A stretch of 56,522 nucleotides of DNA, taken from the IMG/VR virus record IMGVR_UViG_3300019360_000285, positions 1-56,522 of that record; one strand, written 5' to 3'. This DNA comes from a virus. Position 1 is the stretch's first letter, and the number at the start of each line of letters is the position of its first letter. This document shows positions 1 through 56,522 of the stretch, piece after piece. The position numbers and the translations under genes were made by a program. The notes under the pieces were generated by a model. The model was not told the DNA's origin, searched no databases, and was given only the letters and a program-made list of their open reading frames with translations.

Positions 1-1074
1 TCATGTTCCGTTCCCGTTCGAGCGCCTGCCACGCTTCGTTCCAGCGAGCTTGCTGAAGACACGCTTCGCAGCACGCGCACGCGACGCCTCGATGGTGTAG
101 GGACGCACGCTGGCCGTGTTCGCTTGGCCGAGCGCGGCTGCGATGTCGTTGTCGCTGAAACCGAGATCGGCGGCCCGCTTCGCGAGCGACGTCCGCAGTC
201 CATGAAAGGTTAGGCCGGGTCTGATCTTTTTCTCCTCGACCAGGTCCCCCTTCAGCCGCTGGAACAGGCTATCGAGTCCGTCTCGGGTATAGGGTGCGCC
301 ATCCTGTCGGCGCACGATTGTCCTGCCCTTCGCGGTGTCACGTTCCTCGAGAATGTCGGTCAGCCGCTTGTCCTCAAAGATGGTTGTCTCGATACCGTTC
401 TTGCTTTGCTCGTGTCGGATGGCGTCGGCCGCGCGCGCGTCGTTGGCAATTTCAACGACGTCCTTCTTGCGCAGCCCGCCGAAGTAGGCCAGGGCGATCG
501 CCTTGCGCAACCCTCCTGTGGCTTTCTTGAGCGCGGCGTCGGCTTCGGCCCAGGTCCATGCCGGGTTGGCCTTGCCCTTCTTACGAGACCGGCGGATCTT
601 CGGCACGCCCTGGGCGGGATTGCTGGCACCATATCCACGCGGAACGCCCCAGCCCAGGACAACCGACAGCACCGACACGGTGTGGTTCGCGAGCCAACGG
701 CCGCGCTTGGCGAAGATCTTGTCCCGCGTCGCGAGGATGAACGGCTGGTCGATGTCCACGATAGCCATATCGTCGAGCGATTTCAGCGCGTCGAACGATC
801 GATTGTATGCCTTCTGCGAGTCCGGCGAGAGCGTGAGAAACTCGGGGCTGCGCTTGTAGGCCGTGCGCAAAGCGCCAAGGCTGCCGTCCTTCAGTGGCGG
901 TGCTACGGGCGCCTTGGCCGCTGCCAGGTCGTCGAGTCGCTTCTTCGTTGCCGCGAAGCCCGCGGGGTCGACCGTCGGATCTATGGTGATCGGCTCGCCT
1001 GTGGCGCGATGGTAGAAGTAGGTGCGGCCCTTAACTGTGGTCCGCTTGATCCCGGACAATTTCACCCAGGTCAC
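1..1074 (-). CDS. int: Tyrosine-family phage integrase
   Basis: A 357-residue site-specific recombinase that would insert and excise the prophage. The C-terminal catalytic domain shows Arg202 (GGLRKKD), Lys225 (QSKNG), His291-x-x-Arg294 (FHGLRTS) and the nucleophile Tyr326 (VRPYT). The position that is usually His or Trp before the tyrosine looks like Gln317 (ALGQAN), which is unusual but tolerated in some phage integrases. Residues 1-160 form the arm/core-binding part, starting with a basic, aromatic stretch (KGRTYFYHR). It is the last gene of the leftward early operon, and its start lies inside the end of the excisionase-like gene. The attachment site is expected just beyond position 1, outside the window. 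Confidence 0.95.
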   Translation of the reverse strand: MTWVKLSGIKRTTVKGRTYFYHRATGEPITIDPTVDPAGFAATKKRLDDLAAAKAPVAPPLKDGSLGALRTAYKRSPEFLTLSPDSQKAYNRSFDALKSLDDMAIVDIDQPFILATRDKIFAKRGRWLANHTVSVLSVVLGWGVPRGYGASNPAQGVPKIRRSRKKGKANPAWTWAEADAALKKATGGLRKAIALAYFGGLRKKDVVEIANDARAADAIRHEQSKNGIETTIFEDKRLTDILEERDTAKGRTIVRRQDGAPYTRDGLDSLFQRLKGDLVEEKKIRPGLTFHGLRTSLAKRAADLGFSDNDIAAALGQANTASVRPYTIEASRARAAKRVFSKLAGTKRGRRSNGNGT

Positions 1075-1312
1075 GGTCTAGCGCCTCCAGCCAGCGTTCT
1101 CGAGACGAAGGCTGACGGCGCCCCGTCTTCTCGTCAACCCACCGATCCAGGTCGGCACGGTCGTAGAAGGTGCGTTGCCCGATGCGCACCGTTCCTACGA
1201 AGGGCGCCACGTCGCGCGCGAACGCCTCCCGGCCGATGCCGCCGACATAGGCGCGCGCGGCCGCCGGCTTCATCAGCCGCGAGGATGCGAGCAGGTCCGC
1301 GCGCGCTGCCAT
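1031..1312 (-). CDS. Probable excisionase (small winged-helix DNA-binding protein)
   Basis: A 93-residue protein that overlaps the integrase start by 44 bp, the usual place for an excisionase. The segment MKPAAARAYVGGIGRE...VRIGQRTFYDRADLDRWVDEK has the layout of an AlpA/MerR-like winged helix: a helix-turn-helix, then a wing ending in a 'ydradLdrWv' helix. I chose the ATG at 1310-1312. The reading frame is open further upstream, but there it runs antiparallel into neighbouring coding sequence and looks out of frame. The role is inferred from fold pattern and position; a general DNA-binding regulator is the alternative. Confidence 0.7.
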   Translation of the reverse strand: MAARADLLASSRLMKPAAARAYVGGIGREAFARDVAPFVGTVRIGQRTFYDRADLDRWVDEKTGRRQPSSRERWLEALDRDLGEIVRDQADHS

Positions 1313-1314
1313 GG

Positions 1315-1563
1315 TCAGGCGTCCCCTTCGCGCCGCGCCGGCAGTTTCATGAGCTGGTCGAGCTGTTTGGCCTCGTGCGCGTCGGCAAGGGCACGCAGTC
1401 CGTCGGCCGAGATTCGCAATGCTTTGCTTGATTTCCTGACCGGCTCCATGAGGCCGCGCTGCGCCAGCGACCGCGCCACTCTGTCGGGCGCCAGCAGGAT
1501 CCGGGCAGGCGTGCCAGCGAATAGCAGTAGCTCGAGCTGGCGTTTGCCGAGCGGCCGGGTCAT
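1315..1563 (-). CDS. Hypothetical protein, early left operon
   Basis: An 82-residue protein starting at an ATG that overlaps the TGA of the ASCH gene (ATGA), which decides the start over an ATG 18 bp upstream. It has no cysteine cluster or membrane segment. The helical segment LLAPDRVARSLAQRGLMEPVRKSSKALRISADGLRAL (shown here as two linked helices) resembles a small winged-helix 'restriction-alleviation or transcription' type fold, but I cannot name a family. It is co-transcribed with the probable excisionase and integrase. Confidence 0.6.
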   Translation of the reverse strand: MTRPLGKRQLELLLFAGTPARILLAPDRVARSLAQRGLMEPVRKSSKALRISADGLRALADAHEAKQLDQLMKLPARREGDA

Positions 1564-2036
1564 GCCAAACCCTTCGGCCACGTCCAGAAGCCCTGCAGGC
1601 CCTTGCAGGGCACCGGCGGCTCGAACGGTTGGATGTCAGTGAGCGGCCAGCCCCACACGTGCTCGTCGATGCGGTCGCTGTCCGACCGCCCGGTGTAGAT
1701 CTCTGTTGCGCGTCGCGGCTCGCCAATGACAGCAGTGCCGAGCCCGTGCGCGAGGGGAAGATCGCAGGCAGGTGTGCCAAGGCTGCCGACTCTCTTGCGC
1801 CAGACACGCTCGACCAGCTCGCGCGCTTTGGCGACCACCAAACCCATATCCTCGCCGGCGTCGAGACGGTTCAGCAACTCGACGATCTCGCTGTCGCGCA
1901 TCCTCCTGGCGCCGGCGTGGATCACGATGCGCTGGCCGACGATCCATCGAGGTGCCGCCCAGCGGCGGAACTCATAGGGCTTGGCGCCCGCCATGATCAG
2001 CGAGGCCCACGGCTGCCAGACGGTGAGGGCCTTCAT
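1560..2036 (-). CDS. ASCH-domain protein
   Basis: A 158-residue protein. The N-terminus MKALTVWQPWASLIMAGAK, followed by YEFRRW and IVIHAG, is the signature of the ASCH (PUA-like, RNA-binding) fold common in phages, where it is often annotated as an ASCH or YqfB-like protein. The conserved 'QPWASLI..G.K..EfR.W' run is intact. The start chosen is the ATG at 2034-2036 because homology to the fold begins exactly there. It is the first gene of the leftmost sub-operon and is divergent from the plus-strand gene at 2081. Its molecular role (nucleic-acid binding or modified-base hydrolysis) is inferred from family only. Confidence 0.8.
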   Translation of the reverse strand: MKALTVWQPWASLIMAGAKPYEFRRWAAPRWIVGQRIVIHAGARRMRDSEIVELLNRLDAGEDMGLVVAKARELVERVWRKRVGSLGTPACDLPLAHGLGTAVIGEPRRATEIYTGRSDSDRIDEHVWGWPLTDIQPFEPPVPCKGLQGFWTWPKGLA

Positions 2037-2080
2037 TGGAGTAGCTCTGCGATCCACTCTAGTTGTGCTAACTTGCACGT

Positions 2081-2680
2081 ATGACCGCACACCCGCTCAT
2101 CACCGCGCGAGTGAACGTGCTGCTGGGATTCGCAGGCTGCACTGACATGTATCGAAAGCTCAGGTGGGAAATTGATACCCTTCGGCAGGCGATTCCTGGC
2201 GGTTTGCCGGAGGTCCGCTATCACGCTCTGAACTGCGCAATCACAGCCTGGCATATGTCGGATTGGGTGTGGCGAGACATGTCGCAGCCACAAAGAGATG
2301 CACTGAGCGACGAAGCGGGTAGAAAACTTGGGGACGTGGGTAGCTTTCAAAATTTTCTCACGTCGACCGACCGAACCTTTCATCTCTGCCGGCAGGTTGC
2401 GACGACTGGCAAGCATATGGAGATGGATTACAAGACAGACCCGACCGTCAAAGCGGATGTCAGTTTGACGTATTCGGTGTCGCGCCGACAGCCTGGCGCG
2501 GTAGTGCTGGGCCCATTGCGTCCTGTGATTTGGGACGGGACGACCAAACTGCAGGGCATCGAGGTGTTTAAAGCAGCGGCTCGATATTGGCGGGCGTTGC
2601 TCGAAAAGCATGGACTTATCGAAAGCGAGTTCGTTGGGCGAGGTGTGGCGGATGACCTTGCATCCGGTGGGGAGGACTAG
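2081..2680 (+). CDS. Hypothetical protein, candidate moron
   Basis: A 199-residue protein read against the surrounding leftward operon, with slightly more A+T and less biased codons than its neighbours. That is how an independently expressed prophage cargo gene (moron) usually looks. The sequence is predicted mostly helical (RYHALNCAITAWHMSDWVW, FHLCRQVATTGKHMEM). The CRQVATTGKH segment is reminiscent of the Arg...His motif of HEPN-type proteins, but the spacing (R-x7-H) is not canonical, so I do not assign that family. No Shine-Dalgarno is visible; the 44-bp gap upstream holds a CTAACT -10-like box close to the ATG, suggesting a leaderless transcript. It ends 2 bp before the convergent DUF5131 gene. 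Confidence 0.7.
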   Translation: MTAHPLITARVNVLLGFAGCTDMYRKLRWEIDTLRQAIPGGLPEVRYHALNCAITAWHMSDWVWRDMSQPQRDALSDEAGRKLGDVGSFQNFLTSTDRTFHLCRQVATTGKHMEMDYKTDPTVKADVSLTYSVSRRQPGAVVLGPLRPVIWDGTTKLQGIEVFKAAARYWRALLEKHGLIESEFVGRGVADDLASGGED

Positions 2681-2682
2681 CT

Positions 2683-3999
2683 TCACCGCTCCACCTCTGG
2701 CATCTCGCGCACCCGCAGATCCTCGGGCCACTCGGCCATGTCACCGCCCTTGCGGTCCTTGAGTCGCAGCGGCCGCAGGAAGCTGCGGGCGAAGGCCGCG
2801 AGATCGGCGGGGTCGGCGTCGGCCGGCTGCGCCGGCATGTCGTCGCTGCAGTCGATGACGGGATTGCTGCCGAGCTGCTTCTGGAAATAAGCGCTGCCCG
2901 CGACGCGGCACTGCTCGAGCAGGCTGCGCGACCAATTGAGGTTGTGTTCACGCGACCGAGGGCCGGCCTCCCCGCCGGCAATCACCAGATCCAGGCGCGG
3001 CGGTCGCGATTGGTAAATGCCCGCGGACACGACGTGCACATCGCCGGCATCGTCAACGACGCAGCCGATGTTGTTCCACGCAGGGATGAAGCGGCCTTCG
3101 ACCAGCGGCTCACCCTGCCGGCAGGTACGAAAGTTTCCTCGTGTACCGATCGCGGGCTGGCCGTTCTCAAGCGCTCCCCGCATCCACGCGTTCGGTCCCC
3201 GGTTCCATGCGGGATTCCAGAAGGAAACGACCTGCTGCCTGACGCTCTCGGGCACCCATCCCGGCCACTGGAAGTCGTTCCAGCTGCGGACGGCGCCACG
3301 GATCCATCCGGGAAGCCACGCCCGGAGGTCGAGCGGACCCAGCAGGGGTTCGGCCGAGACAAAGTGCAGTGCTGCTGGCGTCCGGACCAGGTGCGGGATG
3401 CGCTCGTCGGCGCGCTTTTGATCTTCGGTGCTGGTTCCTAGCCAAATGCCGGGCGGTGGGTTCTCCGGGCCATATTCATCGAGCATCGCCCGAGCATCGT
3501 CCGACCGGCGCTCAAGCGGATCGGTGTGCTCCATGACGTGCGCGCCGGCCTCGGCGTTGACCTGGTTCCAGAACGCCTCGGTGTTCAGGATCTCGCGCAT
3601 CCGGTCGGTGCGCTTCGTGAGGATCTGCAGGGTGTGCCTCCGGACATGAACGGCCGCCACCGCCACGGCGTACATCGTCGCGATGTCCTCGATCGGCAGC
3701 GCCTCGTGAAACCAGTCGCTGGTGCTGCTGGCGAAGATCCTGGCCGGTGCGCGCCAGCGCAGCGGCAGGTCGATGCGGTCCCACTGGATCTCGACCTTGC
3801 CGGTCCATCTCCCGCCGGTCTTGGTGCGCTCGGCGTAGCCATGACCCCACATGCCGGGATCGCTGAACCGCGCCGCCATTGCCTCGGCATAGCAGCCGCC
3901 GTGCGGGCCCGGGCCGCCACAGCCCGGCGACACGCGCGTGCAGCCGCGAATCGGGTTCCAGTCCGACCGATCGCACCATTCGATCTTGCTGCTGGTCAT
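2683..3999 (-). CDS. DUF5131 / phage Gp37-Gp68 family protein
   Basis: A 438-residue protein of the Gp37/Gp68 (DUF5131) family, frequent in phages and plasmids of high-GC proteobacteria. It begins with the hallmark SKIEWCDRSDWNPIRGC and TRVSPGC, followed by GCYAEAMAARF. It also has ILTKRTDRM, WLGTSTEDQKRADERIPHL and LVIAGGEAGPRSR. The Cys cluster near the N-terminus (EWC...GC..VSPGC...GGCYAE) is that of a radical-SAM-like or metal-binding fold; its substrate is not established. I start at the ATG at 3997-3999, which overlaps the upstream gene's stop. The residues near 270-330 include a long insertion relative to the shortest members of the family. Confidence 0.9.
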   Translation of the reverse strand: MTSSKIEWCDRSDWNPIRGCTRVSPGCGGPGPHGGCYAEAMAARFSDPGMWGHGYAERTKTGGRWTGKVEIQWDRIDLPLRWRAPARIFASSTSDWFHEALPIEDIATMYAVAVAAVHVRRHTLQILTKRTDRMREILNTEAFWNQVNAEAGAHVMEHTDPLERRSDDARAMLDEYGPENPPPGIWLGTSTEDQKRADERIPHLVRTPAALHFVSAEPLLGPLDLRAWLPGWIRGAVRSWNDFQWPGWVPESVRQQVVSFWNPAWNRGPNAWMRGALENGQPAIGTRGNFRTCRQGEPLVEGRFIPAWNNIGCVVDDAGDVHVVSAGIYQSRPPRLDLVIAGGEAGPRSREHNLNWSRSLLEQCRVAGSAYFQKQLGSNPVIDCSDDMPAQPADADPADLAAFARSFLRPLRLKDRKGGDMAEWPEDLRVREMPEVER

Positions 4000-4439
4000 G
4001 GACCCGTCCTCAGCGAGTAGGCCATCGCGCCCATGCCGCACCTGGTGCACACCTTTTCGCCGCCATTGCCGTCGGAGAACGTGCGCCAACCCTTGAAGTC
4101 GTGGGCGCAGGCATCTGGATCAGGCGAGCTGTGGACGAAGAGGGGTGGCGTCGATTGCGCGCCCGGGTTGGCACTGCTCTTAGCGTGCGCTTCGATCCAG
4201 GCCTGGACCTCACGCGCGACGACCAAGTACTCGCGGCTGGGCCGCTGGTCCTTCTCCTGGCCGGGCCGGTAGGCGCGCCAGATGAGATCGCGGAGGTCCT
4301 TGGGCAGGCGATACCAGTGCTCGCGGCAGCCCCACATCGCCGGCGGCACCTGCTTGGTGCAGCCGGACCAATGGCAGTGATGAGTGCGCGTTTGGCGTTG
4401 GCGTACGACGTATCCGGCTTTTGGAGGGAGTCGTCTCAT
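3996..4439 (-). CDS. Hypothetical Cys-rich protein
   Basis: A 147-residue protein with two probable zinc sites: CHWSGC...MWGCREHW near residues 20-40 and CAHDF...CTRCG near the C-terminus (CxxC). The middle holds an amphipathic helix (LRDLIWRAYRPGQEK, REVQAWIEAHAK). Proteins with this 'CHWPGC.k.vppa.wgC..HW..LP..lR..Iw..y' pattern are common uncharacterised phage proteins. The start overlaps the upstream stop by 4 bp and the stop overlaps the DUF5131 start, so all three are translationally coupled. Confidence 0.8.
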   Translation of the reverse strand: MRRLPPKAGYVVRQRQTRTHHCHWSGCTKQVPPAMWGCREHWYRLPKDLRDLIWRAYRPGQEKDQRPSREYLVVAREVQAWIEAHAKSSANPGAQSTPPLFVHSSPDPDACAHDFKGWRTFSDGNGGEKVCTRCGMGAMAYSLRTGP

Positions 4440-4810
4440 TGGTCGACTCCGGCTGATTTCCAGCCCACGAATGGTCGCTCGATCGAGCGATGCCACCAGC
4501 GCTGTCGGAGGCCACGGAAGCCGGCAATCGGCGCCTCGATCGTGCAGGCGACAGCATCGCCACGCCGGCAGATGCACCAGCCGTGGTGGTCAAGGCCGGG
4601 CTTGACCAGGTGAGTGACAGGCGCCCAACCGCGAAGCCGTCCCCAGGCCACGACGTAGAAGCGATCGCCCGGCTTGATCAGGGCGGCCATGCGGTTGTTC
4701 GTGTACCAGCCCCATTCCTCGCCGGTGTAGGGATCGCCGGCGGCGTCGCCCTCGGAGATCCATTCATGCCAGAAGCCCTTCGGGCAGGTTCCGACCAGGT
4801 CGACCATCAT
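4436..4810 (-). CDS. Hypothetical protein
   Basis: A 124-residue, Trp-rich protein (GFWHEWISEGD, GEEWGWYT, YVVAWGRLRGWAPVTHLV) ending FVGWKSAGVDQ. The WYT..r.a..kpGDR.YVVA.GRLRGYAPVT pattern resembles ASCH/EVE-like PUA folds, but the match is loose. It is coupled to both neighbours by 4-bp overlaps. No function assigned. Confidence 0.75.
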   Translation of the reverse strand: MMVDLVGTCPKGFWHEWISEGDAAGDPYTGEEWGWYTNNRMAALIKPGDRFYVVAWGRLRGWAPVTHLVKPGLDHHGWCICRRGDAVACTIEAPIAGFRGLRQRWWHRSIERPFVGWKSAGVDQ

Positions 4811-5184
4811 GGTGACTCGAAGGAACTTTCCGCGAGGAACATGCGGAGGATGTCGACGTCCGTTGCCTGATTGCGATGTTCCTGCCCCATGGCTTTCACC
4901 GTGGCATTGATCGCGCGGATCAACTCCATGACGCCCGCTAAGGCGGCCTGGCCAAAACCGACAACGGGACGATCATGGTCGTGCGCCCACTTCATCATCG
5001 CGGCAGCACAGGCGCGTGCCTCAGCTACCTTGGTGGCGTCTTCGCCATCCAGCTCGCGCAGTGTGCCCCAGAGCCACACTAGCGTCGGCGCATGCTTGTC
5101 GCGGCCGAGCAACACAAACATCGGTTCGTCAGGCTCGGCGTTCGCGTAGCAATCGAAAGCGCCGGGGTCATTTTTGGTTCCCAT
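4807..5184 (-). CDS. Hypothetical phage protein
   Basis: A 125-residue acidic protein. The N-terminal half (FDCYANAEPDEPMFVLLGRD, then APTLVWLWGTLRELDGED) is a recurrent sequence in alphaproteobacterial phage early regions. The C-terminal half is a long helix (VMELIRAINATVKAMGQE). No catalytic motif is visible. It starts at the ATG at 5182-5184, preceded by a plausible GAG-type ribosome site, and overlaps the next gene by 4 bp. Confidence 0.75.
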   Translation of the reverse strand: MGTKNDPGAFDCYANAEPDEPMFVLLGRDKHAPTLVWLWGTLRELDGEDATKVAEARACAAAMMKWAHDHDRPVVGFGQAALAGVMELIRAINATVKAMGQEHRNQATDVDILRMFLAESSFESP

Positions 5185-5220
5185 TGATCTAGCTCCTATG
5201 GGTGGACCGGACAGCGTCGG

Positions 5221-5676
5221 TTAGAACGGTACTTCGTCGTCGAGTGGATCGCGGCGCGCGGCGGGCGCGCCGGCGGCACGCGTCGTGCCGTAGTCGTCGG
5301 GCGAGCTGGGGAAGCCGGGACCGTTCTGCTGCTTGTCGAGCAGGACGATCGCGCCGCCGAAGCGCGGTACGACGACCTCGGTCGTGTAGCGCTCGATGTT
5401 GTCCTTATCGGTCCACTTGCGTGTCGCGAGCTGGCCCTCGAGGTAGACCTTCGAGCCCTTGCGAAGATATTTGCTGGCGATGTCCGCCAGGTGCTCGTTG
5501 AAGATCACGATGCGGTGCCACTCGGTGCGCTCCTTGCGCTCGTTTGTGGCCTTGTCGCGCCAGGTATCCGACGTCGCTATGCTCATGTTGACGATCGGCG
5601 CGCCGGCCTGACTGTGGCGCACCTCCGGATCGCGGCCGAGATGGCCTATCAGTATGACCTTGTTCACGCTAGCCAT
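5221..5676 (-). CDS. ssb: Single-stranded DNA-binding protein
   Basis: A 151-residue SSB. The OB-fold spans residues 1-110 ([53 protein letters not shown]). A short linker leads to the acidic tip DPLDDEVPF, the site that recruits other replication and repair proteins. A longer upstream reading is possible but would precede the conserved '[11 protein letters not shown]' start, so I take the ATG at 5674-5676. It overlaps the upstream gene by 8 bp. A phage-encoded SSB fits the primase and helicase in the rightward arm. Confidence 0.95.
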
Positions 5677-6010
5677 GGTTGAGCTCTGTCCTTTGGATGG
5701 GACCGGGATCGGCGAACGCCGCCTTGAAGGTGCGCAGAATGGCGTCAACCGGATGTCCAACGCCGGGCTGGACGACGCGATCGTAAGCGTCCGCCAGCGG
5801 TGCATCCGTGCGTAGACCGAGTCGCCGATGCTCCGGCTCCTCGGCGCGTTCCATGGCGCGAACGCGTGTGACCAGGATCACGATGTTCCACCAGTCCTCA
5901 CGCTGCAGCGCAGAGCGTTCTTCGACGCTGAGTGCTTCTTCAACGTTGGCGAGTCGGTCGAGTGTGACGTCGATCCTGCGAGTCTCGAATTGCAAGGTGA
6001 GCTGGCTCAT
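5669..6010 (-). CDS. Hypothetical protein upstream of ssb
   Basis: A 113-residue protein, [20 protein letters not shown] followed by a charged helix ([18 protein letters not shown]) and a second helical part. It overlaps ssb by 8 bp and the upstream gene by 4 bp, so it is expressed with the SSB. No recognisable domain. Confidence 0.7.
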
Positions 6011-6540
6011 CCGGCGCCCTCGTCGGTCTCGAACTCGGAAGCCGTGTCCTCGTGCCGCTGTAGGTGCGTGCGCAGCGTGAGGAGGGCGGAGGCCTGCTGG
6101 CGGATCGTCTCACCGCGCTGCTCGGCGAGCTCGCGGTACAGTCTCGCCTGCGCCTGCGCGTGGCAGGCCGTGTGCAGCGCGTAGCTGTAGCTGGTGAGGT
6201 CGACCGACATGCGGTGGCCCTCGTCGCGGGCAGCGCGCGCCACGACCAGGCCCTCGGCGCGCAGCAGCTCGAGCACGTGGCGGCACTGGTCGAGCCGCTC
6301 GGCCCATACCGCGTCCCAGCGCCTGTCGCCCGGCGGCGGGCCGTCGCCGTCGCACTGGCGCCACCACTCGCCGAGATCCGGCGCGACCAGGGCGATCCGC
6401 AGCAGCGCGGCCTCCGGCGCCTCGTGGGTCCGGATGTCCTCGGGAACGTAGGACAGCGTGTTGGCTGCCAGCACCGCACGATAGACCTGGATGAAGGCGA
6501 CGTCGTAGATCGCCGCCGGGTCGCGATCCGGGGCGCTCAT
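6007..6540 (-). CDS. Hypothetical protein
   Basis: A 177-residue mostly helical protein (IYDVAFIQVYRAVLAANTLS, LDQCRHVLELLRAEGLVVAR). The start ATG at 6538-6540 overlaps the stop of the ParB-like gene by 4 bp. I do not recognise the family. Residues at the end (TRLHLQRHEDTASEFETDEG-like acidic tail) suggest a soluble DNA-associated or regulatory protein, but this is only impression. Confidence 0.7.
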   Translation of the reverse strand: MSAPDRDPAAIYDVAFIQVYRAVLAANTLSYVPEDIRTHEAPEAALLRIALVAPDLGEWWRQCDGDGPPPGDRRWDAVWAERLDQCRHVLELLRAEGLVVARAARDEGHRMSVDLTSYSYALHTACHAQAQARLYRELAEQRGETIRQQASALLTLRTHLQRHEDTASEFETDEGAG

Positions 6541-8753
6541 GCTGCTTTCCTCCCCGGGGCCTGGCGAACGGCGTTCGCGTCGAGCGCCAGCGCCTGATCC
6601 AGCGCGTCCTTCTCGAGGATCCGCATCTCGGGCGGGACCCACTCGTCGGCCGGCGGCAACGGCTCGCCGCCGGATTGCTCGGCGGCCGCGAAGCGAGCGG
6701 CGAGCGCGTCGCGCAGCTGGGTCGTGCTCTTGGGGATCGGGTCGAGCCGAAGGGCGCGCGCCAGGGCCTCGAGACGCGGCTTGCGGCTGGCCTCGAGCCA
6801 CTCCTTGTCGGGGCGCCACAGCGTCCTCGTGTCGAGCCCGACGTGCGCGGCGAGCGCGGCGTCGAACGGATCGTGCTCGGCTTTCGGGTGATAGGCGAAG
6901 CCGAAGAACCCGGCCCGGTCGGCGACCAGGAGCGAGAAGATCTCGACCCGCTCATCCCGCGTCTTGAACCGCAGCCAGTCCCAGACCTTGAGCGTAATGC
7001 GGCGCCCCTGGAACCACGGCACCTTGATCCGTTCGGCGTGAATCGGCGTGATCGCGTCGTCGTCGCGCCGGCCATGGTGGGGATAGGTATCCTCGTCGAG
7101 CGATACCTCGTCAGGTTCATCGTCGATGTCGAACGACCGCGCACGGCCGCGGCGGCTGTTTTCCTTGGGCGTCAGGGCGGCCAGCTCGCCGAAGATAATC
7201 CGCAATCTCTCCCGCACGTGGGCGCCCTGGACCGACTCGGGGCCGGTGCGCATTTCCTCGGCGAGGCCGATGCGGCTGCGGTCGACACCAAGGAGGCCGA
7301 TGATCGCCAGGCACATGGCGGTGTCGCCCTGGTCGGCCACGCTGCGCCGCGCAATGGCGTCCTGCAGGTACTCGGTCTTGGTCTGCAGGGCGTGGGTCAG
7401 CAGGCGGTTGGTGAACGGCGGCGCCGGCGGCTTCTCGGGCTCTTTCCCTTTGCTGCCGCCGGCGCCGGCGGACCGCGTCGAGGTCCTGGTGGTACCAGCG
7501 GCCTCGCGCTTGACCAGGCCGTCGTGGATCTCGACCCGGCCGTTCCAGTCGATCTCCACCACGGCGCCGGTCTCCGACAAGTCCTTCCGCTTGACCTTGT
7601 TGTAGTCGTACTGATTGAAGCTCTGCCCGGCGCGCCGGTCGACCAGCTTGACCCAGGCGCGCTCGGCCTCGAGCGCCTTGGCCTTCGCGGCGGCAGCGGC
7701 GCGCTGCATCTTGTCGAACAGCTTCTTATCGGTGAACCAGACCGTGCCGGTGTCGTCGTCCGCGACCGTTTCCCCCGTGTAGGTCGACTTGTCGAAGATC
7801 GCGATGTCGCTCTCGATCCAGTCGTCGGTGACCTGTTCGCGTATGTCGCCGACCGACCAGGCCTCGTCCGCCGGCGTCCCCTCGATGCGGGCGAGGATCG
7901 CGGTCTGCTGCTTCTTCGGCGCCATCGTCAAGGTGCGCGCCATCTCGACGGTGATCTTGCCGTCGCTCAGCAGCCGCTGCCCCTTGGGCGCCAGGTCGCG
8001 CGCGAACTTGATGCGCTGCTGCACGTAGCGCTGGGTCCGGTGCACCGTCTCGGCGATGTGGGCCGTCGTCCAGGTCTTGGGATCCAGCTGCTGCAGCTCG
8101 TCGAAGGCCTGCGCCTCCTCCATCGGAGACAGCTCGACGCGTTGCAGGTTCTCGATCAGCGCGATCGCCCGCACGCGCGGCTCGTCGCCGGCGAGGATCC
8201 GGCACGGTATGTTGGCCGCGTCGGCATCCCAGCGTGGCAATCCCGTGGATTCGTCGCGCTGGTCCACCAGTTTCAGAAGCGCGCGCTGCCGCCGTCCGCC
8301 GGCGATGACGACGTGCCTGCCATCCTTGGCGGGCGGGGCCACGACCAAGTTCTGCAGCACACCGTCCACCGCGATGCTGTCGGCGAGCTCGCCGATCGCG
8401 TCGTCGTCGAACGCCTTGCGCGGGTTCAGTGAGTTCACCGCCAGCTGGTTCAGAGACAGCATGCGCAGCGTGCCGCGCACGTCGGTCGTGGCGTCGATCA
8501 CATCGGCCGCCGGCGCCGGCACCGCCTGCCATTTGCCCTGATAGAGCTGTTCGACCGACACGCCCATCACGCCGGCGAGCGCGATCGCGCTGTCGCCATT
8601 GAGGTTGTCCTTCTCGCCGTTGGTGATCTTGATGATCGCGGCTTTGTCGATGCCGGCGCGGCGCGCGAGCTCGTTCTTGCTGACGTCGGGGTGCGCCGCC
8701 AGCCATTCGACGACGCCGCGTTGCAACAGGCTCTTCCACTTGGTCTTGATCAC
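6537..8753 (-). CDS. XRE-ParB fusion protein (ParB/Spo0J-like)
   Basis: A 738-residue, three-part protein. Residues about 20-72 form an XRE-type helix-turn-helix (VSKNELARRAGIDKAAIIKI). Residues about 98-200 are a ParB N-terminal domain: LNQLAVNSLNPRKAFDDDAI, then VVIAGGRRQRALLKL, the counterpart of the nucleotide-binding GERR box but reading GGRR. Residues about 205-300 contain the ParB central helix-turn-helix (LIENLQRVELSPMEEAQAFD, HIAETVHRTQRYVQQRIKF). The C-terminal 430 residues are charged and not assigned. ParB-like proteins bind centromere-like DNA and load along it as CTP switches; in prophages they may also act as nucleases or regulators. It is the largest gene of the early left operon. 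A copy of the dispersed 15-bp palindrome lies within its last codons (DANAVRQ). Confidence 0.88.
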   Translation of the reverse strand: MIKTKWKSLLQRGVVEWLAAHPDVSKNELARRAGIDKAAIIKITNGEKDNLNGDSAIALAGVMGVSVEQLYQGKWQAVPAPAADVIDATTDVRGTLRMLSLNQLAVNSLNPRKAFDDDAIGELADSIAVDGVLQNLVVAPPAKDGRHVVIAGGRRQRALLKLVDQRDESTGLPRWDADAANIPCRILAGDEPRVRAIALIENLQRVELSPMEEAQAFDELQQLDPKTWTTAHIAETVHRTQRYVQQRIKFARDLAPKGQRLLSDGKITVEMARTLTMAPKKQQTAILARIEGTPADEAWSVGDIREQVTDDWIESDIAIFDKSTYTGETVADDDTGTVWFTDKKLFDKMQRAAAAAKAKALEAERAWVKLVDRRAGQSFNQYDYNKVKRKDLSETGAVVEIDWNGRVEIHDGLVKREAAGTTRTSTRSAGAGGSKGKEPEKPPAPPFTNRLLTHALQTKTEYLQDAIARRSVADQGDTAMCLAIIGLLGVDRSRIGLAEEMRTGPESVQGAHVRERLRIIFGELAALTPKENSRRGRARSFDIDDEPDEVSLDEDTYPHHGRRDDDAITPIHAERIKVPWFQGRRITLKVWDWLRFKTRDERVEIFSLLVADRAGFFGFAYHPKAEHDPFDAALAAHVGLDTRTLWRPDKEWLEASRKPRLEALARALRLDPIPKSTTQLRDALAARFAAAEQSGGEPLPPADEWVPPEMRILEKDALDQALALDANAVRQAPGRKAA
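6564..6578. repeat. Dispersed palindrome copy 1
   Basis: GCGAACGGCGTTCGC, a perfect 15-bp inverted repeat about one odd centre base. It sits 24 bp from the ParB stop/next-gene start and codes for the residues ANAVR near the ParB C-terminus. Confidence 0.9.
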
Positions 8754-8765
8754 GGGTGATTCCTC

Positions 8766-9032
8766 TCAGGCTGCCGGTGGCAGGTGATCCTCGTACGCGG
8801 GACGCGGGAACGGCCGCTCGACCTCGCGGCCGGTGATGCCGAAGAAGCGGGCCGCGGCGTGGTCGCCGACGCGGTCGGGCCGCGCTGCCGCGATCACGGC
8901 CAGGGTCTGCAGCGCCATCTGCGCGTGCGCCGGTGCGGCGTTGACGCGGTACGCCAGCTGCGAGGCGATCCAGTAGCCCATCGTCGCGGCCTCGACCGGC
9001 GCACGGGCGAAGGGCTGCAGGTCGGCTCTCAT
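8766..9032 (-). CDS. Hypothetical protein
   Basis: An 88-residue protein starting MRADLQPFARAPVEAATMGY with two helices (IASQLAYRVNAAPAHAQMAL). It ends 12 bp before the ParB-like gene and overlaps the upstream gene by 4 bp. No domain recognised. Confidence 0.7.
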   Translation of the reverse strand: MRADLQPFARAPVEAATMGYWIASQLAYRVNAAPAHAQMALQTLAVIAAARPDRVGDHAAARFFGITGREVERPFPRPAYEDHLPPAA

Positions 9033-9253
9033 CGGCGGGCACCTTGGCTGCGCGCGGGCTTGATGCGATCCAGTCGGTAGCAGCCGGTAATGCCGGTCAG
9101 CAGGATGACGGCGGAATGGCCCGAGAGCACCCACGCCGTGCTGCGTGTCGTCGTGGTCTCGGTCTCCCCGCTATCGAGCTTGACGATGACAGCGGCGCCG
9201 ACCGCGTGCCGCATGTTCCAGTCGTCGACCTCCTGTTGCGGAGTCTTCGTCAT
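9029..9253 (-). CDS. Hypothetical small protein
   Basis: A 74-residue basic protein that is predominantly beta (VGAAVIVKLDSGETETT, TAWVLSGHSAVILLTG, CYRLDRIKPARSQGARR), consistent with a small SH3-like barrel of the kind found in many phage early genes. The 4-bp overlaps on both sides support it. Function unknown. Confidence 0.7.
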   Translation of the reverse strand: MTKTPQQEVDDWNMRHAVGAAVIVKLDSGETETTTTRSTAWVLSGHSAVILLTGITGCYRLDRIKPARSQGARR

Positions 9254-9636
9254 GCGTCTTCTCCCGTGCTGTAGTGAGCGGACAGGTAGCCGCGCCGCGG
9301 CACCTGCTCCGTTTCTTCGGGGCGGCCATCGCCGCGCGTTTCCTCTCCCGCCTTGGGTGGGAGGCGGCGACGGTTCGGCAGCAGGCCAGCGAAGGCCTCG
9401 GCTTCGTCGGGGTCTTCGGCGAATTTGACCAGCGGTAGACCCGCGAGGATCGCCTTCAAGCCGTGGATGGTCTGCCGTGGGATCTCGATCTGATGGGGCC
9501 AGACGCGGCGATAGACGCCGGCCGGTTCGACGCCGCCGCCATTGGGCCGCCGGCGCAGGTGCTCGACCAGCGCCTGGCCGTTCTCGAAGCGGGCACGCAG
9601 GCGAACGGCGTTCGCCTGGACGGTGGCGTCGGTCAT
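9250..9636 (-). CDS. Hypothetical protein carrying a palindrome copy near its start
   Basis: A 128-residue protein. Its codons 8-12 (ANAVR) are formed by a copy of the dispersed palindrome. A helical middle (QTIHGLKAILAGLPLVKF) and a basic, Pro-rich linker follow. It overlaps both neighbours by 4 bp. No family recognised. Confidence 0.68.
   Translation of the reverse strand: MTDATVQANAVRLRARFENGQALVEHLRRRPNGGGVEPAGVYRRVWPHQIEIPRQTIHGLKAILAGLPLVKFAEDPDEAEAFAGLLPNRRRLPPKAGEETRGDGRPEETEQVPRRGYLSAHYSTGEDA
9601..9615. repeat. Dispersed palindrome copy 2
   Basis: GCGAACGGCGTTCGC; here the inverted symmetry extends to 21 bp because the flanks CAG and CTG also pair. It lies 21 bp inside the 5' end of the gene at 9250-9636. 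Confidence 0.9.
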
Positions 9637-10469
9637 GATGTCGCCTCGCTGGGAGATCGTTCGCCGACCAGCAGGGCGACGAAGGCGAACTTGTCGACCT
9701 TGCGGATGTCGATGCGCTCCAGGTTGTCGAGCACGAAACGCCGCAGCGCGGGACGCGAGATGGTGTGCGCGTCGCCGCCTTGTTGCGGCAGCCTCTGCGT
9801 GCCTCGCCGTCCAGCCTCGACCAGGCCCTGCAGGCAGTAGCTGGTCATCGTCTTGCTATCGATGCCCAGGATCTGTGCCGCCTGCCGTGCGGACAGTGTC
9901 TCGCGATAGCGGCGTGACACCTTGAGGCGCGTCGCCCTCACCTTGATCGAGGCCGGCGTGCGCACAAAACCATGGGCGCGGAACACTGCGGCGGCACGGC
10001 TGAGGTCATGCAGCGGGACGCGGCCGAGCAAGGCCTCCTCGGCGTCGGTCCAGGCCGGTTCCTTGCGATGCAGGTTGGACAAGCCGAGCGCTGTTGCCCG
10101 CTTCTTGACCAACCACCGCGGCCAGTCGTTCTTGTCGGCGAGGTCGTTCAGGGCGCCGCGTGCCGTCAGCGTGTGGCCGATCTCGCTCAAGGCGGCGTCT
10201 ACATCTGCCGTAGAGTGGCGCTTGCGGGGGCCATCCGGCGTGCGTGGGGCTTTGAGGCCCAGCGCGTTGGCCTTGGCATAGATCCGCTGGACCGTTCGGG
10301 ACAGCCGCTCTGCGCAATAGGCGGGGCCATGTGTCTCGTAGTGCCTTTCGAGCACGGCAAGATCGTCGTCAGTCCAGAAGCGTTCGCTGCGTCGGCCTGG
10401 CACCGAGGGTGCGCTGAGCCGCGGCTTCTGCGCGCGGCCCTTGCGGAACGGCACGGCCTGCAGCGTCAT
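9633..10469 (-). CDS. SANT/Myb-like DNA-binding phage protein
   Basis: A 278-residue protein with two SANT/Myb-like modules, each a Trp followed by a three-helix pattern: FWTDDDLAVLERHYETHGPA with AERLSRTVQRIYAKANALGL, and AWTDAEEALLGRVPLHDLSR with RTPASIKVRATRLKV. A C-terminal helix-turn-helix (LSARQAAQILGIDSKTMTSY) follows. Proteins of this type bind DNA in phage early regions, but the target is unknown. The start overlaps the stop of the HerA-like ATPase gene. A longer upstream reading in this frame overlaps the ATPase and is rejected. Confidence 0.8.
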   Translation of the reverse strand: MTLQAVPFRKGRAQKPRLSAPSVPGRRSERFWTDDDLAVLERHYETHGPAYCAERLSRTVQRIYAKANALGLKAPRTPDGPRKRHSTADVDAALSEIGHTLTARGALNDLADKNDWPRWLVKKRATALGLSNLHRKEPAWTDAEEALLGRVPLHDLSRAAAVFRAHGFVRTPASIKVRATRLKVSRRYRETLSARQAAQILGIDSKTMTSYCLQGLVEAGRRGTQRLPQQGGDAHTISRPALRRFVLDNLERIDIRKVDKFAFVALLVGERSPSEATS

Positions 10470-11728
10470 GACGACACCCGCATGCTGCTCGTGACGCGCA
10501 CCAGCTCGGTGCCGGGCAACGTCTCGATCGCGTCGTAGCGCTCGAGCAGCTCCAGCGCCGCGGCAACGTCGGGTCGCTTGACAGCGAAGTGCTGCACCAG
10601 GCCGGGGATCGAGGCGCCGTCCGGGGCCAGCTTGGCGAGCTCGGTCCAGACCTGCAGGGCGAGCGGTGCGGCCTTGGCGCGGATGAAGGATCGTACCGCA
10701 CGGAACGCGCTGTCGCCGCGCCCATCCTGCGCCGCTGCCTCCGCGTCCTGCAGGCTGTCGAGTGCCAGCAGTGCACGCGCCTGGTCGGTGGTCACCGGCG
10801 CCGGTGCCGTGAGCGCCGGCATGGCGCCGCGATGCTGGCTTTGCACCGGCCCGACCGCGATGCCGACCGGGCTCAACGTGAAGCCCGGACCCGTGGCGAT
10901 GAAGTGGCCCGGCGTCAGCAGCGGCAGGCGATCGAAGCCCTTGCGCGCATCCCAGCCGATCGTTTCCGCCGCGCGCTTGACGTCGAGATCGAGCGTATTG
11001 AGTCCGATCAGGAAGTTGTGCACCTCCGACGCGACCGACTTGCTCAGCCGCGCCAGGCGCTGCGTCGCCAGCACGCCGGCCAGGCCGCGCTTGCGGCCGC
11101 GGCTCATCAGGTCGACTACGGCGCCGATCGCCGCCTTGCGCACGGCGGTGCCGATCGAGGCCTCGCCACCGAATGGCGCGAACAGGTGGGCCTCGTCGAT
11201 CGCGACCAGGGTGGGATGCCAGAAGTCGCGCGGGCACTCGATCAGCGCGAGAAAGAACGCCGCCACGGCCATCATCTGCTCGGCGCGGTCCATGTCGCTG
11301 AGATCCAGCACCAGGGAGATGCGATGCTCGCGCACGCGCCGGCCGAGCTCGGCCAGCGCCGTGCCGTCCAGGTGGCGTGCCTCGACATGGACCATGCCGA
11401 GCGTGTCGGCGAGGGACCGGAACTCGCCCTCGGGATCGATCACGATTTCCTGGATGCGGCCCCAGGCCTGCTCAAGAAGACGGCGCAGCAACCAGGACTT
11501 GCCGGCGCCGGAGATGCCCTGGATCAATGCCCGGCCTTCGAGCAGCTTCACCAGGTCGAGCCCGAGCGGGATGTGTGCCCGGTCTTCGAGCGTGCCCAGC
11601 ACGATCGCGTTGGGTGACAGCACGGGCACGGATTCCGGCTTTTCCGGCCGCGCCGGCGCCGGCGTGCCGCCGTTGAGGCGCGATAGGAAATCGCGGTTCT
11701 GTCGGGCGAGATCGGTCGTTGCGCTCAT
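10466..11728 (-). CDS. HerA/DUF87-type ATPase
   Basis: A 420-residue ATPase of the HerA/FtsK fold. It has a Walker A at residues 71-78 (GISGAGKS), IVIDPEGEF next to it, a Walker B at 174-181 (LVAIDEAH), and an arginine-rich segment MSRGRKRGLAGVLATQRLA typical of DUF87/HerA. Family members are hexameric DNA translocases that in cellular operons work with the nuclease NurA; no NurA is recognisable here. The extra C-terminal 130 residues are helical and look like a winged-helix-type adaptor. Four-base overlaps on both sides put it in one transcript with the SANT-like protein. Confidence 0.85.
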   Translation of the reverse strand: MSATTDLARQNRDFLSRLNGGTPAPARPEKPESVPVLSPNAIVLGTLEDRAHIPLGLDLVKLLEGRALIQGISGAGKSWLLRRLLEQAWGRIQEIVIDPEGEFRSLADTLGMVHVEARHLDGTALAELGRRVREHRISLVLDLSDMDRAEQMMAVAAFFLALIECPRDFWHPTLVAIDEAHLFAPFGGEASIGTAVRKAAIGAVVDLMSRGRKRGLAGVLATQRLARLSKSVASEVHNFLIGLNTLDLDVKRAAETIGWDARKGFDRLPLLTPGHFIATGPGFTLSPVGIAVGPVQSQHRGAMPALTAPAPVTTDQARALLALDSLQDAEAAAQDGRGDSAFRAVRSFIRAKAAPLALQVWTELAKLAPDGASIPGLVQHFAVKRPDVAAALELLERYDAIETLPGTELVRVTSSMRVSS

Positions 11729-12036
11729 GCTGCGCGCCTCCGGGCCTTGGCCTGATTGTGCGGACCGATGAGCAGCAGGCCGCGGCGGAAGAAGGCGGAA
11801 TGGAGGGCGATGCGGTTCACCCCGAAATGCGCCGCCGTGTCGGCCAGGGTCCGGTCGGGATCGGCCATGCACCACGCGTACATGGCGCGGATCCGCTGAT
11901 CGCGTTGCTGCTTCTTCTCGAGCGCCAGGCGCCGGCGCCGTTCGCGCATCGCGATGCGCTTGATCGACCGAGCCCGGGCGAGGCGCTGTTTCAGTTCAAG
12001 GATCTCGCGATCGCAGATGTCGACGATGTCGGTCAT
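11725..12036 (-). CDS. Small basic coiled-coil/HTH protein
   Basis: A 103-residue protein. Residues 8-45 form a basic coiled coil (REILELKQRLARARSIKRI), followed by a helix-turn-helix-like part (RTLADTAAHFGVNRIALHSA). It is probably a DNA-binding regulator. It starts at the ATG at 12034-12036, overlapping the upstream stop. Confidence 0.72.
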   Translation of the reverse strand: MTDIVDICDREILELKQRLARARSIKRIAMRERRRRLALEKKQQRDQRIRAMYAWCMADPDRTLADTAAHFGVNRIALHSAFFRRGLLLIGPHNQAKARRRAA

Positions 12037-12437
12037 GGCGCTGCGCTCCCCGCGCGCACGCGCACGACGGGCTTGATGGGCTTGAGGCACGTCACGCGGT
12101 GACGGCCGTTCGACTGGCCCTCGCGGGCAGCGATGCGGTCGCGCGCCAGCTCGCGGGCGCGGTCGGCGTGGAGCGCGATCTCGCCAGCCGTGAAGCCGGC
12201 CGCAGCCAGGTGCTGCTCGGTGCAGGCGCCGTCAGCTGCCGATCGATCGACCATGACGGCGGCCATCAGGCGCGCGAAACCGCCGGCCGTGTTCGGCGCC
12301 TCGACCCGGCGTCCGCCGATCTGCAGGGTGCGTGCGTGCGGCATGTCGCCCCAGCCGGCGTACCAGATCTCGCGCGGGATCAGCGCGTCGGCTTGCCACT
12401 CGGTCATGATGCCGGTATCGCGGTCCCATCGGCTCAT
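12033..12437 (-). CDS. Hypothetical protein
   Basis: A 134-residue protein (SRWDRDTGIMTEWQADALIP, IWYAGWGDMPHARTLQIGGR, FTAGEIALHADRARELARDR). No cysteine cluster or membrane segment. The start is set by the 4-bp overlap with the paralogue-like gene upstream. Family not recognised. Confidence 0.68.
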   Translation of the reverse strand: MSRWDRDTGIMTEWQADALIPREIWYAGWGDMPHARTLQIGGRRVEAPNTAGGFARLMAAVMVDRSAADGACTEQHLAAAGFTAGEIALHADRARELARDRIAAREGQSNGRHRVTCLKPIKPVVRVRAGSAAP

Positions 12438-12694
12438 GACTGCCTCCGGGCCTGGCGCTGTGCGGTCGCCGAGCCGACGATCAGCCATTGGCCGTTGCTG
12501 CCGACATCGACGCGCTCGGTCGGCAACAGGGCCGTGTCGGCGAAGATGCGTAGCGAGGCGAGGAAGGTGCGCCGTGCCAGCCACAGTTCAGTCGTCGTGC
12601 CTGGGCCGGTGCCAACGACGACCCATGCCCCCTCCGCGTCTTTCACCAGGCGCCGGGCGTCGGCGACGGTGCGGCCGAATTGCCGGGCCGTCAT
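12434..12694 (-). CDS. Hypothetical protein, paralogue of the 12843 gene
   Basis: An 86-residue protein starting MTARQFGRTVADARRLVKDA. It shares with the protein at 12843-13109 the run FGRTVADA.R....AE...V.V.TGP and the C-terminal pattern W.ivG...A...A. The two are therefore tandem copies of one small phage protein family, separated by a small membrane protein. Function unknown. Confidence 0.75.
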   Translation of the reverse strand: MTARQFGRTVADARRLVKDAEGAWVVVGTGPGTTTELWLARRTFLASLRIFADTALLPTERVDVGSNGQWLIVGSATAQRQARRQS

Positions 12695-12846
12695 CGGTTC
12701 ACCCAGGCGAGGGAGCAGACCAGGCCGGTCCCGGCCGCCACCGCCATCGGCCCGATCAGGCAGGCCGCGCGTCCCAAGAGGGCATTCAATACGAAACCGA
12801 TGTTGGCGCCCGCCATGAAGGCGAGGAGGATGAGGATCGTCGTCAT
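12691..12846 (-). CDS. Small membrane protein
   Basis: A 51-residue protein with two hydrophobic segments (MTTILILLAFMAGANIGFVL and AACLIGPMAVAAGTGLVCSL). ATGA overlaps on both ends make it part of the operon. It is a plausible inner-membrane protein; a role in exclusion is possible but untested. Confidence 0.7.
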   Translation of the reverse strand: MTTILILLAFMAGANIGFVLNALLGRAACLIGPMAVAAGTGLVCSLAWVNR

Positions 12847-13109
12847 GCGACCCGTCCTTCCGCGTGCGCGATGGCGTCGTGTGCGCCGACCACCAGCCAG
12901 GTTCTGCCTTTGTAGGTGTCGAGCCTGCTGGGCAGTGCTGCGGTTGGCGGTCGCCGGCCGACGCCCTCGACGAACTGCTGGCACGAGATCCAGAAATCGA
13001 AACACTCGTGGTCGGCCGGTCCGGTCTTCACCTCGAGGAAAACGCACTCGGCCAACTGGGTGAATCTGATGGCATCGGCCACGGTGCGACCGAACTCGCG
13101 ATCGCTCAT
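12843..13109 (-). CDS. Hypothetical protein, paralogue of the 12434 gene
   Basis: An 88-residue protein, MSDREFGRTVADAIRFTQLA, with FLEVKTGPADHECFDFWISC and TWLVVGAHDAIAHAEGR. It matches the 12434-12694 protein in its first 35 and last 20 residues, indicating an old duplication. The start is the ATG at 13107-13109, which overlaps the next upstream stop. Confidence 0.75.
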   Translation of the reverse strand: MSDREFGRTVADAIRFTQLAECVFLEVKTGPADHECFDFWISCQQFVEGVGRRPPTAALPSRLDTYKGRTWLVVGAHDAIAHAEGRVA

Positions 13110-13204
13110 CGTGTTTCTCCACGGCGGATGCCGTCGATGAACAGGGCCAGCGCCAACCAGGCGAAGGCCTCGAGCGCGATGCAGGGCCAAGCGCTCATGC
13201 TCAT
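13106..13204 (-). CDS. Tiny single-span membrane protein
   Basis: A 32-residue peptide, MSMSAWPCIALEAFAWLALA followed by LFIDGIRRGETR: one hydrophobic helix with a positive tail. Its ATG overlaps the stop of the 37-residue gene upstream, and its TGA overlaps the start of the gene downstream. The coupling supports translation despite its size. Confidence 0.5.
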   Translation of the reverse strand: MSMSAWPCIALEAFAWLALALFIDGIRRGETR

Positions 13205-13314
13205 AGCCCCTTGCACCGGCGCCACCGCGGGCAGCCGTTCACGAGGCACATGCGCGAGCCGCAGTGAGGCCGGCGCTCGAGCAGGGCGATCAGTCGGCGG
13301 AGGAGCTCGCGCAT
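13201..13314 (-). CDS. Tiny basic Cys-containing protein
   Basis: A 37-residue peptide, MRELLRRLIALLERRPHCGS then RMCLVNGCPRWRRCKGL, with four cysteines (C..C....C.......C) that could bind a metal. It fills the only gap in the coupled operon: 5 bp after the gene at 13320 and ATGA-coupled to the membrane peptide downstream. I infer it from position and overlaps. Confidence 0.5.
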   Translation of the reverse strand: MRELLRRLIALLERRPHCGSRMCLVNGCPRWRRCKGL

Positions 13315-13319
13315 GGCGA

Positions 13320-13622
13320 TCACCGCGCCGCCGCGATGCGGCTAATGACGTCGAAGGCGACCTGGCCCGCGTCGGTGACGCCGTCCAGCGCGTCGCGCAG
13401 CGCAACCCGGTCGCCCATGGCGAGGGCGACCTCGATGGCGGCCGCGGCGTCGTGCAGCAGCTCGGCGAGCTGCACGGCCTGCGCCTTCAGACGCTCGCCA
13501 TCCGCCGTCTGCGGCCACGGGCCGAGCAAAAGAGCGATGCCGGGGCGAAGGTGCCCGGGTGCATCGCGAACGGCGTTCGCGATGGCCGGGTCGGCGAGAG
13601 GGTGGAAATACGTGTCGGACAA
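13320..13622 (-). CDS. First gene of the leftward early operon
   Basis: A 100-residue protein read from a TTG start at 13620-13622, six bases after GGAG. That ribosome site lies inside a 21-bp inverted repeat. The body is helical (LKAQAVQLAELLHDAAAAIE, VFDVISRIAAAR-like end). Codons 15-19 (ANAVR) are formed by palindrome copy 3. Function unknown. Being promoter-proximal, it is likely the earliest leftward product. Confidence 0.65.
   Translation of the reverse strand: MSDTYFHPLADPAIANAVRDAPGHLRPGIALLLGPWPQTADGERLKAQAVQLAELLHDAAAAIEVALAMGDRVALRDALDGVTDAGQVAFDVISRIAAAR
13566..13580. repeat. Dispersed palindrome copy 3
   Basis: GCGAACGGCGTTCGC, with symmetry extended to 23 bp (CATC...GATG flanks). 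It lies 42 bp inside the start of the first leftward gene. Confidence 0.9.
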
Positions 13623-13626
13623 AGCG

Positions 13627-13647
13627 CGCTCCGTTCAAAACGGAGCG
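13627..13647. promoter_or_regulatory. Inverted repeat over the leftward ribosome site
   Basis: CGCTCCGTT-CAA-AACGGAGCG, 9-bp perfect arms. On the leftward mRNA this hairpin would sequester the GGAG of the first gene; on DNA it could be a second operator class, distinct from the TTGCG-type sites. Confidence 0.6.
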
Positions 13648-13652
13648 TGACA

Positions 13653-13678
13653 TTGCGAAAATCGCAAAACTAAGTCAA
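13653..13678 (-). promoter_or_regulatory. Leftward early promoter with CI/Cro-type operator
   Basis: On the minus strand a TTGACT -35 box (13673-13678) is followed by an operator, TTGCG-ATTTT-CGCAA (13653-13667), that lies between the -35 and the expected -10. This is the same arrangement as at the rightward promoter at 14800. Extra half-sites (GCAAA, TTTGCG) lie further upstream at 13684-13714. Confidence 0.65.
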
Positions 13679-13738
13679 TGCAAAAAACGCAAATGCCTTT
13701 GCGACCAGCTTTGCGGCTGGCTTAGCCGGTGTCCGGTA

Positions 13739-14083
13739 TCAGTCGAGTTTCGCCAGTTTGGGCGGGTTGGCGGCGAGGCGGTCAAGGCCGCCCGCCTGCT
13801 GCGTCGGACTCAAATCGGTGCCGCAATACCGGCACTTGATGGCTGCCGCCTGCACCCATTCCGCGCAGGTCGGGCAGCGTTTCTTGGGGTCGTCGGTCTT
13901 TTGGGGTGGAGCCATCACGACGGTCGCCTTCTTCGAAGGCATCCCGATGGCCAGAATGAGCGCCAGCGGCCAGAACAGCAGTCCCAGCAGAAAGTACCCG
14001 AACCCGAATCGCCCCTTGGCGCTGGCGATGATCCAGGCGGCGACGGCGGCGAGTAAGGCGAACAGGAACCAAAGGACTTCCAC
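13739..14083 (-). CDS. Membrane-anchored zinc-ribbon protein
   Basis: A 114-residue protein with two N-terminal membrane helices (VLWFLFALLAAVAAWIIASA and FGFGYFLLGLLFWPLALILA), a short linker and a C-terminal zinc ribbon (RCPTCAEWV..AAIKCRYCG). It lies downstream of the repressor on the same strand, so it may be expressed in the lysogen. Such genes often act in superinfection exclusion, but that role here is inferred from position only. Confidence 0.75.
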   Translation of the reverse strand: MEVLWFLFALLAAVAAWIIASAKGRFGFGYFLLGLLFWPLALILAIGMPSKKATVVMAPPQKTDDPKKRCPTCAEWVQAAAIKCRYCGTDLSPTQQAGGLDRLAANPPKLAKLD

Positions 14084-14125
14084 AACTTCCCTCCCCCTCG
14101 GCCCTTCAGCGTTGCGGGGCTCAAA

Positions 14126-14740
14126 CTACTTCAACCGCCTGTGGTGTTCCACCACGACACCGATCACCCGGCCAGGGTGGTTGGAATCAATGGTGAGGGT
14201 CGGCCAGTCCTCATTGAGCGGGATCAGCTCGATCACCGGCTTGTTCCTGCGGTCGAGGCCGCGCGGCCGGTATTTCTTGAAGGTGGCCTGTTCTTCGCCG
14301 TCGAGCTTTGCAACCACGAAGTCGCCGGGAATCGGCTGGACATCCGGATCGACGATGATCCTGTCGGGTTCGCGAAACTCCGACAGCATCGAGACCCCCT
14401 TGACGATCAGGGCGAACGCGCGCTCGCCGACCGGCTCGTTGGGGTGGACCACATCATAGTCATCGCCCTGGGGGAACGGCTCGTTGACCTCGCCCCAGTG
14501 GCCGGCCTGGACGTAATCGACGATCGGAACCCCCAGGGGCCGCAGCCGCTCGGTGTAGTCCGCCTGGTCGGGCCCGACGCCGAGGTACCGGGCGATGCGT
14601 TCGACCTCGTCCACCTTGAGCCGCCTCGACCCGGCGAGGAGCCGGGTGACCTGCGACGGATTCAGACGCAAGGCGCGCGCCAAGCCCGCCCGGCTCCGGC
14701 CCGGCCGCTGCAGTCCCTTGTGGATCCATTGGATCGACAT
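14126..14740 (-). CDS. S24/LexA-type prophage repressor (CI-like)
   Basis: A 204-residue repressor. The N-terminal HTH spans about residues 15-55 (GLARALRLNPSQVTRLLAGS, then RLKVDEVERIARYLG). The C-terminal S24 autoprotease has a cleavage pair Ala79-Gly80 (YVQAGHW), nucleophile Ser117 (VKGVSML) and general base Lys155 (ATFKKY). It should therefore be inactivated by RecA-stimulated self-cleavage after DNA damage. It faces the Cro-like gene across 96 bp of operators, and probably binds the TTGCG-N5-CGCAA sites. The start is the ATG at 14738-14740; the open frame beyond it enters the operators. Confidence 0.93.
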   Translation of the reverse strand: MSIQWIHKGLQRPGRSRAGLARALRLNPSQVTRLLAGSRRLKVDEVERIARYLGVGPDQADYTERLRPLGVPIVDYVQAGHWGEVNEPFPQGDDYDVVHPNEPVGERAFALIVKGVSMLSEFREPDRIIVDPDVQPIPGDFVVAKLDGEEQATFKKYRPRGLDRRNKPVIELIPLNEDWPTLTIDSNHPGRVIGVVVEHHRRLK

Positions 14741-14836
14741 GGGTCGCAACGTGCCGGAATTGCGTAAATCGCAATATCGAGTATATCGCAAATTTGTATT
14801 TGACAAGATTTGCGAAAATCGCAAATCATCCGCGCC
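14741..14836. promoter_or_regulatory. Immunity switch: two operators and divergent promoters
   Basis: Operator 1 at 14760-14774 (TTGCG-TAAAT-CGCAA) and operator 2 at 14808-14826 (ATTTGCG-AAAAT-CGCAAAT), with a half-site TCGCAAA near 14786-14792. Rightward promoter: TTGACA at 14800-14805, with operator 2 filling the spacer before an AAATCA-like -10, so repressor binding would block it. Leftward repressor promoter: TTGTCA (14801-14806, minus strand) and TATACT (14780-14785, minus strand) with a short 15-bp spacer; operator 1 lies just downstream of its start. The two -35 boxes overlap back to back. Confidence 0.75.
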
Positions 14837-15112
14837 ATGAACCCAGCCAAGCGCGTCATCGACAAGTTCGGTGGCCCCCAAGCCTGCGCCGACGCGATCG
14901 GCCGTCACGTCAGTACCGTCCATCGCTGGACTTATCCGGTCGAAAAGGGCGGCACGGGCGGCGTGATTCCGCGTCGGCGCGAGCGGGAACTGCTGCGGGA
15001 AGCGGCGACGCGGCAAATCGCGTTGTCGCCTGTCGATTTCCTGCCCGATCCGATCGAGCCGGCCTCGGCTGGTGCACCGGCAGGGCAGGGCATTGGGGCT
15101 GGAGGGGCATGA
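14837..15112 (+). CDS. Cro/YdaS-like regulator
   Basis: A 91-residue protein beginning MNPAKRVIDKFGGPQACADA and continuing IGRHVSTVHRWTYPVEKGG, a helix-turn-helix of the YdaS/Cro type. It is the first rightward gene and the partner of the CI-like repressor. The predicted transcription start falls at or within a base or two of the ATG, and no Shine-Dalgarno is visible, so its mRNA is probably leaderless. Confidence 0.82.
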   Translation: MNPAKRVIDKFGGPQACADAIGRHVSTVHRWTYPVEKGGTGGVIPRRRERELLREAATRQIALSPVDFLPDPIEPASAGAPAGQGIGAGGA

Positions 15113-15588
15113 TGACAGCGCCATCCTCGCGCGATCGGGGCGATAGCACACCATCGGCTGATGCCGTGCCCGGCGAGGATGTCATCCGGCAGCGGGTCGC
15201 CGACGGCCTGCGGCTCTACGTCGGCAGCGGTCGGCGGTATTCGACGCGGGCTGTGGTCGAGGCGACCGGGATCCCGGAGCCGACCCTGAAGGACTACCGC
15301 AGCGGCGCGATCTCGATGCCCGTGTCGCGGTTCGTCCAGCTGGCCGCGGTGCTGCCGGCCGGGTTCGCCGACCAGGTGGTAGCCCCGGCCGGCCTGGCCG
15401 TGCTCGATCGCACTGCAGCGCGTGCCAATGACGACCACGCGCTGGCGGCCGACGTGGCCTCGGCGCTGCAGGGCCTGGCCGAGGCCTTGCGCGACGGGCG
15501 CATCGATCATCGCGAGCGCGCCGCCCTGGCGCCGCTGGCGCGGGAGATCGGGCAGCAACTGCTGGCGTTCGCGGAGCAGGCGTCGTGA
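15109..15588 (+). CDS. CII-like/HTH regulator
   Basis: A 159-residue protein starting at tandem ATGs (15109, 15112); the first overlaps the cro-like stop. Residues about 25-75 (VIRQRVADGLRLYVGSGRRY, TRAVVEATGIPEPTLKDYRS) form a helix-turn-helix, and the rest is a helical tail. Second position in the rightward early operon suggests a CII-type regulator. I infer that from fold and order, not from a family match. Confidence 0.65.
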   Translation: MMTAPSSRDRGDSTPSADAVPGEDVIRQRVADGLRLYVGSGRRYSTRAVVEATGIPEPTLKDYRSGAISMPVSRFVQLAAVLPAGFADQVVAPAGLAVLDRTAARANDDHALAADVASALQGLAEALRDGRIDHRERAALAPLAREIGQQLLAFAEQAS

Positions 15589-15923
15589 CGGACGAACCGT
15601 TCACACTGCGCGTGCGCCACGGCCTGGAGTATGTCGACGGCCGGCCGGTCGGCGTGGTCTACCTGGTCGATCGTCGCGACCCGCTGGTCGAGATCACGTA
15701 TGCGCTGCCGATAAGCGAAGCCTATGCGCTGGCGGCCACGCTGCGCGTGGCGGCGTCGATATCGAACGGCCCGTTCAAGACGGAGTTCCGCACGCGCGAT
15801 GGTGGTGTCGTCGAGCTGACGGTGCAGCTGGCCTCGGCGCGGCATGCCTTCGAGACGCTCCGTCGTCACGCCGAATCCGCAACGATCCTGCGCGGGCGCG
15901 GCCATCACGAGGTCGCGGCATGA
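15585..15923 (+). CDS. Hypothetical protein
   Basis: A 112-residue alpha/beta protein (FTLRVRHGLEYVDGRPVGVV, YLVDRRDPLVEITYALPISE). GTGA/ATGA couplings join it to both neighbours. No known family. Confidence 0.65.
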   Translation: MTDEPFTLRVRHGLEYVDGRPVGVVYLVDRRDPLVEITYALPISEAYALAATLRVAASISNGPFKTEFRTRDGGVVELTVQLASARHAFETLRRHAESATILRGRGHHEVAA

Positions 15924-16222
15924 CGCCCGCGCTGCCCATCCTCGAAGTGTCACGCTCGCATGACGGCTGGGTGCTGGTCATCGACGCCGGCGGCATGTCG
16001 ACATGGCGGCTGCGGCCGTGGGCGGCGCAGTTCCTGGCCCTTCGCATCGCCGCCGGCTTCGTCGCGCGGCAAGAGATATGTCGCGGACAAGCGGCCGTGG
16101 GTCACAGCGCTGACGACATGGTGTCGTTCGCGTGGCCGCGGGAGCGGGCCGAACAGGCGGCGCTCGACCTGAGCCGCGCCGCCATGCTGTGCCGCCTGCA
16201 TCCAACGGGTGGCCCGCCGTGA
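15920..16222 (+). CDS. Hypothetical protein
   Basis: A 100-residue protein beginning MTPALPILEVSRSHDGWVLV, followed by IDAGGMSTWRLRPWAAQFLA. The start ATG overlaps the upstream TGA. An open frame extends upstream but would overlap two real genes. No domain recognised. Confidence 0.65.
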   Translation: MTPALPILEVSRSHDGWVLVIDAGGMSTWRLRPWAAQFLALRIAAGFVARQEICRGQAAVGHSADDMVSFAWPRERAEQAALDLSRAAMLCRLHPTGGPP

Positions 16223-16431
16223 CGCCGGCACCCTCGATCCAGCAGCTGATCAACTCGGTGCCGCGGGTCTCGGTCGCGGCGGCCGCGGCGCGCCTGGCGC
16301 GCTGGTACGGGACGCCGGTCGAGGCGACGACGGACGGCAAGTGGCGGATCCGGGGCTGTTCGCTCAGCGACGATGAGCTGGTCGACCGCTACCGGCTCAA
16401 GTGCGCGCGGACCCAGCAGGGGGTCGGGTGA
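16219..16431 (+). CDS. Hypothetical protein upstream of the primase
   Basis: A 70-residue protein read from GTG (GTGA overlap with the upstream stop): TPAPSIQQLINSVPRVSVAA, AAARLARWYGTPVEATTDGK. Its TGA shares one base with the primase ATG (TGATG), so the primase is probably translated by re-initiation. Could assist the primase; no direct evidence. Confidence 0.65.
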   Translation: MTPAPSIQQLINSVPRVSVAAAAARLARWYGTPVEATTDGKWRIRGCSLSDDELVDRYRLKCARTQQGVG

Positions 16432-17549
16432 TGCGCCACGATGCCACCCGCCGCGAGTTGTACGCCCGGCGCGCCGAAGAGGTGCGGGAACGCATCCAGC
16501 CGTCCGAGGTGATCGGGCGCGCCGTCACGCTGAAAAAGCACGGTCGCGACTTCGCCGGGCTGTGTCCGTTCCACAACGAAAAGACGCCGTCGTTCTGGGT
16601 GGTCAACGGCAAGCGCTTCTTCCACTGTTTCGGCTGTGGCGCCAGCGGCGATGTCATCGACTTCGTGCGGCGGCACTACGGCAAGACGTTCATCGAGGCG
16701 CTCGAGCTGCTCGAGGCCCAGGGCGGCCTCCAGCGCCTGGCCACCCTGCCCGCGACGGGCCGCACCGAACTGGACGAGGAGACGCGGCGGCTGCGCGCCG
16801 AACGCGAGCGTGAGAACCGCGAGGAAGCCGAGCGCAAGCTACGCACCGTCCACGGCATCGTCGGCAGCCTGCAGGTCATCACGCCGGATGGGCCGGTCGA
16901 TCGTTATCTCCGGGGCCGCTGCATCGTGCCGCCGGCGACGTATGGCGTCGGCGATGCCGCGGTGAACGCGGGCTGGCCGGTCGATATCGGATTTCACCCG
17001 TCGCTGTGGCATCCCTACGCCAAGACGCGGCACCCGGCCATGGTGTCGCTGATTCGCTCGCCGGCGGGCGTGCTGTGGGCCGTGCATCAGACCTTCCTCG
17101 TGCTGGCCGATCGCGGGCACTGGATCAAGGCCAGCTTCGCCGAAAAGCAGTGGACCAAGTTGGTGCTCGGTGGCTACGCGCGCGAGGTGCCCGACAGCGA
17201 CCGCAAGGTTGGCGGCAGCATCCGGCTCGGGCCGGCGGCGGCGCAGATGACGGGCGGCGAGGGACTGGAGACGTCGCTCAGCTGCATGCAGATCTGGCGC
17301 CGCTCGGGCGTGTGCTTCATCTCATCGAACAACATGCCGAACGTCGAGTTGCCGTTCGCGTGCAGCGATTTCGTCTACGGCGCCGACAAAGATCCCAAGC
17401 GCCAGGGTGAGCACTGGGCTTGGCGCGCGGCCCGGCTGAACAGCCAGGCGCGCCGCGTGCAGGTCCAGGTGCCACGGCTCGCTGATCTCAAGTGCGATTT
17501 CAACGACGTGCTGCAGCGTTCGACCGCGATGCAGGGGGAGGTGGCGTGA
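16431..17549 (+). CDS. DNA primase (CHC2 zinc finger, Toprim)
   Basis: A 372-residue DnaG-like phage primase that would make RNA primers for phage replication. The CHC2-type zinc ribbon is complete: Cys45/His48 (LCPFHNE) and Cys66/Cys69 (HCFGCGASGD), followed by VIDFVRRHYG. The C-terminal part has the Toprim-type motif MTGGEGLETSLS, with an acidic pair in a slightly divergent context, and VYGADKDPKRQGE as the second acidic element. It is shorter than cellular DnaG and has no helicase-binding tail. A cupin-like gene and a helicase-like gene follow. Confidence 0.9.
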   Translation: MRHDATRRELYARRAEEVRERIQPSEVIGRAVTLKKHGRDFAGLCPFHNEKTPSFWVVNGKRFFHCFGCGASGDVIDFVRRHYGKTFIEALELLEAQGGLQRLATLPATGRTELDEETRRLRAERERENREEAERKLRTVHGIVGSLQVITPDGPVDRYLRGRCIVPPATYGVGDAAVNAGWPVDIGFHPSLWHPYAKTRHPAMVSLIRSPAGVLWAVHQTFLVLADRGHWIKASFAEKQWTKLVLGGYAREVPDSDRKVGGSIRLGPAAAQMTGGEGLETSLSCMQIWRRSGVCFISSNNMPNVELPFACSDFVYGADKDPKRQGEHWAWRAARLNSQARRVQVQVPRLADLKCDFNDVLQRSTAMQGEVA

Positions 17550-18151
17550 TGCGAGAACCTCAAGACCGCGTGGACCACGCCACCGCTCTTGCCGGCATGC
17601 ATGGACGAGCCTGGATCGTCGACCTGGAAACGATGCGCCGGCGGCTCGGTTTCGAGGTTTCCGCCGACTGCACAGGCGTGTGTTGGGTGATCGAGGCGCC
17701 GTCGGCGCATCCGATCTGGCATTCGTACATGCTGACACTCATCAGCCTGAGGCCGATGCCGGGCATAGAGACGGTTTTTCATCTCGATGGCGCCACTCAC
17801 GAATTCTGGCTCTACGCGCTGGAACCGGATGCGCCGCGGCAGTCCATCATTGCGGGCATGGAGAACAGCCTCTCCAGATGGTGGCTCAATCCCTGCAACT
17901 TCGCGGCTCAGTTCATCGCTCCGTCTGACAAGGAAGCGCTCCATCGGATTCGATCGGCCGTGGCGCGGATCTGTGAAGGCCAGCTGTCACCAGACACGGA
18001 TTACATCAGGCACTGGATGTATCTGTTCGGCGACAACATGGTGAAGGACAAGGGCCGCGCTGGTGAGACGCGCATCGTCCTTGACCTGGGTGGACCCAAA
18101 AAAACCGAAATCGTCATTCCCGCGAAGCCCGGACCACAGGACCATCACTGA
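17549..18151 (+). CDS. Hypothetical protein
   Basis: A 200-residue protein: MREPQDRVDHATALAGMHGR then AWIVDLETMRRRLGFEVSAD, with a long helical C-terminal half. The start shares one base with the primase stop. Codon use is less GC-biased than that of its neighbours. I do not recognise a family. Confidence 0.7.
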   Translation: MREPQDRVDHATALAGMHGRAWIVDLETMRRRLGFEVSADCTGVCWVIEAPSAHPIWHSYMLTLISLRPMPGIETVFHLDGATHEFWLYALEPDAPRQSIIAGMENSLSRWWLNPCNFAAQFIAPSDKEALHRIRSAVARICEGQLSPDTDYIRHWMYLFGDNMVKDKGRAGETRIVLDLGGPKKTEIVIPAKPGPQDHH

Positions 18152-18609
18152 TGCGGCGCGCTCCCGACATCGTCATCGGTTCCGCCGACTCGCCCTATCT
18201 GCGCCGGTGGTACCTGATCCCGCACAACCGGGTGGTCAACGTCTACCTGCATCAGTTTGTGCGCAGCGATGACGATCGCGCCCTGCATGACCATCCCTGG
18301 TCCAACATCTCGATCCTGCTGCGCGGCAGCTATTTCGAGCACACACGCGACGGCCAGAAGCTGCTGCGCCGGCCCTGGCGGCCCTGGGCGCCGTGGCGCC
18401 TGGTCATCCGCCGACCCAGCACCGCGCATCGCGTTGAGCTTCTCTCCGTGGCGACTGTCGATAGTAGCCGCGAGCTGCCGTGCTGGTCGCTTTTTATCAC
18501 CGGTCCGAAAGTGCGTGAGTGGGGGTTTCTGTGCCCGTGGGGTTGGCGGCACTGGCGTGACTTCAGCACCGGCGAACGCGGTGAAACGCTCGGTCGGGGC
18601 TGCGACTGA
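18151..18609 (+). CDS. Cupin-like protein
   Basis: A 152-residue protein with a cupin-type metal site: RALHDHPWSNISILLRGSYF has the paired histidines of the first cupin motif, and RRPSTAHRVELL the second-motif histidine. It resembles small phage cupins related to cysteine-dioxygenase-like folds. Substrate unknown. It is coupled to the gene before by a shared base and ends 2 bp before the convergent nuclease gene. Confidence 0.75.
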   Translation: MRRAPDIVIGSADSPYLRRWYLIPHNRVVNVYLHQFVRSDDDRALHDHPWSNISILLRGSYFEHTRDGQKLLRRPWRPWAPWRLVIRRPSTAHRVELLSVATVDSSRELPCWSLFITGPKVREWGFLCPWGWRHWRDFSTGERGETLGRGCD

Positions 18610-18611
18610 TG

Positions 18612-19139
18612 CTACTGGACCAACCACGTCCGCCACAGGCCGCGCCGATCGGATCGCGCCTGGCGCTCGGCTGCGATGTACTTGGCGCGCACGTCAGCCG
18701 GCACCTTGCTGGTGAGCGCGTATGTCGTGAAGAGGTAGGCGTCGCCGGACGACAGCATCGCGAGGTTGATGTCCGGCGTACCGTCGACGGCGCACCGGGC
18801 CACGACCCGGCAGTAGCTGTCCCACTCGATCGGCCGGCATGTCACGGACTGGCCGGCGTCACCGGCGATCGCCTCGAGCGCGGCGCGTGCGCGCATGCCG
18901 GCGGCAGTCTCCACCTTGGAGATTGCGTCGCGCAGCTCTGGCGCCTGGATGCCCCACAGCCTGATGTTGGGTGTCCGTGTGTCGTCGGCGCGCATCATGG
19001 CCAGCGTGTCGCCGTCGATGGCATGCGCTTCGCCAATCAAGGAGCCGTCCGGCAAGGCGCCGCAGTCCCGCTTCGGTGGTCCGGCCAGCGCCGCGGTCGA
19101 GATCAGCATGGCCATGGCGGCCACGACCATAGGTTTCAT
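18612..19139 (-). CDS. Secreted SNase-like nuclease (thermonuclease family)
   Basis: A 175-residue protein on the strand opposite the operon. A signal peptide (MVVAAMAMLISTAALAGPP) precedes an OB-fold nuclease with GEAHAIDGDTLAM and IRLWGIQAPELRD (the Arg/Asp-bearing SNase motifs) and YLFTTYAL. It would be exported and cleave DNA or RNA in the periplasm or outside. The opposite orientation within the replication operon suggests a moron, expressed separately. The active-site Arg/Glu set is only partly identifiable, so activity is not certain. Confidence 0.8.
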   Translation of the reverse strand: MKPMVVAAMAMLISTAALAGPPKRDCGALPDGSLIGEAHAIDGDTLAMMRADDTRTPNIRLWGIQAPELRDAISKVETAAGMRARAALEAIAGDAGQSVTCRPIEWDSYCRVVARCAVDGTPDINLAMLSSGDAYLFTTYALTSKVPADVRAKYIAAERQARSDRRGLWRTWLVQ

Positions 19140-19207
19140 GTGAAACGTCCGTCATCGTCGATGGCGGCACGATCGTCGCCGATGACGGCGGAACCAAGGC
19201 AGCTGCG

Positions 19208-19438
19208 ATGAGCCGTTGGCTCCAAACGTGCGAGGTCTGCGGTCAGCTGGGGCCCTATGGCTTCTATCACCGGTTGCCGGACGGTACGCACGGACGGTTG
19301 TGGGCGTGCGAGGCGCACAGCGTCGAGGTCCGATTGAAGGCAGGCGCAGTGATGCCGGCATCGGCACAGGCGCCACCCCGGGAGCCGGTGCACGTGCCGG
19401 TTCCTGACAAGGCCGGCGAGCAGAAGCGGCTGTTCTAG
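19208..19438 (+). CDS. Small zinc-ribbon protein
   Basis: A 76-residue protein with CEVCGQLGPYGFYHRLPDGT and LWACEAHSVEV, a four-ligand metal site (CxxC...CxxH). The tail is Pro-rich and ends QKRLF. It is encoded just before the helicase-like ATPase. Function unknown. Confidence 0.7.
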   Translation: MSRWLQTCEVCGQLGPYGFYHRLPDGTHGRLWACEAHSVEVRLKAGAVMPASAQAPPREPVHVPVPDKAGEQKRLF

Positions 19439-19461
19439 TGGCGTAAGGGTGAGGGGGCGTC

Positions 19462-21354
19462 GTGGCGGCAGACAACGATACAGACGGGGCACCAGGCGCC
19501 GCACCGATCGATCCAGAAGCGGTGGCGCAACGCTCCGAGCCGCCGCCGGAGGTCGAGGATGCATCGCAGGGCGGTGAGGAAACGCTGTTCAAGCGGCGGC
19601 TCAAGACGTGCCCGGTGCACTGCCTCGGCGCCCGGGACGGCCGGTATTTCTTCCGATCCCCGCGCGGCGAGCTTCGCGACCTTCCGTACAATCATCTGCG
19701 GCCGGCCGGCATCGAATCCTTGTTCGATGGCGATGTCTCATGGCTGTTCGAGCATTTTCCCCGCCACTCGCGCGATTCAGACGACGTCGTCGGCTGGGTC
19801 GAGGCCTCGGCGCGCGCCTTCCTGATCAAGGCGTGCAGCAGCGTATACTTCCGGGTCGGTGCGGTGCGTGGCCCGGGCGTCTGGGCTGAACCGGGTGGGC
19901 GCCTGGTGGTTCATATCGGTGGCGCTCTGCAGGTATGGCAGACCGATCGCGAAACCGATGAATGGCTTCCGGGTGATTGGGAAAGCCTCGATCGGCGCGA
20001 TGGTCGTACGATCTACGTGCTGGGCGACGATCACACCATCCCGGCCGACGAGCCGTGTCCGGCAGCAGATGTGCACCGCGTGCACGCCGAGCTGGGCACT
20101 TGGTCCTACAGACAGCAGCTCATCATGCCGCGCCTGGTGCTGGGCTGGGTGGCGATGGTGGCGTTGCACGGGGCGCATGAATTTTCGCCGCACCTGATCC
20201 TCACCGGCGATTCCGGCTGGGGAAAATCGGCACTGATCAAGTCTCTGAAGGCGCTGTCCGGTCCCTCGGCCTTGGGCTTGAAGGCGCCGACCGAGCCGGC
20301 GGTGCGTCAGATGCTGGGATGGTCGGCGTCACCGTTCTTCATCGAGGAGAGCGAGGCCAGCAGCAATCCCCAACGCGCGGCTGAGATCTTCGACATGCTG
20401 CCGATCGCCAGTGGCGCCGACGATCTCGGGACCGCGCGTGGCGGCCGCGGCGGCGACGCCGTGCAGTACCCGATGCGCGCGATGTTCCTGCTCAATGCGG
20501 TGAACCTGCCGCCGCTTCGGCCGCAGGTTGAGAACCGCACGGTCGTGGTGGACATGGCGCGCCTCCCGGGTGAGGCAAAGCCGTCGGTGCTCAAGCGTCG
20601 TGTGCGGTGGCTCGAAGGATTGGCGGCGGGCTGGCGCCGGCGGGCGCTGGAGGCATGGCCGAGGGCGCAGCAGAACTATCTGGTCTGGCAGGACGCCCTG
20701 CAGGAACGCGGCTATTCGCAACGCGAGCGCGACGTGCTGGGGCAGATCCTGGCCTGGGCCGATGCGATGCTCCAGGACGACGCTGTCGAATCGATCCCGA
20801 CCGATCTCCTTGAGCTGGTGCCGCCGCCGCAGCGGCGCTATGGCGACGACAATACCGACCCGTGGCGCTGCTGGACGCATCTTGCGACGCAGACGATCGA
20901 GCGCGAGTACAAGACGGATTTCAATGGCGAGGAGCGGCGCCAGCGCGAGCGAATGCTGGTCGGCGATGCCCTGGTCCATGCCGTAAAACATCCGCACACG
21001 ACCTACCATACCGCGCTGCGCGCCATCGGCTTGCGCGTGATGGTCGAGGGCGATCCGAAGATGCCCGCCACCTTCGTCGTGGTGGCCAATCAGCATTCCG
21101 CGCTCGAGCGTCTGTTCGTCGGCACGCATTGGGCTGGCAAGGGTTGGGTGCGCTCGCTGGGCAACCTGCCGATGGCGTTCCACAAACCCGGTGCGGTGCG
21201 CTTCAGCAGCGGCATCCAGCAGCGCGGGGTGTGGATACCCGCCGACGCCCTGTTACCGCGCGACGAGGGCGAGGCCGATGCGCCGACGAGTGCCGCCGGC
21301 GAACGCGTTCGCGAGCCGCCAGTACCGGGAGGCGACGACATTGAACCGATCTGA
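19462..21354 (+). CDS. P-loop helicase-like replication ATPase
   Basis: A 630-residue protein from a GTG start. Residues 240-345 hold the ATPase core: HLILTGDSGWGKSALIKSL (Walker A at 249-256), FFIEESEASSNPQ (Walker B-like) and RAMFLLNAVNLPPLRPQVEN with a conserved Asn and Arg as in sensor motifs. It resembles phage primase-helicase/DUF927-type proteins and is probably the replicative helicase or its loader. The neighbouring primase and the iteron cluster that begins 25 bp after its stop support that. Codons near the end contain palindrome copy 4 (GERVRE). Confidence 0.8.
   Translation: MAADNDTDGAPGAAPIDPEAVAQRSEPPPEVEDASQGGEETLFKRRLKTCPVHCLGARDGRYFFRSPRGELRDLPYNHLRPAGIESLFDGDVSWLFEHFPRHSRDSDDVVGWVEASARAFLIKACSSVYFRVGAVRGPGVWAEPGGRLVVHIGGALQVWQTDRETDEWLPGDWESLDRRDGRTIYVLGDDHTIPADEPCPAADVHRVHAELGTWSYRQQLIMPRLVLGWVAMVALHGAHEFSPHLILTGDSGWGKSALIKSLKALSGPSALGLKAPTEPAVRQMLGWSASPFFIEESEASSNPQRAAEIFDMLPIASGADDLGTARGGRGGDAVQYPMRAMFLLNAVNLPPLRPQVENRTVVVDMARLPGEAKPSVLKRRVRWLEGLAAGWRRRALEAWPRAQQNYLVWQDALQERGYSQRERDVLGQILAWADAMLQDDAVESIPTDLLELVPPPQRRYGDDNTDPWRCWTHLATQTIEREYKTDFNGEERRQRERMLVGDALVHAVKHPHTTYHTALRAIGLRVMVEGDPKMPATFVVVANQHSALERLFVGTHWAGKGWVRSLGNLPMAFHKPGAVRFSSGIQQRGVWIPADALLPRDEGEADAPTSAAGERVREPPVPGGDDIEPI
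21299..21312. repeat. Dispersed palindrome copy 4 (no centre base)
   Basis: GCGAACGCGTTCGC: the same arms as the other copies, but without the central base, so a 14-bp even palindrome. It lies 42 bp before the helicase-like stop codon. Confidence 0.8.
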
Positions 21355-21378
21355 GGCGGTCACTTGTCGTGACTCCGC

Positions 21379-21637
21379 GGGACGGTGGGACGGGAGCGTC
21401 CCGCCGTCCGTCCCAGTGCAACGCGTTGTCCGGCAACGTGAATTCCAAAAACGGGACGGTGGGACGCGGACTCGCGCGCACATGATGTGCGCACGCGCGC
21501 GCGATTCAAGGGACGTCAAAACACCGTCCCACCGTCCCACCGCCGTTGTCGAACTGCGTTTTTGTGAGGTGCGTCAATGACTTCAACCCCGCGAACCAGT
21601 GGGACGGTCAGTGGGACGGTGTGGGACGGACCGTCCC
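21379..21637. repeat. Iteron cluster, candidate replication origin
   Basis: Thirteen copies of GGGACG/CGTCCC lie within 259 bp: 21379, 21387, 21397 (reverse), 21409 (reverse), 21453, 21461, 21510, 21525 (reverse), 21533 (reverse), 21601, 21613, 21623 and 21632 (reverse). Several occur as GGGACGGTGGGAC pairs spaced 8 bp apart, and some as inverted pairs. A separate palindrome GCGCACA-TGA-TGTGCGC is at 21476-21492. Position directly after the primase-helicase block is that of an iteron-type phage origin. The last four copies are inside the first codons of the next gene. Confidence 0.75.
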
Positions 21638-22536
21638 ACTCCTACCTGCAGGTGGCCTTGGCTGCGATCGCTACCGTCGCTGCCTGGTTGATCGGCAATG
21701 AGCGCAGATACCAGGCCGCGGTGCGGCGTGACCGTCGTCGGGCCGCGGCGCGTGAGGCGATGTATCGATGGGTCGGCCGCCTTTACGGGGACGAGCAGAG
21801 CGCCTGGCTTGCCGACAACGAACGTCGGTATCGTTCATCGTTGCGTCGTGATTGGCGCCGTGAGGCTGCGCGTGAAGCGATGTACGCGGAGAGCCGCCGC
21901 GTCTACGGTCGCGGCGACGACGGGCACCACCTGGTGCAGCGGGTGCGCGAGGCGCACCGGGCCGAGCTGGCCCGCACCAAGCAAGCGCGCAAGCAGATGG
22001 CGGCGGTCGTACGCAAGGTCGAGGCCAAGCGGGCACAGGATACGATCGACTTGCTGTATCGACGCGGCCAGATCGACGGCCGGCAGCAGCTCGCCGGGCT
22101 ATCCTATCGGCAATGGTGGAACGACTGCGGCGGCTCGATTCCGTGCACGCTTGACCAGTCACGCGTTGGTTCGGGTAGCGCCGATGGCCCAACGATGGCG
22201 CAGCTGCTGGCGGCTGAACGCTTGCGCGAAGCGGCTCGCATCCTCGGCCTGATGGACGAGCGCATCGTGCGCCTCGTGGTGGTCGAGGGCTACACGATCG
22301 ACGACGTCGCCCGGATGGTGTTTGGTCAAGACGGTCAGGTGAAGCGCGCAGACGCGCTGCATGCAGGTCAACGCCTTCGGCTCGCACTCGAGGCCCTGGC
22401 TGCGCACTGGTTTCCCCAAGGGCGCGGCCTCATGCGAGGCGAAGAGGTCAATCGATCAGAGCAAACAGTACAGTCTGGTGTGGTCGAACCTGCTCGCGTT
22501 GTTCACGCCACGGAGCGCCGCATCCACGTTGGTTGA
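21577..22536 (+). CDS. Putative phage transcription regulator with internal duplication
   Basis: A 319-residue protein. Its N-terminal residues (SGTVSGTVWDGPSH) are a translation of the iterons. Residues about 37-115 are a tandem duplication: AWLIGNERRYQAAVRRDRRR ... AREAMYRWVGRLYGDEQS and AWLADNERRYRSSLRRDWRR ... AREAMYAESRRVYGRGDD. The C-terminal part has a helix-turn-helix (IVRLVVVEGYTIDDVARMVF), as in phage late-gene/sigma-like regulators. It ends in the terminator at 22595. The true start may be further in than the ATG at 21577, because the N-terminal codons are repeat DNA. Confidence 0.7.
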   Translation: MTSTPRTSGTVSGTVWDGPSHSYLQVALAAIATVAAWLIGNERRYQAAVRRDRRRAAAREAMYRWVGRLYGDEQSAWLADNERRYRSSLRRDWRREAAREAMYAESRRVYGRGDDGHHLVQRVREAHRAELARTKQARKQMAAVVRKVEAKRAQDTIDLLYRRGQIDGRQQLAGLSYRQWWNDCGGSIPCTLDQSRVGSGSADGPTMAQLLAAERLREAARILGLMDERIVRLVVVEGYTIDDVARMVFGQDGQVKRADALHAGQRLRLALEALAAHWFPQGRGLMRGEEVNRSEQTVQSGVVEPARVVHATERRIHVG

Positions 22537-22594
22537 CAACGTCGGAGGTTACGGGCATGGTCTCGTCAGGCTTGAGAAGTGTGTCAAGCCACAG

Positions 22595-22629
22595 ACGCCC
22601 GGCGGCAGCCCGCCCGGGCGTTTTCTTTT
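22595..22629 (+). terminator. Rho-independent terminator
   Basis: An 8-bp stem, ACGCCCGG (22595-22602) with CCGGGCGT (22614-22621), followed by a T-rich run TTTTCTTTT. It lies 58 bp after the stop at 22536 and closes the rightward early transcript. Confidence 0.85.
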
Positions 22630-23159
22630 GTAGCCTAGATCACCCTCTCTCTCGTGGTTTCGCCAGCCTCGCGATGCGTCGGCAACTGGGTCGGCGCGTC
22701 GCACTGTCCGGCGCATGCCTCGGCCCGCATTGGCTGCAGATCACGAACCGAGGGCCAGGGCTAGCGATTCCCGCGCCGCACCCCTAGGGCTTGGGTCCTT
22801 CCTGCACCTGCGGGAATACGGGGAGCTTTAGCGCGCGGTTTTTTTAGTGCGGGACTGCCGAAACGGGGGCAACGAGCGAATCGCGTTGCGTGCTGTTCGA
22901 CGCAGCTAAGATGGTGTCCTGCAACGCTTTTTCAAGTGCCCGGGTAACAGCGGTTGCCCGGGCAACGCTACGGCGGCAACGCGGAGCAACACCTCTCGCA
23001 ACAGGTCCGATTTTCCTCGCTTTGGAAGAGAGAGGCGGGGGCCGCGGTGTTATCAGCACCGCGAACCGCGTGAGTATCAGTCACGCACGAACCACCACCG
23101 GCCGATGACGGCCGTCCCGCCACCGGCGCACACCGGCGGGCGGAGCGTCCCACGGGTTC
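22630..23159. other. 530-bp non-coding gap between early and late arms
   Basis: No convincing gene. Visible structure: an 8-bp inverted repeat ATTCCCGC (22767-22774) and GCGGGAAT (22810-22817); a T-run after GCGCGCGG at about 22831-22845; and a strong hairpin GCCCGGGTAAC ... GTTGCCCGGGC (about 22938-22964) with one mismatch. The position just before the terminase genes makes it a candidate for the packaging site (cos/pac) or for a regulatory RNA and late promoter. I cannot identify either from sequence alone. Confidence 0.5.
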
Positions 23160-24485
23160 GTGCAAATGTACAAGAGCGTAAGGCTGCAGGTCGTAGACCG
23201 ACCTGTTGGTGAACTGCGTCCATCGCCACGCAATCCTCGGCGGCATAGCGAAGGCCAGCTTGCGAAACTGCAGCGGTCCATCGAACGGTTCGGCTTCCTC
23301 GTGCCGGTGCTGGTCGACCACAGCGGCGAGCTCGTAACAGGGGAAGCGAGGTGGCAAGCGGCCAAAGGCGCGGGCTTGCAGAACGTGCCGACCATCTCGA
23401 TCGAGCATCTGACGCCGGCGGAGATCCTGGCCTACCGCATCGCCGACAACCGCCTGGCGCTGGACGCGACTTGGGATGAAGCGTTGCTCGCCGAGGTCCT
23501 GCGCGAGGTTGATCAGCTCGGCGACGTGCCGCTGCCCGACCTCGGCTTCGATGAGACGGAGTTGCACCAGCTGCTGGAGCCGCTGGTCGCCGAGGACGAC
23601 GGCCGGGCGGACCAAGCGCCGGCGCCGCCGGCGGAGCCGACGACACGCCTGGGGGATGTTTGGGTGTTGGGAGCGCACCGACTGGTTTGCGGCGATAGTA
23701 CTGACTCCGCGACGCTCGCCCAGCTCTTCGATGCGCAGCGGCGCGCCGCCAGCGTGGTCACGTCGCCGGCGACGGCGATCCTGACGGATCCGCCTTACGG
23801 CATGAGCTACGACGGCGGTCGCGCCATGGCGGCCGCCGTCGTCACCGACCCGCCGTACGGGATGGCATTCGGCAAGGGAAAAGAGGCAGGATCAACGCCC
23901 AAGGGCGCCACGGTCAAAGCCCATGGCATGATACTAAACGACGACCTCCAGGGCGAGGCGCTGATCGACCTTGTGGCCCGTGCCTTGACGGCAGGTCTGC
24001 AGTACACGAACGACCAAGCGTCGGTGTATGTCTGCTTCACTTGGCGCACGTGGTATGCCTTTGAGCAGGCCTTGGCACGCGCCGGACGGCGGGTCTCGGC
24101 CTGTATCGTGTGGGACAAAGGCTCTATCGGCCTGGGCTATCAGCACTACCGGCCGCAGCATGAGTTCATCTTCTACAGCGCCGGCGTCCGCTGGTTTGGC
24201 GGCAAAACGGAGGGTGACGTCTGGGCGCTCACGCGGGGCAGCACGCTCCAGTATGTCCACCCGACGCAGAAGCCCGTCTCGTTGCTTGAGCGAGCGATAC
24301 GCAACTCGACACGCCAAGGGGACGCGGTGCTCGACCTGTTTGGCGGCTCGGGCTCGACGTTGATCGCCTGCGAGCGTCTGGACCGTGCGGCCCGCATCGT
24401 CGAGCTCGATCCGAAGTACTGCGACGCAATCGTGCGTCGCTGGGAAACCTTTACCGGCAAGACGGCCACGCGCCTGTACCCATGA
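23160..24485 (+). CDS. ParB-domain DNA methyltransferase
   Basis: A 441-residue fusion. Residues 1-100 are a ParB-like N-terminal domain (LRPSPRNPRRHSEGQLAKLQ, LVTGEARWQAAKGAG). The rest is a beta-class (N4-cytosine/N6-adenine) methyltransferase. Its catalytic motif occurs twice: DPPYGM at 210-215 and again at 230-235, exactly 20 residues apart. The SAM motif is VLDLFGGSGSTLIACE, and VHPTQKPVSLLERAI is the conserved linker. Such ParB-MTase genes are common before terminase genes in alphaproteobacterial prophages, where they may protect phage DNA or regulate packaging. Start GTG 23160 or ATG 23166. Confidence 0.9.
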   Translation: MQMYKSVRLQVVDRPVGELRPSPRNPRRHSEGQLAKLQRSIERFGFLVPVLVDHSGELVTGEARWQAAKGAGLQNVPTISIEHLTPAEILAYRIADNRLALDATWDEALLAEVLREVDQLGDVPLPDLGFDETELHQLLEPLVAEDDGRADQAPAPPAEPTTRLGDVWVLGAHRLVCGDSTDSATLAQLFDAQRRAASVVTSPATAILTDPPYGMSYDGGRAMAAAVVTDPPYGMAFGKGKEAGSTPKGATVKAHGMILNDDLQGEALIDLVARALTAGLQYTNDQASVYVCFTWRTWYAFEQALARAGRRVSACIVWDKGSIGLGYQHYRPQHEFIFYSAGVRWFGGKTEGDVWALTRGSTLQYVHPTQKPVSLLERAIRNSTRQGDAVLDLFGGSGSTLIACERLDRAARIVELDPKYCDAIVRRWETFTGKTATRLYP

Positions 24486-24491
24486 CGGGCA

Positions 24492-24506
24492 GCGAACGCC
24501 GTTCGC
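24492..24506. repeat. Dispersed palindrome copy 5
   Basis: GCGAACGCCGTTCGC in the 39-bp gap between the methyltransferase stop and the small terminase start. Confidence 0.9.
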
Positions 24507-24524
24507 CGCATGGCGTAGCATACG

Positions 24525-25142
24525 ATGGTCGCAAACCCGATGGACGGCTGGATGTCGCTGAGCGACTACGCCAAGCATTGCGGCATCAACAAGAGCGCGA
24601 TCAGCCGCCAGCTCGGCAAGGTCATCCCGGAAGCGGCCTATCGCCGGAGCGGGCAGAGCGTGCTGATCAACGTGGCGGCTGCCGACCGGGCTCGCACCGA
24701 GCGTCTCAATCCGCTCCTGCGTCGGGTGGACGTGCCGCAGTCGGCTCCGACTTATGCCGCCCCGCCGCCTGAGGTCGAGGAGGAACGGGGCACCGACGCA
24801 CCAGCGCCACGCAGCGCCCTTGACACGACGGGCTTCCACGCCGGGCGCGCCGCCAAGGAGATGTGGTCGGCGAAGGAGAAGCAGCTCGACGTCCAGCAGA
24901 AGCTGGGCCGCCTGCTCGACAAGCGCGATGTCTACGATGCCGCCCTGGCAATCGGATCGCGCCTTCGCCAGGCACTGGATTCGCGCGCGCAGCTGTTGGC
25001 GGCTGACCTCGCCGGCATGACCGACCCGGCCGAGATCGCGGCCAAACTGCAGGCGGCCGACGATCGGGTTCTGATCGATCTCGCCGACGAATTCGAAGTG
25101 GCCGCCGGCCTCAGATCGGCGGATGGTCGAGATGCGGCCTAG
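24525..25142 (+). CDS. Small terminase subunit (Nu1-like)
   Basis: A 205-residue protein with an N-terminal helix-turn-helix (WMSLSDYAKHCGINKSAISR, QLGKVIPEAAYRR) as in Nu1/TerS proteins that recognise the packaging site. A Pro-rich linker leads to a helical C-terminal half (AAKEMWSAKEKQLDVQQKLG) for oligomerisation and large-subunit binding. Its stop overlaps the large-subunit start by 20 bp, which supports the assignment. Confidence 0.85.
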   Translation: MVANPMDGWMSLSDYAKHCGINKSAISRQLGKVIPEAAYRRSGQSVLINVAAADRARTERLNPLLRRVDVPQSAPTYAAPPPEVEEERGTDAPAPRSALDTTGFHAGRAAKEMWSAKEKQLDVQQKLGRLLDKRDVYDAALAIGSRLRQALDSRAQLLAADLAGMTDPAEIAAKLQAADDRVLIDLADEFEVAAGLRSADGRDAA

Positions 25143-27246
25143 CATCGAGGCGCCGCTGCCGTCACAGGTGCCGGGGCTTGAACCCGCCTTGTCGGTGATG
25201 GCGGACGCCCTGCGTCGCAGCCTGCGGCCGCCCAAGCGCCGGCGTGTGTGGGAGTGGGCGGCCGCCGAGCGGCGCGTGTCCGAGGAATCGGGGTCTCCTC
25301 ACCCGGGCCGATGGTCGAACGATCTCGCACCGTACCTGGTCGAGATCATGGACTGCCTGTCGTTGTCGCATCCTTCGCGCAGCGTTGCCGTACGCAAGGG
25401 TGCCCAGCTCGGCGTCACGGAATGCGGCTTGAACCTGCAGGGGCAGATCATCGACGAGTCGCCCTGTTCGATCCTGACCGTGCTGCCTTCGATCAGCACA
25501 TTGAACAGCTATGTGAAGGAGAAGTTGGGTCCGACGCTCGACGCGACGCCCGCGCTCAAGAGCAAGGTCAAAGAGCAGAAGTCGCGCGACGAGGACGGAT
25601 CCACGACGACCCTGAAGAAGTTCCCGGGGGGCGTGCTGTCGCTGACGACGGCGAGCTCGTCGAAGGGCCTGCAGATGATCAGCCGCCGGGTCGTCATCTT
25701 CGAGGAGGTGTCGGAGTACCCCTACGATGTCGACGGTCGCGGCGACCCGGTCGCGATGGGCGAGACGCGGACGTCGGCGTGGGCCGGCCGTGAGAAAGTC
25801 TTCTACAACAGCACGCCGGCGATCAAGGGCGCATGCCGCATCACGGTCAAGGAAGAGGCCGGCGATCAACGGCGGCTCTACGTCCCATGCCCGCACTGCG
25901 GCGACTTCCAGCAGCTGCTCTGGGCACGAATGGAGAAGGAAGGGAAAGACGCCGCGACGTACGGCTGCGCCAGCTGCGGCGAGCTGATCCAGCATCACTA
26001 CAAGCGTGGCATGCTGCGCCAGTGCGTATGGCTGAAATGCTTCCCCGGCCCAGGCTGTCCGCCGGCCGTAGTTGCGCCCGAGGAAATCGAGAGCTACCGG
26101 GCCCGGTCTTCCGAGGGGCGCCAGCCGAGCTTCGCCTTCAGCAAGCTATATTCGCCGTTTGTCAGCTGGATGGACATCGTCGCCAAGTGGAAGGATGCGA
26201 AGGGTGTTCAGCGCCTTGAGAAGGAGTTCTGTCAGCAGGACCTCGGCGAGGCTTACGAAGAGACCGGCGAGGCGCCCGACCATGAACGGCTGTTCGAGCG
26301 CCGACTGAAGGATCTGCAGCCCGGCCGGGTGCCTGTCGGCGCGCTCTTTCTCACCGGCGCTGCCGACGTCCAGAGCAACCGCCTGGAGTGGGCTGTGTGG
26401 GCGTGGGGTGTAGGCTTCGCGCGCTGGCTTGTCGATCACGGCGTGATCGAGGGCGACCCGCACGGTCCCGAAGTGTGGCGCAAACTCGATGCCATAACGC
26501 AGCGTCGGTACGAGGATTGGCGCGGCGAGTTCTGGTCTGTCGATGCTTTCGGCTGCGATTCCGGCTACGCGACCACCAAGGTCTATTCCTGGGCGTTGCG
26601 TCATGCCGGCACGGGCCGGATCTTCGCGTTGGACGGCCGGCCGGGCTGGAAGCTGCCGCCGCTGGGAACGCCGAAGAAGATCGACGTCGACCACGAGGGC
26701 CGCAAGCTGGGGGCGGTTCTGCTCTGGCCCGTGGGTACGTGGGATCTGAAGTCGGAGCTGTACCGCTCGCTGCGCAACCTCATCCTGGGCCAGGATCCCG
26801 AAACCGGCGAATGGCCGATCGGTACGTGCTTCTTCGGTGAGAACGTCGACCGCGGTTGGATCGAGCAGCTCACCTGTGAGTACCTCGCCGACGACATCAG
26901 CAAGAGCGGCTACCAGGTCCGCGTCTGGAAGAAGCCGCAGGGCAAGGCCAACGAGGCGCACGACATCGCGGTGTACGCGGCGGCATTGGCGCACCACCTC
27001 GCAGATCGCCTGAGCGCGGAAGACTGGGCACGGCTGGCCGCGCAACGCAACGCCCCGGTCGAGAAGGTACAGGGCGACCTGGCGCAGCTGTGGGGGGCAA
27101 ACCTGGCCCCGACGGCAGGGGTGCCGCCGCCGGATCCAGCGTTGACCTCCCCGGCGGCGAACGACGTTCGTGCGCTCGAGTCGGGCGATGATTGGCTCGG
27201 CGCCGGCGACTGGCTGCGCGGTACCGGTCGCGACTGGCTGAACTGA
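25123..27246 (+). CDS. Large terminase subunit, GpA family
   Basis: A 707-residue packaging motor of the lambda GpA type. Features: PHPGRWSNDLAPYLVEIMD; a degenerate Walker A (AVRKGAQLGVTEC); a Walker B-type block (RRVVIFEEVSEYPYDVDGRG); a zinc-binding pair (YVPCPHCGDFQQL, CASCGELIQH); and the nuclease region with FWSVDAFGCDSGYATTKVYS and YLADDISKSGYQV. It would cut and translocate DNA into proheads. Palindrome copy 6 falls 75 bp before the stop. The upstream ATG at 25123 or the in-frame ATG at 25132 can start it. Confidence 0.95.
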   Translation: MVEMRPSIEAPLPSQVPGLEPALSVMADALRRSLRPPKRRRVWEWAAAERRVSEESGSPHPGRWSNDLAPYLVEIMDCLSLSHPSRSVAVRKGAQLGVTECGLNLQGQIIDESPCSILTVLPSISTLNSYVKEKLGPTLDATPALKSKVKEQKSRDEDGSTTTLKKFPGGVLSLTTASSSKGLQMISRRVVIFEEVSEYPYDVDGRGDPVAMGETRTSAWAGREKVFYNSTPAIKGACRITVKEEAGDQRRLYVPCPHCGDFQQLLWARMEKEGKDAATYGCASCGELIQHHYKRGMLRQCVWLKCFPGPGCPPAVVAPEEIESYRARSSEGRQPSFAFSKLYSPFVSWMDIVAKWKDAKGVQRLEKEFCQQDLGEAYEETGEAPDHERLFERRLKDLQPGRVPVGALFLTGAADVQSNRLEWAVWAWGVGFARWLVDHGVIEGDPHGPEVWRKLDAITQRRYEDWRGEFWSVDAFGCDSGYATTKVYSWALRHAGTGRIFALDGRPGWKLPPLGTPKKIDVDHEGRKLGAVLLWPVGTWDLKSELYRSLRNLILGQDPETGEWPIGTCFFGENVDRGWIEQLTCEYLADDISKSGYQVRVWKKPQGKANEAHDIAVYAAALAHHLADRLSAEDWARLAAQRNAPVEKVQGDLAQLWGANLAPTAGVPPPDPALTSPAANDVRALESGDDWLGAGDWLRGTGRDWLN
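27157..27171. repeat. Dispersed palindrome copy 6 (imperfect)
   Basis: GCGAACGACGTTCGT: same arms with one mismatch in the last base and A as centre. It lies near the terL 3' end and codes for ANDVR. Confidence 0.75.
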
Positions 27247-27283
27247 CGGTCTGCGGCCGCGCTACAGACAAAGGACATAGCCC

Positions 27284-27490
27284 ATGGCGATCACGCAGGC
27301 GCAGGTCGACGCGCTCGAGGCTGCGATGATGCGAGGCGAGCTGACCGTCGAGCACGACGGCAAGCGCGTCACCTATCGCAGCGTGGATGACATGCAGAAG
27401 GCCATCGCCTACGGCAAGCAGCAGCTCGCCGACGCCGCCAACGGCGGGAGCCCGACGACCCAGAGCTATGCGGAGTTCTCGCGTGACTGA
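27284..27490 (+). CDS. gpW-like head-tail joining protein
   Basis: A 68-residue protein, MAITQAQVDALEAAMMRGEL then VEHDGKRVTYRSVDDMQKAI, matching the gpW fold that sits at the portal-tail interface. It follows terL with a clear ribosome site (AAAGGAC) and overlaps the portal GTG by 8 bp. Confidence 0.88.
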   Translation: MAITQAQVDALEAAMMRGELTVEHDGKRVTYRSVDDMQKAIAYGKQQLADAANGGSPTTQSYAEFSRD

Positions 27491-28985
27491 GTCGCCGCCG
27501 GCCACTGTGCTCGATCGCGCCATCGGCTGGTTCGCGCCGCGTTGGGGCGCCGAACGTGCCTACTGGCGCGCCGCCATGACCGCGACCCGCGCGTACGACG
27601 CGGCGAAGGTTGGACGCCGCACGGCGGGATGGGACCGGTCCAGCGGTTCGGCCAATGCCGAGCTCTGGATGGCCGCCCAGAACATCCGCAACAGCACGCG
27701 GGCCCTGGTGCGCAACAACCCATGGGCGTCGATCGCGGTCAGCAAGATGGCCGCGAAGACCGTCGGCACCGGCATCAACCCGCGCCCGTCGACTGAGGAC
27801 AAAGCGCGGCGCCGGCTCTACAGCGACCAGTGGCTACGCTTCGTCGACAACAGCGATCCCGAGGGCCAGCTCGACTTCAACGGCCAGGTGCTTCTTGGTG
27901 CACGCACCGTCTTCGAAGCCGGCGAGTGTCTTGTCCGTTTCCTGCCGCGTCCGGCCAGCTGGAAGCTCGACGTCCCGCTGCAGGTCCAGGTGCTCGAGCC
28001 TGACTGGCTCGATGCGTCGATCACCCGTCGCCTCGATGACGGTGGCGCCGATATTCAGGGCGTGCGCTACGACCGCAACGGCCGACGGATAGGCTATTGG
28101 CTGTTCGACGAACACCCCGGCGAGGTGGTGCCGATCAACGTGCGCGGCAGCTACCAGTCGCGGCTGGTGCCGGCATCGGACATCCTGCACGTCTTCCAGC
28201 CGCTACGGCCCGGCCAGGCGCGCGGCGTGTCGATGTTCACGCCGTCGGCGATGCGGTTGCACGACATCGACGACTACGCCGATGCGGTCCGTGTCGCGAA
28301 GAAGATCGCTTCCTGCTTCGCGGCTTTCGTCAAGCGTCCAGCCGGCGCTGCCTCGCCGCTAAGCAAGCCCAGCAACGACGAACAGGGTCGCCGCATCGAG
28401 CGGTTGTCGCCTGGCCTGGTGCAGTACCTCAATCCCGGCGAGGAGGTGTCCTTCGGCAATCCGCCCACGGCCGGCGGTGAAGTCGAGTACATGAACATGG
28501 AGCTGCACGCCGTCGCGGCGGGGCTCGGCATGACGTACGAGATGATGACCGGCGACTTGTCGCAGGGGAACTACAGCTCGATCCGCGTCGGCACGATCGA
28601 CTTCTGGGACCTGCTCGACATCTGGCAGTGGCTCGTGTTCATCCCGCAGCTGCACCGCCGCGTCTGGCAGCGCGTCGATCGCCTGCTGGTGGCGCTGGGG
28701 GAACGCCGCCAGGTCGGCATGCCGGTGACCTGGGCCACGCCCAAGCGCCGCCTAGTCGATCCCGGCAAGGAGATCGCGGCGGAACGCGATGCGATTCGCA
28801 GCGGCCTCAAGACCCTGATGCAGAGCATTGCCGAAGCCGGCGAGGATCCCGACGAGCAGCTCGATGAGATCGCCTCGCTCAACACCCGCCTGGATGCACT
28901 GAACATCGTTCTCGACAGTGATCCGCGGAAGACGCGCCCGGCCACCACGGCGGCACCGCAACCCGAATCCACAACGAAGGAGTAA
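27483..28985 (+). CDS. Portal protein, lambda family
   Basis: A 500-residue portal that forms the dodecameric ring for DNA entry. It starts at GTG 27483 inside the gpW stop region. Family features: NIRNSTRALVRNNPWASIAV; KTVGTGINPRP; VFEAGECLVRFL; DWLDASITRRLDDGGADIQG; DDYADAVRVAKKIASCFAAF; LSQGNYSSIRVG. Length agrees with lambda gpB-type portals. The C-terminal tail is Pro/Thr-rich. Confidence 0.95.
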   Translation: MTESPPATVLDRAIGWFAPRWGAERAYWRAAMTATRAYDAAKVGRRTAGWDRSSGSANAELWMAAQNIRNSTRALVRNNPWASIAVSKMAAKTVGTGINPRPSTEDKARRRLYSDQWLRFVDNSDPEGQLDFNGQVLLGARTVFEAGECLVRFLPRPASWKLDVPLQVQVLEPDWLDASITRRLDDGGADIQGVRYDRNGRRIGYWLFDEHPGEVVPINVRGSYQSRLVPASDILHVFQPLRPGQARGVSMFTPSAMRLHDIDDYADAVRVAKKIASCFAAFVKRPAGAASPLSKPSNDEQGRRIERLSPGLVQYLNPGEEVSFGNPPTAGGEVEYMNMELHAVAAGLGMTYEMMTGDLSQGNYSSIRVGTIDFWDLLDIWQWLVFIPQLHRRVWQRVDRLLVALGERRQVGMPVTWATPKRRLVDPGKEIAAERDAIRSGLKTLMQSIAEAGEDPDEQLDEIASLNTRLDALNIVLDSDPRKTRPATTAAPQPESTTKE

Positions 28986-28989
28986 GCCC

Positions 28990-30996
28990 ATGGCGGCCGA
29001 TATCACCCGCGACCTGCCGATGCAGTCGCGGCGGGCAAGCTTTGTGCCTGGCACATTCGATGCGAAGAACCGCACCATCGACGTCGTGTGGTCGACCGGA
29101 GCGCGCGTGCCGCGGCGGAGCTTCTGGGACGGCAAGGTCTACGACGAGGAGCTGTCCCTTGATCCGGCGCATGTGCGCCTCGAGCGCCTGAACAACGGTG
29201 CGCCGGTCCTGGACACCCACGGCACCTGGCAGTTGGGCGACATCATCGGCGTCGTGGAGAAGGCGTCGGTGGCCGGCGCCGAGGCGCGCGCCACGCTGCG
29301 GCTCAGCGAGCGCGAGGACGTCGCGCCGCTGGTCGCCGACATCCAAGCCGGCATCATCCGCAATGTCTCGTGTGGTTACATCGTCTATCGCTACGAGATC
29401 ACCAAGGTCGAGGGCCAGCGCGAGCTGTGGCGGGCCACCGACTGGGAACCGACCGAAATCAGCTTCGTGCCGGTACCGGCCGACGCGGGGGCAGGGACCC
29501 GCGCCAGCAGTCAGACGTTTCCCTGCGTCCTCGTCGGCCCGGGCGCCGACACCCTCAACCCGGAGAAAAGAATGAGCGATACACCGTCGCCGGGTGCGCC
29601 CGGCCAGGTCGTCATGCCGGCGACGCCGCCGGCCCCGCAGCCGGTCGAGCAGAACCGGCAACCGGAGCAACAGCAGCCGTCTCCCACGCCGGTGGTCTCA
29701 CTGGCGCCAGCCGACGTCGACTCCGCCGTGCAGCGTGCAATCTCGGCCGAGCGTGAGCGTGCCGCGACCATCCGGCAGCGGGCGCGCGCCGTCGGATTGG
29801 ACGACGACTTCGCCGAGCAGCTCGTGCGCAGCGGCGTGGCGGTCGACCATGTCGGCAACCAGATTGTGGACGAGCTCGCCCGCCGGGGTACGGGCATGAC
29901 GCGGCCCATGGTGCGGCTCGTCGAGGATCACACTGACCCCGACAAGATCCGCACGCGCATGGCCGATGCGATCGTGGCGCGCCATACGCTGGTCATGCCG
30001 CCCGAGCACGCGCGCGAGTTCGTGAACTTCCGCGTCGCCGATTTTCTGATCACCCTGGCCAACGCGCGCGGAGCCAAGCTCGATCCCCGCGATCACATCG
30101 CAGCCGTGGATTACATGTTCACCCGCGCGGGTCAGCTGACGACGTCGGACTTTCCGCTGCTGCTGCAGGATGCCGGCAACAAGATCATGCTGCCGAAGTA
30201 CCAGGCCGCACCTGTTACTTATCGCATCATCGCGGCGCAGCGGCCGTTCAACGACTTCAAGGCGCACAAGTTCCTGCGCCTGGGCGACTTCCCTGCCCTG
30301 ACGGAGATCAAGCAGGCGGGCGAGCTGTCTTTCGGCGCCGTCAGCGAAAACCGCGAACAGGTGACGGCCAAGCAGTACGGCTCGGGCATCGCGATCGACC
30401 GCATCGCCTTGATCAACGACGATCTCGGCGCGTTCGGCGATTTCGTCATGATGATCGGCATCCGCGTCGCCCATGACGAGAACAAGCTGGTGTGGGCCGT
30501 GCTGGCCAACGACGGTCCGACCATGAGCGACGGTGTCACACTGTTCCACGCCAACCACGGGAACAAGGCCGGAGCCGGAACCGACATCGACGTTTCCGCC
30601 GTCGGTGCCGGCGTCGCCGCCATGCGCGAGCAGAAGAGCCTGGACGGCATGCAGATGAACATCGCGCCGCGCTACATCTGCACCGGCTCGACCAAGGAGC
30701 TGAAGATGCGCCAGCTGCTGACGCAGGTTCAGCCGACCAAGGCCACCGATGTGAACCCCTATCCGGGCACGCTCGAGCCGGTGGTCGACACCAACATCAG
30801 CGGCAACCGATGGCACCTGGTCGCCGACCCCGCGCTGCTGCCCACCGTCGTCTACGGCTGGGTGAACGGCATGGTAGGCCCGCAGATCCGCTCGGAAATC
30901 GACTTCAGCACGCGGGCCTTGAAGGTTGCGGTCGGCGACGACTTCGCCGCGGGCGCCGTCGACTACCGCGGCGGCTACCTCAACACCGGCGCGTAA
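28990..30996 (+). CDS. Prohead protease-major capsid fusion
   Basis: A 668-residue fusion. Residues 1-190 are a prohead-type protease (VVWSTGARVPRRSFWDGKVY, VLDTHGTWQLGDIIGVVEKA, IIRNVSCGYIVYRYE). A Pro/Gln-rich linker runs from about residue 205 to 240, followed by a helical delta-like segment (ADVDSAVQRAISAERERAAT). The remainder is the HK97-type major capsid protein (YMFTRAGQLTTSDFPLLLQD, ADGVTLFHANHGN-like block, IRVAHDENKLVWAV). The fusion is a known arrangement; processing would release mature capsid subunit. No separate scaffold gene is present. Confidence 0.93.
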   Translation: MAADITRDLPMQSRRASFVPGTFDAKNRTIDVVWSTGARVPRRSFWDGKVYDEELSLDPAHVRLERLNNGAPVLDTHGTWQLGDIIGVVEKASVAGAEARATLRLSEREDVAPLVADIQAGIIRNVSCGYIVYRYEITKVEGQRELWRATDWEPTEISFVPVPADAGAGTRASSQTFPCVLVGPGADTLNPEKRMSDTPSPGAPGQVVMPATPPAPQPVEQNRQPEQQQPSPTPVVSLAPADVDSAVQRAISAERERAATIRQRARAVGLDDDFAEQLVRSGVAVDHVGNQIVDELARRGTGMTRPMVRLVEDHTDPDKIRTRMADAIVARHTLVMPPEHAREFVNFRVADFLITLANARGAKLDPRDHIAAVDYMFTRAGQLTTSDFPLLLQDAGNKIMLPKYQAAPVTYRIIAAQRPFNDFKAHKFLRLGDFPALTEIKQAGELSFGAVSENREQVTAKQYGSGIAIDRIALINDDLGAFGDFVMMIGIRVAHDENKLVWAVLANDGPTMSDGVTLFHANHGNKAGAGTDIDVSAVGAGVAAMREQKSLDGMQMNIAPRYICTGSTKELKMRQLLTQVQPTKATDVNPYPGTLEPVVDTNISGNRWHLVADPALLPTVVYGWVNGMVGPQIRSEIDFSTRALKVAVGDDFAAGAVDYRGGYLNTGA

Positions 30997-31042
30997 AGCG
31001 GCGGTCCGTTCCGGTCCGGCGCCGTCACCGCGGCGCCCGCAG

Positions 31043-31066
31043 ACTCGCCGCCTAGCGCCGGCGAGT
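31043..31066 (+). terminator. Hairpin between capsid and decoration genes
   Basis: ACTCGCCG (31043-31050) pairs with CGGCGAGT (31059-31066), loop 8 nt, in the 109-bp gap after the capsid gene. There is no T-run, so it is more likely an mRNA-stability or attenuation hairpin than a strong terminator. It could also limit read-through so that capsid mRNA stays in excess. Confidence 0.4.
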
Positions 31067-31105
31067 TGATGACCATAGCCGCATTCAGTTTCGTGGAGAC
31101 GATCG

Positions 31106-31447
31106 ATGAAGAACTACGTTTCGCCCGGTGACATGGTCACCCTGGTGGCGCCAGCCAACGTGTCATCCGGGAAGGGCTTTCTCGTCGGCGCCCTGTTCGC
31201 CGTGGCCGCGACCGACGCACTGGCCGGAGAAGAGGTGGTAGGCTCGACCACGGGCATCTTCAACCTGGACAAGGTGTCGGCGCAGGCCTGGACCCAGGGC
31301 GCCAAGATCTACTGGGACAACACCGCCAAGCTCTGCACGACCACGGCGACCGGAAACACGCCGATCGGCCATGCTGTCGCTGGCGCGGTCAATCCCTCAT
31401 CGACCGGGCGCGTGCGGCTCGCGACGCTGATCGATATCGGCACATAA
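31106..31447 (+). CDS. Capsid decoration protein, DUF2190 family
   Basis: A 113-residue protein: MKNYVSPGDMVTLVAPANVS, GFLVGALFAVAATDALAGEE, IYWDNTAKLCTTTATGNTPI and GHAVAGA. This is the DUF2190 pattern of capsid cement proteins that stabilise the expanded head. It directly follows the capsid gene. Confidence 0.9.
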   Translation: MKNYVSPGDMVTLVAPANVSSGKGFLVGALFAVAATDALAGEEVVGSTTGIFNLDKVSAQAWTQGAKIYWDNTAKLCTTTATGNTPIGHAVAGAVNPSSTGRVRLATLIDIGT

Positions 31448-31453
31448 ACTGCC

Positions 31454-31759
31454 GTGTCCGTGGACCTCTCCATCGTCGATGACGCCTGCGCCGAGGCCTT
31501 CGGCGAGGACGTCACGATCCCCGCGCTGTCCGCGACGCCGATCACCGTGATCGTGCGCCGCGGCACGCGGCGGGACCTGTTCGGCGCCGGCGCGCGCGAG
31601 TACGCCGCGCCGGCCTGGGTGGTCGAGGTCCGCAAGTCGGTGTGGCCCGGGGCAGCCCGCGATGCCGATGTCGTCCTGGTCGACGGCAGCTTCAAGGTCG
31701 ACGACGTTGGCCAGGACGACGCCGGCATGACCTGGCTCCTCGATCTGCGGAAGACCTGA
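31454..31759 (+). CDS. Head-tail connector (FII-like)
   Basis: A 101-residue protein from a GTG start. The beta-rich C-terminal half (PAWVVEVRKSVWPG, VLVDGSFKVDDV) resembles the gpFII-type head-tail adaptor fold. The gene order (decoration, connector, terminator) supports it. It shares one base with the following ATG. Confidence 0.7.
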   Translation: MSVDLSIVDDACAEAFGEDVTIPALSATPITVIVRRGTRRDLFGAGAREYAAPAWVVEVRKSVWPGAARDADVVLVDGSFKVDDVGQDDAGMTWLLDLRKT

Positions 31760-32208
31760 TGGCCGATCTCGCCGTCCGCGAGCGGATCCTCGCGGCGCTG
31801 TTCGCACGCCTGCAGGCCCGCTTGCAGCCCGCCGGCGACGGCCAGGCCGCCGTTTCGTGCCGCCGCAACCCTGGTGCGCCGCAGGACCAGCGCGCCGCCG
31901 TCGACCAGTACGACGGCGGCCATGACGTGACCTACGCCAGCGACACGGGTCACAGCCTCTTCGGCCTGCAGGTCGACCTGATGCTGTTCTCGCCCGACGG
32001 CCCGGAACTGAACGAGCTCTATGCCCGAGTGAGGGACGCGATCGACCTCGACAGCACGTTGGGCGAGCTCGCCGACGACACAAGGGAGCTGCGCCTGGCC
32101 GAGCCGGTGCCGGGCAACGTGCCCGGCCATGCCGACATCGTCGCCGCCCCGCTCACCATCCTGATCGAATTCCGCACGCGCGACGGCAACGTGCGCGCCT
32201 TGAACTGA
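31759..32208 (+). CDS. Tail terminator-like protein (gpU/Z)
   Basis: A 149-residue protein: RERILAALFARLQARLQPAG, then a beta sheet (DLMLFSPDGPEL, APLTILIEFRTRDG), the pattern of tail-completion proteins that cap the tail tube. Assigned mainly by position between the connector and tail tube genes. Confidence 0.65.
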   Translation: MADLAVRERILAALFARLQARLQPAGDGQAAVSCRRNPGAPQDQRAAVDQYDGGHDVTYASDTGHSLFGLQVDLMLFSPDGPELNELYARVRDAIDLDSTLGELADDTRELRLAEPVPGNVPGHADIVAAPLTILIEFRTRDGNVRALN

Positions 32209-32221
32209 GGAGATCGCGACC

Positions 32222-32416
32222 ATGCGAGTCGAAGTCCTGACGCCGTGGCAGCACGACGGCGTTGAACACCCGGTCGGCAGCTTCGTCGAGGTCGACGAGG
32301 ACCTGGTGCGCGCCCTGAAAGGCACGCTCGGCCAGGAGCACGTCACGGCACCTGAACCCGAAACGCCGGAGCCCGTAACGGGCGAGGCGAACGGCGTTCG
32401 CGAGGAGGAGGTTTAA
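32222..32416 (+). CDS. Small acidic protein before the tail tube
   Basis: A 64-residue protein: MRVEVLTPWQHDGVEHPVGS, FVEVDEDLVRALKG, then an acidic Pro-rich tail. Codons near the end (ANGVREEEV) hold palindrome copy 7. It resembles the short N-terminal tail/head accessory proteins found at this position in related phages. Confidence 0.7.
   Translation: MRVEVLTPWQHDGVEHPVGSFVEVDEDLVRALKGTLGQEHVTAPEPETPEPVTGEANGVREEEV
32387..32401. repeat. Dispersed palindrome copy 7
   Basis: GCGAACGGCGTTCGC, perfect, 15 bp before the stop of the 64-residue gene. Confidence 0.9.
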
Positions 32417-32419
32417 GCC

Positions 32420-33808
32420 ATGGCCAAACGCACCCGCTTCGCGGCCATCCTGTGCAAGCAGGAGGTGACAGCAGGCGTCTTCGTGCCGCCCAGCACCACG
32501 ACCGACGGCATCCTGGTCGAGCGCCCGACCTTGCGCATCAACAACCAGGTGGTCGATACCGCCGAGGTGTCGGGTTCGCTCGACTCGCTCGCGCCGATCG
32601 TGGGCGGCGCGCAGTGCGAGATCTCGTTCCCGTTCTACGTCAAGGGCGCCGGCACGCCGGGCGTGGCGCCGGAATGGGGCAAGGTCGCGAAGGCCTGCGG
32701 CCTGGCCGAGGTCGTGACCCTGCAGACCATCTCGGGTACCACGATCGCGCTCGCCAATCCGACGCGCATCACCGACTCGGGAAATGGCCTCGCCGCGCTC
32801 ACGGTCGGCACGCCGTTCCATCTCGTCTCGCCCACGGGCCAGAAGGGCGAATGCATCGTGACGGTGTCGGCGGCGGGCCAGGTCGATTTCGCACGCCTCG
32901 ACGCCGGCCCTGCCTTCGTGGCGGAAGCCGCCGGCGCCACGTACGTGATCCGCTACGGCGTTCCCGCCGTGGCTGCGACGGCGGGCAGCACGACCGGCTT
33001 CACGGCGCAGGCGCCGTGGGGCAACACCGCGCAGCAGTATCGCGGCCTGCCGGTGCTGGCGTCGGGCAACCCGGTCGCGCCCGAGTACGTCGTCGTCAGC
33101 GACTACAGCGCAACGCGCCTCGCCGCGATCACCAAGCTGATGGGTGGCGCGCTCGACGTCACGACCAAGGTGGGCATTCCCGCCAACGTGCGCTATCAGC
33201 CAACCTCGATCGACGCGCCGGCCCATTCGTTCGAGATGTATCGCGACGGCCTGCGCTGGCGCTTCCGCGGCGGCATCGGCGATGTCTCGGTCGAGATGAT
33301 GGCGGCCCAGGTGTGGCGCTTCAACGTGCGCATTACCGCGCTGTTCGAATCGCGCACGGACGCGGCGGTACCGCAGCCGACCTACGACGGCACGCGTGCC
33401 GGCACGTGGCGCAACAGCCGTTTTGCCATCGATCGCCAGACGTGCAGCGTGAGCCGGGTCACGATCGCACCCAACATGCAGATGGCCTATCCCGACAATC
33501 CCAACGACCCAGAGGGTTTCGATCCGCCGCAGCACACCGACCGCAACGTACGCTTCAGCGCCAACCCGTACGCGACCTCGGTCGCGACGCGCGACCTGAT
33601 GTCGAAGCTGCGCCTGGGCCAGGACATCATGGTCGACGCACAGCTGCTCGGCGGCAACGCCCGCAATCCCGGCCAGCGCATTGCGATCACCTTGCCGGCC
33701 GTCACGCTGACCAACAACGACGACGGCGACAACAGCGGCTTTGTGTCCGAGGAGCTGCAGGGCAAGCCCTCGGAGCGCGACGCCGGTTTTTTCCTCTGCA
33801 TCTGGTGA
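32420..33808 (+). CDS. Major tail tube protein
   Basis: A 462-residue protein. It begins AKRTRFAAILCKQEVTAGVF, a typical tail-tube N-terminus, and has VDTAEVSGSLDSLAPIVGGA. Two beta-rich halves follow (GLRWRFRGGIGDVSVEMMAA). Length is greater than lambda gpV, consistent with the long-tube families of alphaproteobacterial siphophages. It directly precedes the frameshifted chaperone pair. Confidence 0.88.
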   Translation: MAKRTRFAAILCKQEVTAGVFVPPSTTTDGILVERPTLRINNQVVDTAEVSGSLDSLAPIVGGAQCEISFPFYVKGAGTPGVAPEWGKVAKACGLAEVVTLQTISGTTIALANPTRITDSGNGLAALTVGTPFHLVSPTGQKGECIVTVSAAGQVDFARLDAGPAFVAEAAGATYVIRYGVPAVAATAGSTTGFTAQAPWGNTAQQYRGLPVLASGNPVAPEYVVVSDYSATRLAAITKLMGGALDVTTKVGIPANVRYQPTSIDAPAHSFEMYRDGLRWRFRGGIGDVSVEMMAAQVWRFNVRITALFESRTDAAVPQPTYDGTRAGTWRNSRFAIDRQTCSVSRVTIAPNMQMAYPDNPNDPEGFDPPQHTDRNVRFSANPYATSVATRDLMSKLRLGQDIMVDAQLLGGNARNPGQRIAITLPAVTLTNNDDGDNSGFVSEELQGKPSERDAGFFLCIW

Positions 33809-33811
33809 TCC

Positions 33812-34594
33812 ATGTCTGCGCCTCTGTCGCCCAAGCTCGAGCTCGACTTCACGCCGCCTGGCGCGGAGGGCGATCCGCCGCCGAAGTACTTCTATCGGCC
33901 GCCGACCGGCCTGCAGCGTGAGAAGTGGCGTGCACGCGTAGCCTCGATCGCCGGCGTGCAGCCGGGCCCGGCGCAGCTGCGGGCGATTGCCCAGGCCGGC
34001 ATCGCCGCCCTGTGCGACGACCCCGACGATCGCGACGCATTGCTGGCGCTGTGGGATGCAGCGATCGACAGCGAGCGCACCGCGTACGATATCGCGGCCC
34101 GCGTCATGCCGGTGGCGGCCCGGCGTGCCGACGCGGTGGATGGCAGTGCCGAAGCGGAGGCGCTGGAGGGAGAGCTCGCCACCTTGCAAGCGGAAGCCGC
34201 GGCGGCAGCGCTGACGCCACGCCAGGCCGAGCAGCTCGAGCGGCTTGACGACATGCTGCGCCAGCATCACCCGCCGTATGCGCGTGCGCTGGAGCGCCGC
34301 CAGCTGTGGGCATCGCTCAGCCCGCGCGTGGCCTGCGCCATGTTCCTGACGCGCTGGCAGCACGTGCCAGGCGTTCCGTTCAAGCGCATCGCCGGCGAGG
34401 TGCCGGACGAGCTGCTCGACCGGCTGCCGCCCGGACACATGCTGATCGTCGGCGGACAGATCCTGACGTCGTTGTTCGCGTCGAAGGACGACGCAAAAAA
34501 GCCCGCCTCGCCGTCTGGATCGGCCGCCGCCGCGACGAGTTCTTCGACGACGTCGGAGAACCCCTCGAGCGGCCAGACGGCGACGGCTGGTTGA
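33812..34594 (+). CDS. Tail assembly chaperone G
   Basis: A 260-residue helical protein (GLQREKWRARVASIAGVQPG, LTPRQAEQLERLDDMLRQHH, ACAMFLTRWQHVPG). It is the zero-frame product of the tail chaperone locus between tail tube and tape measure. Its last 30 residues (Ser/Ala/Thr-rich) follow the slippery site at 34495-34501. Confidence 0.82.
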   Translation: MSAPLSPKLELDFTPPGAEGDPPPKYFYRPPTGLQREKWRARVASIAGVQPGPAQLRAIAQAGIAALCDDPDDRDALLALWDAAIDSERTAYDIAARVMPVAARRADAVDGSAEAEALEGELATLQAEAAAAALTPRQAEQLERLDDMLRQHHPPYARALERRQLWASLSPRVACAMFLTRWQHVPGVPFKRIAGEVPDELLDRLPPGHMLIVGGQILTSLFASKDDAKKPASPSGSAAAATSSSTTSENPSSGQTATAG

Positions 34595-34872
34595 TCGGCC
34601 CTGACGAGGATCCCGACCTCTACCCGACCAATCCGGCACAGGATCTCGATCCGGTATGGCGCCGGATCTTCGCGCTCTACACGCAGGCGCGCCCGCTGCC
34701 CGGCGTCCTGCCGCTGCCGGTCGCACCCGGCATACCGCCGTTGATGGTGCCTCTGCCGTCGGCCCCTGGCCCTTTGCCCGACGCGGGCGGCCTCCTCGAC
34801 CAGGGCGCCTGGCTGATGGACGTGTTCGACATCATGAGCGGCGCCGATGCCCAGCTGATGAAGGCTCGATGA
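33812..34872 (+). CDS. Tail assembly chaperone GT (programmed -1 frameshift product)
   Basis: If ribosomes slip back one base at A AAA AAG (34495-34501), the G protein continues as ...KKARLAVWIGRRRDEFFD, FLIGPDEDPDLYPT-like sequence and a Pro-rich tail (LPGVLPLPVAPGIPPLMVPL) ending at 34872, about 353 residues. G and GT versions in a set ratio are the rule for long-tailed phages and load the tape measure. The frames differ by exactly -1. The T part has no independent start before the slip. Confidence 0.8.
34495..34501 (+). promoter_or_regulatory. -1 frameshift slippery heptamer
   Basis: A AAA AAG in phase with the G frame (GCA AAA AAG codons), the strongest bacterial slip sequence. It occurs 93 bp before the zero-frame stop and inside the open -1 frame. 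Confidence 0.85.
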
Positions 34873-35564
34873 AATTCACCTTCGACTTTCCGGCCGGCGC
34901 GCTCGCGAAGGCGATGGCGGAGTCCAAGAGCGCGGCGGCGAAGCGCGTGACGGCCGCGACGCGGCGATCGGCGGAGGACCTGCAGCGCGCCTTGCGCGAC
35001 CAGGTCCGCGTCGCGGGCCTCGGTCAGGGTTTGGAGAAGGCGTGGCGCGTCGAGCATTGGCCCAAGGGCGAGAAGGCCTCGCTGCACCCGGCGAGCCTCG
35101 TGTACTCGAAGGCGACGGCGCTGCACCGCGCGTTCGGCCAGGGCGCCACGATCACGGCCCGCGGCGGCCCGTGGCTGGTGATCCCGTTGCCTGAGGCGAT
35201 CGCGCGCGGCTGGGACCGCGCCCTGGTCGATCGCAAGGGCGGCGCGCTGACCGGCGCTGCCGTGCCGCGGCGCTTCGCGCAGACGCAGCTCGCGGCGCGT
35301 GCCTTGGGCCAGCTGCGATTCGTCGAGATCAACAGCGGCAAGGCGCTGCTGGTGGCCGATCCGCCCAAGGCGGGGCGTGGCCGCGCGCAGCACGCCAAGG
35401 GCACGGGCCGCAAGGACATCGCGGTACCCGCCGGCGAGAAGGGTGTCCCGCTGTTCGTGCTGGTGCGCCAGACGCGCCTCACCAAGCGCCTGGATTTCGA
35501 CAGCGCCGCCAAGGCGGCAGGCAGCCAGTTCAACGCGCTGCTGCGCGCAGCGGTCAACACGTAG
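34869..35564 (+). CDS. DUF6441-like tail protein
   Basis: A 231-residue protein: MKFTFDFPAGALAKAMAESK, SAEDLQRALRDQVRVAGLGQ, LEKAWRVEHWPKGEKA, GGPWLVIPLPEAIARG. This matches the DUF6441 type seen between tail chaperone and tape measure in alphaproteobacterial phages. The start ATG overlaps the GT stop by 4 bp, which also argues that GT is made. Probably a minor tail component. Confidence 0.8.
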   Translation: MKFTFDFPAGALAKAMAESKSAAAKRVTAATRRSAEDLQRALRDQVRVAGLGQGLEKAWRVEHWPKGEKASLHPASLVYSKATALHRAFGQGATITARGGPWLVIPLPEAIARGWDRALVDRKGGALTGAAVPRRFAQTQLAARALGQLRFVEINSGKALLVADPPKAGRGRAQHAKGTGRKDIAVPAGEKGVPLFVLVRQTRLTKRLDFDSAAKAAGSQFNALLRAAVNT

Positions 35565-35571
35565 GCGTTCC

Positions 35572-38500
35572 ATGGGTGGCTCCACGATATCGGCGCGCTT
35601 CGGTGTCGAAGGCGACGAAGCGATCGAGCGCGCCCTGCGCAAGGTGGAGCGCGCCGGCCAGGACCTTGCCGCGACCCTGAAGCGCGCCGGCGAACAGGGC
35701 AGTATCGACCTCGACAAGGTCGGCGAGGCGCTGGCGCGTCTCGACCAGCAGGCCTCTCAAACGACGCAGCGGGGCCGGGAGCTCGGCGACGCGCTGTCCG
35801 ATGCGGGTAAAAAGGCGGGCGATGGGTTCTCGGATGCCGAGAAGAAGGGAGAGCAGTTCGGCCTGACACTGGGTCGCGGCATCGCCGGCGCGGCGACGGC
35901 GGCTGTGACAGCGATCGCAGCGCTGGGGCTCGATGTCTACAAGACGTTCGGCGCCATGAAGGACCTGTCGGAACAGACAGGCCTCACCATCGCGCAGATC
36001 CAAGCGTTGCGGCAAGTCGTGAAGGGGCAAGGCGAGGATGTCGAGGTCCTCAGCCGCGCCATGGTCACCGCCAGCCGCAATGTTGGCCTGGCGGCGGAGG
36101 GCAGCGAGAAGCTGAAGACGGTCCTTGACCGCCTGGGTGTTGGCGTCCTCGAGTCGAATGGCCAGATGCGGTTGTTCGATACGATCTTGCGCGAGGTCCT
36201 GCAGTCACTGGCCAAGCTTGATGACCAGGCAACCCGTAACGCGATCGGCGCGCAATTCTTCGGGCCTGCGTGGATCAAGCTCAGCGACGCGTTCAAGAAC
36301 GGGGGCAAGGATATCGATGAGGCCAGCGCGGCGCTGGAACGCAACGATGCACTGATCAGCGAGGCCGCGCGCGAGAAGATCGAGAAACTCACGAAGGCGG
36401 TGAGCAGTTCCAGCGAGGCCTGGAAGGGCCTGGCCCTGAATCTCGTGGCAGAAGTCTCGCCGGCGCTCATTCAGATCGTGAAGGACTCCGAGGCGGCGGC
36501 CGGTAGCTTCAGCAAGTTCCTGGAGATCGCCGCCAAATGGTCTGTTGCCGGCTTGTTGCGCTCCGGCGCCGCGCCGTTCCTTCCGTCGGACCAGTATGGC
36601 CCGTCACGGCCAACGGGTTCGAGCGCTCCGCCTGGCATGCGCATCGCGGACCTGGAGGCGGAGCTCGAGGCGTCGCTGCGCTCCCACGGCGGCGAGACTG
36701 TCGATTCGGCCCGCATCCGGGCCGAAATCAAGAAGGTCCGCGATGAAATCCTGACGCGCTCGGCGCAGCAGGCCTCGGATGCCGTCTCTGACTACTTTAA
36801 CCGCAGCGGCGCGGCCGGTGCGTACAATCCCGGAAAGCCGGAGCTGTACGGACCTGACCTGCCGAAGGGTTGGAAGCGCACAGCTTCGGGCGGCGGCCGC
36901 GGCACGGCGGATCAGACTGCAAAGGAGTACGAGCGCGCCCAGCAGGCGCTCGACAAGTACCTCGACTCGCTGGCGCGCGAGGCCGATCTGTCTGACGAAA
37001 GCGCCCGCGAGCGCGCCGGTCATACGGCGCAGCTGAAGGCGGAGGAGCTGGCGCGCGCTTCCGTCCTGAAGATGACCGAGGAGCAGATCCAGGCGATCGG
37101 CGAGGAGGCGCGCGCGCGGGCGACGGCTGCGTACGACGCCAAGCAGGCGCAGGAGGAGCAACGCCGCGCGGCCGAACAGGCGCAGCGCGAGATGGAGCGC
37201 CTGGCCGAGCGCGAGGCGCAGCTGCTGCAGCAACCGGCCGAGGAGGCCGCGCGCAGCACGCAGACCTTGCTCCGCGACTTCTTCAAGGACGCGATGTCGG
37301 GCAACCTGACGTCCTGGAAGGATTTCTGGGGCAAGGCCAAGGACATCGCCCACCAGTACCTGGCCGAGCTCGCGACGCTGCTCGTGATCCGGCCGCTCAT
37401 TCAGCCGCTGTTCTCGGTGGCCGGCATGGGCGGTTTGACGGGCGGCGCTGGCGCCGGCTCTCCCATTTCCGTGGGCGGTGTGCCCTATGTACCAGCCGGC
37501 GGCGGAAGCGGCGGCCTTCTGGGCGGTGGTGGCGGTCTCGGCGGCGGCGGCCTGTTTGGGAATGCCTTCGGTTTTCTCAACCAGCCGATCTTTGGCAGCG
37601 CCTTCGATTCTGCCGGCGCCGCGGCGACGCTAGGCACTGGTGGCATCGCGGCGCCGGCGTTCACGTCAGGCGGACTGACGTGGGGCGGGCTGCTCGGTGG
37701 CGTCGGCACGATCGGCATGGGTGCGCTCGGCCTGGCGCAAGGCAACACGATCGGCGGTGCGGCCGGCATCCTGGGCGGCGGTCTCTCGCTCTTGTCGAGC
37801 GCCGGCTTGATCGGCTCGGCCTTCGGGCCGATCGGCATGGGGATCGGCCTGATCGGCAGCATCCTCGGCAGCGTTCTGAAAAAGAAGCCCAAGACGCCGC
37901 AGGCTGTGTCGAACATCACGTTCGGCACCGACGGCATCACCAACGCGCTGGCGATGACGCGCAGCCCGCGCGGCGGCCAGCTGGGGCAGGGCACCGGCCA
38001 GGCGTCTGGCGCCTTTGCCGATGCGTTCGCCGAGCTGCTCGGCGCCTACGATCTCAGCATGGCCCCGGGCGCGACCGGTGGTTGGCTTCTCAATTCGATC
38101 GGGAAAAACACGGGCAATCAGTGGATCGTCGGCCTGGGGAGCTACGGATCCTACACGCCGCTGCCCGGTGTGGATCCGGCGGGCAAGGCGCGCGACGCCA
38201 TGTCGAGCATCCAGGGCATCGGGTCGGCCGAGGACGCCGTCAATATCCTGGCCGGCCTGATCGCACGCCAGGGCGCGATCGAGGGATCGATCCAGGGCCT
38301 CACCGCGACTCAGCGCACGGCGTTGAGCACGGCGGACCTCAAGAGCATTGACGACATCAAGGCCGCGCTCGACTTCGGCCAGGTCTTTGACGATATGGAG
38401 CGCGGTGCCGACAACATCACCGCCGTCGAGAAGGCGATGCGCGAGCTCGACAAGCAGTACGACGCGATCGCGATCCAGACCAAGAAGTACGGCCTCGACC

Positions 38501-39216
38501 TCGCCGTCGTCGAGCAGCGCCGGCAGGACGCTATTAACAAGCTGGCGACCGATACAAACACGGACTACCGGCGCCGGATCCTCGGCATGACGCCGGAAGG
38601 CCAGCTGCAGGTCGCGCTCGAGGACCTGGACAAGGAACACGAGCAGGCGCTGAAGGAGGCCCTCGAGCTCAACAAGCGTGTGACCGGCGCGCTGGTCGAT
38701 ATCAACCAGATCGAGAAATACTACGCCGACCAGCGCGTGGCGATCGTCGATGCCGCGAATGCTCAGATGAACGCGGCCATGGAACAGGCCACGGCCGCCC
38801 TTGAGGAGATGTTCAAACGGCTGAGCTACGGCGATCTCAGCGGGGCGTCGCCATTGGCCGCCGTGACGGGCTCGCAGGCCACGGCGGAAGCGCTCTACGC
38901 CCAGGCGCAGGCCGGCTCGCTCGAGGCGAGGCAGCAGCTGCCGGCCGCGATCCAGGACCTGTTCCTGTCGCAGCGAGCCTGGTCGGGCAACGACGCGTCG
39001 TACGAGGCGCTGCGCCAGCTCTGGCTCGACCGGATCGCGCCGTTCACGACGGCCAACGGCAACACGCCGCCGCCGGCGAACGGCAATGCGGTCGACGGCA
39101 GCCTGGTGGCGCAGATGCAGCGCCAGGTCGATACGTTGACGCAGGACGTCACGCGTCTGGTGGCCACTGTGCAGGACCAGTCGCGCGAGATCTCGCGCCT
39201 CCTGGCCCGGATGTAG
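35572..39216 (+). CDS. Tail tape measure protein
   Basis: A 1214-residue protein whose length sets the tail length. The N-terminal 90 residues are coiled coil (EAIERALRKVERAGQDLAAT). A hydrophobic helix follows near residue 100-130 (GIAGAATAAVTAIAALGLDV). Residues about 340-600 are charged helices. A Gly-rich stretch begins near residue 620, and a hydrophobic Gly-rich block lies near 713-770. The C-terminal part is coiled coil again (LDKEHEQALKEALELNKRVT, MQRQVDTLTQDVTRLVATVQ). No lytic transglycosylase domain is visible. Confidence 0.95.
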   Translation: MGGSTISARFGVEGDEAIERALRKVERAGQDLAATLKRAGEQGSIDLDKVGEALARLDQQASQTTQRGRELGDALSDAGKKAGDGFSDAEKKGEQFGLTLGRGIAGAATAAVTAIAALGLDVYKTFGAMKDLSEQTGLTIAQIQALRQVVKGQGEDVEVLSRAMVTASRNVGLAAEGSEKLKTVLDRLGVGVLESNGQMRLFDTILREVLQSLAKLDDQATRNAIGAQFFGPAWIKLSDAFKNGGKDIDEASAALERNDALISEAAREKIEKLTKAVSSSSEAWKGLALNLVAEVSPALIQIVKDSEAAAGSFSKFLEIAAKWSVAGLLRSGAAPFLPSDQYGPSRPTGSSAPPGMRIADLEAELEASLRSHGGETVDSARIRAEIKKVRDEILTRSAQQASDAVSDYFNRSGAAGAYNPGKPELYGPDLPKGWKRTASGGGRGTADQTAKEYERAQQALDKYLDSLAREADLSDESARERAGHTAQLKAEELARASVLKMTEEQIQAIGEEARARATAAYDAKQAQEEQRRAAEQAQREMERLAEREAQLLQQPAEEAARSTQTLLRDFFKDAMSGNLTSWKDFWGKAKDIAHQYLAELATLLVIRPLIQPLFSVAGMGGLTGGAGAGSPISVGGVPYVPAGGGSGGLLGGGGGLGGGGLFGNAFGFLNQPIFGSAFDSAGAAATLGTGGIAAPAFTSGGLTWGGLLGGVGTIGMGALGLAQGNTIGGAAGILGGGLSLLSSAGLIGSAFGPIGMGIGLIGSILGSVLKKKPKTPQAVSNITFGTDGITNALAMTRSPRGGQLGQGTGQASGAFADAFAELLGAYDLSMAPGATGGWLLNSIGKNTGNQWIVGLGSYGSYTPLPGVDPAGKARDAMSSIQGIGSAEDAVNILAGLIARQGAIEGSIQGLTATQRTALSTADLKSIDDIKAALDFGQVFDDMERGADNITAVEKAMRELDKQYDAIAIQTKKYGLDLAVVEQRRQDAINKLATDTNTDYRRRILGMTPEGQLQVALEDLDKEHEQALKEALELNKRVTGALVDINQIEKYYADQRVAIVDAANAQMNAAMEQATAALEEMFKRLSYGDLSGASPLAAVTGSQATAEALYAQAQAGSLEARQQLPAAIQDLFLSQRAWSGNDASYEALRQLWLDRIAPFTTANGNTPPPANGNAVDGSLVAQMQRQVDTLTQDVTRLVATVQDQSREISRLLARM

Positions 39217-39219
39217 ATC

Positions 39220-40893
39220 ATGCTTCCAGCGTTCGCGCCGAAACTCGACCATGTGCTGGCCATGGTCGCCTATCCGTTCGACCCGACGATCGTCACGGCG
39301 ATCCCGGGCCCGCCGTTTCCCATCGGATTGCCGGGCTGGCCGCTCGCCGATCCGGATCTCTTCAGCTACGACTTGCCCGGCGGTACTCGCGTCGTCCTGG
39401 CCGCCGGCGAGGGCTTTGTCACGAATGCCGGCGACCTGCTGCCGCACCAGTGGTTCGCGCCGCTGGTGGCCGATGGTTTCAATTTCACGGACAGCCTGTT
39501 TGATGGCATCGACCCCGCTGAAGGTCGTAGCGGCACCGGGGAGGGCGGCGGCGGCGAGTTGAAGTTCAATGACGTGGAAGGCAGGCTCGATCGGATCGTC
39601 CAGGTGGCGGGTTGGGACGGCCGGGCCGTCGAGCTCTGGCGCGGCAAGCGGGGCGCGCCGTTCTCGGCGTTCCAGCGTGTCGCTGTCCTGACCAGCGACG
39701 GCTGGACCGGCCTGAACCGGTCGACCAAGTCGCTCAAGATCCGCGACCGCCAGGCCCGGCTCTACGGCACGCCCCTGGTCGGGGCGACGTATGCCGGCAC
39801 CGGCGGCATCGACGGCGACGCCGGCGCCAAGGGCAACCTCAAGCCGTGGGCCTTCGGCTATGTGTTCGGGGTCGAGCCGGTCGTGTTCGATGCCGCCAAT
39901 CTGCTGGCGCAGTGGCACTGCCGTCCGGTGCATGCCGTGCTCAACCTGTTCGTCGGCGGCAACCCGTGGACCAACATGGGCGACTATCCCACGCTCGCCG
40001 CGCTGATCGCGGCCGCGGCAGGCTGGGCCAACGGCCAGTTCGGCACGTGCAACGCGCTGGCAACGGTGCGCTATGGCGCCGTGCCGAGCCATCCGGTGCG
40101 TATCGAGGGGCAAGGCGACAAGTACGGGGGCGTCTATGCTGGTACCCGCGGCGCGATCGTCCGGCGCATCGCGACGACGTGCGGCATGTTGCCTATGCGT
40201 GATCCCGACGATATCGACACGGCTTCGTTCGCGACGCTCGATCTCGTGCAGCCCGGCGAGTGCGGCTGGCATTGGAAAGGCGACATCTCGATCGGCGCCG
40301 CGCTCGACGAGATGATGACCGGTTGTGCCGGGTGGTGGGACGTCGGCCTCGACGGCAAGCTTTCCGTGGCCCAGCTCGAGGAGCCCTCGAGTACGCCGGA
40401 TCTCATCATCGACGCCGCGACCGCTAACCTGGCTGGCGAGCCGACGCGCGAAGACGATCTGCCGCCCCGCGCAAAGACCCGTGTCGGCTGGCAGCGAAAC
40501 TATGCCCCGCTGTCGTCATCCGACCTCACCGGGGCGGCGAACGCCTCGGCGGCGACGCAGCGGCTGTTCGGCGACGAGTGGCGGTATGCCCAACGCGAGA
40601 ATTCAGGCGTTCGTGTGCTCTACCCGAAAGCCCGGGAAGTCACCATCGCTGGCAACTACCGCAACGAGGCGGACGCGGATGCCGAGGCGCAGCGTCAACA
40701 GGCACTGTTCTCCAAGAAGCGGGAGCGATGGACCTTTCCGACCCACGTCGACGCCTTGGCCGCTCTCAAGAACAAGACGGTACGGGTCGACAATTGGAAC
40801 CGTTACGAATTCGGCGCCGCGAGGAGCCTGCGCAGCCTCGGCCTGACCGCCGGCTCGCGCGCGGTCACCGCAGGCCTGATGTTGTGGGGCTGA
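39220..40893 (+). CDS. Baseplate/tail tip protein
   Basis: A 557-residue beta-rich protein after the tape measure: GWDGRAVELWRGKRGAPF, GLNRSTKSLKIRDRQARLYG, PWAFGYVFGVEPVV. These are typical of tail hub/baseplate proteins in phages with separate tip proteins instead of one large gpJ. The GTRVVLAAGEGFVTNAGDLL block has a jelly-roll-like look. It starts 3 bp after the tape measure stop. Confidence 0.78.
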   Translation: MLPAFAPKLDHVLAMVAYPFDPTIVTAIPGPPFPIGLPGWPLADPDLFSYDLPGGTRVVLAAGEGFVTNAGDLLPHQWFAPLVADGFNFTDSLFDGIDPAEGRSGTGEGGGGELKFNDVEGRLDRIVQVAGWDGRAVELWRGKRGAPFSAFQRVAVLTSDGWTGLNRSTKSLKIRDRQARLYGTPLVGATYAGTGGIDGDAGAKGNLKPWAFGYVFGVEPVVFDAANLLAQWHCRPVHAVLNLFVGGNPWTNMGDYPTLAALIAAAAGWANGQFGTCNALATVRYGAVPSHPVRIEGQGDKYGGVYAGTRGAIVRRIATTCGMLPMRDPDDIDTASFATLDLVQPGECGWHWKGDISIGAALDEMMTGCAGWWDVGLDGKLSVAQLEEPSSTPDLIIDAATANLAGEPTREDDLPPRAKTRVGWQRNYAPLSSSDLTGAANASAATQRLFGDEWRYAQRENSGVRVLYPKAREVTIAGNYRNEADADAEAQRQQALFSKKRERWTFPTHVDALAALKNKTVRVDNWNRYEFGAARSLRSLGLTAGSRAVTAGLMLWG

Positions 40894-40894
40894 G

Positions 40895-42060
40895 ATGCTG
40901 AAATCCGTGGCGTTCGCTGACCTGATCACCTTCGCGCGGGACTCGGCCGCCTGTTACTTCGACTCGTCCGGCATCCTGCAGCAGGCAGCGAACGACGTGG
41001 CGCGGTTCGACCATGATCCGGTGACGGGCGAAAGGCGTGGGCTGCTGATCGAGAACACCGGCACGAACAGCCTCCGCAACAACACGATGGTCGGTGCTGT
41101 CGCCGGAACGCCGGGTACGGTGCCAACGAACTGGATCCTGCTGTTGCCATCCGGGATCACCAGCCAGATTGTCGGCGTGAGCGCGTCGAGCGGCATATCG
41201 TATATCGAGTGGCGCTGGTCCGGAACCGCCGCGGCCAATGGCAACATCCTGGTGCTGTACGAGCCCAGCACGCAGGTTGTCGCCGCGGCGGGGCAGACCT
41301 GGACGCATTCGGTCTATCTGCGGCTAGCAGCGGGGTCATTGGCGGGGACCGGCACGTTCGGCAGCAACCAGATCAGCGTCGACGAGTGCGACGCGTCGGG
41401 CAACTTCCTGGCCGGGAGCAGCGCGATCATCGCCCCGACCGGTGCCGCGATCGCCACGCAGCGGACTATTCATACGCGGACCCTCACCAACGTCGCAACG
41501 GGTCGGGTGCGCTGCTACCTCAATCTGGGAGTCGGCATCGGCCAGGCCATCGATCTCAACCTGCGCATCGGTCTGCCGCAGCTCGAGCAGGGTGCCCATG
41601 CGTCGAGTCCGATCAAGACCAGTGGCACGGCGGTGACGCGCGCCGCCGACCTCGCGTCGATCAACACGCTGTCGCCCTGGTTCAATGCGGTCGAAGGCAC
41701 CATCGTCGCCGCATGGATGGATATCGGCACGGCCAACAGCGACATCGTCTGGATCCCAACAACGCGCTGGCCATCCGCACGCAGACCAGCAACACGACGG
41801 TAGCGCAGTCCATCGTCGGCGGTAGCGCCGTCGGGTCCACCACGGCCTCCGTGATGCGGCCGGCGACACAGAAGGCGGCCTTTACCGCCCGAGCCAACGA
41901 CTTCGCGCTCTCGGTCAACGGTGGCCCGCTGAGCACCGATCTCTCGGGTGCGATGCCGGCGGGCCTGGCCTCGCTGAAACTCGGCCCCGGGCTGCTGCGG
42001 TCGCTGATGCATCTGCCCCGCCGCGTGTCCAATACCGAGCTGCAGCAGCTCTCGGCGTGA
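40895..42060 (+). pseudogene. Frameshifted tail fibre / spike-like gene
   Basis: The intact product would be about 388 residues. Its start (LITFARDSAACYFDSSGILQ, ARFDHDPVTGERRGLLIEN) is the head-spike/tail-fibre N-terminal signature. A galactose-binding-like middle follows. The LamG-like end continues only in the -1 frame (NNALAIRTQTSNTTVAQSI, LMHLPRRVSNTELQQLSA). The frame changes near 41750, and the original frame stops at 41803. No slippery heptamer is present at the break, so a single-base indel (mutation or assembly error) is more likely than programmed shifting. Confidence 0.8.
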
Positions 42061-42063
42061 ACC

Positions 42064-42927
42064 ATGGCCAACATCGTCCTTGTCACGCCGCGCGAGTCTG
42101 ACGCGTCGGTACTGTCTGGCGGCGCCTGGGTCGACTCCCTGCCGCTCGCCAATCTGCAGGATCCGCAGCCGACCTACCCGGCACGCTCGCTGGATGCGTC
42201 GGCGTCCAGCACGTGGTTCGCCCTCGATGCCGGTCGGCCCGTGGCATGGGACACGCTGGCGTTTGTCGGGACGGACCTGCCCCCGGGTACCTTGATCCGC
42301 CGGCGCGCCGCGGTGGCGCAGCTTGCGTTGACGGCGGCGCCGGGGATGGACAGCGGCTGGGTATCGCCCTGGCCGGCGACCGGCAGACCCGCGGATTGGT
42401 GGCTGGAGAACTGGACCGCGTTCCAGATGTTCACGCCGGGCGGTGCCTGGCGGTGGTGGCGGTTCGATGTCGATCTGACCGGCACTGACGCGACGCTGGC
42501 CCTGGACTTCCTGCAGGATCTCTATCAGGTGGTCGACGGCCAGGGCCACGTCACGATCGGCCGCCTGGTGCTGGGCACGCGCTGGACCCCGGCGCGCAAC
42601 TTCTCGTACGGCATCGACAAGGCCTCGGTCGCGGCCGACCTGCGGATCGTGACGCCGTCAGGCCACACGCTGGGCGATACGGGCCGCCGGGCCCGGCAGT
42701 GGAACATCCCGTTCAACTTCGCCTCGCAGGCGGACGCCGAACAGTCCGTCGAGGACCTGGTCCGGTACTGCGGCCAGGCGCGCGACGTGTTCGTCTGCCT
42801 GGACCCGGATGCGGCCGAGACCCTGCATCGCCAGATGATGCTGGGGACCTTCGAGACCGTCACACGGGTCGTCCGGGTCAAGCCCAAGGTCTGGCAGTTC
42901 ACCCTCTCGCTGCGCGAGCGCATCTGA
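42064..42927 (+). CDS. Tail/baseplate protein, discoidin-like
   Basis: A 287-residue beta-rich protein: MANIVLVTPRESDASVLSGG, SASSTWFALDAGRPVAWDTL, AFVGTDL, AWRWWRFDVDL. The 'S.stWF.lDlG.p..wd.laFvGtdl' pattern is that of discoidin-like sugar-binding or adaptor domains. It is probably part of the tail tip near the fibre genes. Confidence 0.75.
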   Translation: MANIVLVTPRESDASVLSGGAWVDSLPLANLQDPQPTYPARSLDASASSTWFALDAGRPVAWDTLAFVGTDLPPGTLIRRRAAVAQLALTAAPGMDSGWVSPWPATGRPADWWLENWTAFQMFTPGGAWRWWRFDVDLTGTDATLALDFLQDLYQVVDGQGHVTIGRLVLGTRWTPARNFSYGIDKASVAADLRIVTPSGHTLGDTGRRARQWNIPFNFASQADAEQSVEDLVRYCGQARDVFVCLDPDAAETLHRQMMLGTFETVTRVVRVKPKVWQFTLSLRERI

Positions 42928-42938
42928 GCCTCGCGCCG

Positions 42939-42953
42939 GCGAACGCCGTTCGC
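42939..42953. repeat. Dispersed palindrome copy 8
   Basis: GCGAACGCCGTTCGC in the 49-bp gap between two tail genes, 12 bp after a stop codon. Confidence 0.9.
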
Positions 42954-42976
42954 CCTGCCGCCGGAGTCATCCATCC

Positions 42977-44458
42977 ATGTTTGGTGCATTCGTCGTCGAG
43001 CTCTCGGAGCCGCCCGGCCTGGCGTCGTTCGGCCTGCAGGGCACGCCGCCCGACCCGGGTGGCACGAAGCCCTATCGCGGCTTCGTCGAGTCGCGCGGTT
43101 CCGGCAGCCCGTGGTTCTACACGGTGCTCAGCGAGGTCACGGGCAAGTGGGAGGAGATCTTCGGCGTCGTCACCGACGGCACGCCGCTGGACACGCTGAC
43201 ACGCGTCGCTTCGCTGCGTAGCTGGAACGGCTCGACGCTTGCGGCCAACAGCCCGATCAACTGGCAGCCCGGTGACGGCACGCTGAAGGTGTTCGCCTCG
43301 CCGGTCGCTGACGTCCAGGAGCTGCTGGTAGCGGACTATCGCGGAACGGCCCGGCCGGCCTGGATCCAGCCCGGGCAGCGCTGGCGCGACAGCACGGGCG
43401 GCCCGACGTCGGTGGTATGGAAACACTGGACCGGCACACTGGACATCCCGCTCGGTACCTTCAACGAAACGACCGGCGTGTTCTCGGCGGCGGGCAACTA
43501 CGTGCCGATCGCCGGCGGTGTCACGGTCACCGGCGCGCTCACGATCAACGGGGCCCTGACGCTCAATGGTACGCCGTCGGTCAACGCGGCGAACCGCATT
43601 CACGCGACCAGCATGAGTGTCGGCGGCGCCGACTTCGCGCCGTCCTCCACGATCCATACGCGCGGCAACGTCGCCAACGCCGAAGCCGGCACCATCCTGA
43701 TCGAAAATCAGGCCTCGAACGGATTTGGGATCATTCGCTACCGCAACGGGAGCCGGAACTTTTGGGCCGGTATTACCAACACCGGGGAATTTCAAGTCTA
43801 TGACGACACCGCCGCAGCATCGCGCCTTCGTATCAGCACCGGCGGCGACACGGTGGTTAATGGTCTCTATCCGAGTCACGTCGCTGATATCGGCGGCCTC
43901 TCCGGCTTCTCGCTGTTCAACAACGGCAGCAATTCATACCTGCAGTACGACGCCAACGACGGCCTGCTCTACGATCGGGCAAACAACACCTACAATTTCT
44001 ATATCGGCGGCGGCATCGTCGCGCAGATCAACAGCGGCGGCTTCGTTGGCATGCCGATGCGCAAGGTGTCTGCCAACGCGGTTAACTCCGCCTCCGTGCA
44101 GGCGGCCGGGCTGGCGGTACTTCTCGGGAACAATCCCTATCACAGTTTCTTCATGGGCCGAGTGCGCCGGCTTTCAACACCAGGGACCATCACGGTCCGC
44201 ACGCTCGACTCGGGCGGCGGCATTCTCGCCAGCGTGACAACTGGGTCCGTGGGCACCAACGTTGACTGGGTGTTCTGGGGCTACTGCATGCCGGCGTTCG
44301 CCGCGGTCAACAAGACGATTCGCGTCTTTGGCGTCAATGGGGGCATCAACGAGGATCTGACGGCCACGGGCGCCAACACGAATCCGGTGGATCAGATTCA
44401 GGTGCTGGCGGCCGGCAACAATGTGGATGCCACAATCGCCATGTGGGGCGCACAGTAA
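42977..44458 (+). CDS. Tail fibre/spike protein
   Basis: A 493-residue protein. The N-terminal 170 residues are an adaptor (MFGAFVVELSEPPGLASFGL, SRGSGSPWFYTVLSEVTGKW). Residues about 185-370 form repetitive beta structure (TVTGALTINGALTLNGTPSV, IRYRNGSRNFWAGITNTGEF), typical of trimeric fibre shafts. The C-terminal head is probably the receptor-binding end. No chaperone-autoprotease tail (peptidase S74) is visible. Confidence 0.85.
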   Translation: MFGAFVVELSEPPGLASFGLQGTPPDPGGTKPYRGFVESRGSGSPWFYTVLSEVTGKWEEIFGVVTDGTPLDTLTRVASLRSWNGSTLAANSPINWQPGDGTLKVFASPVADVQELLVADYRGTARPAWIQPGQRWRDSTGGPTSVVWKHWTGTLDIPLGTFNETTGVFSAAGNYVPIAGGVTVTGALTINGALTLNGTPSVNAANRIHATSMSVGGADFAPSSTIHTRGNVANAEAGTILIENQASNGFGIIRYRNGSRNFWAGITNTGEFQVYDDTAAASRLRISTGGDTVVNGLYPSHVADIGGLSGFSLFNNGSNSYLQYDANDGLLYDRANNTYNFYIGGGIVAQINSGGFVGMPMRKVSANAVNSASVQAAGLAVLLGNNPYHSFFMGRVRRLSTPGTITVRTLDSGGGILASVTTGSVGTNVDWVFWGYCMPAFAAVNKTIRVFGVNGGINEDLTATGANTNPVDQIQVLAAGNNVDATIAMWGAQ

Positions 44459-44469
44459 GAGGAGCGACA

Positions 44470-45021
44470 ATGTCTGCAGAATTGAAGCAAGCCGCGTTGG
44501 TCGCCAATGCCGCCTTGGTCGATGTGTCGGCGCGTGTGTCCGCGGCTACCGATCGAATCGTAGAAGCGGAGAACGTCTTCGCCCTGGCCCAGCAGCAGCT
44601 GATGGCTGCGCGCGATGCGATGGCGCCCCTTGTCGCCGAAGAAAGCGCGAAGCGGCAGGCCCAGCAGGACGCTTATATGGCGCATGCGGCCAGCGAGCCC
44701 GGTGAGCCGCTTTACAGCAACGTCAACGATCTGATGGTGATGAACACCGACGAACAGATTGCGGCCATCAAGGCAGAATGGGCAGCCCTTGAGGAGGAGG
44801 AGCAGGCCAAGGCCAAGCACTACCTTGTGCCGAAGCTGGTCATCATCGATCGCCTGATCGCAGCCGGTCTGCTCCAGCCAGCCCTCGACGCGCTCAGTAC
44901 CGACACGGTGCTCAAGGCGCGCTGGGACGCGTGCACGTCTGTGTACGCAGACGACCCGGCGGCGGTCGCTCTGCTGACGGCAGTCGGCGCTGAGCCCGCC
45001 GTCATATTGGCCGCGGCCTAG
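44470..45021 (+). CDS. Probable fibre assembly protein
   Basis: A 183-residue helical protein: AALVANAALVDVSARVSAAT, LAQQQLMAARDAMAPLVAEE, AEWAALEEEEQAKAKHYLVP. It directly follows the fibre gene with a good ribosome site (AGAGGAG). Genes in this place often encode fibre chaperones. The sequence alone does not identify it. Confidence 0.6.
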   Translation: MSAELKQAALVANAALVDVSARVSAATDRIVEAENVFALAQQQLMAARDAMAPLVAEESAKRQAQQDAYMAHAASEPGEPLYSNVNDLMVMNTDEQIAAIKAEWAALEEEEQAKAKHYLVPKLVIIDRLIAAGLLQPALDALSTDTVLKARWDACTSVYADDPAAVALLTAVGAEPAVILAAA

Positions 45022-45057
45022 GCCGTTCACCCGGCGCCCGCTTAGTAGGAGGGACCC

Positions 45058-45447
45058 ATGGCCGATCAGAAGCCCTGGCACCCGTTGGCCGTGAACGTGA
45101 TCGCCGTGATCCTGTCGGCCGGGATCACGGCCGGCGCGAGCACCGTGATCACGGCCAACGTGACCAAGGACGCGGTGTCCAAGCTCGAGGAGCGCGCCGG
45201 CCGTCTCGAGTCCAAGGTCAGCGAGCAGACGATCTCGCTGAACAAGCTGCAGAACAAGCTCGATGACAGCGTCACCGAGCGCCTGGCCGCCCAGGAGCGG
45301 CGCGCGGCGGCGTCCGACGATCGCGCGAACCGCATGGCCGACACGATCTACGAGCTGCGTCTGGCCATCAACACGCTGCAGGCGGACCTGGTTGCGATCC
45401 GGCGGGCCAGCGAGGCGCCGCGCGCTGGCGGCAGGGGCGGGCCGTGA
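45058..45447 (+). CDS. Single-span coiled-coil membrane protein (spanin/holin-like)
   Basis: A 129-residue protein with one N-terminal membrane helix (LAVNVIAVILSAGITAGAST) and a long periplasmic coiled coil (KLEERAGRLESKVSEQTISL, NRMADTIYELRLAINTLQAD). With the overlapping lipoprotein gene it fits an inner-membrane spanin (Rz-like). Start is preceded by AGGAGGGACCC. Confidence 0.7.
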   Translation: MADQKPWHPLAVNVIAVILSAGITAGASTVITANVTKDAVSKLEERAGRLESKVSEQTISLNKLQNKLDDSVTERLAAQERRAAASDDRANRMADTIYELRLAINTLQADLVAIRRASEAPRAGGRGGP

Positions 45448-45707
45448 CGCGAACGGCGTTCGCCGCCCTGGTGCTGGGCTTGGCACTGGCCGGGTGCGGC
45501 ACGGCTGAGCCGCAGCCAGCGCGTGTCCAGGCCGCGCCGGCGTTGCGATATCGCACGTGCCAGGGCCTGTCACCGCCCTTGCCAAAGGTGCGCACGGTCG
45601 AGGCGCTGAACGAGCGCAACGTCGAGCTCGAGGACAAGTACCCCGACTGCGCCGAGCGCCTGCGCCTGTCCCGTGTCGGCGTTCGACACGTTGAAAGCAG
45701 CCTTTGA
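45444..45707 (+). CDS. Small lipoprotein (Rz1-like, o-spanin candidate)
   Basis: An 87-residue protein from GTG. The signal and lipobox (FAALVLGLALAGC) predict an outer-membrane lipoprotein, and its start overlaps the coiled-coil gene by 4 bp. The segment VEALNERNVELEDKYPDCAE is like other phage Rz1 proteins. Palindrome copy 9 covers codons 2-7. The last dozen residues look out of character, so a late frameshift is possible. Confidence 0.7.
   Translation: MTRTAFAALVLGLALAGCGTAEPQPARVQAAPALRYRTCQGLSPPLPKVRTVEALNERNVELEDKYPDCAERLRLSRVGVRHVESSL
45449..45463. repeat. Dispersed palindrome copy 9
   Basis: GCGAACGGCGTTCGC, perfect, starting 5 bp after the start codon of the lipoprotein gene. Confidence 0.9.
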
Positions 45708-45809
45708 CGCCTTGAGGGCCCGGACCGCCGCCCTGACGGCGCACTGACGTTTCCACGAACCCCTTGTAGAGGACCGGGCGCCGGCGAGGCGCGCCGGCTA
45801 CGGCGTATT

Positions 45810-46706
45810 ATGTCCATCACCAAACAGCAGCTGCTCGAGATCTTCCCGGGTGCCACGCAGCCGGAGGAGCGTGCCGCAGCTATCACGACGGCCTGGACCG
45901 AGTTCGGGTTTGTCAACCCGAACGCCCAGGCCGGGTTCCTGGCCGTGGTCGGCAACGAGACCGGCGGCTACCGGCACGCCAAGGCGCGCGAGGACATGAC
46001 CTACGCGCCGCGCCGCGCGATCGCGGTGTTCGGCTCGGTGCGCGCCAACAGGTGCGTCGCGCTGTGCCCGATCGACGACAGTCGCAACGTGGTGCGGGCC
46101 GATCGCGGCGAGGCGTTCGCCAACTGCATCTATGCCTACATGCTCGGCAACGGCGGTCCCGAGACCGGCGACGGCTGGCGCTATCGGGGCGGCTTCGATA
46201 CCCAGCTCACCGGACGCACCAACCATCAGAACTGCTCGAACGCGCTCGGCATCGATCTCATGACCGATCCGGAGCACTATGTCGGCGACGTCGAGGTGTC
46301 GGCGCGCGTGGCGGCGTGGTTCATGGGGCCCTACGCCAGGTGCGTCCCGCTGATGGCCACCGGCCGGCAGGACGACTTCCTGCGCGCCGCAGAGCGGGTC
46401 GGCTATCCGCCGCCGGGCGCCACGGAAACCCGGTTGCGATTCTGGGCCAAGGCCCGCGCGGTCCTGGGTGCAGCAGCGACGGCGCCGCTACCGCTGCTGC
46501 AGATCGGCGACGAAGGCACCGACGTCCTGGCGCTGCAGCGCGCGCTCAACGCGCCGGCGCCGCTGGGCTTCGACGCGATGCTGATCGAGGACGGCAGGTT
46601 CGGGTCGACCACGCATCTCGCCGTCCGTCACTTCCAGGCCGCGCGCGGCCTGGCCGTCGACGGCATCGCCGGCCCGGCGACGTTCAGCGCCCTCGGGTTG
46701 ATGTGA
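45810..46706 (+). CDS. Endolysin: GH19-like glycosidase with peptidoglycan-binding domain
   Basis: A 298-residue lysis enzyme. Residues 1-210 resemble chitinase-like GH19 lysozymes: GFLAVVGNETGGY contains the catalytic Glu of the 'E...' motif, and GNGGPETGDGWRYRGGFDTQ LTGR the second acidic block. The C-terminal 70 residues are a PG_binding_1 domain (LLQIGDEGTDVLALQRALNA, GRFGSTTHLAVRHFQAARGL). No signal peptide, so a holin is needed. Confidence 0.9.
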   Translation: MSITKQQLLEIFPGATQPEERAAAITTAWTEFGFVNPNAQAGFLAVVGNETGGYRHAKAREDMTYAPRRAIAVFGSVRANRCVALCPIDDSRNVVRADRGEAFANCIYAYMLGNGGPETGDGWRYRGGFDTQLTGRTNHQNCSNALGIDLMTDPEHYVGDVEVSARVAAWFMGPYARCVPLMATGRQDDFLRAAERVGYPPPGATETRLRFWAKARAVLGAAATAPLPLLQIGDEGTDVLALQRALNAPAPLGFDAMLIEDGRFGSTTHLAVRHFQAARGLAVDGIAGPATFSALGLM

Positions 46707-47056
46707 TGGGTGCCCGGACGCAAGGCCGGCGCTGGCCGGCCGATCGCGCCCTCACCGATGGTGAGGGCACCCAGCCCGGCGATTTCCAGTTCCAGGATCT
46801 CTCGTACGAACCGACGGACACGCCTTGTAAAGGCGCCGACAAGGCCGGCCGTCTGGCCTATGCGTGCCCGCGCACCGGTGAACCATGCGGCGAGATCATC
46901 ATCGGCGATCGCCACAAGCCCGACCGCGGCAGCCCGACCTGGCAGTGGGACGGCAACCTCGAGTCACCCACGTTGACCCCGTCGATCAACTGCCGGGGCG
47001 GCCTGTGGCTGGCATGGTTGGCTGCGCGCCGGCGTGTTCGAGGAGTGCTGACATGA
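46706..47056 (+). pseudogene. DUF6527-like protein with a late frameshift
   Basis: A short protein starting MGARTQGRRWPADRALTDGE with the DUF6527 pattern PTWQWDGNLESPTLTPSI near the end. The present frame finishes with an atypical RGGLWLAWLAARRRVRG. One base to the side, 47004-47051 encodes CGWHGWLRAGVFEEC and stops right before the next ATG, the ending expected for DUF6527 (last part chelates metal). So a single extra base lies at or before 47003. The start shares bases with the endolysin stop. Confidence 0.75.
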
Positions 47057-47325
47057 CGACCGACGGCCCGCGGATCCTGGCGCAGGTGTCCGGACTCCCC
47101 GAGACCGATGTGACGTCGATTTGGCAGGACGTGAAGCGCAACCGCGCCGCGCTCGATGGATGTCCGAGGCATCGCTTCGCTGGCGTGCAGGTCAGGACGC
47201 TGGGCGAGAAGTTCCGCTGCGAGGCCTGCAACGGGCAGATGAGCCTCACCGACATCGGGAGCTACATCCGCGGCTACGTCGCCGCCGGCGGCCGGCCCGA
47301 CGACATCTGGCCTGGCTGGAAATAG
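47053..47325 (+). CDS. Hypothetical zinc-ribbon-like protein
   Basis: A 90-residue protein with two metal ligands each side: CPRHRF and CEACNGQM (C..H ... CxxC). It may be a small metal-binding protein of the lysis/lysogeny end. The ATG lies 1 bp after the corrected DUF6527 stop. Confidence 0.65.
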   Translation: MTTDGPRILAQVSGLPETDVTSIWQDVKRNRAALDGCPRHRFAGVQVRTLGEKFRCEACNGQMSLTDIGSYIRGYVAAGGRPDDIWPGWK

Positions 47326-47386
47326 CGCGATCGCGCCGGCGCGCACCTCCTATCCGGCGCAACTCTCATCATTGGAACGGAAGATC

Positions 47387-47869
47387 ATGAAGACCCTGCG
47401 TATCATCGCGGCGGGCGTCTGTGCGCTCGCCATCCTGCTGGCCGGGGCGGCCCTGGCACAGACGTCGCCGGCGCCGGGCACGACGGTGGATTTCGGGCCG
47501 GTCCTTGTTCAGATCGTGATGCCGGCCGTCGGCATCATCGTGTCAGCGCTCGCCGCCTGGGGCGTGAAGAAGCTCGCCGACCTGGCCGGCATCAAGGCCG
47601 ACGAGAAGGCGATCGCCGTGGTGAACGATGTCATGCAGAAGGGCCTCGCCTTCGCCACGTCGAAGATCGGCACCATCCCTCTGAAGGTCGACGTCCGCAG
47701 CCCCGTCATTGCCGACGCGGCCAGCTACGCGCTGGCGCACGGCCCTGATGCCTTGAAGCGCTTGGGCATTTCGCCCGAGCAGCTCGCGGAGAAGCTGGTG
47801 GCCCGCTACATCGATCCGTCAGTGCCGGTCGGTGTCACGACGCCGCGGCCGCCGGCGGCGGCCGCGTGA
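47387..47869 (+). CDS. Holin-like membrane protein
   Basis: A 160-residue protein: an N-terminal hydrophobic segment with an AxA-type site (IIAAGVCALAILLAGAALAQ), then a second helix (VLVQIVMPAVGIIVSALAAW), then a soluble helical tail. The two-helix plan is like class II holins or Gam-like phage membrane proteins. Good ribosome site (GGAACGGAAG). It overlaps the next gene by 4 bp. Confidence 0.65.
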   Translation: MKTLRIIAAGVCALAILLAGAALAQTSPAPGTTVDFGPVLVQIVMPAVGIIVSALAAWGVKKLADLAGIKADEKAIAVVNDVMQKGLAFATSKIGTIPLKVDVRSPVIADAASYALAHGPDALKRLGISPEQLAEKLVARYIDPSVPVGVTTPRPPAAAA

Positions 47870-48090
47870 GCTGGCTCGGCGGGATCCTCGGCGCGCTCTT
47901 CAAGGGCCTGTTCGGCACGGCGCTGGACTGGCTGCGGGAGAGGCGCGCCGAGGCGGCCCACCGCGAGGCCGGCCAGGCCGAACAGAAGGCGGCCGACCAG
48001 GCCGCTGCGCTCGATGCGCATCGGCGCATGGACGAAGCCGCGTCGCGGCCTCGCGACACGCAATCGGACCTCAACGGCGGGCGGTTCTGA
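47866..48090 (+). CDS. Small coiled-coil protein (spanin-like)
   Basis: A 74-residue protein from GTG, overlapping the holin-like gene. The amphipathic N-terminal helix (MSWLGGILGALFKGLFGTAL) is followed by a charged coiled coil (AHREAGQAEQKAADQAAALD). With the lipoprotein gene 1 bp downstream it forms a second spanin-like pair. Confidence 0.6.
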   Translation: MSWLGGILGALFKGLFGTALDWLRERRAEAAHREAGQAEQKAADQAAALDAHRRMDEAASRPRDTQSDLNGGRF

Positions 48091-48091
48091 C

Positions 48092-48328
48092 ATGCGCGTC
48101 CTGATCCTTGCGGTAACCCTGGCATCGTGCGCGGCGCCACCAATGCCAGCGCCGCCTGTCGTGGCGCCGGTTCCGATGAGCTACAGTTGCGCCGAGCTGC
48201 GCCAGGCCGGCCAGGAGTACGCAGCACTGCCGCCGGCGTCGCAGCTGCGCCGCCTGGTCGACGACTACGGTGCCGAGCGCCGTAAGCTACGCGCGCTGCA
48301 TCGGATGCCAGACCAGGTGTGCCCATGA
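48092..48328 (+). CDS. Small lipoprotein (second Rz1-like candidate)
   Basis: A 78-residue protein with signal and lipobox (VLILAVTLASC), a Pro-rich stretch (AAPPMPAPPVVAPVP) and two cysteines. This is the pattern of Rz1-type outer-membrane spanins, and it directly follows the coiled-coil gene. It is the last gene with clear phage lysis character. Confidence 0.65.
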   Translation: MRVLILAVTLASCAAPPMPAPPVVAPVPMSYSCAELRQAGQEYAALPPASQLRRLVDDYGAERRKLRALHRMPDQVCP

Positions 48329-48365
48329 ATCAGTGAAAGTGGTGTTCGAGCTAGAAGCCTGTGCC

Positions 48366-49358
48366 TTATGTGTCTCGCTTCAGTATCGAAGGCATCACAA
48401 GGTCCACAAAGTTCGGGCCTGCTGCCTCGAACCGCCCGAGAGATACGAGCGAGTCTTTACAACCAATTTGGTAGTCAAATGAAATCCCTGAGTCAGTGAT
48501 GTTTCTGCCGTCGTGCTCCCACGATCGAGTGAACCAGCGCTCGAGCTTGACTCTGAGTACTAGCGTCGGGATCGCGAGCCCGGGATGCACTACGGTATCT
48601 GATCGGCCGTTCAATAATAACCAGTCATGGGAGGGCGTTTGCATAAAGGGCGTTACGGGTGATGGTGGGGCATGGCAGCCGGCCCAATTGGCGACTCCGA
48701 CGTAAGGATAGAGTGCGGTCACGGAAGATTCGTTGATCAAGCCCAATGTGACGTTGATCGACAGTGCCCGTTTGTCATCATGCTGCGTATATCCACCATC
48801 GCGCACATTCAGCACTCTCATGCCAAGCTTGGCGACGGACAAACGTTTGAACGCATCCTCGACGTCATAGTGCTCCATTATGAATGTCTGATCGCCCGCT
48901 CGTTTCCAGTAGTGCTTGTCGTCCTTTGCCTCTGACATATGCGGTCGCCGTTCCGACCGTTCTATCCAGATCGCGAGATAGCCGACGTCGGGACTCGGGC
49001 CCGGAATAGCCACGACTTCTATCCCGTCATGGGTGGGTGACAGCAATTCGCCGACAGCTCGGGTCACTTCTGACTTGAATCTTCGAAGCTCACTTATGGG
49101 TGCCGGTGCTGATGCAGCGTCAATATTGTCCGTGTCCCTTTTGGCAACGACGCCGTAGATCAATAGGCCACCCATGGAGTTGGCCATGGCGCTCAGCGCA
49201 CGCCCCAGCACCTGTCGGTCCACTCGATTTAGGCCACCTGAGCTGGCATCCGTTTTTTCCTTGAAGTCGAGTTGCACGCCTTCCTGAGCCCTGGCTGCGA
49301 CTAACTCGGCAATGACCGACGCGCCCTCGCTTTTCAGCTGCTCAAAGATATGTCGCAT
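48366..49358 (-). CDS. AlbA/Schlafen-type DNA-binding protein
   Basis: A 330-residue protein in more A+T-rich DNA than the phage. The N-terminal AlbA_2 (Schlafen core) domain reads VQLDFKEKTD, ALSAMANSMGGLLIYGVVAK and VGYLAIWIERSERRPHM, with HYWKRAGDQTFIM after it. Such domains occur in defence- and regulation-linked proteins and bind nucleic acid. The C-terminal half is not assigned. I start it at the ATG at 49356-49358, just below a palindromic operator. It points back toward the lysis genes and is convergent with them. Confidence 0.8.
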   Translation of the reverse strand: MRHIFEQLKSEGASVIAELVAARAQEGVQLDFKEKTDASSGGLNRVDRQVLGRALSAMANSMGGLLIYGVVAKRDTDNIDAASAPAPISELRRFKSEVTRAVGELLSPTHDGIEVVAIPGPSPDVGYLAIWIERSERRPHMSEAKDDKHYWKRAGDQTFIMEHYDVEDAFKRLSVAKLGMRVLNVRDGGYTQHDDKRALSINVTLGLINESSVTALYPYVGVANWAGCHAPPSPVTPFMQTPSHDWLLLNGRSDTVVHPGLAIPTLVLRVKLERWFTRSWEHDGRNITDSGISFDYQIGCKDSLVSLGRFEAAGPNFVDLVMPSILKRDT

Positions 49359-49373
49359 GATTGAGGATACCCG

Positions 49374-49389
49374 GAAAGTTTTAACTTTC
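49374..49389. promoter_or_regulatory. Palindromic operator candidate
   Basis: GAAAGTT-TT-AACTTTC, a 16-bp inverted repeat 16 bp upstream of the AlbA-type gene and 160 bp upstream of the divergent cassette. It could serve autoregulation by the XRE protein encoded nearby. Confidence 0.55.
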
Positions 49390-49548
49390 ACGCTCTGAAT
49401 CACGTCTAACCCATCCCAAAGGCTAGACTTTTCGGTCTCCAGTTCAGTACGCCAGCTCGCATTTTTGCCCAGAAGAGAATGCGCGTGTTTCCCAACTGTT
49501 GGTAGAATTAGCGATTGCCTGCTTGTAGAACTGGGATTATTGACTTAT

Positions 49549-50070
49549 ATGTCAATGCGCGAGGAGATCAGGGCGCGATGCACTGAGGGTCGTCTCATGT
49601 GCCTCCCGCACTCGATTCCTAGCCAAGCAGCGGTGAGGACTGTGTTTGTGGCTTCCGACATATGGGGAGACATCAATCCACCCTGGCCGCAGACTACGGA
49701 CGCCGTCCGACTTGCTGGGCTCCGTGCCTACCTTGATCTTTTCACGGAAGGAATGCGGATCAGCATTGGCGACCATCCTTTCCGCAAAGCAAGAACCGCG
49801 GTCATGGCGCGCGTTGATCCAGCAGCCGATGAATTCTTTGACTTTCGCTGCATCGATCCAAAGCCTGGCATTCGCGCGTTTGGCGCATTCTCGGAGGTTG
49901 ACGTCTTCATCGTGTTAACCTGGGCGTTTCGAGAACAGCTCGATACCGATCGAAAGTGGGATGCAGAAATCAACCGGTGTAAGGCGAAATGGCGAGTGTT
50001 GTTCTACACCTACCGACCGCACCACGGAGCGGACCTTCATGACTACGCCTCCAACATCATTGTTGTCTGA
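49549..50070 (+). CDS. Hypothetical protein, first gene of XRE cassette
   Basis: A 173-residue protein starting at ATG 49549 or 49555. Its middle has GDINPPWPQTTDAVRLAGLR and MRISIGDHPFRKARTAVMAR; it ends HDYASNIIVV. It has no signal peptide or known catalytic motif I can recognise. Its last 32 bp overlap the XRE gene, indicating translational coupling. Confidence 0.65.
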   Translation: MSMREEIRARCTEGRLMCLPHSIPSQAAVRTVFVASDIWGDINPPWPQTTDAVRLAGLRAYLDLFTEGMRISIGDHPFRKARTAVMARVDPAADEFFDFRCIDPKPGIRAFGAFSEVDVFIVLTWAFREQLDTDRKWDAEINRCKAKWRVLFYTYRPHHGADLHDYASNIIVV

Positions 50071-50545
50071 ACCAGCAGGAGCCGAGAGGGTACCACTAGG
50101 GACGCTTGCCTATTTTCGAGCGCGGAGTAGGGGCCGTGTGTACGATCTCGTTGTCGGCGAGTTTGTCCGGAGCGGTCTATCTCAGGCAGATTTGGCGCGT
50201 CGCCTTGGTAAGGGTCCCGACGTGATCTGTAGATGGCTAGGATCTCCCGGGAATTGGAGCCTCGACACTGTCAGTGATCTCTTGTTTGCGATTTCTGGTG
50301 CTGAACCCACGCTTGGCGTGCGCTACCCTCTTAAGGAAGCGCGCAAAAACTACGATCGTCCAGAATGGCTCGAGTCTTCTAGCGTACTCTCGCTGGAGAG
50401 TGAGCCTAGAACAGCCAACACTGCTACCGTCTCTACTCCACTAAGAACGTTGGGAGGTTATGAGGCCAGACCGGCTTTTGCCGTTTTTGAGCTTTTCGGC
50501 AAGACGGAAGGTCATAGCCAGCATTCATCGAGCAGCCAGCGATGA
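50039..50545 (+). CDS. XRE-type HTH protein
   Basis: A 168-residue protein. The helix-turn-helix is FVRSGLSQADLARRLGKGPD, then VICRWLGSPGNWSLDTVSDL. The tail is Ser/Thr-rich and disordered. It overlaps genes on both sides, so the three form an operon. It probably represses its own operon, perhaps through 49374-49389. Toxin-antitoxin-like or defence regulation is possible, but not shown. Confidence 0.78.
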   Translation: MTTPPTSLLSEPAGAERVPLGTLAYFRARSRGRVYDLVVGEFVRSGLSQADLARRLGKGPDVICRWLGSPGNWSLDTVSDLLFAISGAEPTLGVRYPLKEARKNYDRPEWLESSSVLSLESEPRTANTATVSTPLRTLGGYEARPAFAVFELFGKTEGHSQHSSSSQR

Positions 50546-51198
50546 ACCTAGGTAGCATCCTATTGAGCAAGTGCCTGCGTGCCTTTAAGGGTGGCGGGCA
50601 CGACGTCAGGGCAAGTATGTACTTGCCAACTCTCTCAAAGGTCTTTCAGGAGCGGTATGGCTTCTTCCAAGGTCCGAGAACTGTGGAGGAATTTGATCTT
50701 CAGAAGGGAGTTGTTTACCTACACGGTCAGTTTGACGGGTTCGTGATCGACCAGTGCACTGTGTACGCCGAGGGCGTAGGCTGTGAAGGCCGAGTCGGCA
50801 CTGAAGACTTAGATCGATTTGTCGATGACGCAGTCAAATGGGTTCATGAAATAGCCAAAGTGCCTCCTTCAGTTGAACTAGGCAGAGGCTACGAAAGCCG
50901 CCTAGAGGTTTCAATGGACGTCGCTATCAACCATACCTTTGATCGTTTTGCTGAATTTGGACGAAGTGTTACGGCCTCAGTTAGACGTGGCAACAGGCCA
51001 TCACCTGATTTCGAATTGTCCGGTCTCATCTTTCACGGCGATCCGATCTTAGTAGGTGGTCAGCGGCCGCTCCCCTTCACCATTGAACGCAGGGCAGGGA
51101 AGCCCTACGGGGATAATGTGTATTTTTCGGAAGCCGCCCTCAGTACCGGGGATCACCTGCGGCATTTGGCGGAACTCGAAGTTTTGTTGAAGGGCTGA
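50542..51198 (+). CDS. Hypothetical protein paired with the XRE protein
   Basis: A 218-residue protein, MNLGSILLSKCLRAFKGGGH, FQERYGFFQGPRTVEEFDLQ, VSMDVAINHTFDRFAEFGRS. Beta-strand-rich C-terminal half (SGLIFHGDPILVGGQRPLPF). The 4-bp overlap with the XRE gene argues for a functional pair. I know no family for it. Confidence 0.7.
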   Translation: MNLGSILLSKCLRAFKGGGHDVRASMYLPTLSKVFQERYGFFQGPRTVEEFDLQKGVVYLHGQFDGFVIDQCTVYAEGVGCEGRVGTEDLDRFVDDAVKWVHEIAKVPPSVELGRGYESRLEVSMDVAINHTFDRFAEFGRSVTASVRRGNRPSPDFELSGLIFHGDPILVGGQRPLPFTIERRAGKPYGDNVYFSEAALSTGDHLRHLAELEVLLKG

Positions 51199-51253
51199 AT
51201 CACTGGAACGCGCTCAATCTTCATGCCTCGGTCGCTCTGCGAGCTTGAGGATT

Positions 51254-51726
51254 TCACTTTCTTCTTCGCTGTTTGGTCGACGGCCGTTCTGGCTTGACTT
51301 CCGCAGCCGCCTTGTCTTCACGAATGCCGCGATAGCTCGGCGCCCGTACCATTCCCGCGACGGTCATCTCAGTGAACGCGACCTGCACGACGATGCCAGG
51401 CTTGATCCAGTGTGCCTTGCGCCGGATCGGCGCTGGCATCTGGCGGGCGATGGGTGAGGTCTCCGAGGCCAGCGGTCGGAACAGGTCGACCAGGCGCCGG
51501 CGCTCTGCCACGGTGAAGCCCGTCCCGACATGGCCAGAATAGCGCAAGCCGCCCTTGTCGTTGACGGCCAGGATCAGTGACGCGAAGGCCATGTGGCGGG
51601 CATCCGATTCGGTGTAGCCCGCGACGACGAACTCTTGCTCCTGGCTGCACTTCACCTTGACCCAGTCGGTGCCGCGGCCCGCGCGGTAGGGCTTGTCGGC
51701 GCGCTTTGCGATGACACCCTCGAACC
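51254..51726 (-). pseudogene. ligD: 3' part of split ATP-dependent DNA ligase gene
   Basis: C-terminal part of a LigD-type ligase. It begins, after the target duplication, with RFEGVIAKRADKPYRAGRGT (ligase motif IV region, then motif V DWVKVKC) and the OB-fold (FASLILAVNDKGGLRYSGHV). It joins exactly in frame to the 5' part at 56016-56522 if the transposon and one copy of CTCGAACC are removed. As it stands it has no start of its own. Confidence 0.88.
51719..51726. repeat. Target site duplication, left copy
   Basis: CTCGAACC, identical to 56016-56023. An 8-bp duplication is what the IS1595 family makes on insertion. Confidence 0.92.
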
Positions 51727-51750
51727 GGGAAGTATATACTTGACAACGGA
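51727..51750 (+). repeat. Left terminal inverted repeat
   Basis: 24 bp, starting GGGAAGTATATACTTGACAA and ending CGGA. It contains the palindrome AGTATATACT and a TTGACA promoter box pointing inward. Confidence 0.93.
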
Positions 51751-51768
51751 AGCCGGGCGGGCCATAAG
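51740..51768 (+). promoter_or_regulatory. Transposase promoter, -35 inside the terminal repeat
   Basis: TTGACA at 51740-51745, 17-bp spacer, CATAAG at 51763-51768, then AGAGGGG seven bases before the transposase ATG at 51791. Transposase bound to the end would cover the -35 and repress itself. Confidence 0.65.
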
Positions 51769-51790
51769 TTAGCTCCAAGAGGGGCACACT

Positions 51791-52717
51791 ATGGCACAGG
51801 CCGATATCCAGAACGCAGCCTTTACCGACGAAACCACGGCGCGCGAAGCGCTTGAGATGGTTCGTTGGCCGAACGGCCCGGTCTGCCCGCATTGCGGCAA
51901 CCTCGACCAATCAAAGATCGCGAAGGGACAGGGCGCCGCCAGTCGGCCGGGCCTGTACTACTGCGCATCCTGCAACGGGCAGTTCACTGTCACGGTTGGC
52001 ACCGTCATGGAGCGCAGCAAGATACCGCTGACCAAGTGGCTGCTGGCGATGCACCTGATGGGCGCGAGCAAGAAGGGCATGAGCGCTCTTCAGCTTCAGC
52101 GCATGCTGGGTGTCACCTATAAGACCGCCTGGTTCCTCTGCCATCGCATCCGTGAAGCCATGACGCCGCCGGCGCGCGGCCCGCTTGGTGGCGAGGGGAA
52201 GATTGTTGAAGCGGACGAGACCTACATCGGCGGCAAGGAATACAACAAGCACAAGAGCAAGCGGAACTCCAAGAACATCGGCGGCATGGGAAAGAAGATC
52301 GTGTTTGCTCTGACCGAGCGCGATGGTGAGTCACGCTCGTTCCGCGTCGCCAACGTGTCGAGCGCTACCCTGCGCCCGGTTATGACGGCGCAGATCGACA
52401 AGGCAACGAAGCTGATGACAGACGACGCCGGTCAGTACCGGAGCATGGGTAAGCACTTCGCCCATGAGGTCGTGAATCACTCGATTGACGAGTACGTGCG
52501 CGGCGACGCTCACACCAATACGGCAGAGAGCCGGTTTGCGCTGATGAAGCGCGCCGTCTACGGCACCCATCATTCGATCAGCGAAGCCCACCTCGCGCGC
52601 TATCTCGCGGAATGGGACTTCAAGTGGAACACCCGCAAGGTGAAGGACGGGGAACGTGCGACGCTTATAACCAAGGGTATCGAAGGCAAGCGCCTCACGT
52701 ATCGACCTGTTAACTGA
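51791..52717 (+). CDS. IS1595-family (ISXO2-like) transposase
   Basis: A 308-residue transposase. An N-terminal zinc ribbon has Cys32/Cys35 (CPHCG) and Cys58/Cys61 (YCASCNG), followed by a helix-turn-helix (MSALQLQRMLGVTYKTAWFL). The DDE-type core has Asp142 (VEADETYIGG), Asp211 or 212 (LMTDDAGQY), and the DDNK-type third element at Asn243...Lys253 (HTNTAESRFALMKR), then HHSISEAHLARYLAEWDF. Full length for the family, so probably active. Confidence 0.94.
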   Translation: MAQADIQNAAFTDETTAREALEMVRWPNGPVCPHCGNLDQSKIAKGQGAASRPGLYYCASCNGQFTVTVGTVMERSKIPLTKWLLAMHLMGASKKGMSALQLQRMLGVTYKTAWFLCHRIREAMTPPARGPLGGEGKIVEADETYIGGKEYNKHKSKRNSKNIGGMGKKIVFALTERDGESRSFRVANVSSATLRPVMTAQIDKATKLMTDDAGQYRSMGKHFAHEVVNHSIDEYVRGDAHTNTAESRFALMKRAVYGTHHSISEAHLARYLAEWDFKWNTRKVKDGERATLITKGIEGKRLTYRPVN

Positions 52718-52801
52718 GATCACGACTCGCGGACAGTTTTTGAAGCGGTACGCGGCTTGGCGGAAGCGGCGTGGTTTGTAGGGTGGACTACGTCCGTCGT
52801 C

Positions 52802-53032
52802 CTAGAAGCACCTAGTGTCGATCATTGGGACCGGCCCGCGGCTGAACGCCTTGGCCTTGGCGAGCGCCGCCTCGCGATGTTCGCGCGTCCGATCTCCCAG
52901 CATGGCCAGCGCGGACCCCGCTACGTCATAGCGCCCGCAGTGCGGGCAGCGAATCTGCTTCCCGTCATAGCCGCCGTCTGTGACGTCTTCTGCCTCAGAG
53001 TGTTCGCAGACCGGGCACGTAACTTTAGGCAT
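52802..53032 (-). CDS. Zinc-ribbon passenger protein
   Basis: A 76-residue protein: VTCPVCEHSEAEDVTDGGYD, IRCPHCGRYDVAG. Two CxxC knuckles form a zinc ribbon, and the rest is helical. It is the last of the leftward passenger genes and ends 84 bp from the transposase stop. Function unknown. Confidence 0.65.
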   Translation of the reverse strand: MPKVTCPVCEHSEAEDVTDGGYDGKQIRCPHCGRYDVAGSALAMLGDRTREHREAALAKAKAFSRGPVPMIDTRCF

Positions 53033-53052
53033 TGGGTTTGCTCGTCCTTCAT

Positions 53053-53472
53053 CTACGCTCGAGGATATCGCTCCCGGTGCTCGCGCTCCCGTTTTTGCAT
53101 GACTTCAAGTAGCGGCACTCCAAGCATCTTTGCCTCCCGAGCATCGGTGCGGTGCCAAGTGGCAATGCCATCTGGCTCAAAAAACGTCGCCTCTAGAATT
53201 CGGCCATAGGTTATTTCTACAAGAAACCCCACCCTTTGAGCGCCCGTGCGATTGACCGTCCCCACCACGATCATAGTTCCGCCCGCGCTCATGAGTGCTT
53301 GGTCTTCATAGGAACCAAAGGTCGCTGTCTGAAAGTCCAAGCCGTTTTCCTGGAACCAAGGTTCGATACCATCCATTGCGGAAAACGCACGGACTGTCTT
53401 CCTGCCCCGTCTCCATCGGGCAATCAACCAAATCGCAGCAATTGCTGCACCTGCAATCCAAACGATCTCCAT
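53053..53472 (-). CDS. Membrane-anchored passenger protein
   Basis: A 139-residue protein with an N-terminal membrane helix (EIVWIAGAAIAAIWLIARW) and a basic juxtamembrane turn, then a soluble domain (MIVVGTVNRTGAQRVGFLVE, GIATWHRTDAREAKMLGVPL). Unknown family. The soluble part should be cytoplasmic by the positive-inside rule. Confidence 0.65.
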   Translation of the reverse strand: MEIVWIAGAAIAAIWLIARWRRGRKTVRAFSAMDGIEPWFQENGLDFQTATFGSYEDQALMSAGGTMIVVGTVNRTGAQRVGFLVEITYGRILEATFFEPDGIATWHRTDAREAKMLGVPLLEVMQKREREHRERYPRA

Positions 53473-53520
53473 TCTCGCCCCCCCCAGAAAAGCGCAGGGC
53501 AGGTCACGTCTCGCGCGAAT

Positions 53521-53670
53521 CTACCTCCGCCTCTTTGCCTTCGCCGCGCGCTTCGCAGGCGTCGTCTTCACCGGCGCCTTCATTTCGCCATGTGGCTTCG
53601 GCGGCATCGCGAGTACTCTCTTCATGACGCGGACCGTAGCGTCGTCTAGGTCGGGCTTTTTGGGAGTCAT
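53521..53670 (-). CDS. Small basic passenger protein
   Basis: A 49-residue basic protein, MTPKKPDLDDATVRVMKRVL, AMPPKPHGEMK, with a Lys/Arg/Ala-rich end. Its ATG shares bases with the methyltransferase stop (ATGA), so it is in the same operon. Similar short 'MPPKPHGEMK' proteins are common uncharacterised alphaproteobacterial proteins. Confidence 0.65.
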   Translation of the reverse strand: MTPKKPDLDDATVRVMKRVLAMPPKPHGEMKAPVKTTPAKRAAKAKRRR

Positions 53671-54623
53671 CAGGCTGCCATCCTTACTTTGCCGATTTGC
53701 TCGACTGGTCCCACAAGGCTCGGGATTGTCAGGCCGGGCGAGAAAAACATAACCTCCTTGCCGCTGTACCGATCTCGGGCCGTATACCCCACATTGTAGG
53801 CGAGACTGCGGAAGCCGGCATAGAGTTTCCTGATCTCCGGGGCGTTGTCGTAGGAAACAAGCCAGCGACGGTCCGTCATCTTCGATGCGATGAACGCCGC
53901 TATGTCCGCGTGATCCTTGGCCTTGTAGTAATCGTAGTAGAGTTGGCGTCCCTGCTCAAAGTATGGCGGGTCAAGGTAAACGAGCGATTTTTTGGGCCAC
54001 TTCGGGAGCCCGAATTTCAGGAAGGCGATGGCGTCACTGTGGGTAAGCTTTATACGTCCCTTCATTCGAGCGATCGACTCGATCCTAAAGATCAATTCGT
54101 CAGCGTTGTAGCGAGCATCAATCTTCCATGGCCCCGACTGGTCACGCCCGCCGATAACGCCGCCGTTCAGGATGCCGGACCGATTGGTGCGGTTTAGAAA
54201 GAACGTCGCGAAACCAACGCTGACGTGGTCATGATCCTTAGGATTCATGAAGACCTTCTTCTGCCTGTCCCATGCGGCAACAGTCAGGCGGGTGTTCTTC
54301 ACTCTCCTGCACAACTCGTCAGTGTCGTTGAGAACGCTTTTCCAGAACGAATAGACGTGGTGGCTAACGTCGTTGATTCGGATTTGCGATACGTACTCTT
54401 GGAACAGCAACTCAAGCGCGATGGCCGCCCCGCCCGCATAGGGCTCGATGTACTCGCCGTCATCCAATCCGTTGTCCCGGATGATCCGCTTGACGTACGC
54501 CGCTAGCTTGCCCTTGCCCCCTGGATACCTCAGCGGCGTGAAGTGGACGAGCCTTCTGGGCTCCCCTTCGCTCGCGTCCTTCACGGCCAGATGCACTCGA
54601 AAAGCGGCTGAGCATGGTCCCAT
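53670..54623 (-). CDS. Dam-type (D12 class) adenine-N6 DNA methyltransferase
   Basis: A protein of up to 317 residues. Motif X/I: FTPLRYPGGKGKLAAYVKRI; SAM-binding EPYAGGAAIALELLF; motif IV LVYLDPPYFEQG. Also NRTNRSGILNGGVIGGRDQSG, typical of the D12 class. It should methylate adenine at a short target such as GATC-like sites, but the target cannot be read from sequence. It overlaps the ParB-like gene by 43 bp if the first ATG is used, so the two are translated together. Confidence 0.9.
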   Translation of the reverse strand: MGPCSAAFRVHLAVKDASEGEPRRLVHFTPLRYPGGKGKLAAYVKRIIRDNGLDDGEYIEPYAGGAAIALELLFQEYVSQIRINDVSHHVYSFWKSVLNDTDELCRRVKNTRLTVAAWDRQKKVFMNPKDHDHVSVGFATFFLNRTNRSGILNGGVIGGRDQSGPWKIDARYNADELIFRIESIARMKGRIKLTHSDAIAFLKFGLPKWPKKSLVYLDPPYFEQGRQLYYDYYKAKDHADIAAFIASKMTDRRWLVSYDNAPEIRKLYAGFRSLAYNVGYTARDRYSGKEVMFFSPGLTIPSLVGPVEQIGKVRMAA

Positions 54624-55936
54624 GCTGCCATCAGATCGCGCGGCACCGGCGTTTGGTATTGATCATGGACGTATCGGTGAAGTAGGTCGGCGTGCATTGG
54701 GCTGTTCCTTGAGGTCACGGCGCGAGTGATCGCCTTGAACTTCGCTTGCGACACGCCAACGTTTACCACCACGGCCACTACCTCGGCCAGCTTCTCGTCC
54801 AGTGTTTTCCACTTCGGGCGGCTCGCCCCCGGCGGGGTGAAGTCCAGCTGTCCTCCGCTCTTCACAAGGAAATAGTCGACCGACAGTTCAAGGAACACGC
54901 GCAGAAGGACCGCTATAGCGTTCGGTGCATCGTCTAGTTCCAACTCTCGAAGTTCCTTGTAGATGTCCGCGATCCGATTCTGAGTGACGTTCAGCCTGCA
55001 GGTGCGGGGGACGACTTTCTTTCTGTCGCTCGGATCGGGCTGCCGGCGCACCCGCTTGGTCTGAACCTTTGTGAATTCAGAGACGGGGATCTGCGCGAGC
55101 GGGCGTTCCTTGCCGCGCGCCTTAGACATGTCGGGGAGATATGCCCCGCCAAGGTCGGTCCGAAGATATTGCAGCATATCCTCGGTCTTCATCAGGCGGT
55201 TGACGCGCGCTTGCTTCGTCGCGAGATCGAGCACGACTTTCTTTAGGGACTTCGCGACTTCGTCGGCCGGCAATTTCGTCACGAGATTGCCGGCCTTGAC
55301 GTCAAGGCCAAGCTCCCGTCGTGCGGCGCGGTTCTCGAGAAACCGCTCAAGGGTCGAAGTGGGGAACGTTTCCGTGATTGCGTTCCGCTCGGCCGAGCTA
55401 AGGCCGGAACGCTCTGTCACCAAGTCCAGCGCTTGTAGCACAATCGGCGTCCCGCCCTCAGCGCGACGCTTGGCGAGCGTCTTCCAATCCTCAATCCCGG
55501 CACCGTCGTGGCCGATGTTGTGACGAAGGTCGAGCCAGTAGTCGGCATCTTTCCGGACAGCCACTTCAAAGCAGGAAATCGGCTCGACACTGCCCTTCTT
55601 GAACTTCTTCGCCAGTCGCTCAAAGGCACGCTTCGTTGTGCCCGGCATATCCAACCCGCTCATCACAGCGGGATTGGTCAGTATCTTGAGCACCGCTATT
55701 CGCCGATTCCCCTCAAGGGAGATGAATTTCACCGGCGTCTGATTCAACCTTAGGACTAGCAGGCGGTCCATTGGATTGAGGCCGTGGTCGGTGATGCTCT
55801 CCGCGAGAGCCACCAGCTTGGCCTTCTGATCTCTGATAACCTTCTGAAGTGCATCTTGTTGACCTGTGGCAGGCGGGATGCGCGGATTGTCGTGGTCTAG
55901 AACAAAGTCATCTATCTTGAGCGCGATATCAGGCAT
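54581..55936 (-). CDS. ParB-like passenger protein
   Basis: A 451-residue protein. Residues 1-95 are a ParB/sulfiredoxin-like N-terminal domain: FVLDHDNPRIPPATGQQDAL, LVALAESITDHGLNPMDRLL and KFISLEGNRRIAVLKIL, where EGNRR corresponds to the nucleotide-binding GERR box. The long C-terminal region is unassigned and mainly helical (LLRVFLELSVDYFLVKSGGQ). It starts 56 bp from the right terminal repeat with a GGGGAGGGG ribosome site. Paired with the methyltransferase it may form a restriction- or defence-type unit; that is inference. Confidence 0.85.
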   Translation of the reverse strand: MPDIALKIDDFVLDHDNPRIPPATGQQDALQKVIRDQKAKLVALAESITDHGLNPMDRLLVLRLNQTPVKFISLEGNRRIAVLKILTNPAVMSGLDMPGTTKRAFERLAKKFKKGSVEPISCFEVAVRKDADYWLDLRHNIGHDGAGIEDWKTLAKRRAEGGTPIVLQALDLVTERSGLSSAERNAITETFPTSTLERFLENRAARRELGLDVKAGNLVTKLPADEVAKSLKKVVLDLATKQARVNRLMKTEDMLQYLRTDLGGAYLPDMSKARGKERPLAQIPVSEFTKVQTKRVRRQPDPSDRKKVVPRTCRLNVTQNRIADIYKELRELELDDAPNAIAVLLRVFLELSVDYFLVKSGGQLDFTPPGASRPKWKTLDEKLAEVVAVVVNVGVSQAKFKAITRAVTSRNSPMHADLLHRYVHDQYQTPVPRDLMAAWDHAQPLFECIWP

Positions 55937-55991
55937 CGCCCCTCCCCAAGGGGCTCCCTCAACCCCCGGTAAAGCCTAGGGATTGCGATGG

Positions 55992-56015
55992 TCCGTTGTC
56001 AAGTATATACTTCCC
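55992..56015 (-). repeat. Right terminal inverted repeat
   Basis: Exact inverted copy of the left 24-bp end (TCCGTTGTCAAGTATATACT then TCCC). It carries the same inward TTGACA box on the minus strand, which may help drive the passenger operon, though only a poor -10 (TAGGCT) follows. Confidence 0.93.
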
Positions 56016-56023
56016 CTCGAACC
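56016..56023. repeat. Target site duplication, right copy
   Basis: CTCGAACC, identical to 51719-51726 and directly after the right terminal repeat. Confidence 0.92.
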
Positions 56024-56522
56024 GCCGGCGGCATAGCGACGCGAGCAGCTTGTCGCCGTCGCGATCGACGTGGGCGCTGTAGATCACCGACGCGCTGGCG
56101 CCCCTCAGGATCGACTCGAGTCGCTTCTTTCGTTCGACCAGCGGCAGAGATCGCAGATCCTCGCCGTTCAGCGCCAGCAGATCGAAGGCGCAGAACGCGA
56201 TGCCGGCGCCGCCGCGCTTCAGAGCTTCATGCAGGGCTTCAAAGCTGGTCCGGCCCTCCTTGTCGTACACGGCCATCTCGCCATCGATCAGCGCGCCACG
56301 CAGGTTCAGGGCGGCGATCGCCGCCGGCGCCGCGCCATAGCGATGCGTCCAGTCCAGCCCGTTGCGGCTGTAGCACGTCACCGTTTTCCCGCTGGCGGCG
56401 ACCAGCGTGCGATAGCCGTCGTACTTGATCTCGTAGATCCAACCGGCCGCGGTCGGCACCTGGTCGACGAGCGTCGCGAGCTGCTGCTCGAGGAATTTGG
56501 GCGGGGCGGGGCGGCGCGCCAC
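56016..56522 (-). pseudogene. ligD: 5' part of split ATP-dependent DNA ligase gene
   Basis: N-terminal half of the LigD-type ligase domain: EIKYDGYRTLVAA holds the nucleophile lysine (motif I, KYDG), followed by SRNGLDWTHRYG, LIDGEMAVYD (motif III region) and FCAFDLLALNGEDLR. It ends RRRFEG at the transposon, where the frame runs on into the terminal repeat (KYILDNG). The 5' end may lie beyond the window: GTG at 56520-56522 is a possible start. The duplication copy 56016-56023 is included. Confidence 0.88.

Follow-up and report, generated by a model that had tools for sequence, protein, structure and literature searches.

PD-lambda-5 is a two-gene anti-phage system that was isolated by experimental selection in E. 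coli and gives broad protection; its authors call it a compacted RM+Abi system (Vassallo et al., 2022; PMC9519451). According to them, the original system, from E. coli, is a prophage version. The mrr region was absent from the test host, as would be consistent with active foreign methylation. Later annotations place PD-lambda-5 in many genomic islands. The same domain types occur together in ParB-HEPN fusions and HEPN/ParB/DNA methylase operons, of which Saro_3948 and MAE_28990 are ParB-HEPN/methylase examples listed as conflict systems (Anantharaman, 2013; PMC3710099). On the side of the vehicle, passenger genes are known in the IS1595-family elements tISCpe8 and MTnSag1 (PMC5704250).

Here we describe a transposon in a 56,522-nucleotide stretch of DNA (IMG/VR record IMGVR_UViG_3300019360_000285; hereafter, the window), for which the best explanation is probably an IS1595-family 'transporter IS' carrying the PD-lambda-5 anti-phage pair. 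By sequence, we show exact ends with a target site duplication (TSD), uninterrupted transposase and cargo genes, PD-lambda-5 membership of the pair, and the presence of this content in another, independent element. The new part is the vehicle, an unusual one, and its recurrence; the defence system itself is already known. Our literature search for a link between IS1595 and defence, which omitted many journals, found nothing relevant.

Structure and insertion site of the element

The transposon occupies positions 51727-56015 (4,289 bp) and has 24-bp terminal inverted repeats (TIRs). These are identical at 24 of 24 positions, with GGGAAGTATATACTTGACAACGGA at 51727-51750 and, reverse-complemented, at 55992-56015, and the 8-bp TSD CTCGAACC flanks the element on both sides, so that the exact boundaries proposed in the preliminary description were confirmed. 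The features of the locus are as follows.

51254..51726, minus strand: host ligD-type DNA ligase, C-terminal part, severed by the insertion
51719..51726, no strand: left copy of the TSD, CTCGAACC, from the sequence
51727..51750, plus strand: left TIR, 24 bp, perfect partner of the right end, with inward TTGACA at 51740-51745
51791..52717, plus strand: IS1595-family transposase, 308 aa, zinc ribbon and DDE (ISXO2-like), uninterrupted (Pfam and NCBIfam profiles)
52802..53032, minus strand: 76-aa CxxC (zinc-ribbon-like) protein (CxxC motifs; family matches below threshold)
53053..53472, minus strand: 139-aa protein with a hydrophobic N-terminal anchor, no family match in Pfam or NCBIfam
53521..53670, minus strand: 49-aa basic protein with a PPKPHxEMK motif
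53670..54623, minus strand: B, D12-class N6-adenine DNA methyltransferase, 317 aa, DPPY at 218 (PD-Lambda-5_B; PADLOC and Pfam)
54581..55936, minus strand: A, ParB/Srx-HEPN protein, 451 aa (PD-Lambda-5_A; PADLOC and structure model)
54584..54991, minus strand: A residues 316-451, HEPN-fold domain, invariant H424 and near-invariant R346 (structure match and conservation)
55487..55936, minus strand: A residues 1-150, ParB-type N-terminal domain, invariant GNRR at 76-79 (structure match and alignment)
55992..56015, minus strand: right TIR, 24 bp, with inward TTGACA at 55997-56002, upstream of A
56016..56023, no strand: right copy of the TSD, CTCGAACC, from the sequence
56024..56522, minus strand: N-terminal part of the host ligD-type DNA ligase, extending beyond the record

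The element splits a host ligD-type ATP-dependent DNA ligase gene. When the element and one TSD copy were removed computationally, the empty site formed a single open frame, at least 323 aa long, which matches the middle and C-terminal domains of ATP-dependent DNA ligases. The relatives of this ligase point to an alphaproteobacterium as a candidate source of the flanking DNA. The record, a contig from a virus collection, also holds a tailed prophage with terminase, portal, tape measure, and endolysin genes, and the transposon sits past them, in apparent host DNA. A third copy of the 24-bp end was not found in a self-search of the whole record, and near-identical copies of the element were found neither in plasmids nor, by exact TIR, in viral contigs; a scan of genome contigs for relatives gave a single distant match.

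Assignment of the transposase to the IS1595 family was borne out by profile matches above cut-off (PF12762, 1.4e-37; PF12760, 1.4e-12; NF033547, 3.3e-57), and the DDE transposase with zinc ribbon, the TIRs, and the 8-bp TSD are those of this family. The element resembles MTnSag1 and tISCpe8 in having an IS1595 transposase and passenger genes between its ends, but the latter two are mobilizable, tISCpe8 carries lincomycin resistance, and defence cargo is not reported for them (PMC5704250). All of the cargo genes listed in the preliminary description are present on the minus strand, opposing the transposase; as for its zinc-ribbon label for the 76-aa protein, the CxxC motifs agree with it but the family matches all fall below cut-off, and this protein is probably an accessory passenger.

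Both ends contain an inward TTGACA 13 bp from the tip. Hexamers resembling the -10 box at a spacing of 16-18 bp scored 3.64 of 6 matches in the elements versus 2.39 in shuffles, a tally that is biased because the viral elements were picked with a TTGACA-containing pattern, leaving only the window and plasmid elements unbiased. Judging from the consensus match, these boxes could drive the transposase and the cargo from opposite ends, and a putative promoter in each end could account for the convergent arrangement of the two.

Identification of the A-B pair

While Pfam and NCBIfam alone recognise only the D12 methyltransferase in the cargo (PF02086, 1.6e-18, for B), PADLOC names both main genes. 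A matched PD-Lambda-5_A (PDLC03998) at 8.3e-117 over residues 5-450 of 451, and B matched PD-Lambda-5_B (PDLC04018) at 2.4e-117 over residues 27-304 of 317, the methyltransferase core. The two genes are adjacent on the same strand, as in PD-lambda-5, and overlap by 43 nt. Gene content, order, strand, and profile matches taken together, A-B is almost certainly PD-lambda-5; what differs from the published system (PMC9519451) is its location within an IS1595 element together with extra small genes. The restriction-like or defensive role first proposed for the pair agrees with these matches, whereas the statement that no named system has this gene set does not survive two matches at about 1e-117, and the cargo is not novel, PD-lambda-5 being already described as a defence type. 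Relatives from Mesorhizobium, Kosakonia, and phages likewise match the PD-Lambda-5 models.

We then examined 80 loci on viral contigs that hold B relatives and counted the 76 records with enough upstream sequence. A lies directly upstream of B in 34 of the 76, an OLD/PtuA-like ATPase (a Walker A protein similar to PtuA, AriA, or OLD) partners B in 40, and in the last two an A-like gene is convergent with B; the counts of 34 and 40 include near-duplicate contigs, and L026 and L027 are one locus. Thus, every counted viral-contig locus has a putative effector partner beside B. That one methyltransferase type is paired at some loci with a ParB-HEPN protein and at others with an OLD/PtuA-like ATPase suggests a modular 'guard + exchangeable effector' design. 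Plasmid A-B pairs were found in Kosakonia, Vibrio, and Burkholderia, and the Kosakonia pair as a query in E. coli returned only ATPase-linked methyltransferases. No IS1595 transposase was present at the viral A-B loci within the fetched flanks (up to ~6 kb). The association of ParB-like and methyltransferase genes is hence widespread beyond the element, and because the pair is common outside IS1595, the five-gene "system" envisaged at the outset shrinks to two genes, A and B.

Domain structure of A and the possible mechanism

The structure of A was modeled with AlphaFold2 from 26 homologues. Residues 1-150 matched ParB, Noc, KorB, and sulfiredoxin (Z 9.6 against Myxococcus xanthus ParB; VIA-align), in line with the ParB/Srx-type partner of a D12 methyltransferase proposed in the preliminary description. 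In the full model, the C-terminal part matched the HEPN domains of Csm6, HepT, and AbiA. When modeled alone (pLDDT 93.5), it gave Z 7-8.6 against Csm6, HEPN toxins, and AF_0298; almost every row above Z 5 was a HEPN protein or one of ROQ and RnlA, which contain HEPN, and the first unrelated fold appeared at Z 4.0. A is therefore predicted to combine a ParB NTP-binding fold bearing G-x-R-R with a HEPN helical fold. Residues N17, R19, G76-R79, H139, W151, R198, and H424 are invariant among 31 sequences, and R346 is kept in 30 of them. The HEPN motif R-x4-6-H is not conserved, R/K occurring at -5 or -6 from H424 in 0 of the 31 sequences, and RNase activity is accordingly uncertain. ParB-HEPN fusions and HEPN/ParB/DNA methylase operons (PMC3710099) share these domain types; unlike the window pair, they carry no link in that paper to IS1595 or PD-lambda-5, and the comparison is one of domain type.

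Because the model of A comprises a ParB-type NTP-switch domain and a C-terminal HEPN fold, we infer that a methyltransferase guard with a switchable HEPN effector is the likeliest mechanism. The anatomy supports such a sensor-effector scheme, with methylation as the self mark, a ParB-type switch, and a HEPN effector, to which we give close to an even chance. In this scheme, the transposase would insert the element and duplicate the 8-bp target, and the inward promoters would serve the transposase at the left end and the cargo operon at the right end. B would methylate a short adenine-containing site in host DNA, and A would sense DNA without this mark, or a phage-induced change, through its ParB-like nucleotide-binding domain. 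Sensing would then activate the HEPN domain at the C terminus, an effector probably of the RNase type, and so halt phage growth, perhaps via abortive infection.

In a conventional RM system, the ParB/Srx domain of A would instead nick or cut unmethylated DNA and the HEPN domain would be structural. ParB/Srx proteins with DNase or nicking activity have been described, including a Bacillus cereus ParB-methylase (PMC5512222), and the methyltransferase of a type II RM system is present (PF02086, 1.6e-18; DPPY at 218). However, profile searches, which ParB/Srx nucleases would escape, gave no nuclease-family or restriction endonuclease domain match in A, its N-terminal domain resembles the CTP-switch ParB, and the HEPN part, too, has conserved residues (invariant H424, and R346 in 30 of 31), and we regard this reading as unlikely. 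A role outside defence, in which B would serve epigenetic regulation and A would bind DNA as a ParB-type factor for partition or the control of transposition, is very improbable. The ParB fold of A and the transposon location would fit such roles, but no ParA was found among the element's genes (gene list and Pfam), A-B is widespread in phages and plasmids without IS1595, and A has a HEPN domain; the partition and purely epigenetic readings were rejected on these grounds.

Related elements and their cargo

A related element was found on plasmid pMspAR07d of Mesorhizobium sp. AR07 (L005:7890-11705), with TIRs matching at 23 of 24 positions and its own TSD, GAAAAATT. Its products are 74% (transposase), 51% (A), 70% (B), and 60% (small basic protein) identical to those of the window element, and it keeps the convergent layout of transposase and cargo as well as the identical 43-nt A/B overlap. 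A 92-aa gene is present there in place of those for the membrane and CxxC proteins; the content common to the two elements thus defines a core of transposase, A, B, and the small protein. That the elements have diverged and have separate TSDs shows two distinct insertions of one element lineage.

Fifteen IS1595-family elements, a small and non-random sample, were delimited by their ends and duplication (L012 and L119 with one TSD mismatch), and 11 of the 15 are longer than 2.2 kb and carry passengers. PD-lambda-5 is present in two. The passengers of L125:5260-7779 are an N6/N4 methyltransferase and an MvaI/BcnI-type endonuclease, a type II RM pair, and those of L135:2619-5896 are a DruA/Mom-like and a ParB_N protein, the Mom and ParB_N matches being below cut-off. 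PIN-domain modules occur in L009 and L010 and, by resemblance, in L123, and the passengers of L016, L113, L117, and L139 have no assigned function.

The PIN modules bear on a further explanation, namely that A-B is an addiction module in which methylation by B restrains a toxic A and loss of the element kills the cell, the pair serving mainly to maintain the transposon and only secondarily to defend against phage. Effectors of the HEPN and PIN types are typical toxins, A-B is a coupled two-gene operon, and the sibling elements carry PIN proteins with a partner without assigned function. On the other hand, homologues of PD-lambda-5 came out of a selection for phage defence (PMC9519451), and a chromosomal transposon would gain little from post-segregational killing, which makes addiction somewhat unlikely as the primary role.

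Returning to PD-lambda-5 as defence cargo, the recurrence of the vehicle suggests that small IS1595 transposons spread compact immunity genes. Tentatively, the IS1595 lineage with promoter-bearing ends (GGSRANTATATACTTGACA) may be a general carrier of compact anti-phage modules, that is, of minimal 'defence transposons' whose cargo might include PD-lambda-5, type II RM, DruA/Mom-like and ParB proteins, PIN modules, and several proteins without known function. The usual way to find defence systems is to look for their clusters in large islands. Should single systems be carried by IS1595 elements of 2-4 kb that have exact ends and promoters of their own, immunity genes could easily hop from replicon to replicon, and the ends of such elements could be mined for new immunity genes, their boundaries offering a way to find those still unidentified. 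Tn7-like transposons likewise have immunity genes as cargo (PMC8649781), but their machinery is large and multi-gene, whereas the window element has one DDE transposase and 4 kb.

The 49-aa basic protein has a homologue in the Mesorhizobium element and in two IS1595-containing contigs without A-B (L114 and L130), these two IS1595-linked cases being the only ones returned by a DNA-pattern search for its relatives. Since it occurs in IS1595 contigs without A-B, this protein goes with the vehicle and not with the defence pair.

The PD-lambda-5 pair and an alternative methyltransferase partner

A PD-lambda-5 pair (A, ParB-HEPN protein; B, D12-class adenine methyltransferase) with about 50% (A) and 69% (B) identity to the window proteins was placed amid apparent phage morphogenesis genes on another contig (L026:5893-8261), where IS1595 was absent. 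The PD-lambda-5_B type methyltransferase also had another upstream partner, a ~580-aa OLD/PtuA/AriA-like AAA ATPase, which was found in 40 of the 76 viral loci, near-duplicate contigs included (contigs within L029-L106), and which gave only partial, generic ATPase matches to PADLOC models. Two E. coli loci had the same arrangement:

L107:1930-4579, ATPase and methyltransferase
L108:1924-4636, ATPase and methyltransferase

Passengers of other IS1595 elements

One IS1595 element carried a restriction-modification pair (N6/N4 MTase and MvaI/BcnI endonuclease); another carried a DruA/Mom-like protein adjoined by a ParB_N protein, and also encoded an uncharacterised 185-aa protein:

L125:5260-7779, type II restriction-modification pair; exact ends and TSD ATAAAAAA
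L135:2619-5896, DruA/Mom-like protein cargo; TSD ATAAATAG

One passenger set, possibly a toxin-antitoxin-like module, was seen repeatedly; in it a PIN-domain protein is accompanied by an uncharacterised protein of 266-297 aa and a basic one of 46-63 aa:

L009:5915-8518, PIN set
L010:693-4105, PIN set
L123:5442-8799, PIN set

Lone uncharacterised passengers with R-x4-H motifs (e.g. RNAYVH, RNEIAH), recognised by eye only, are possibly HEPN-like:

L016:8993-9583, lone passenger
L113:5003-5590, lone passenger
L130:2018-2527, lone passenger
L139:3602-4264, lone passenger

Window genes near the prophage end

Downstream of the prophage lysis region, two overlapping genes encode an HTH-like protein (weak PDC-M64C match) and an uncharacterised 218-aa protein, and a Schlafen/AlbA_2 gene lies close to the prophage end:

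49961-51198, two overlapping genes
48366-49403, minus strand, Schlafen/AlbA_2 domain protein
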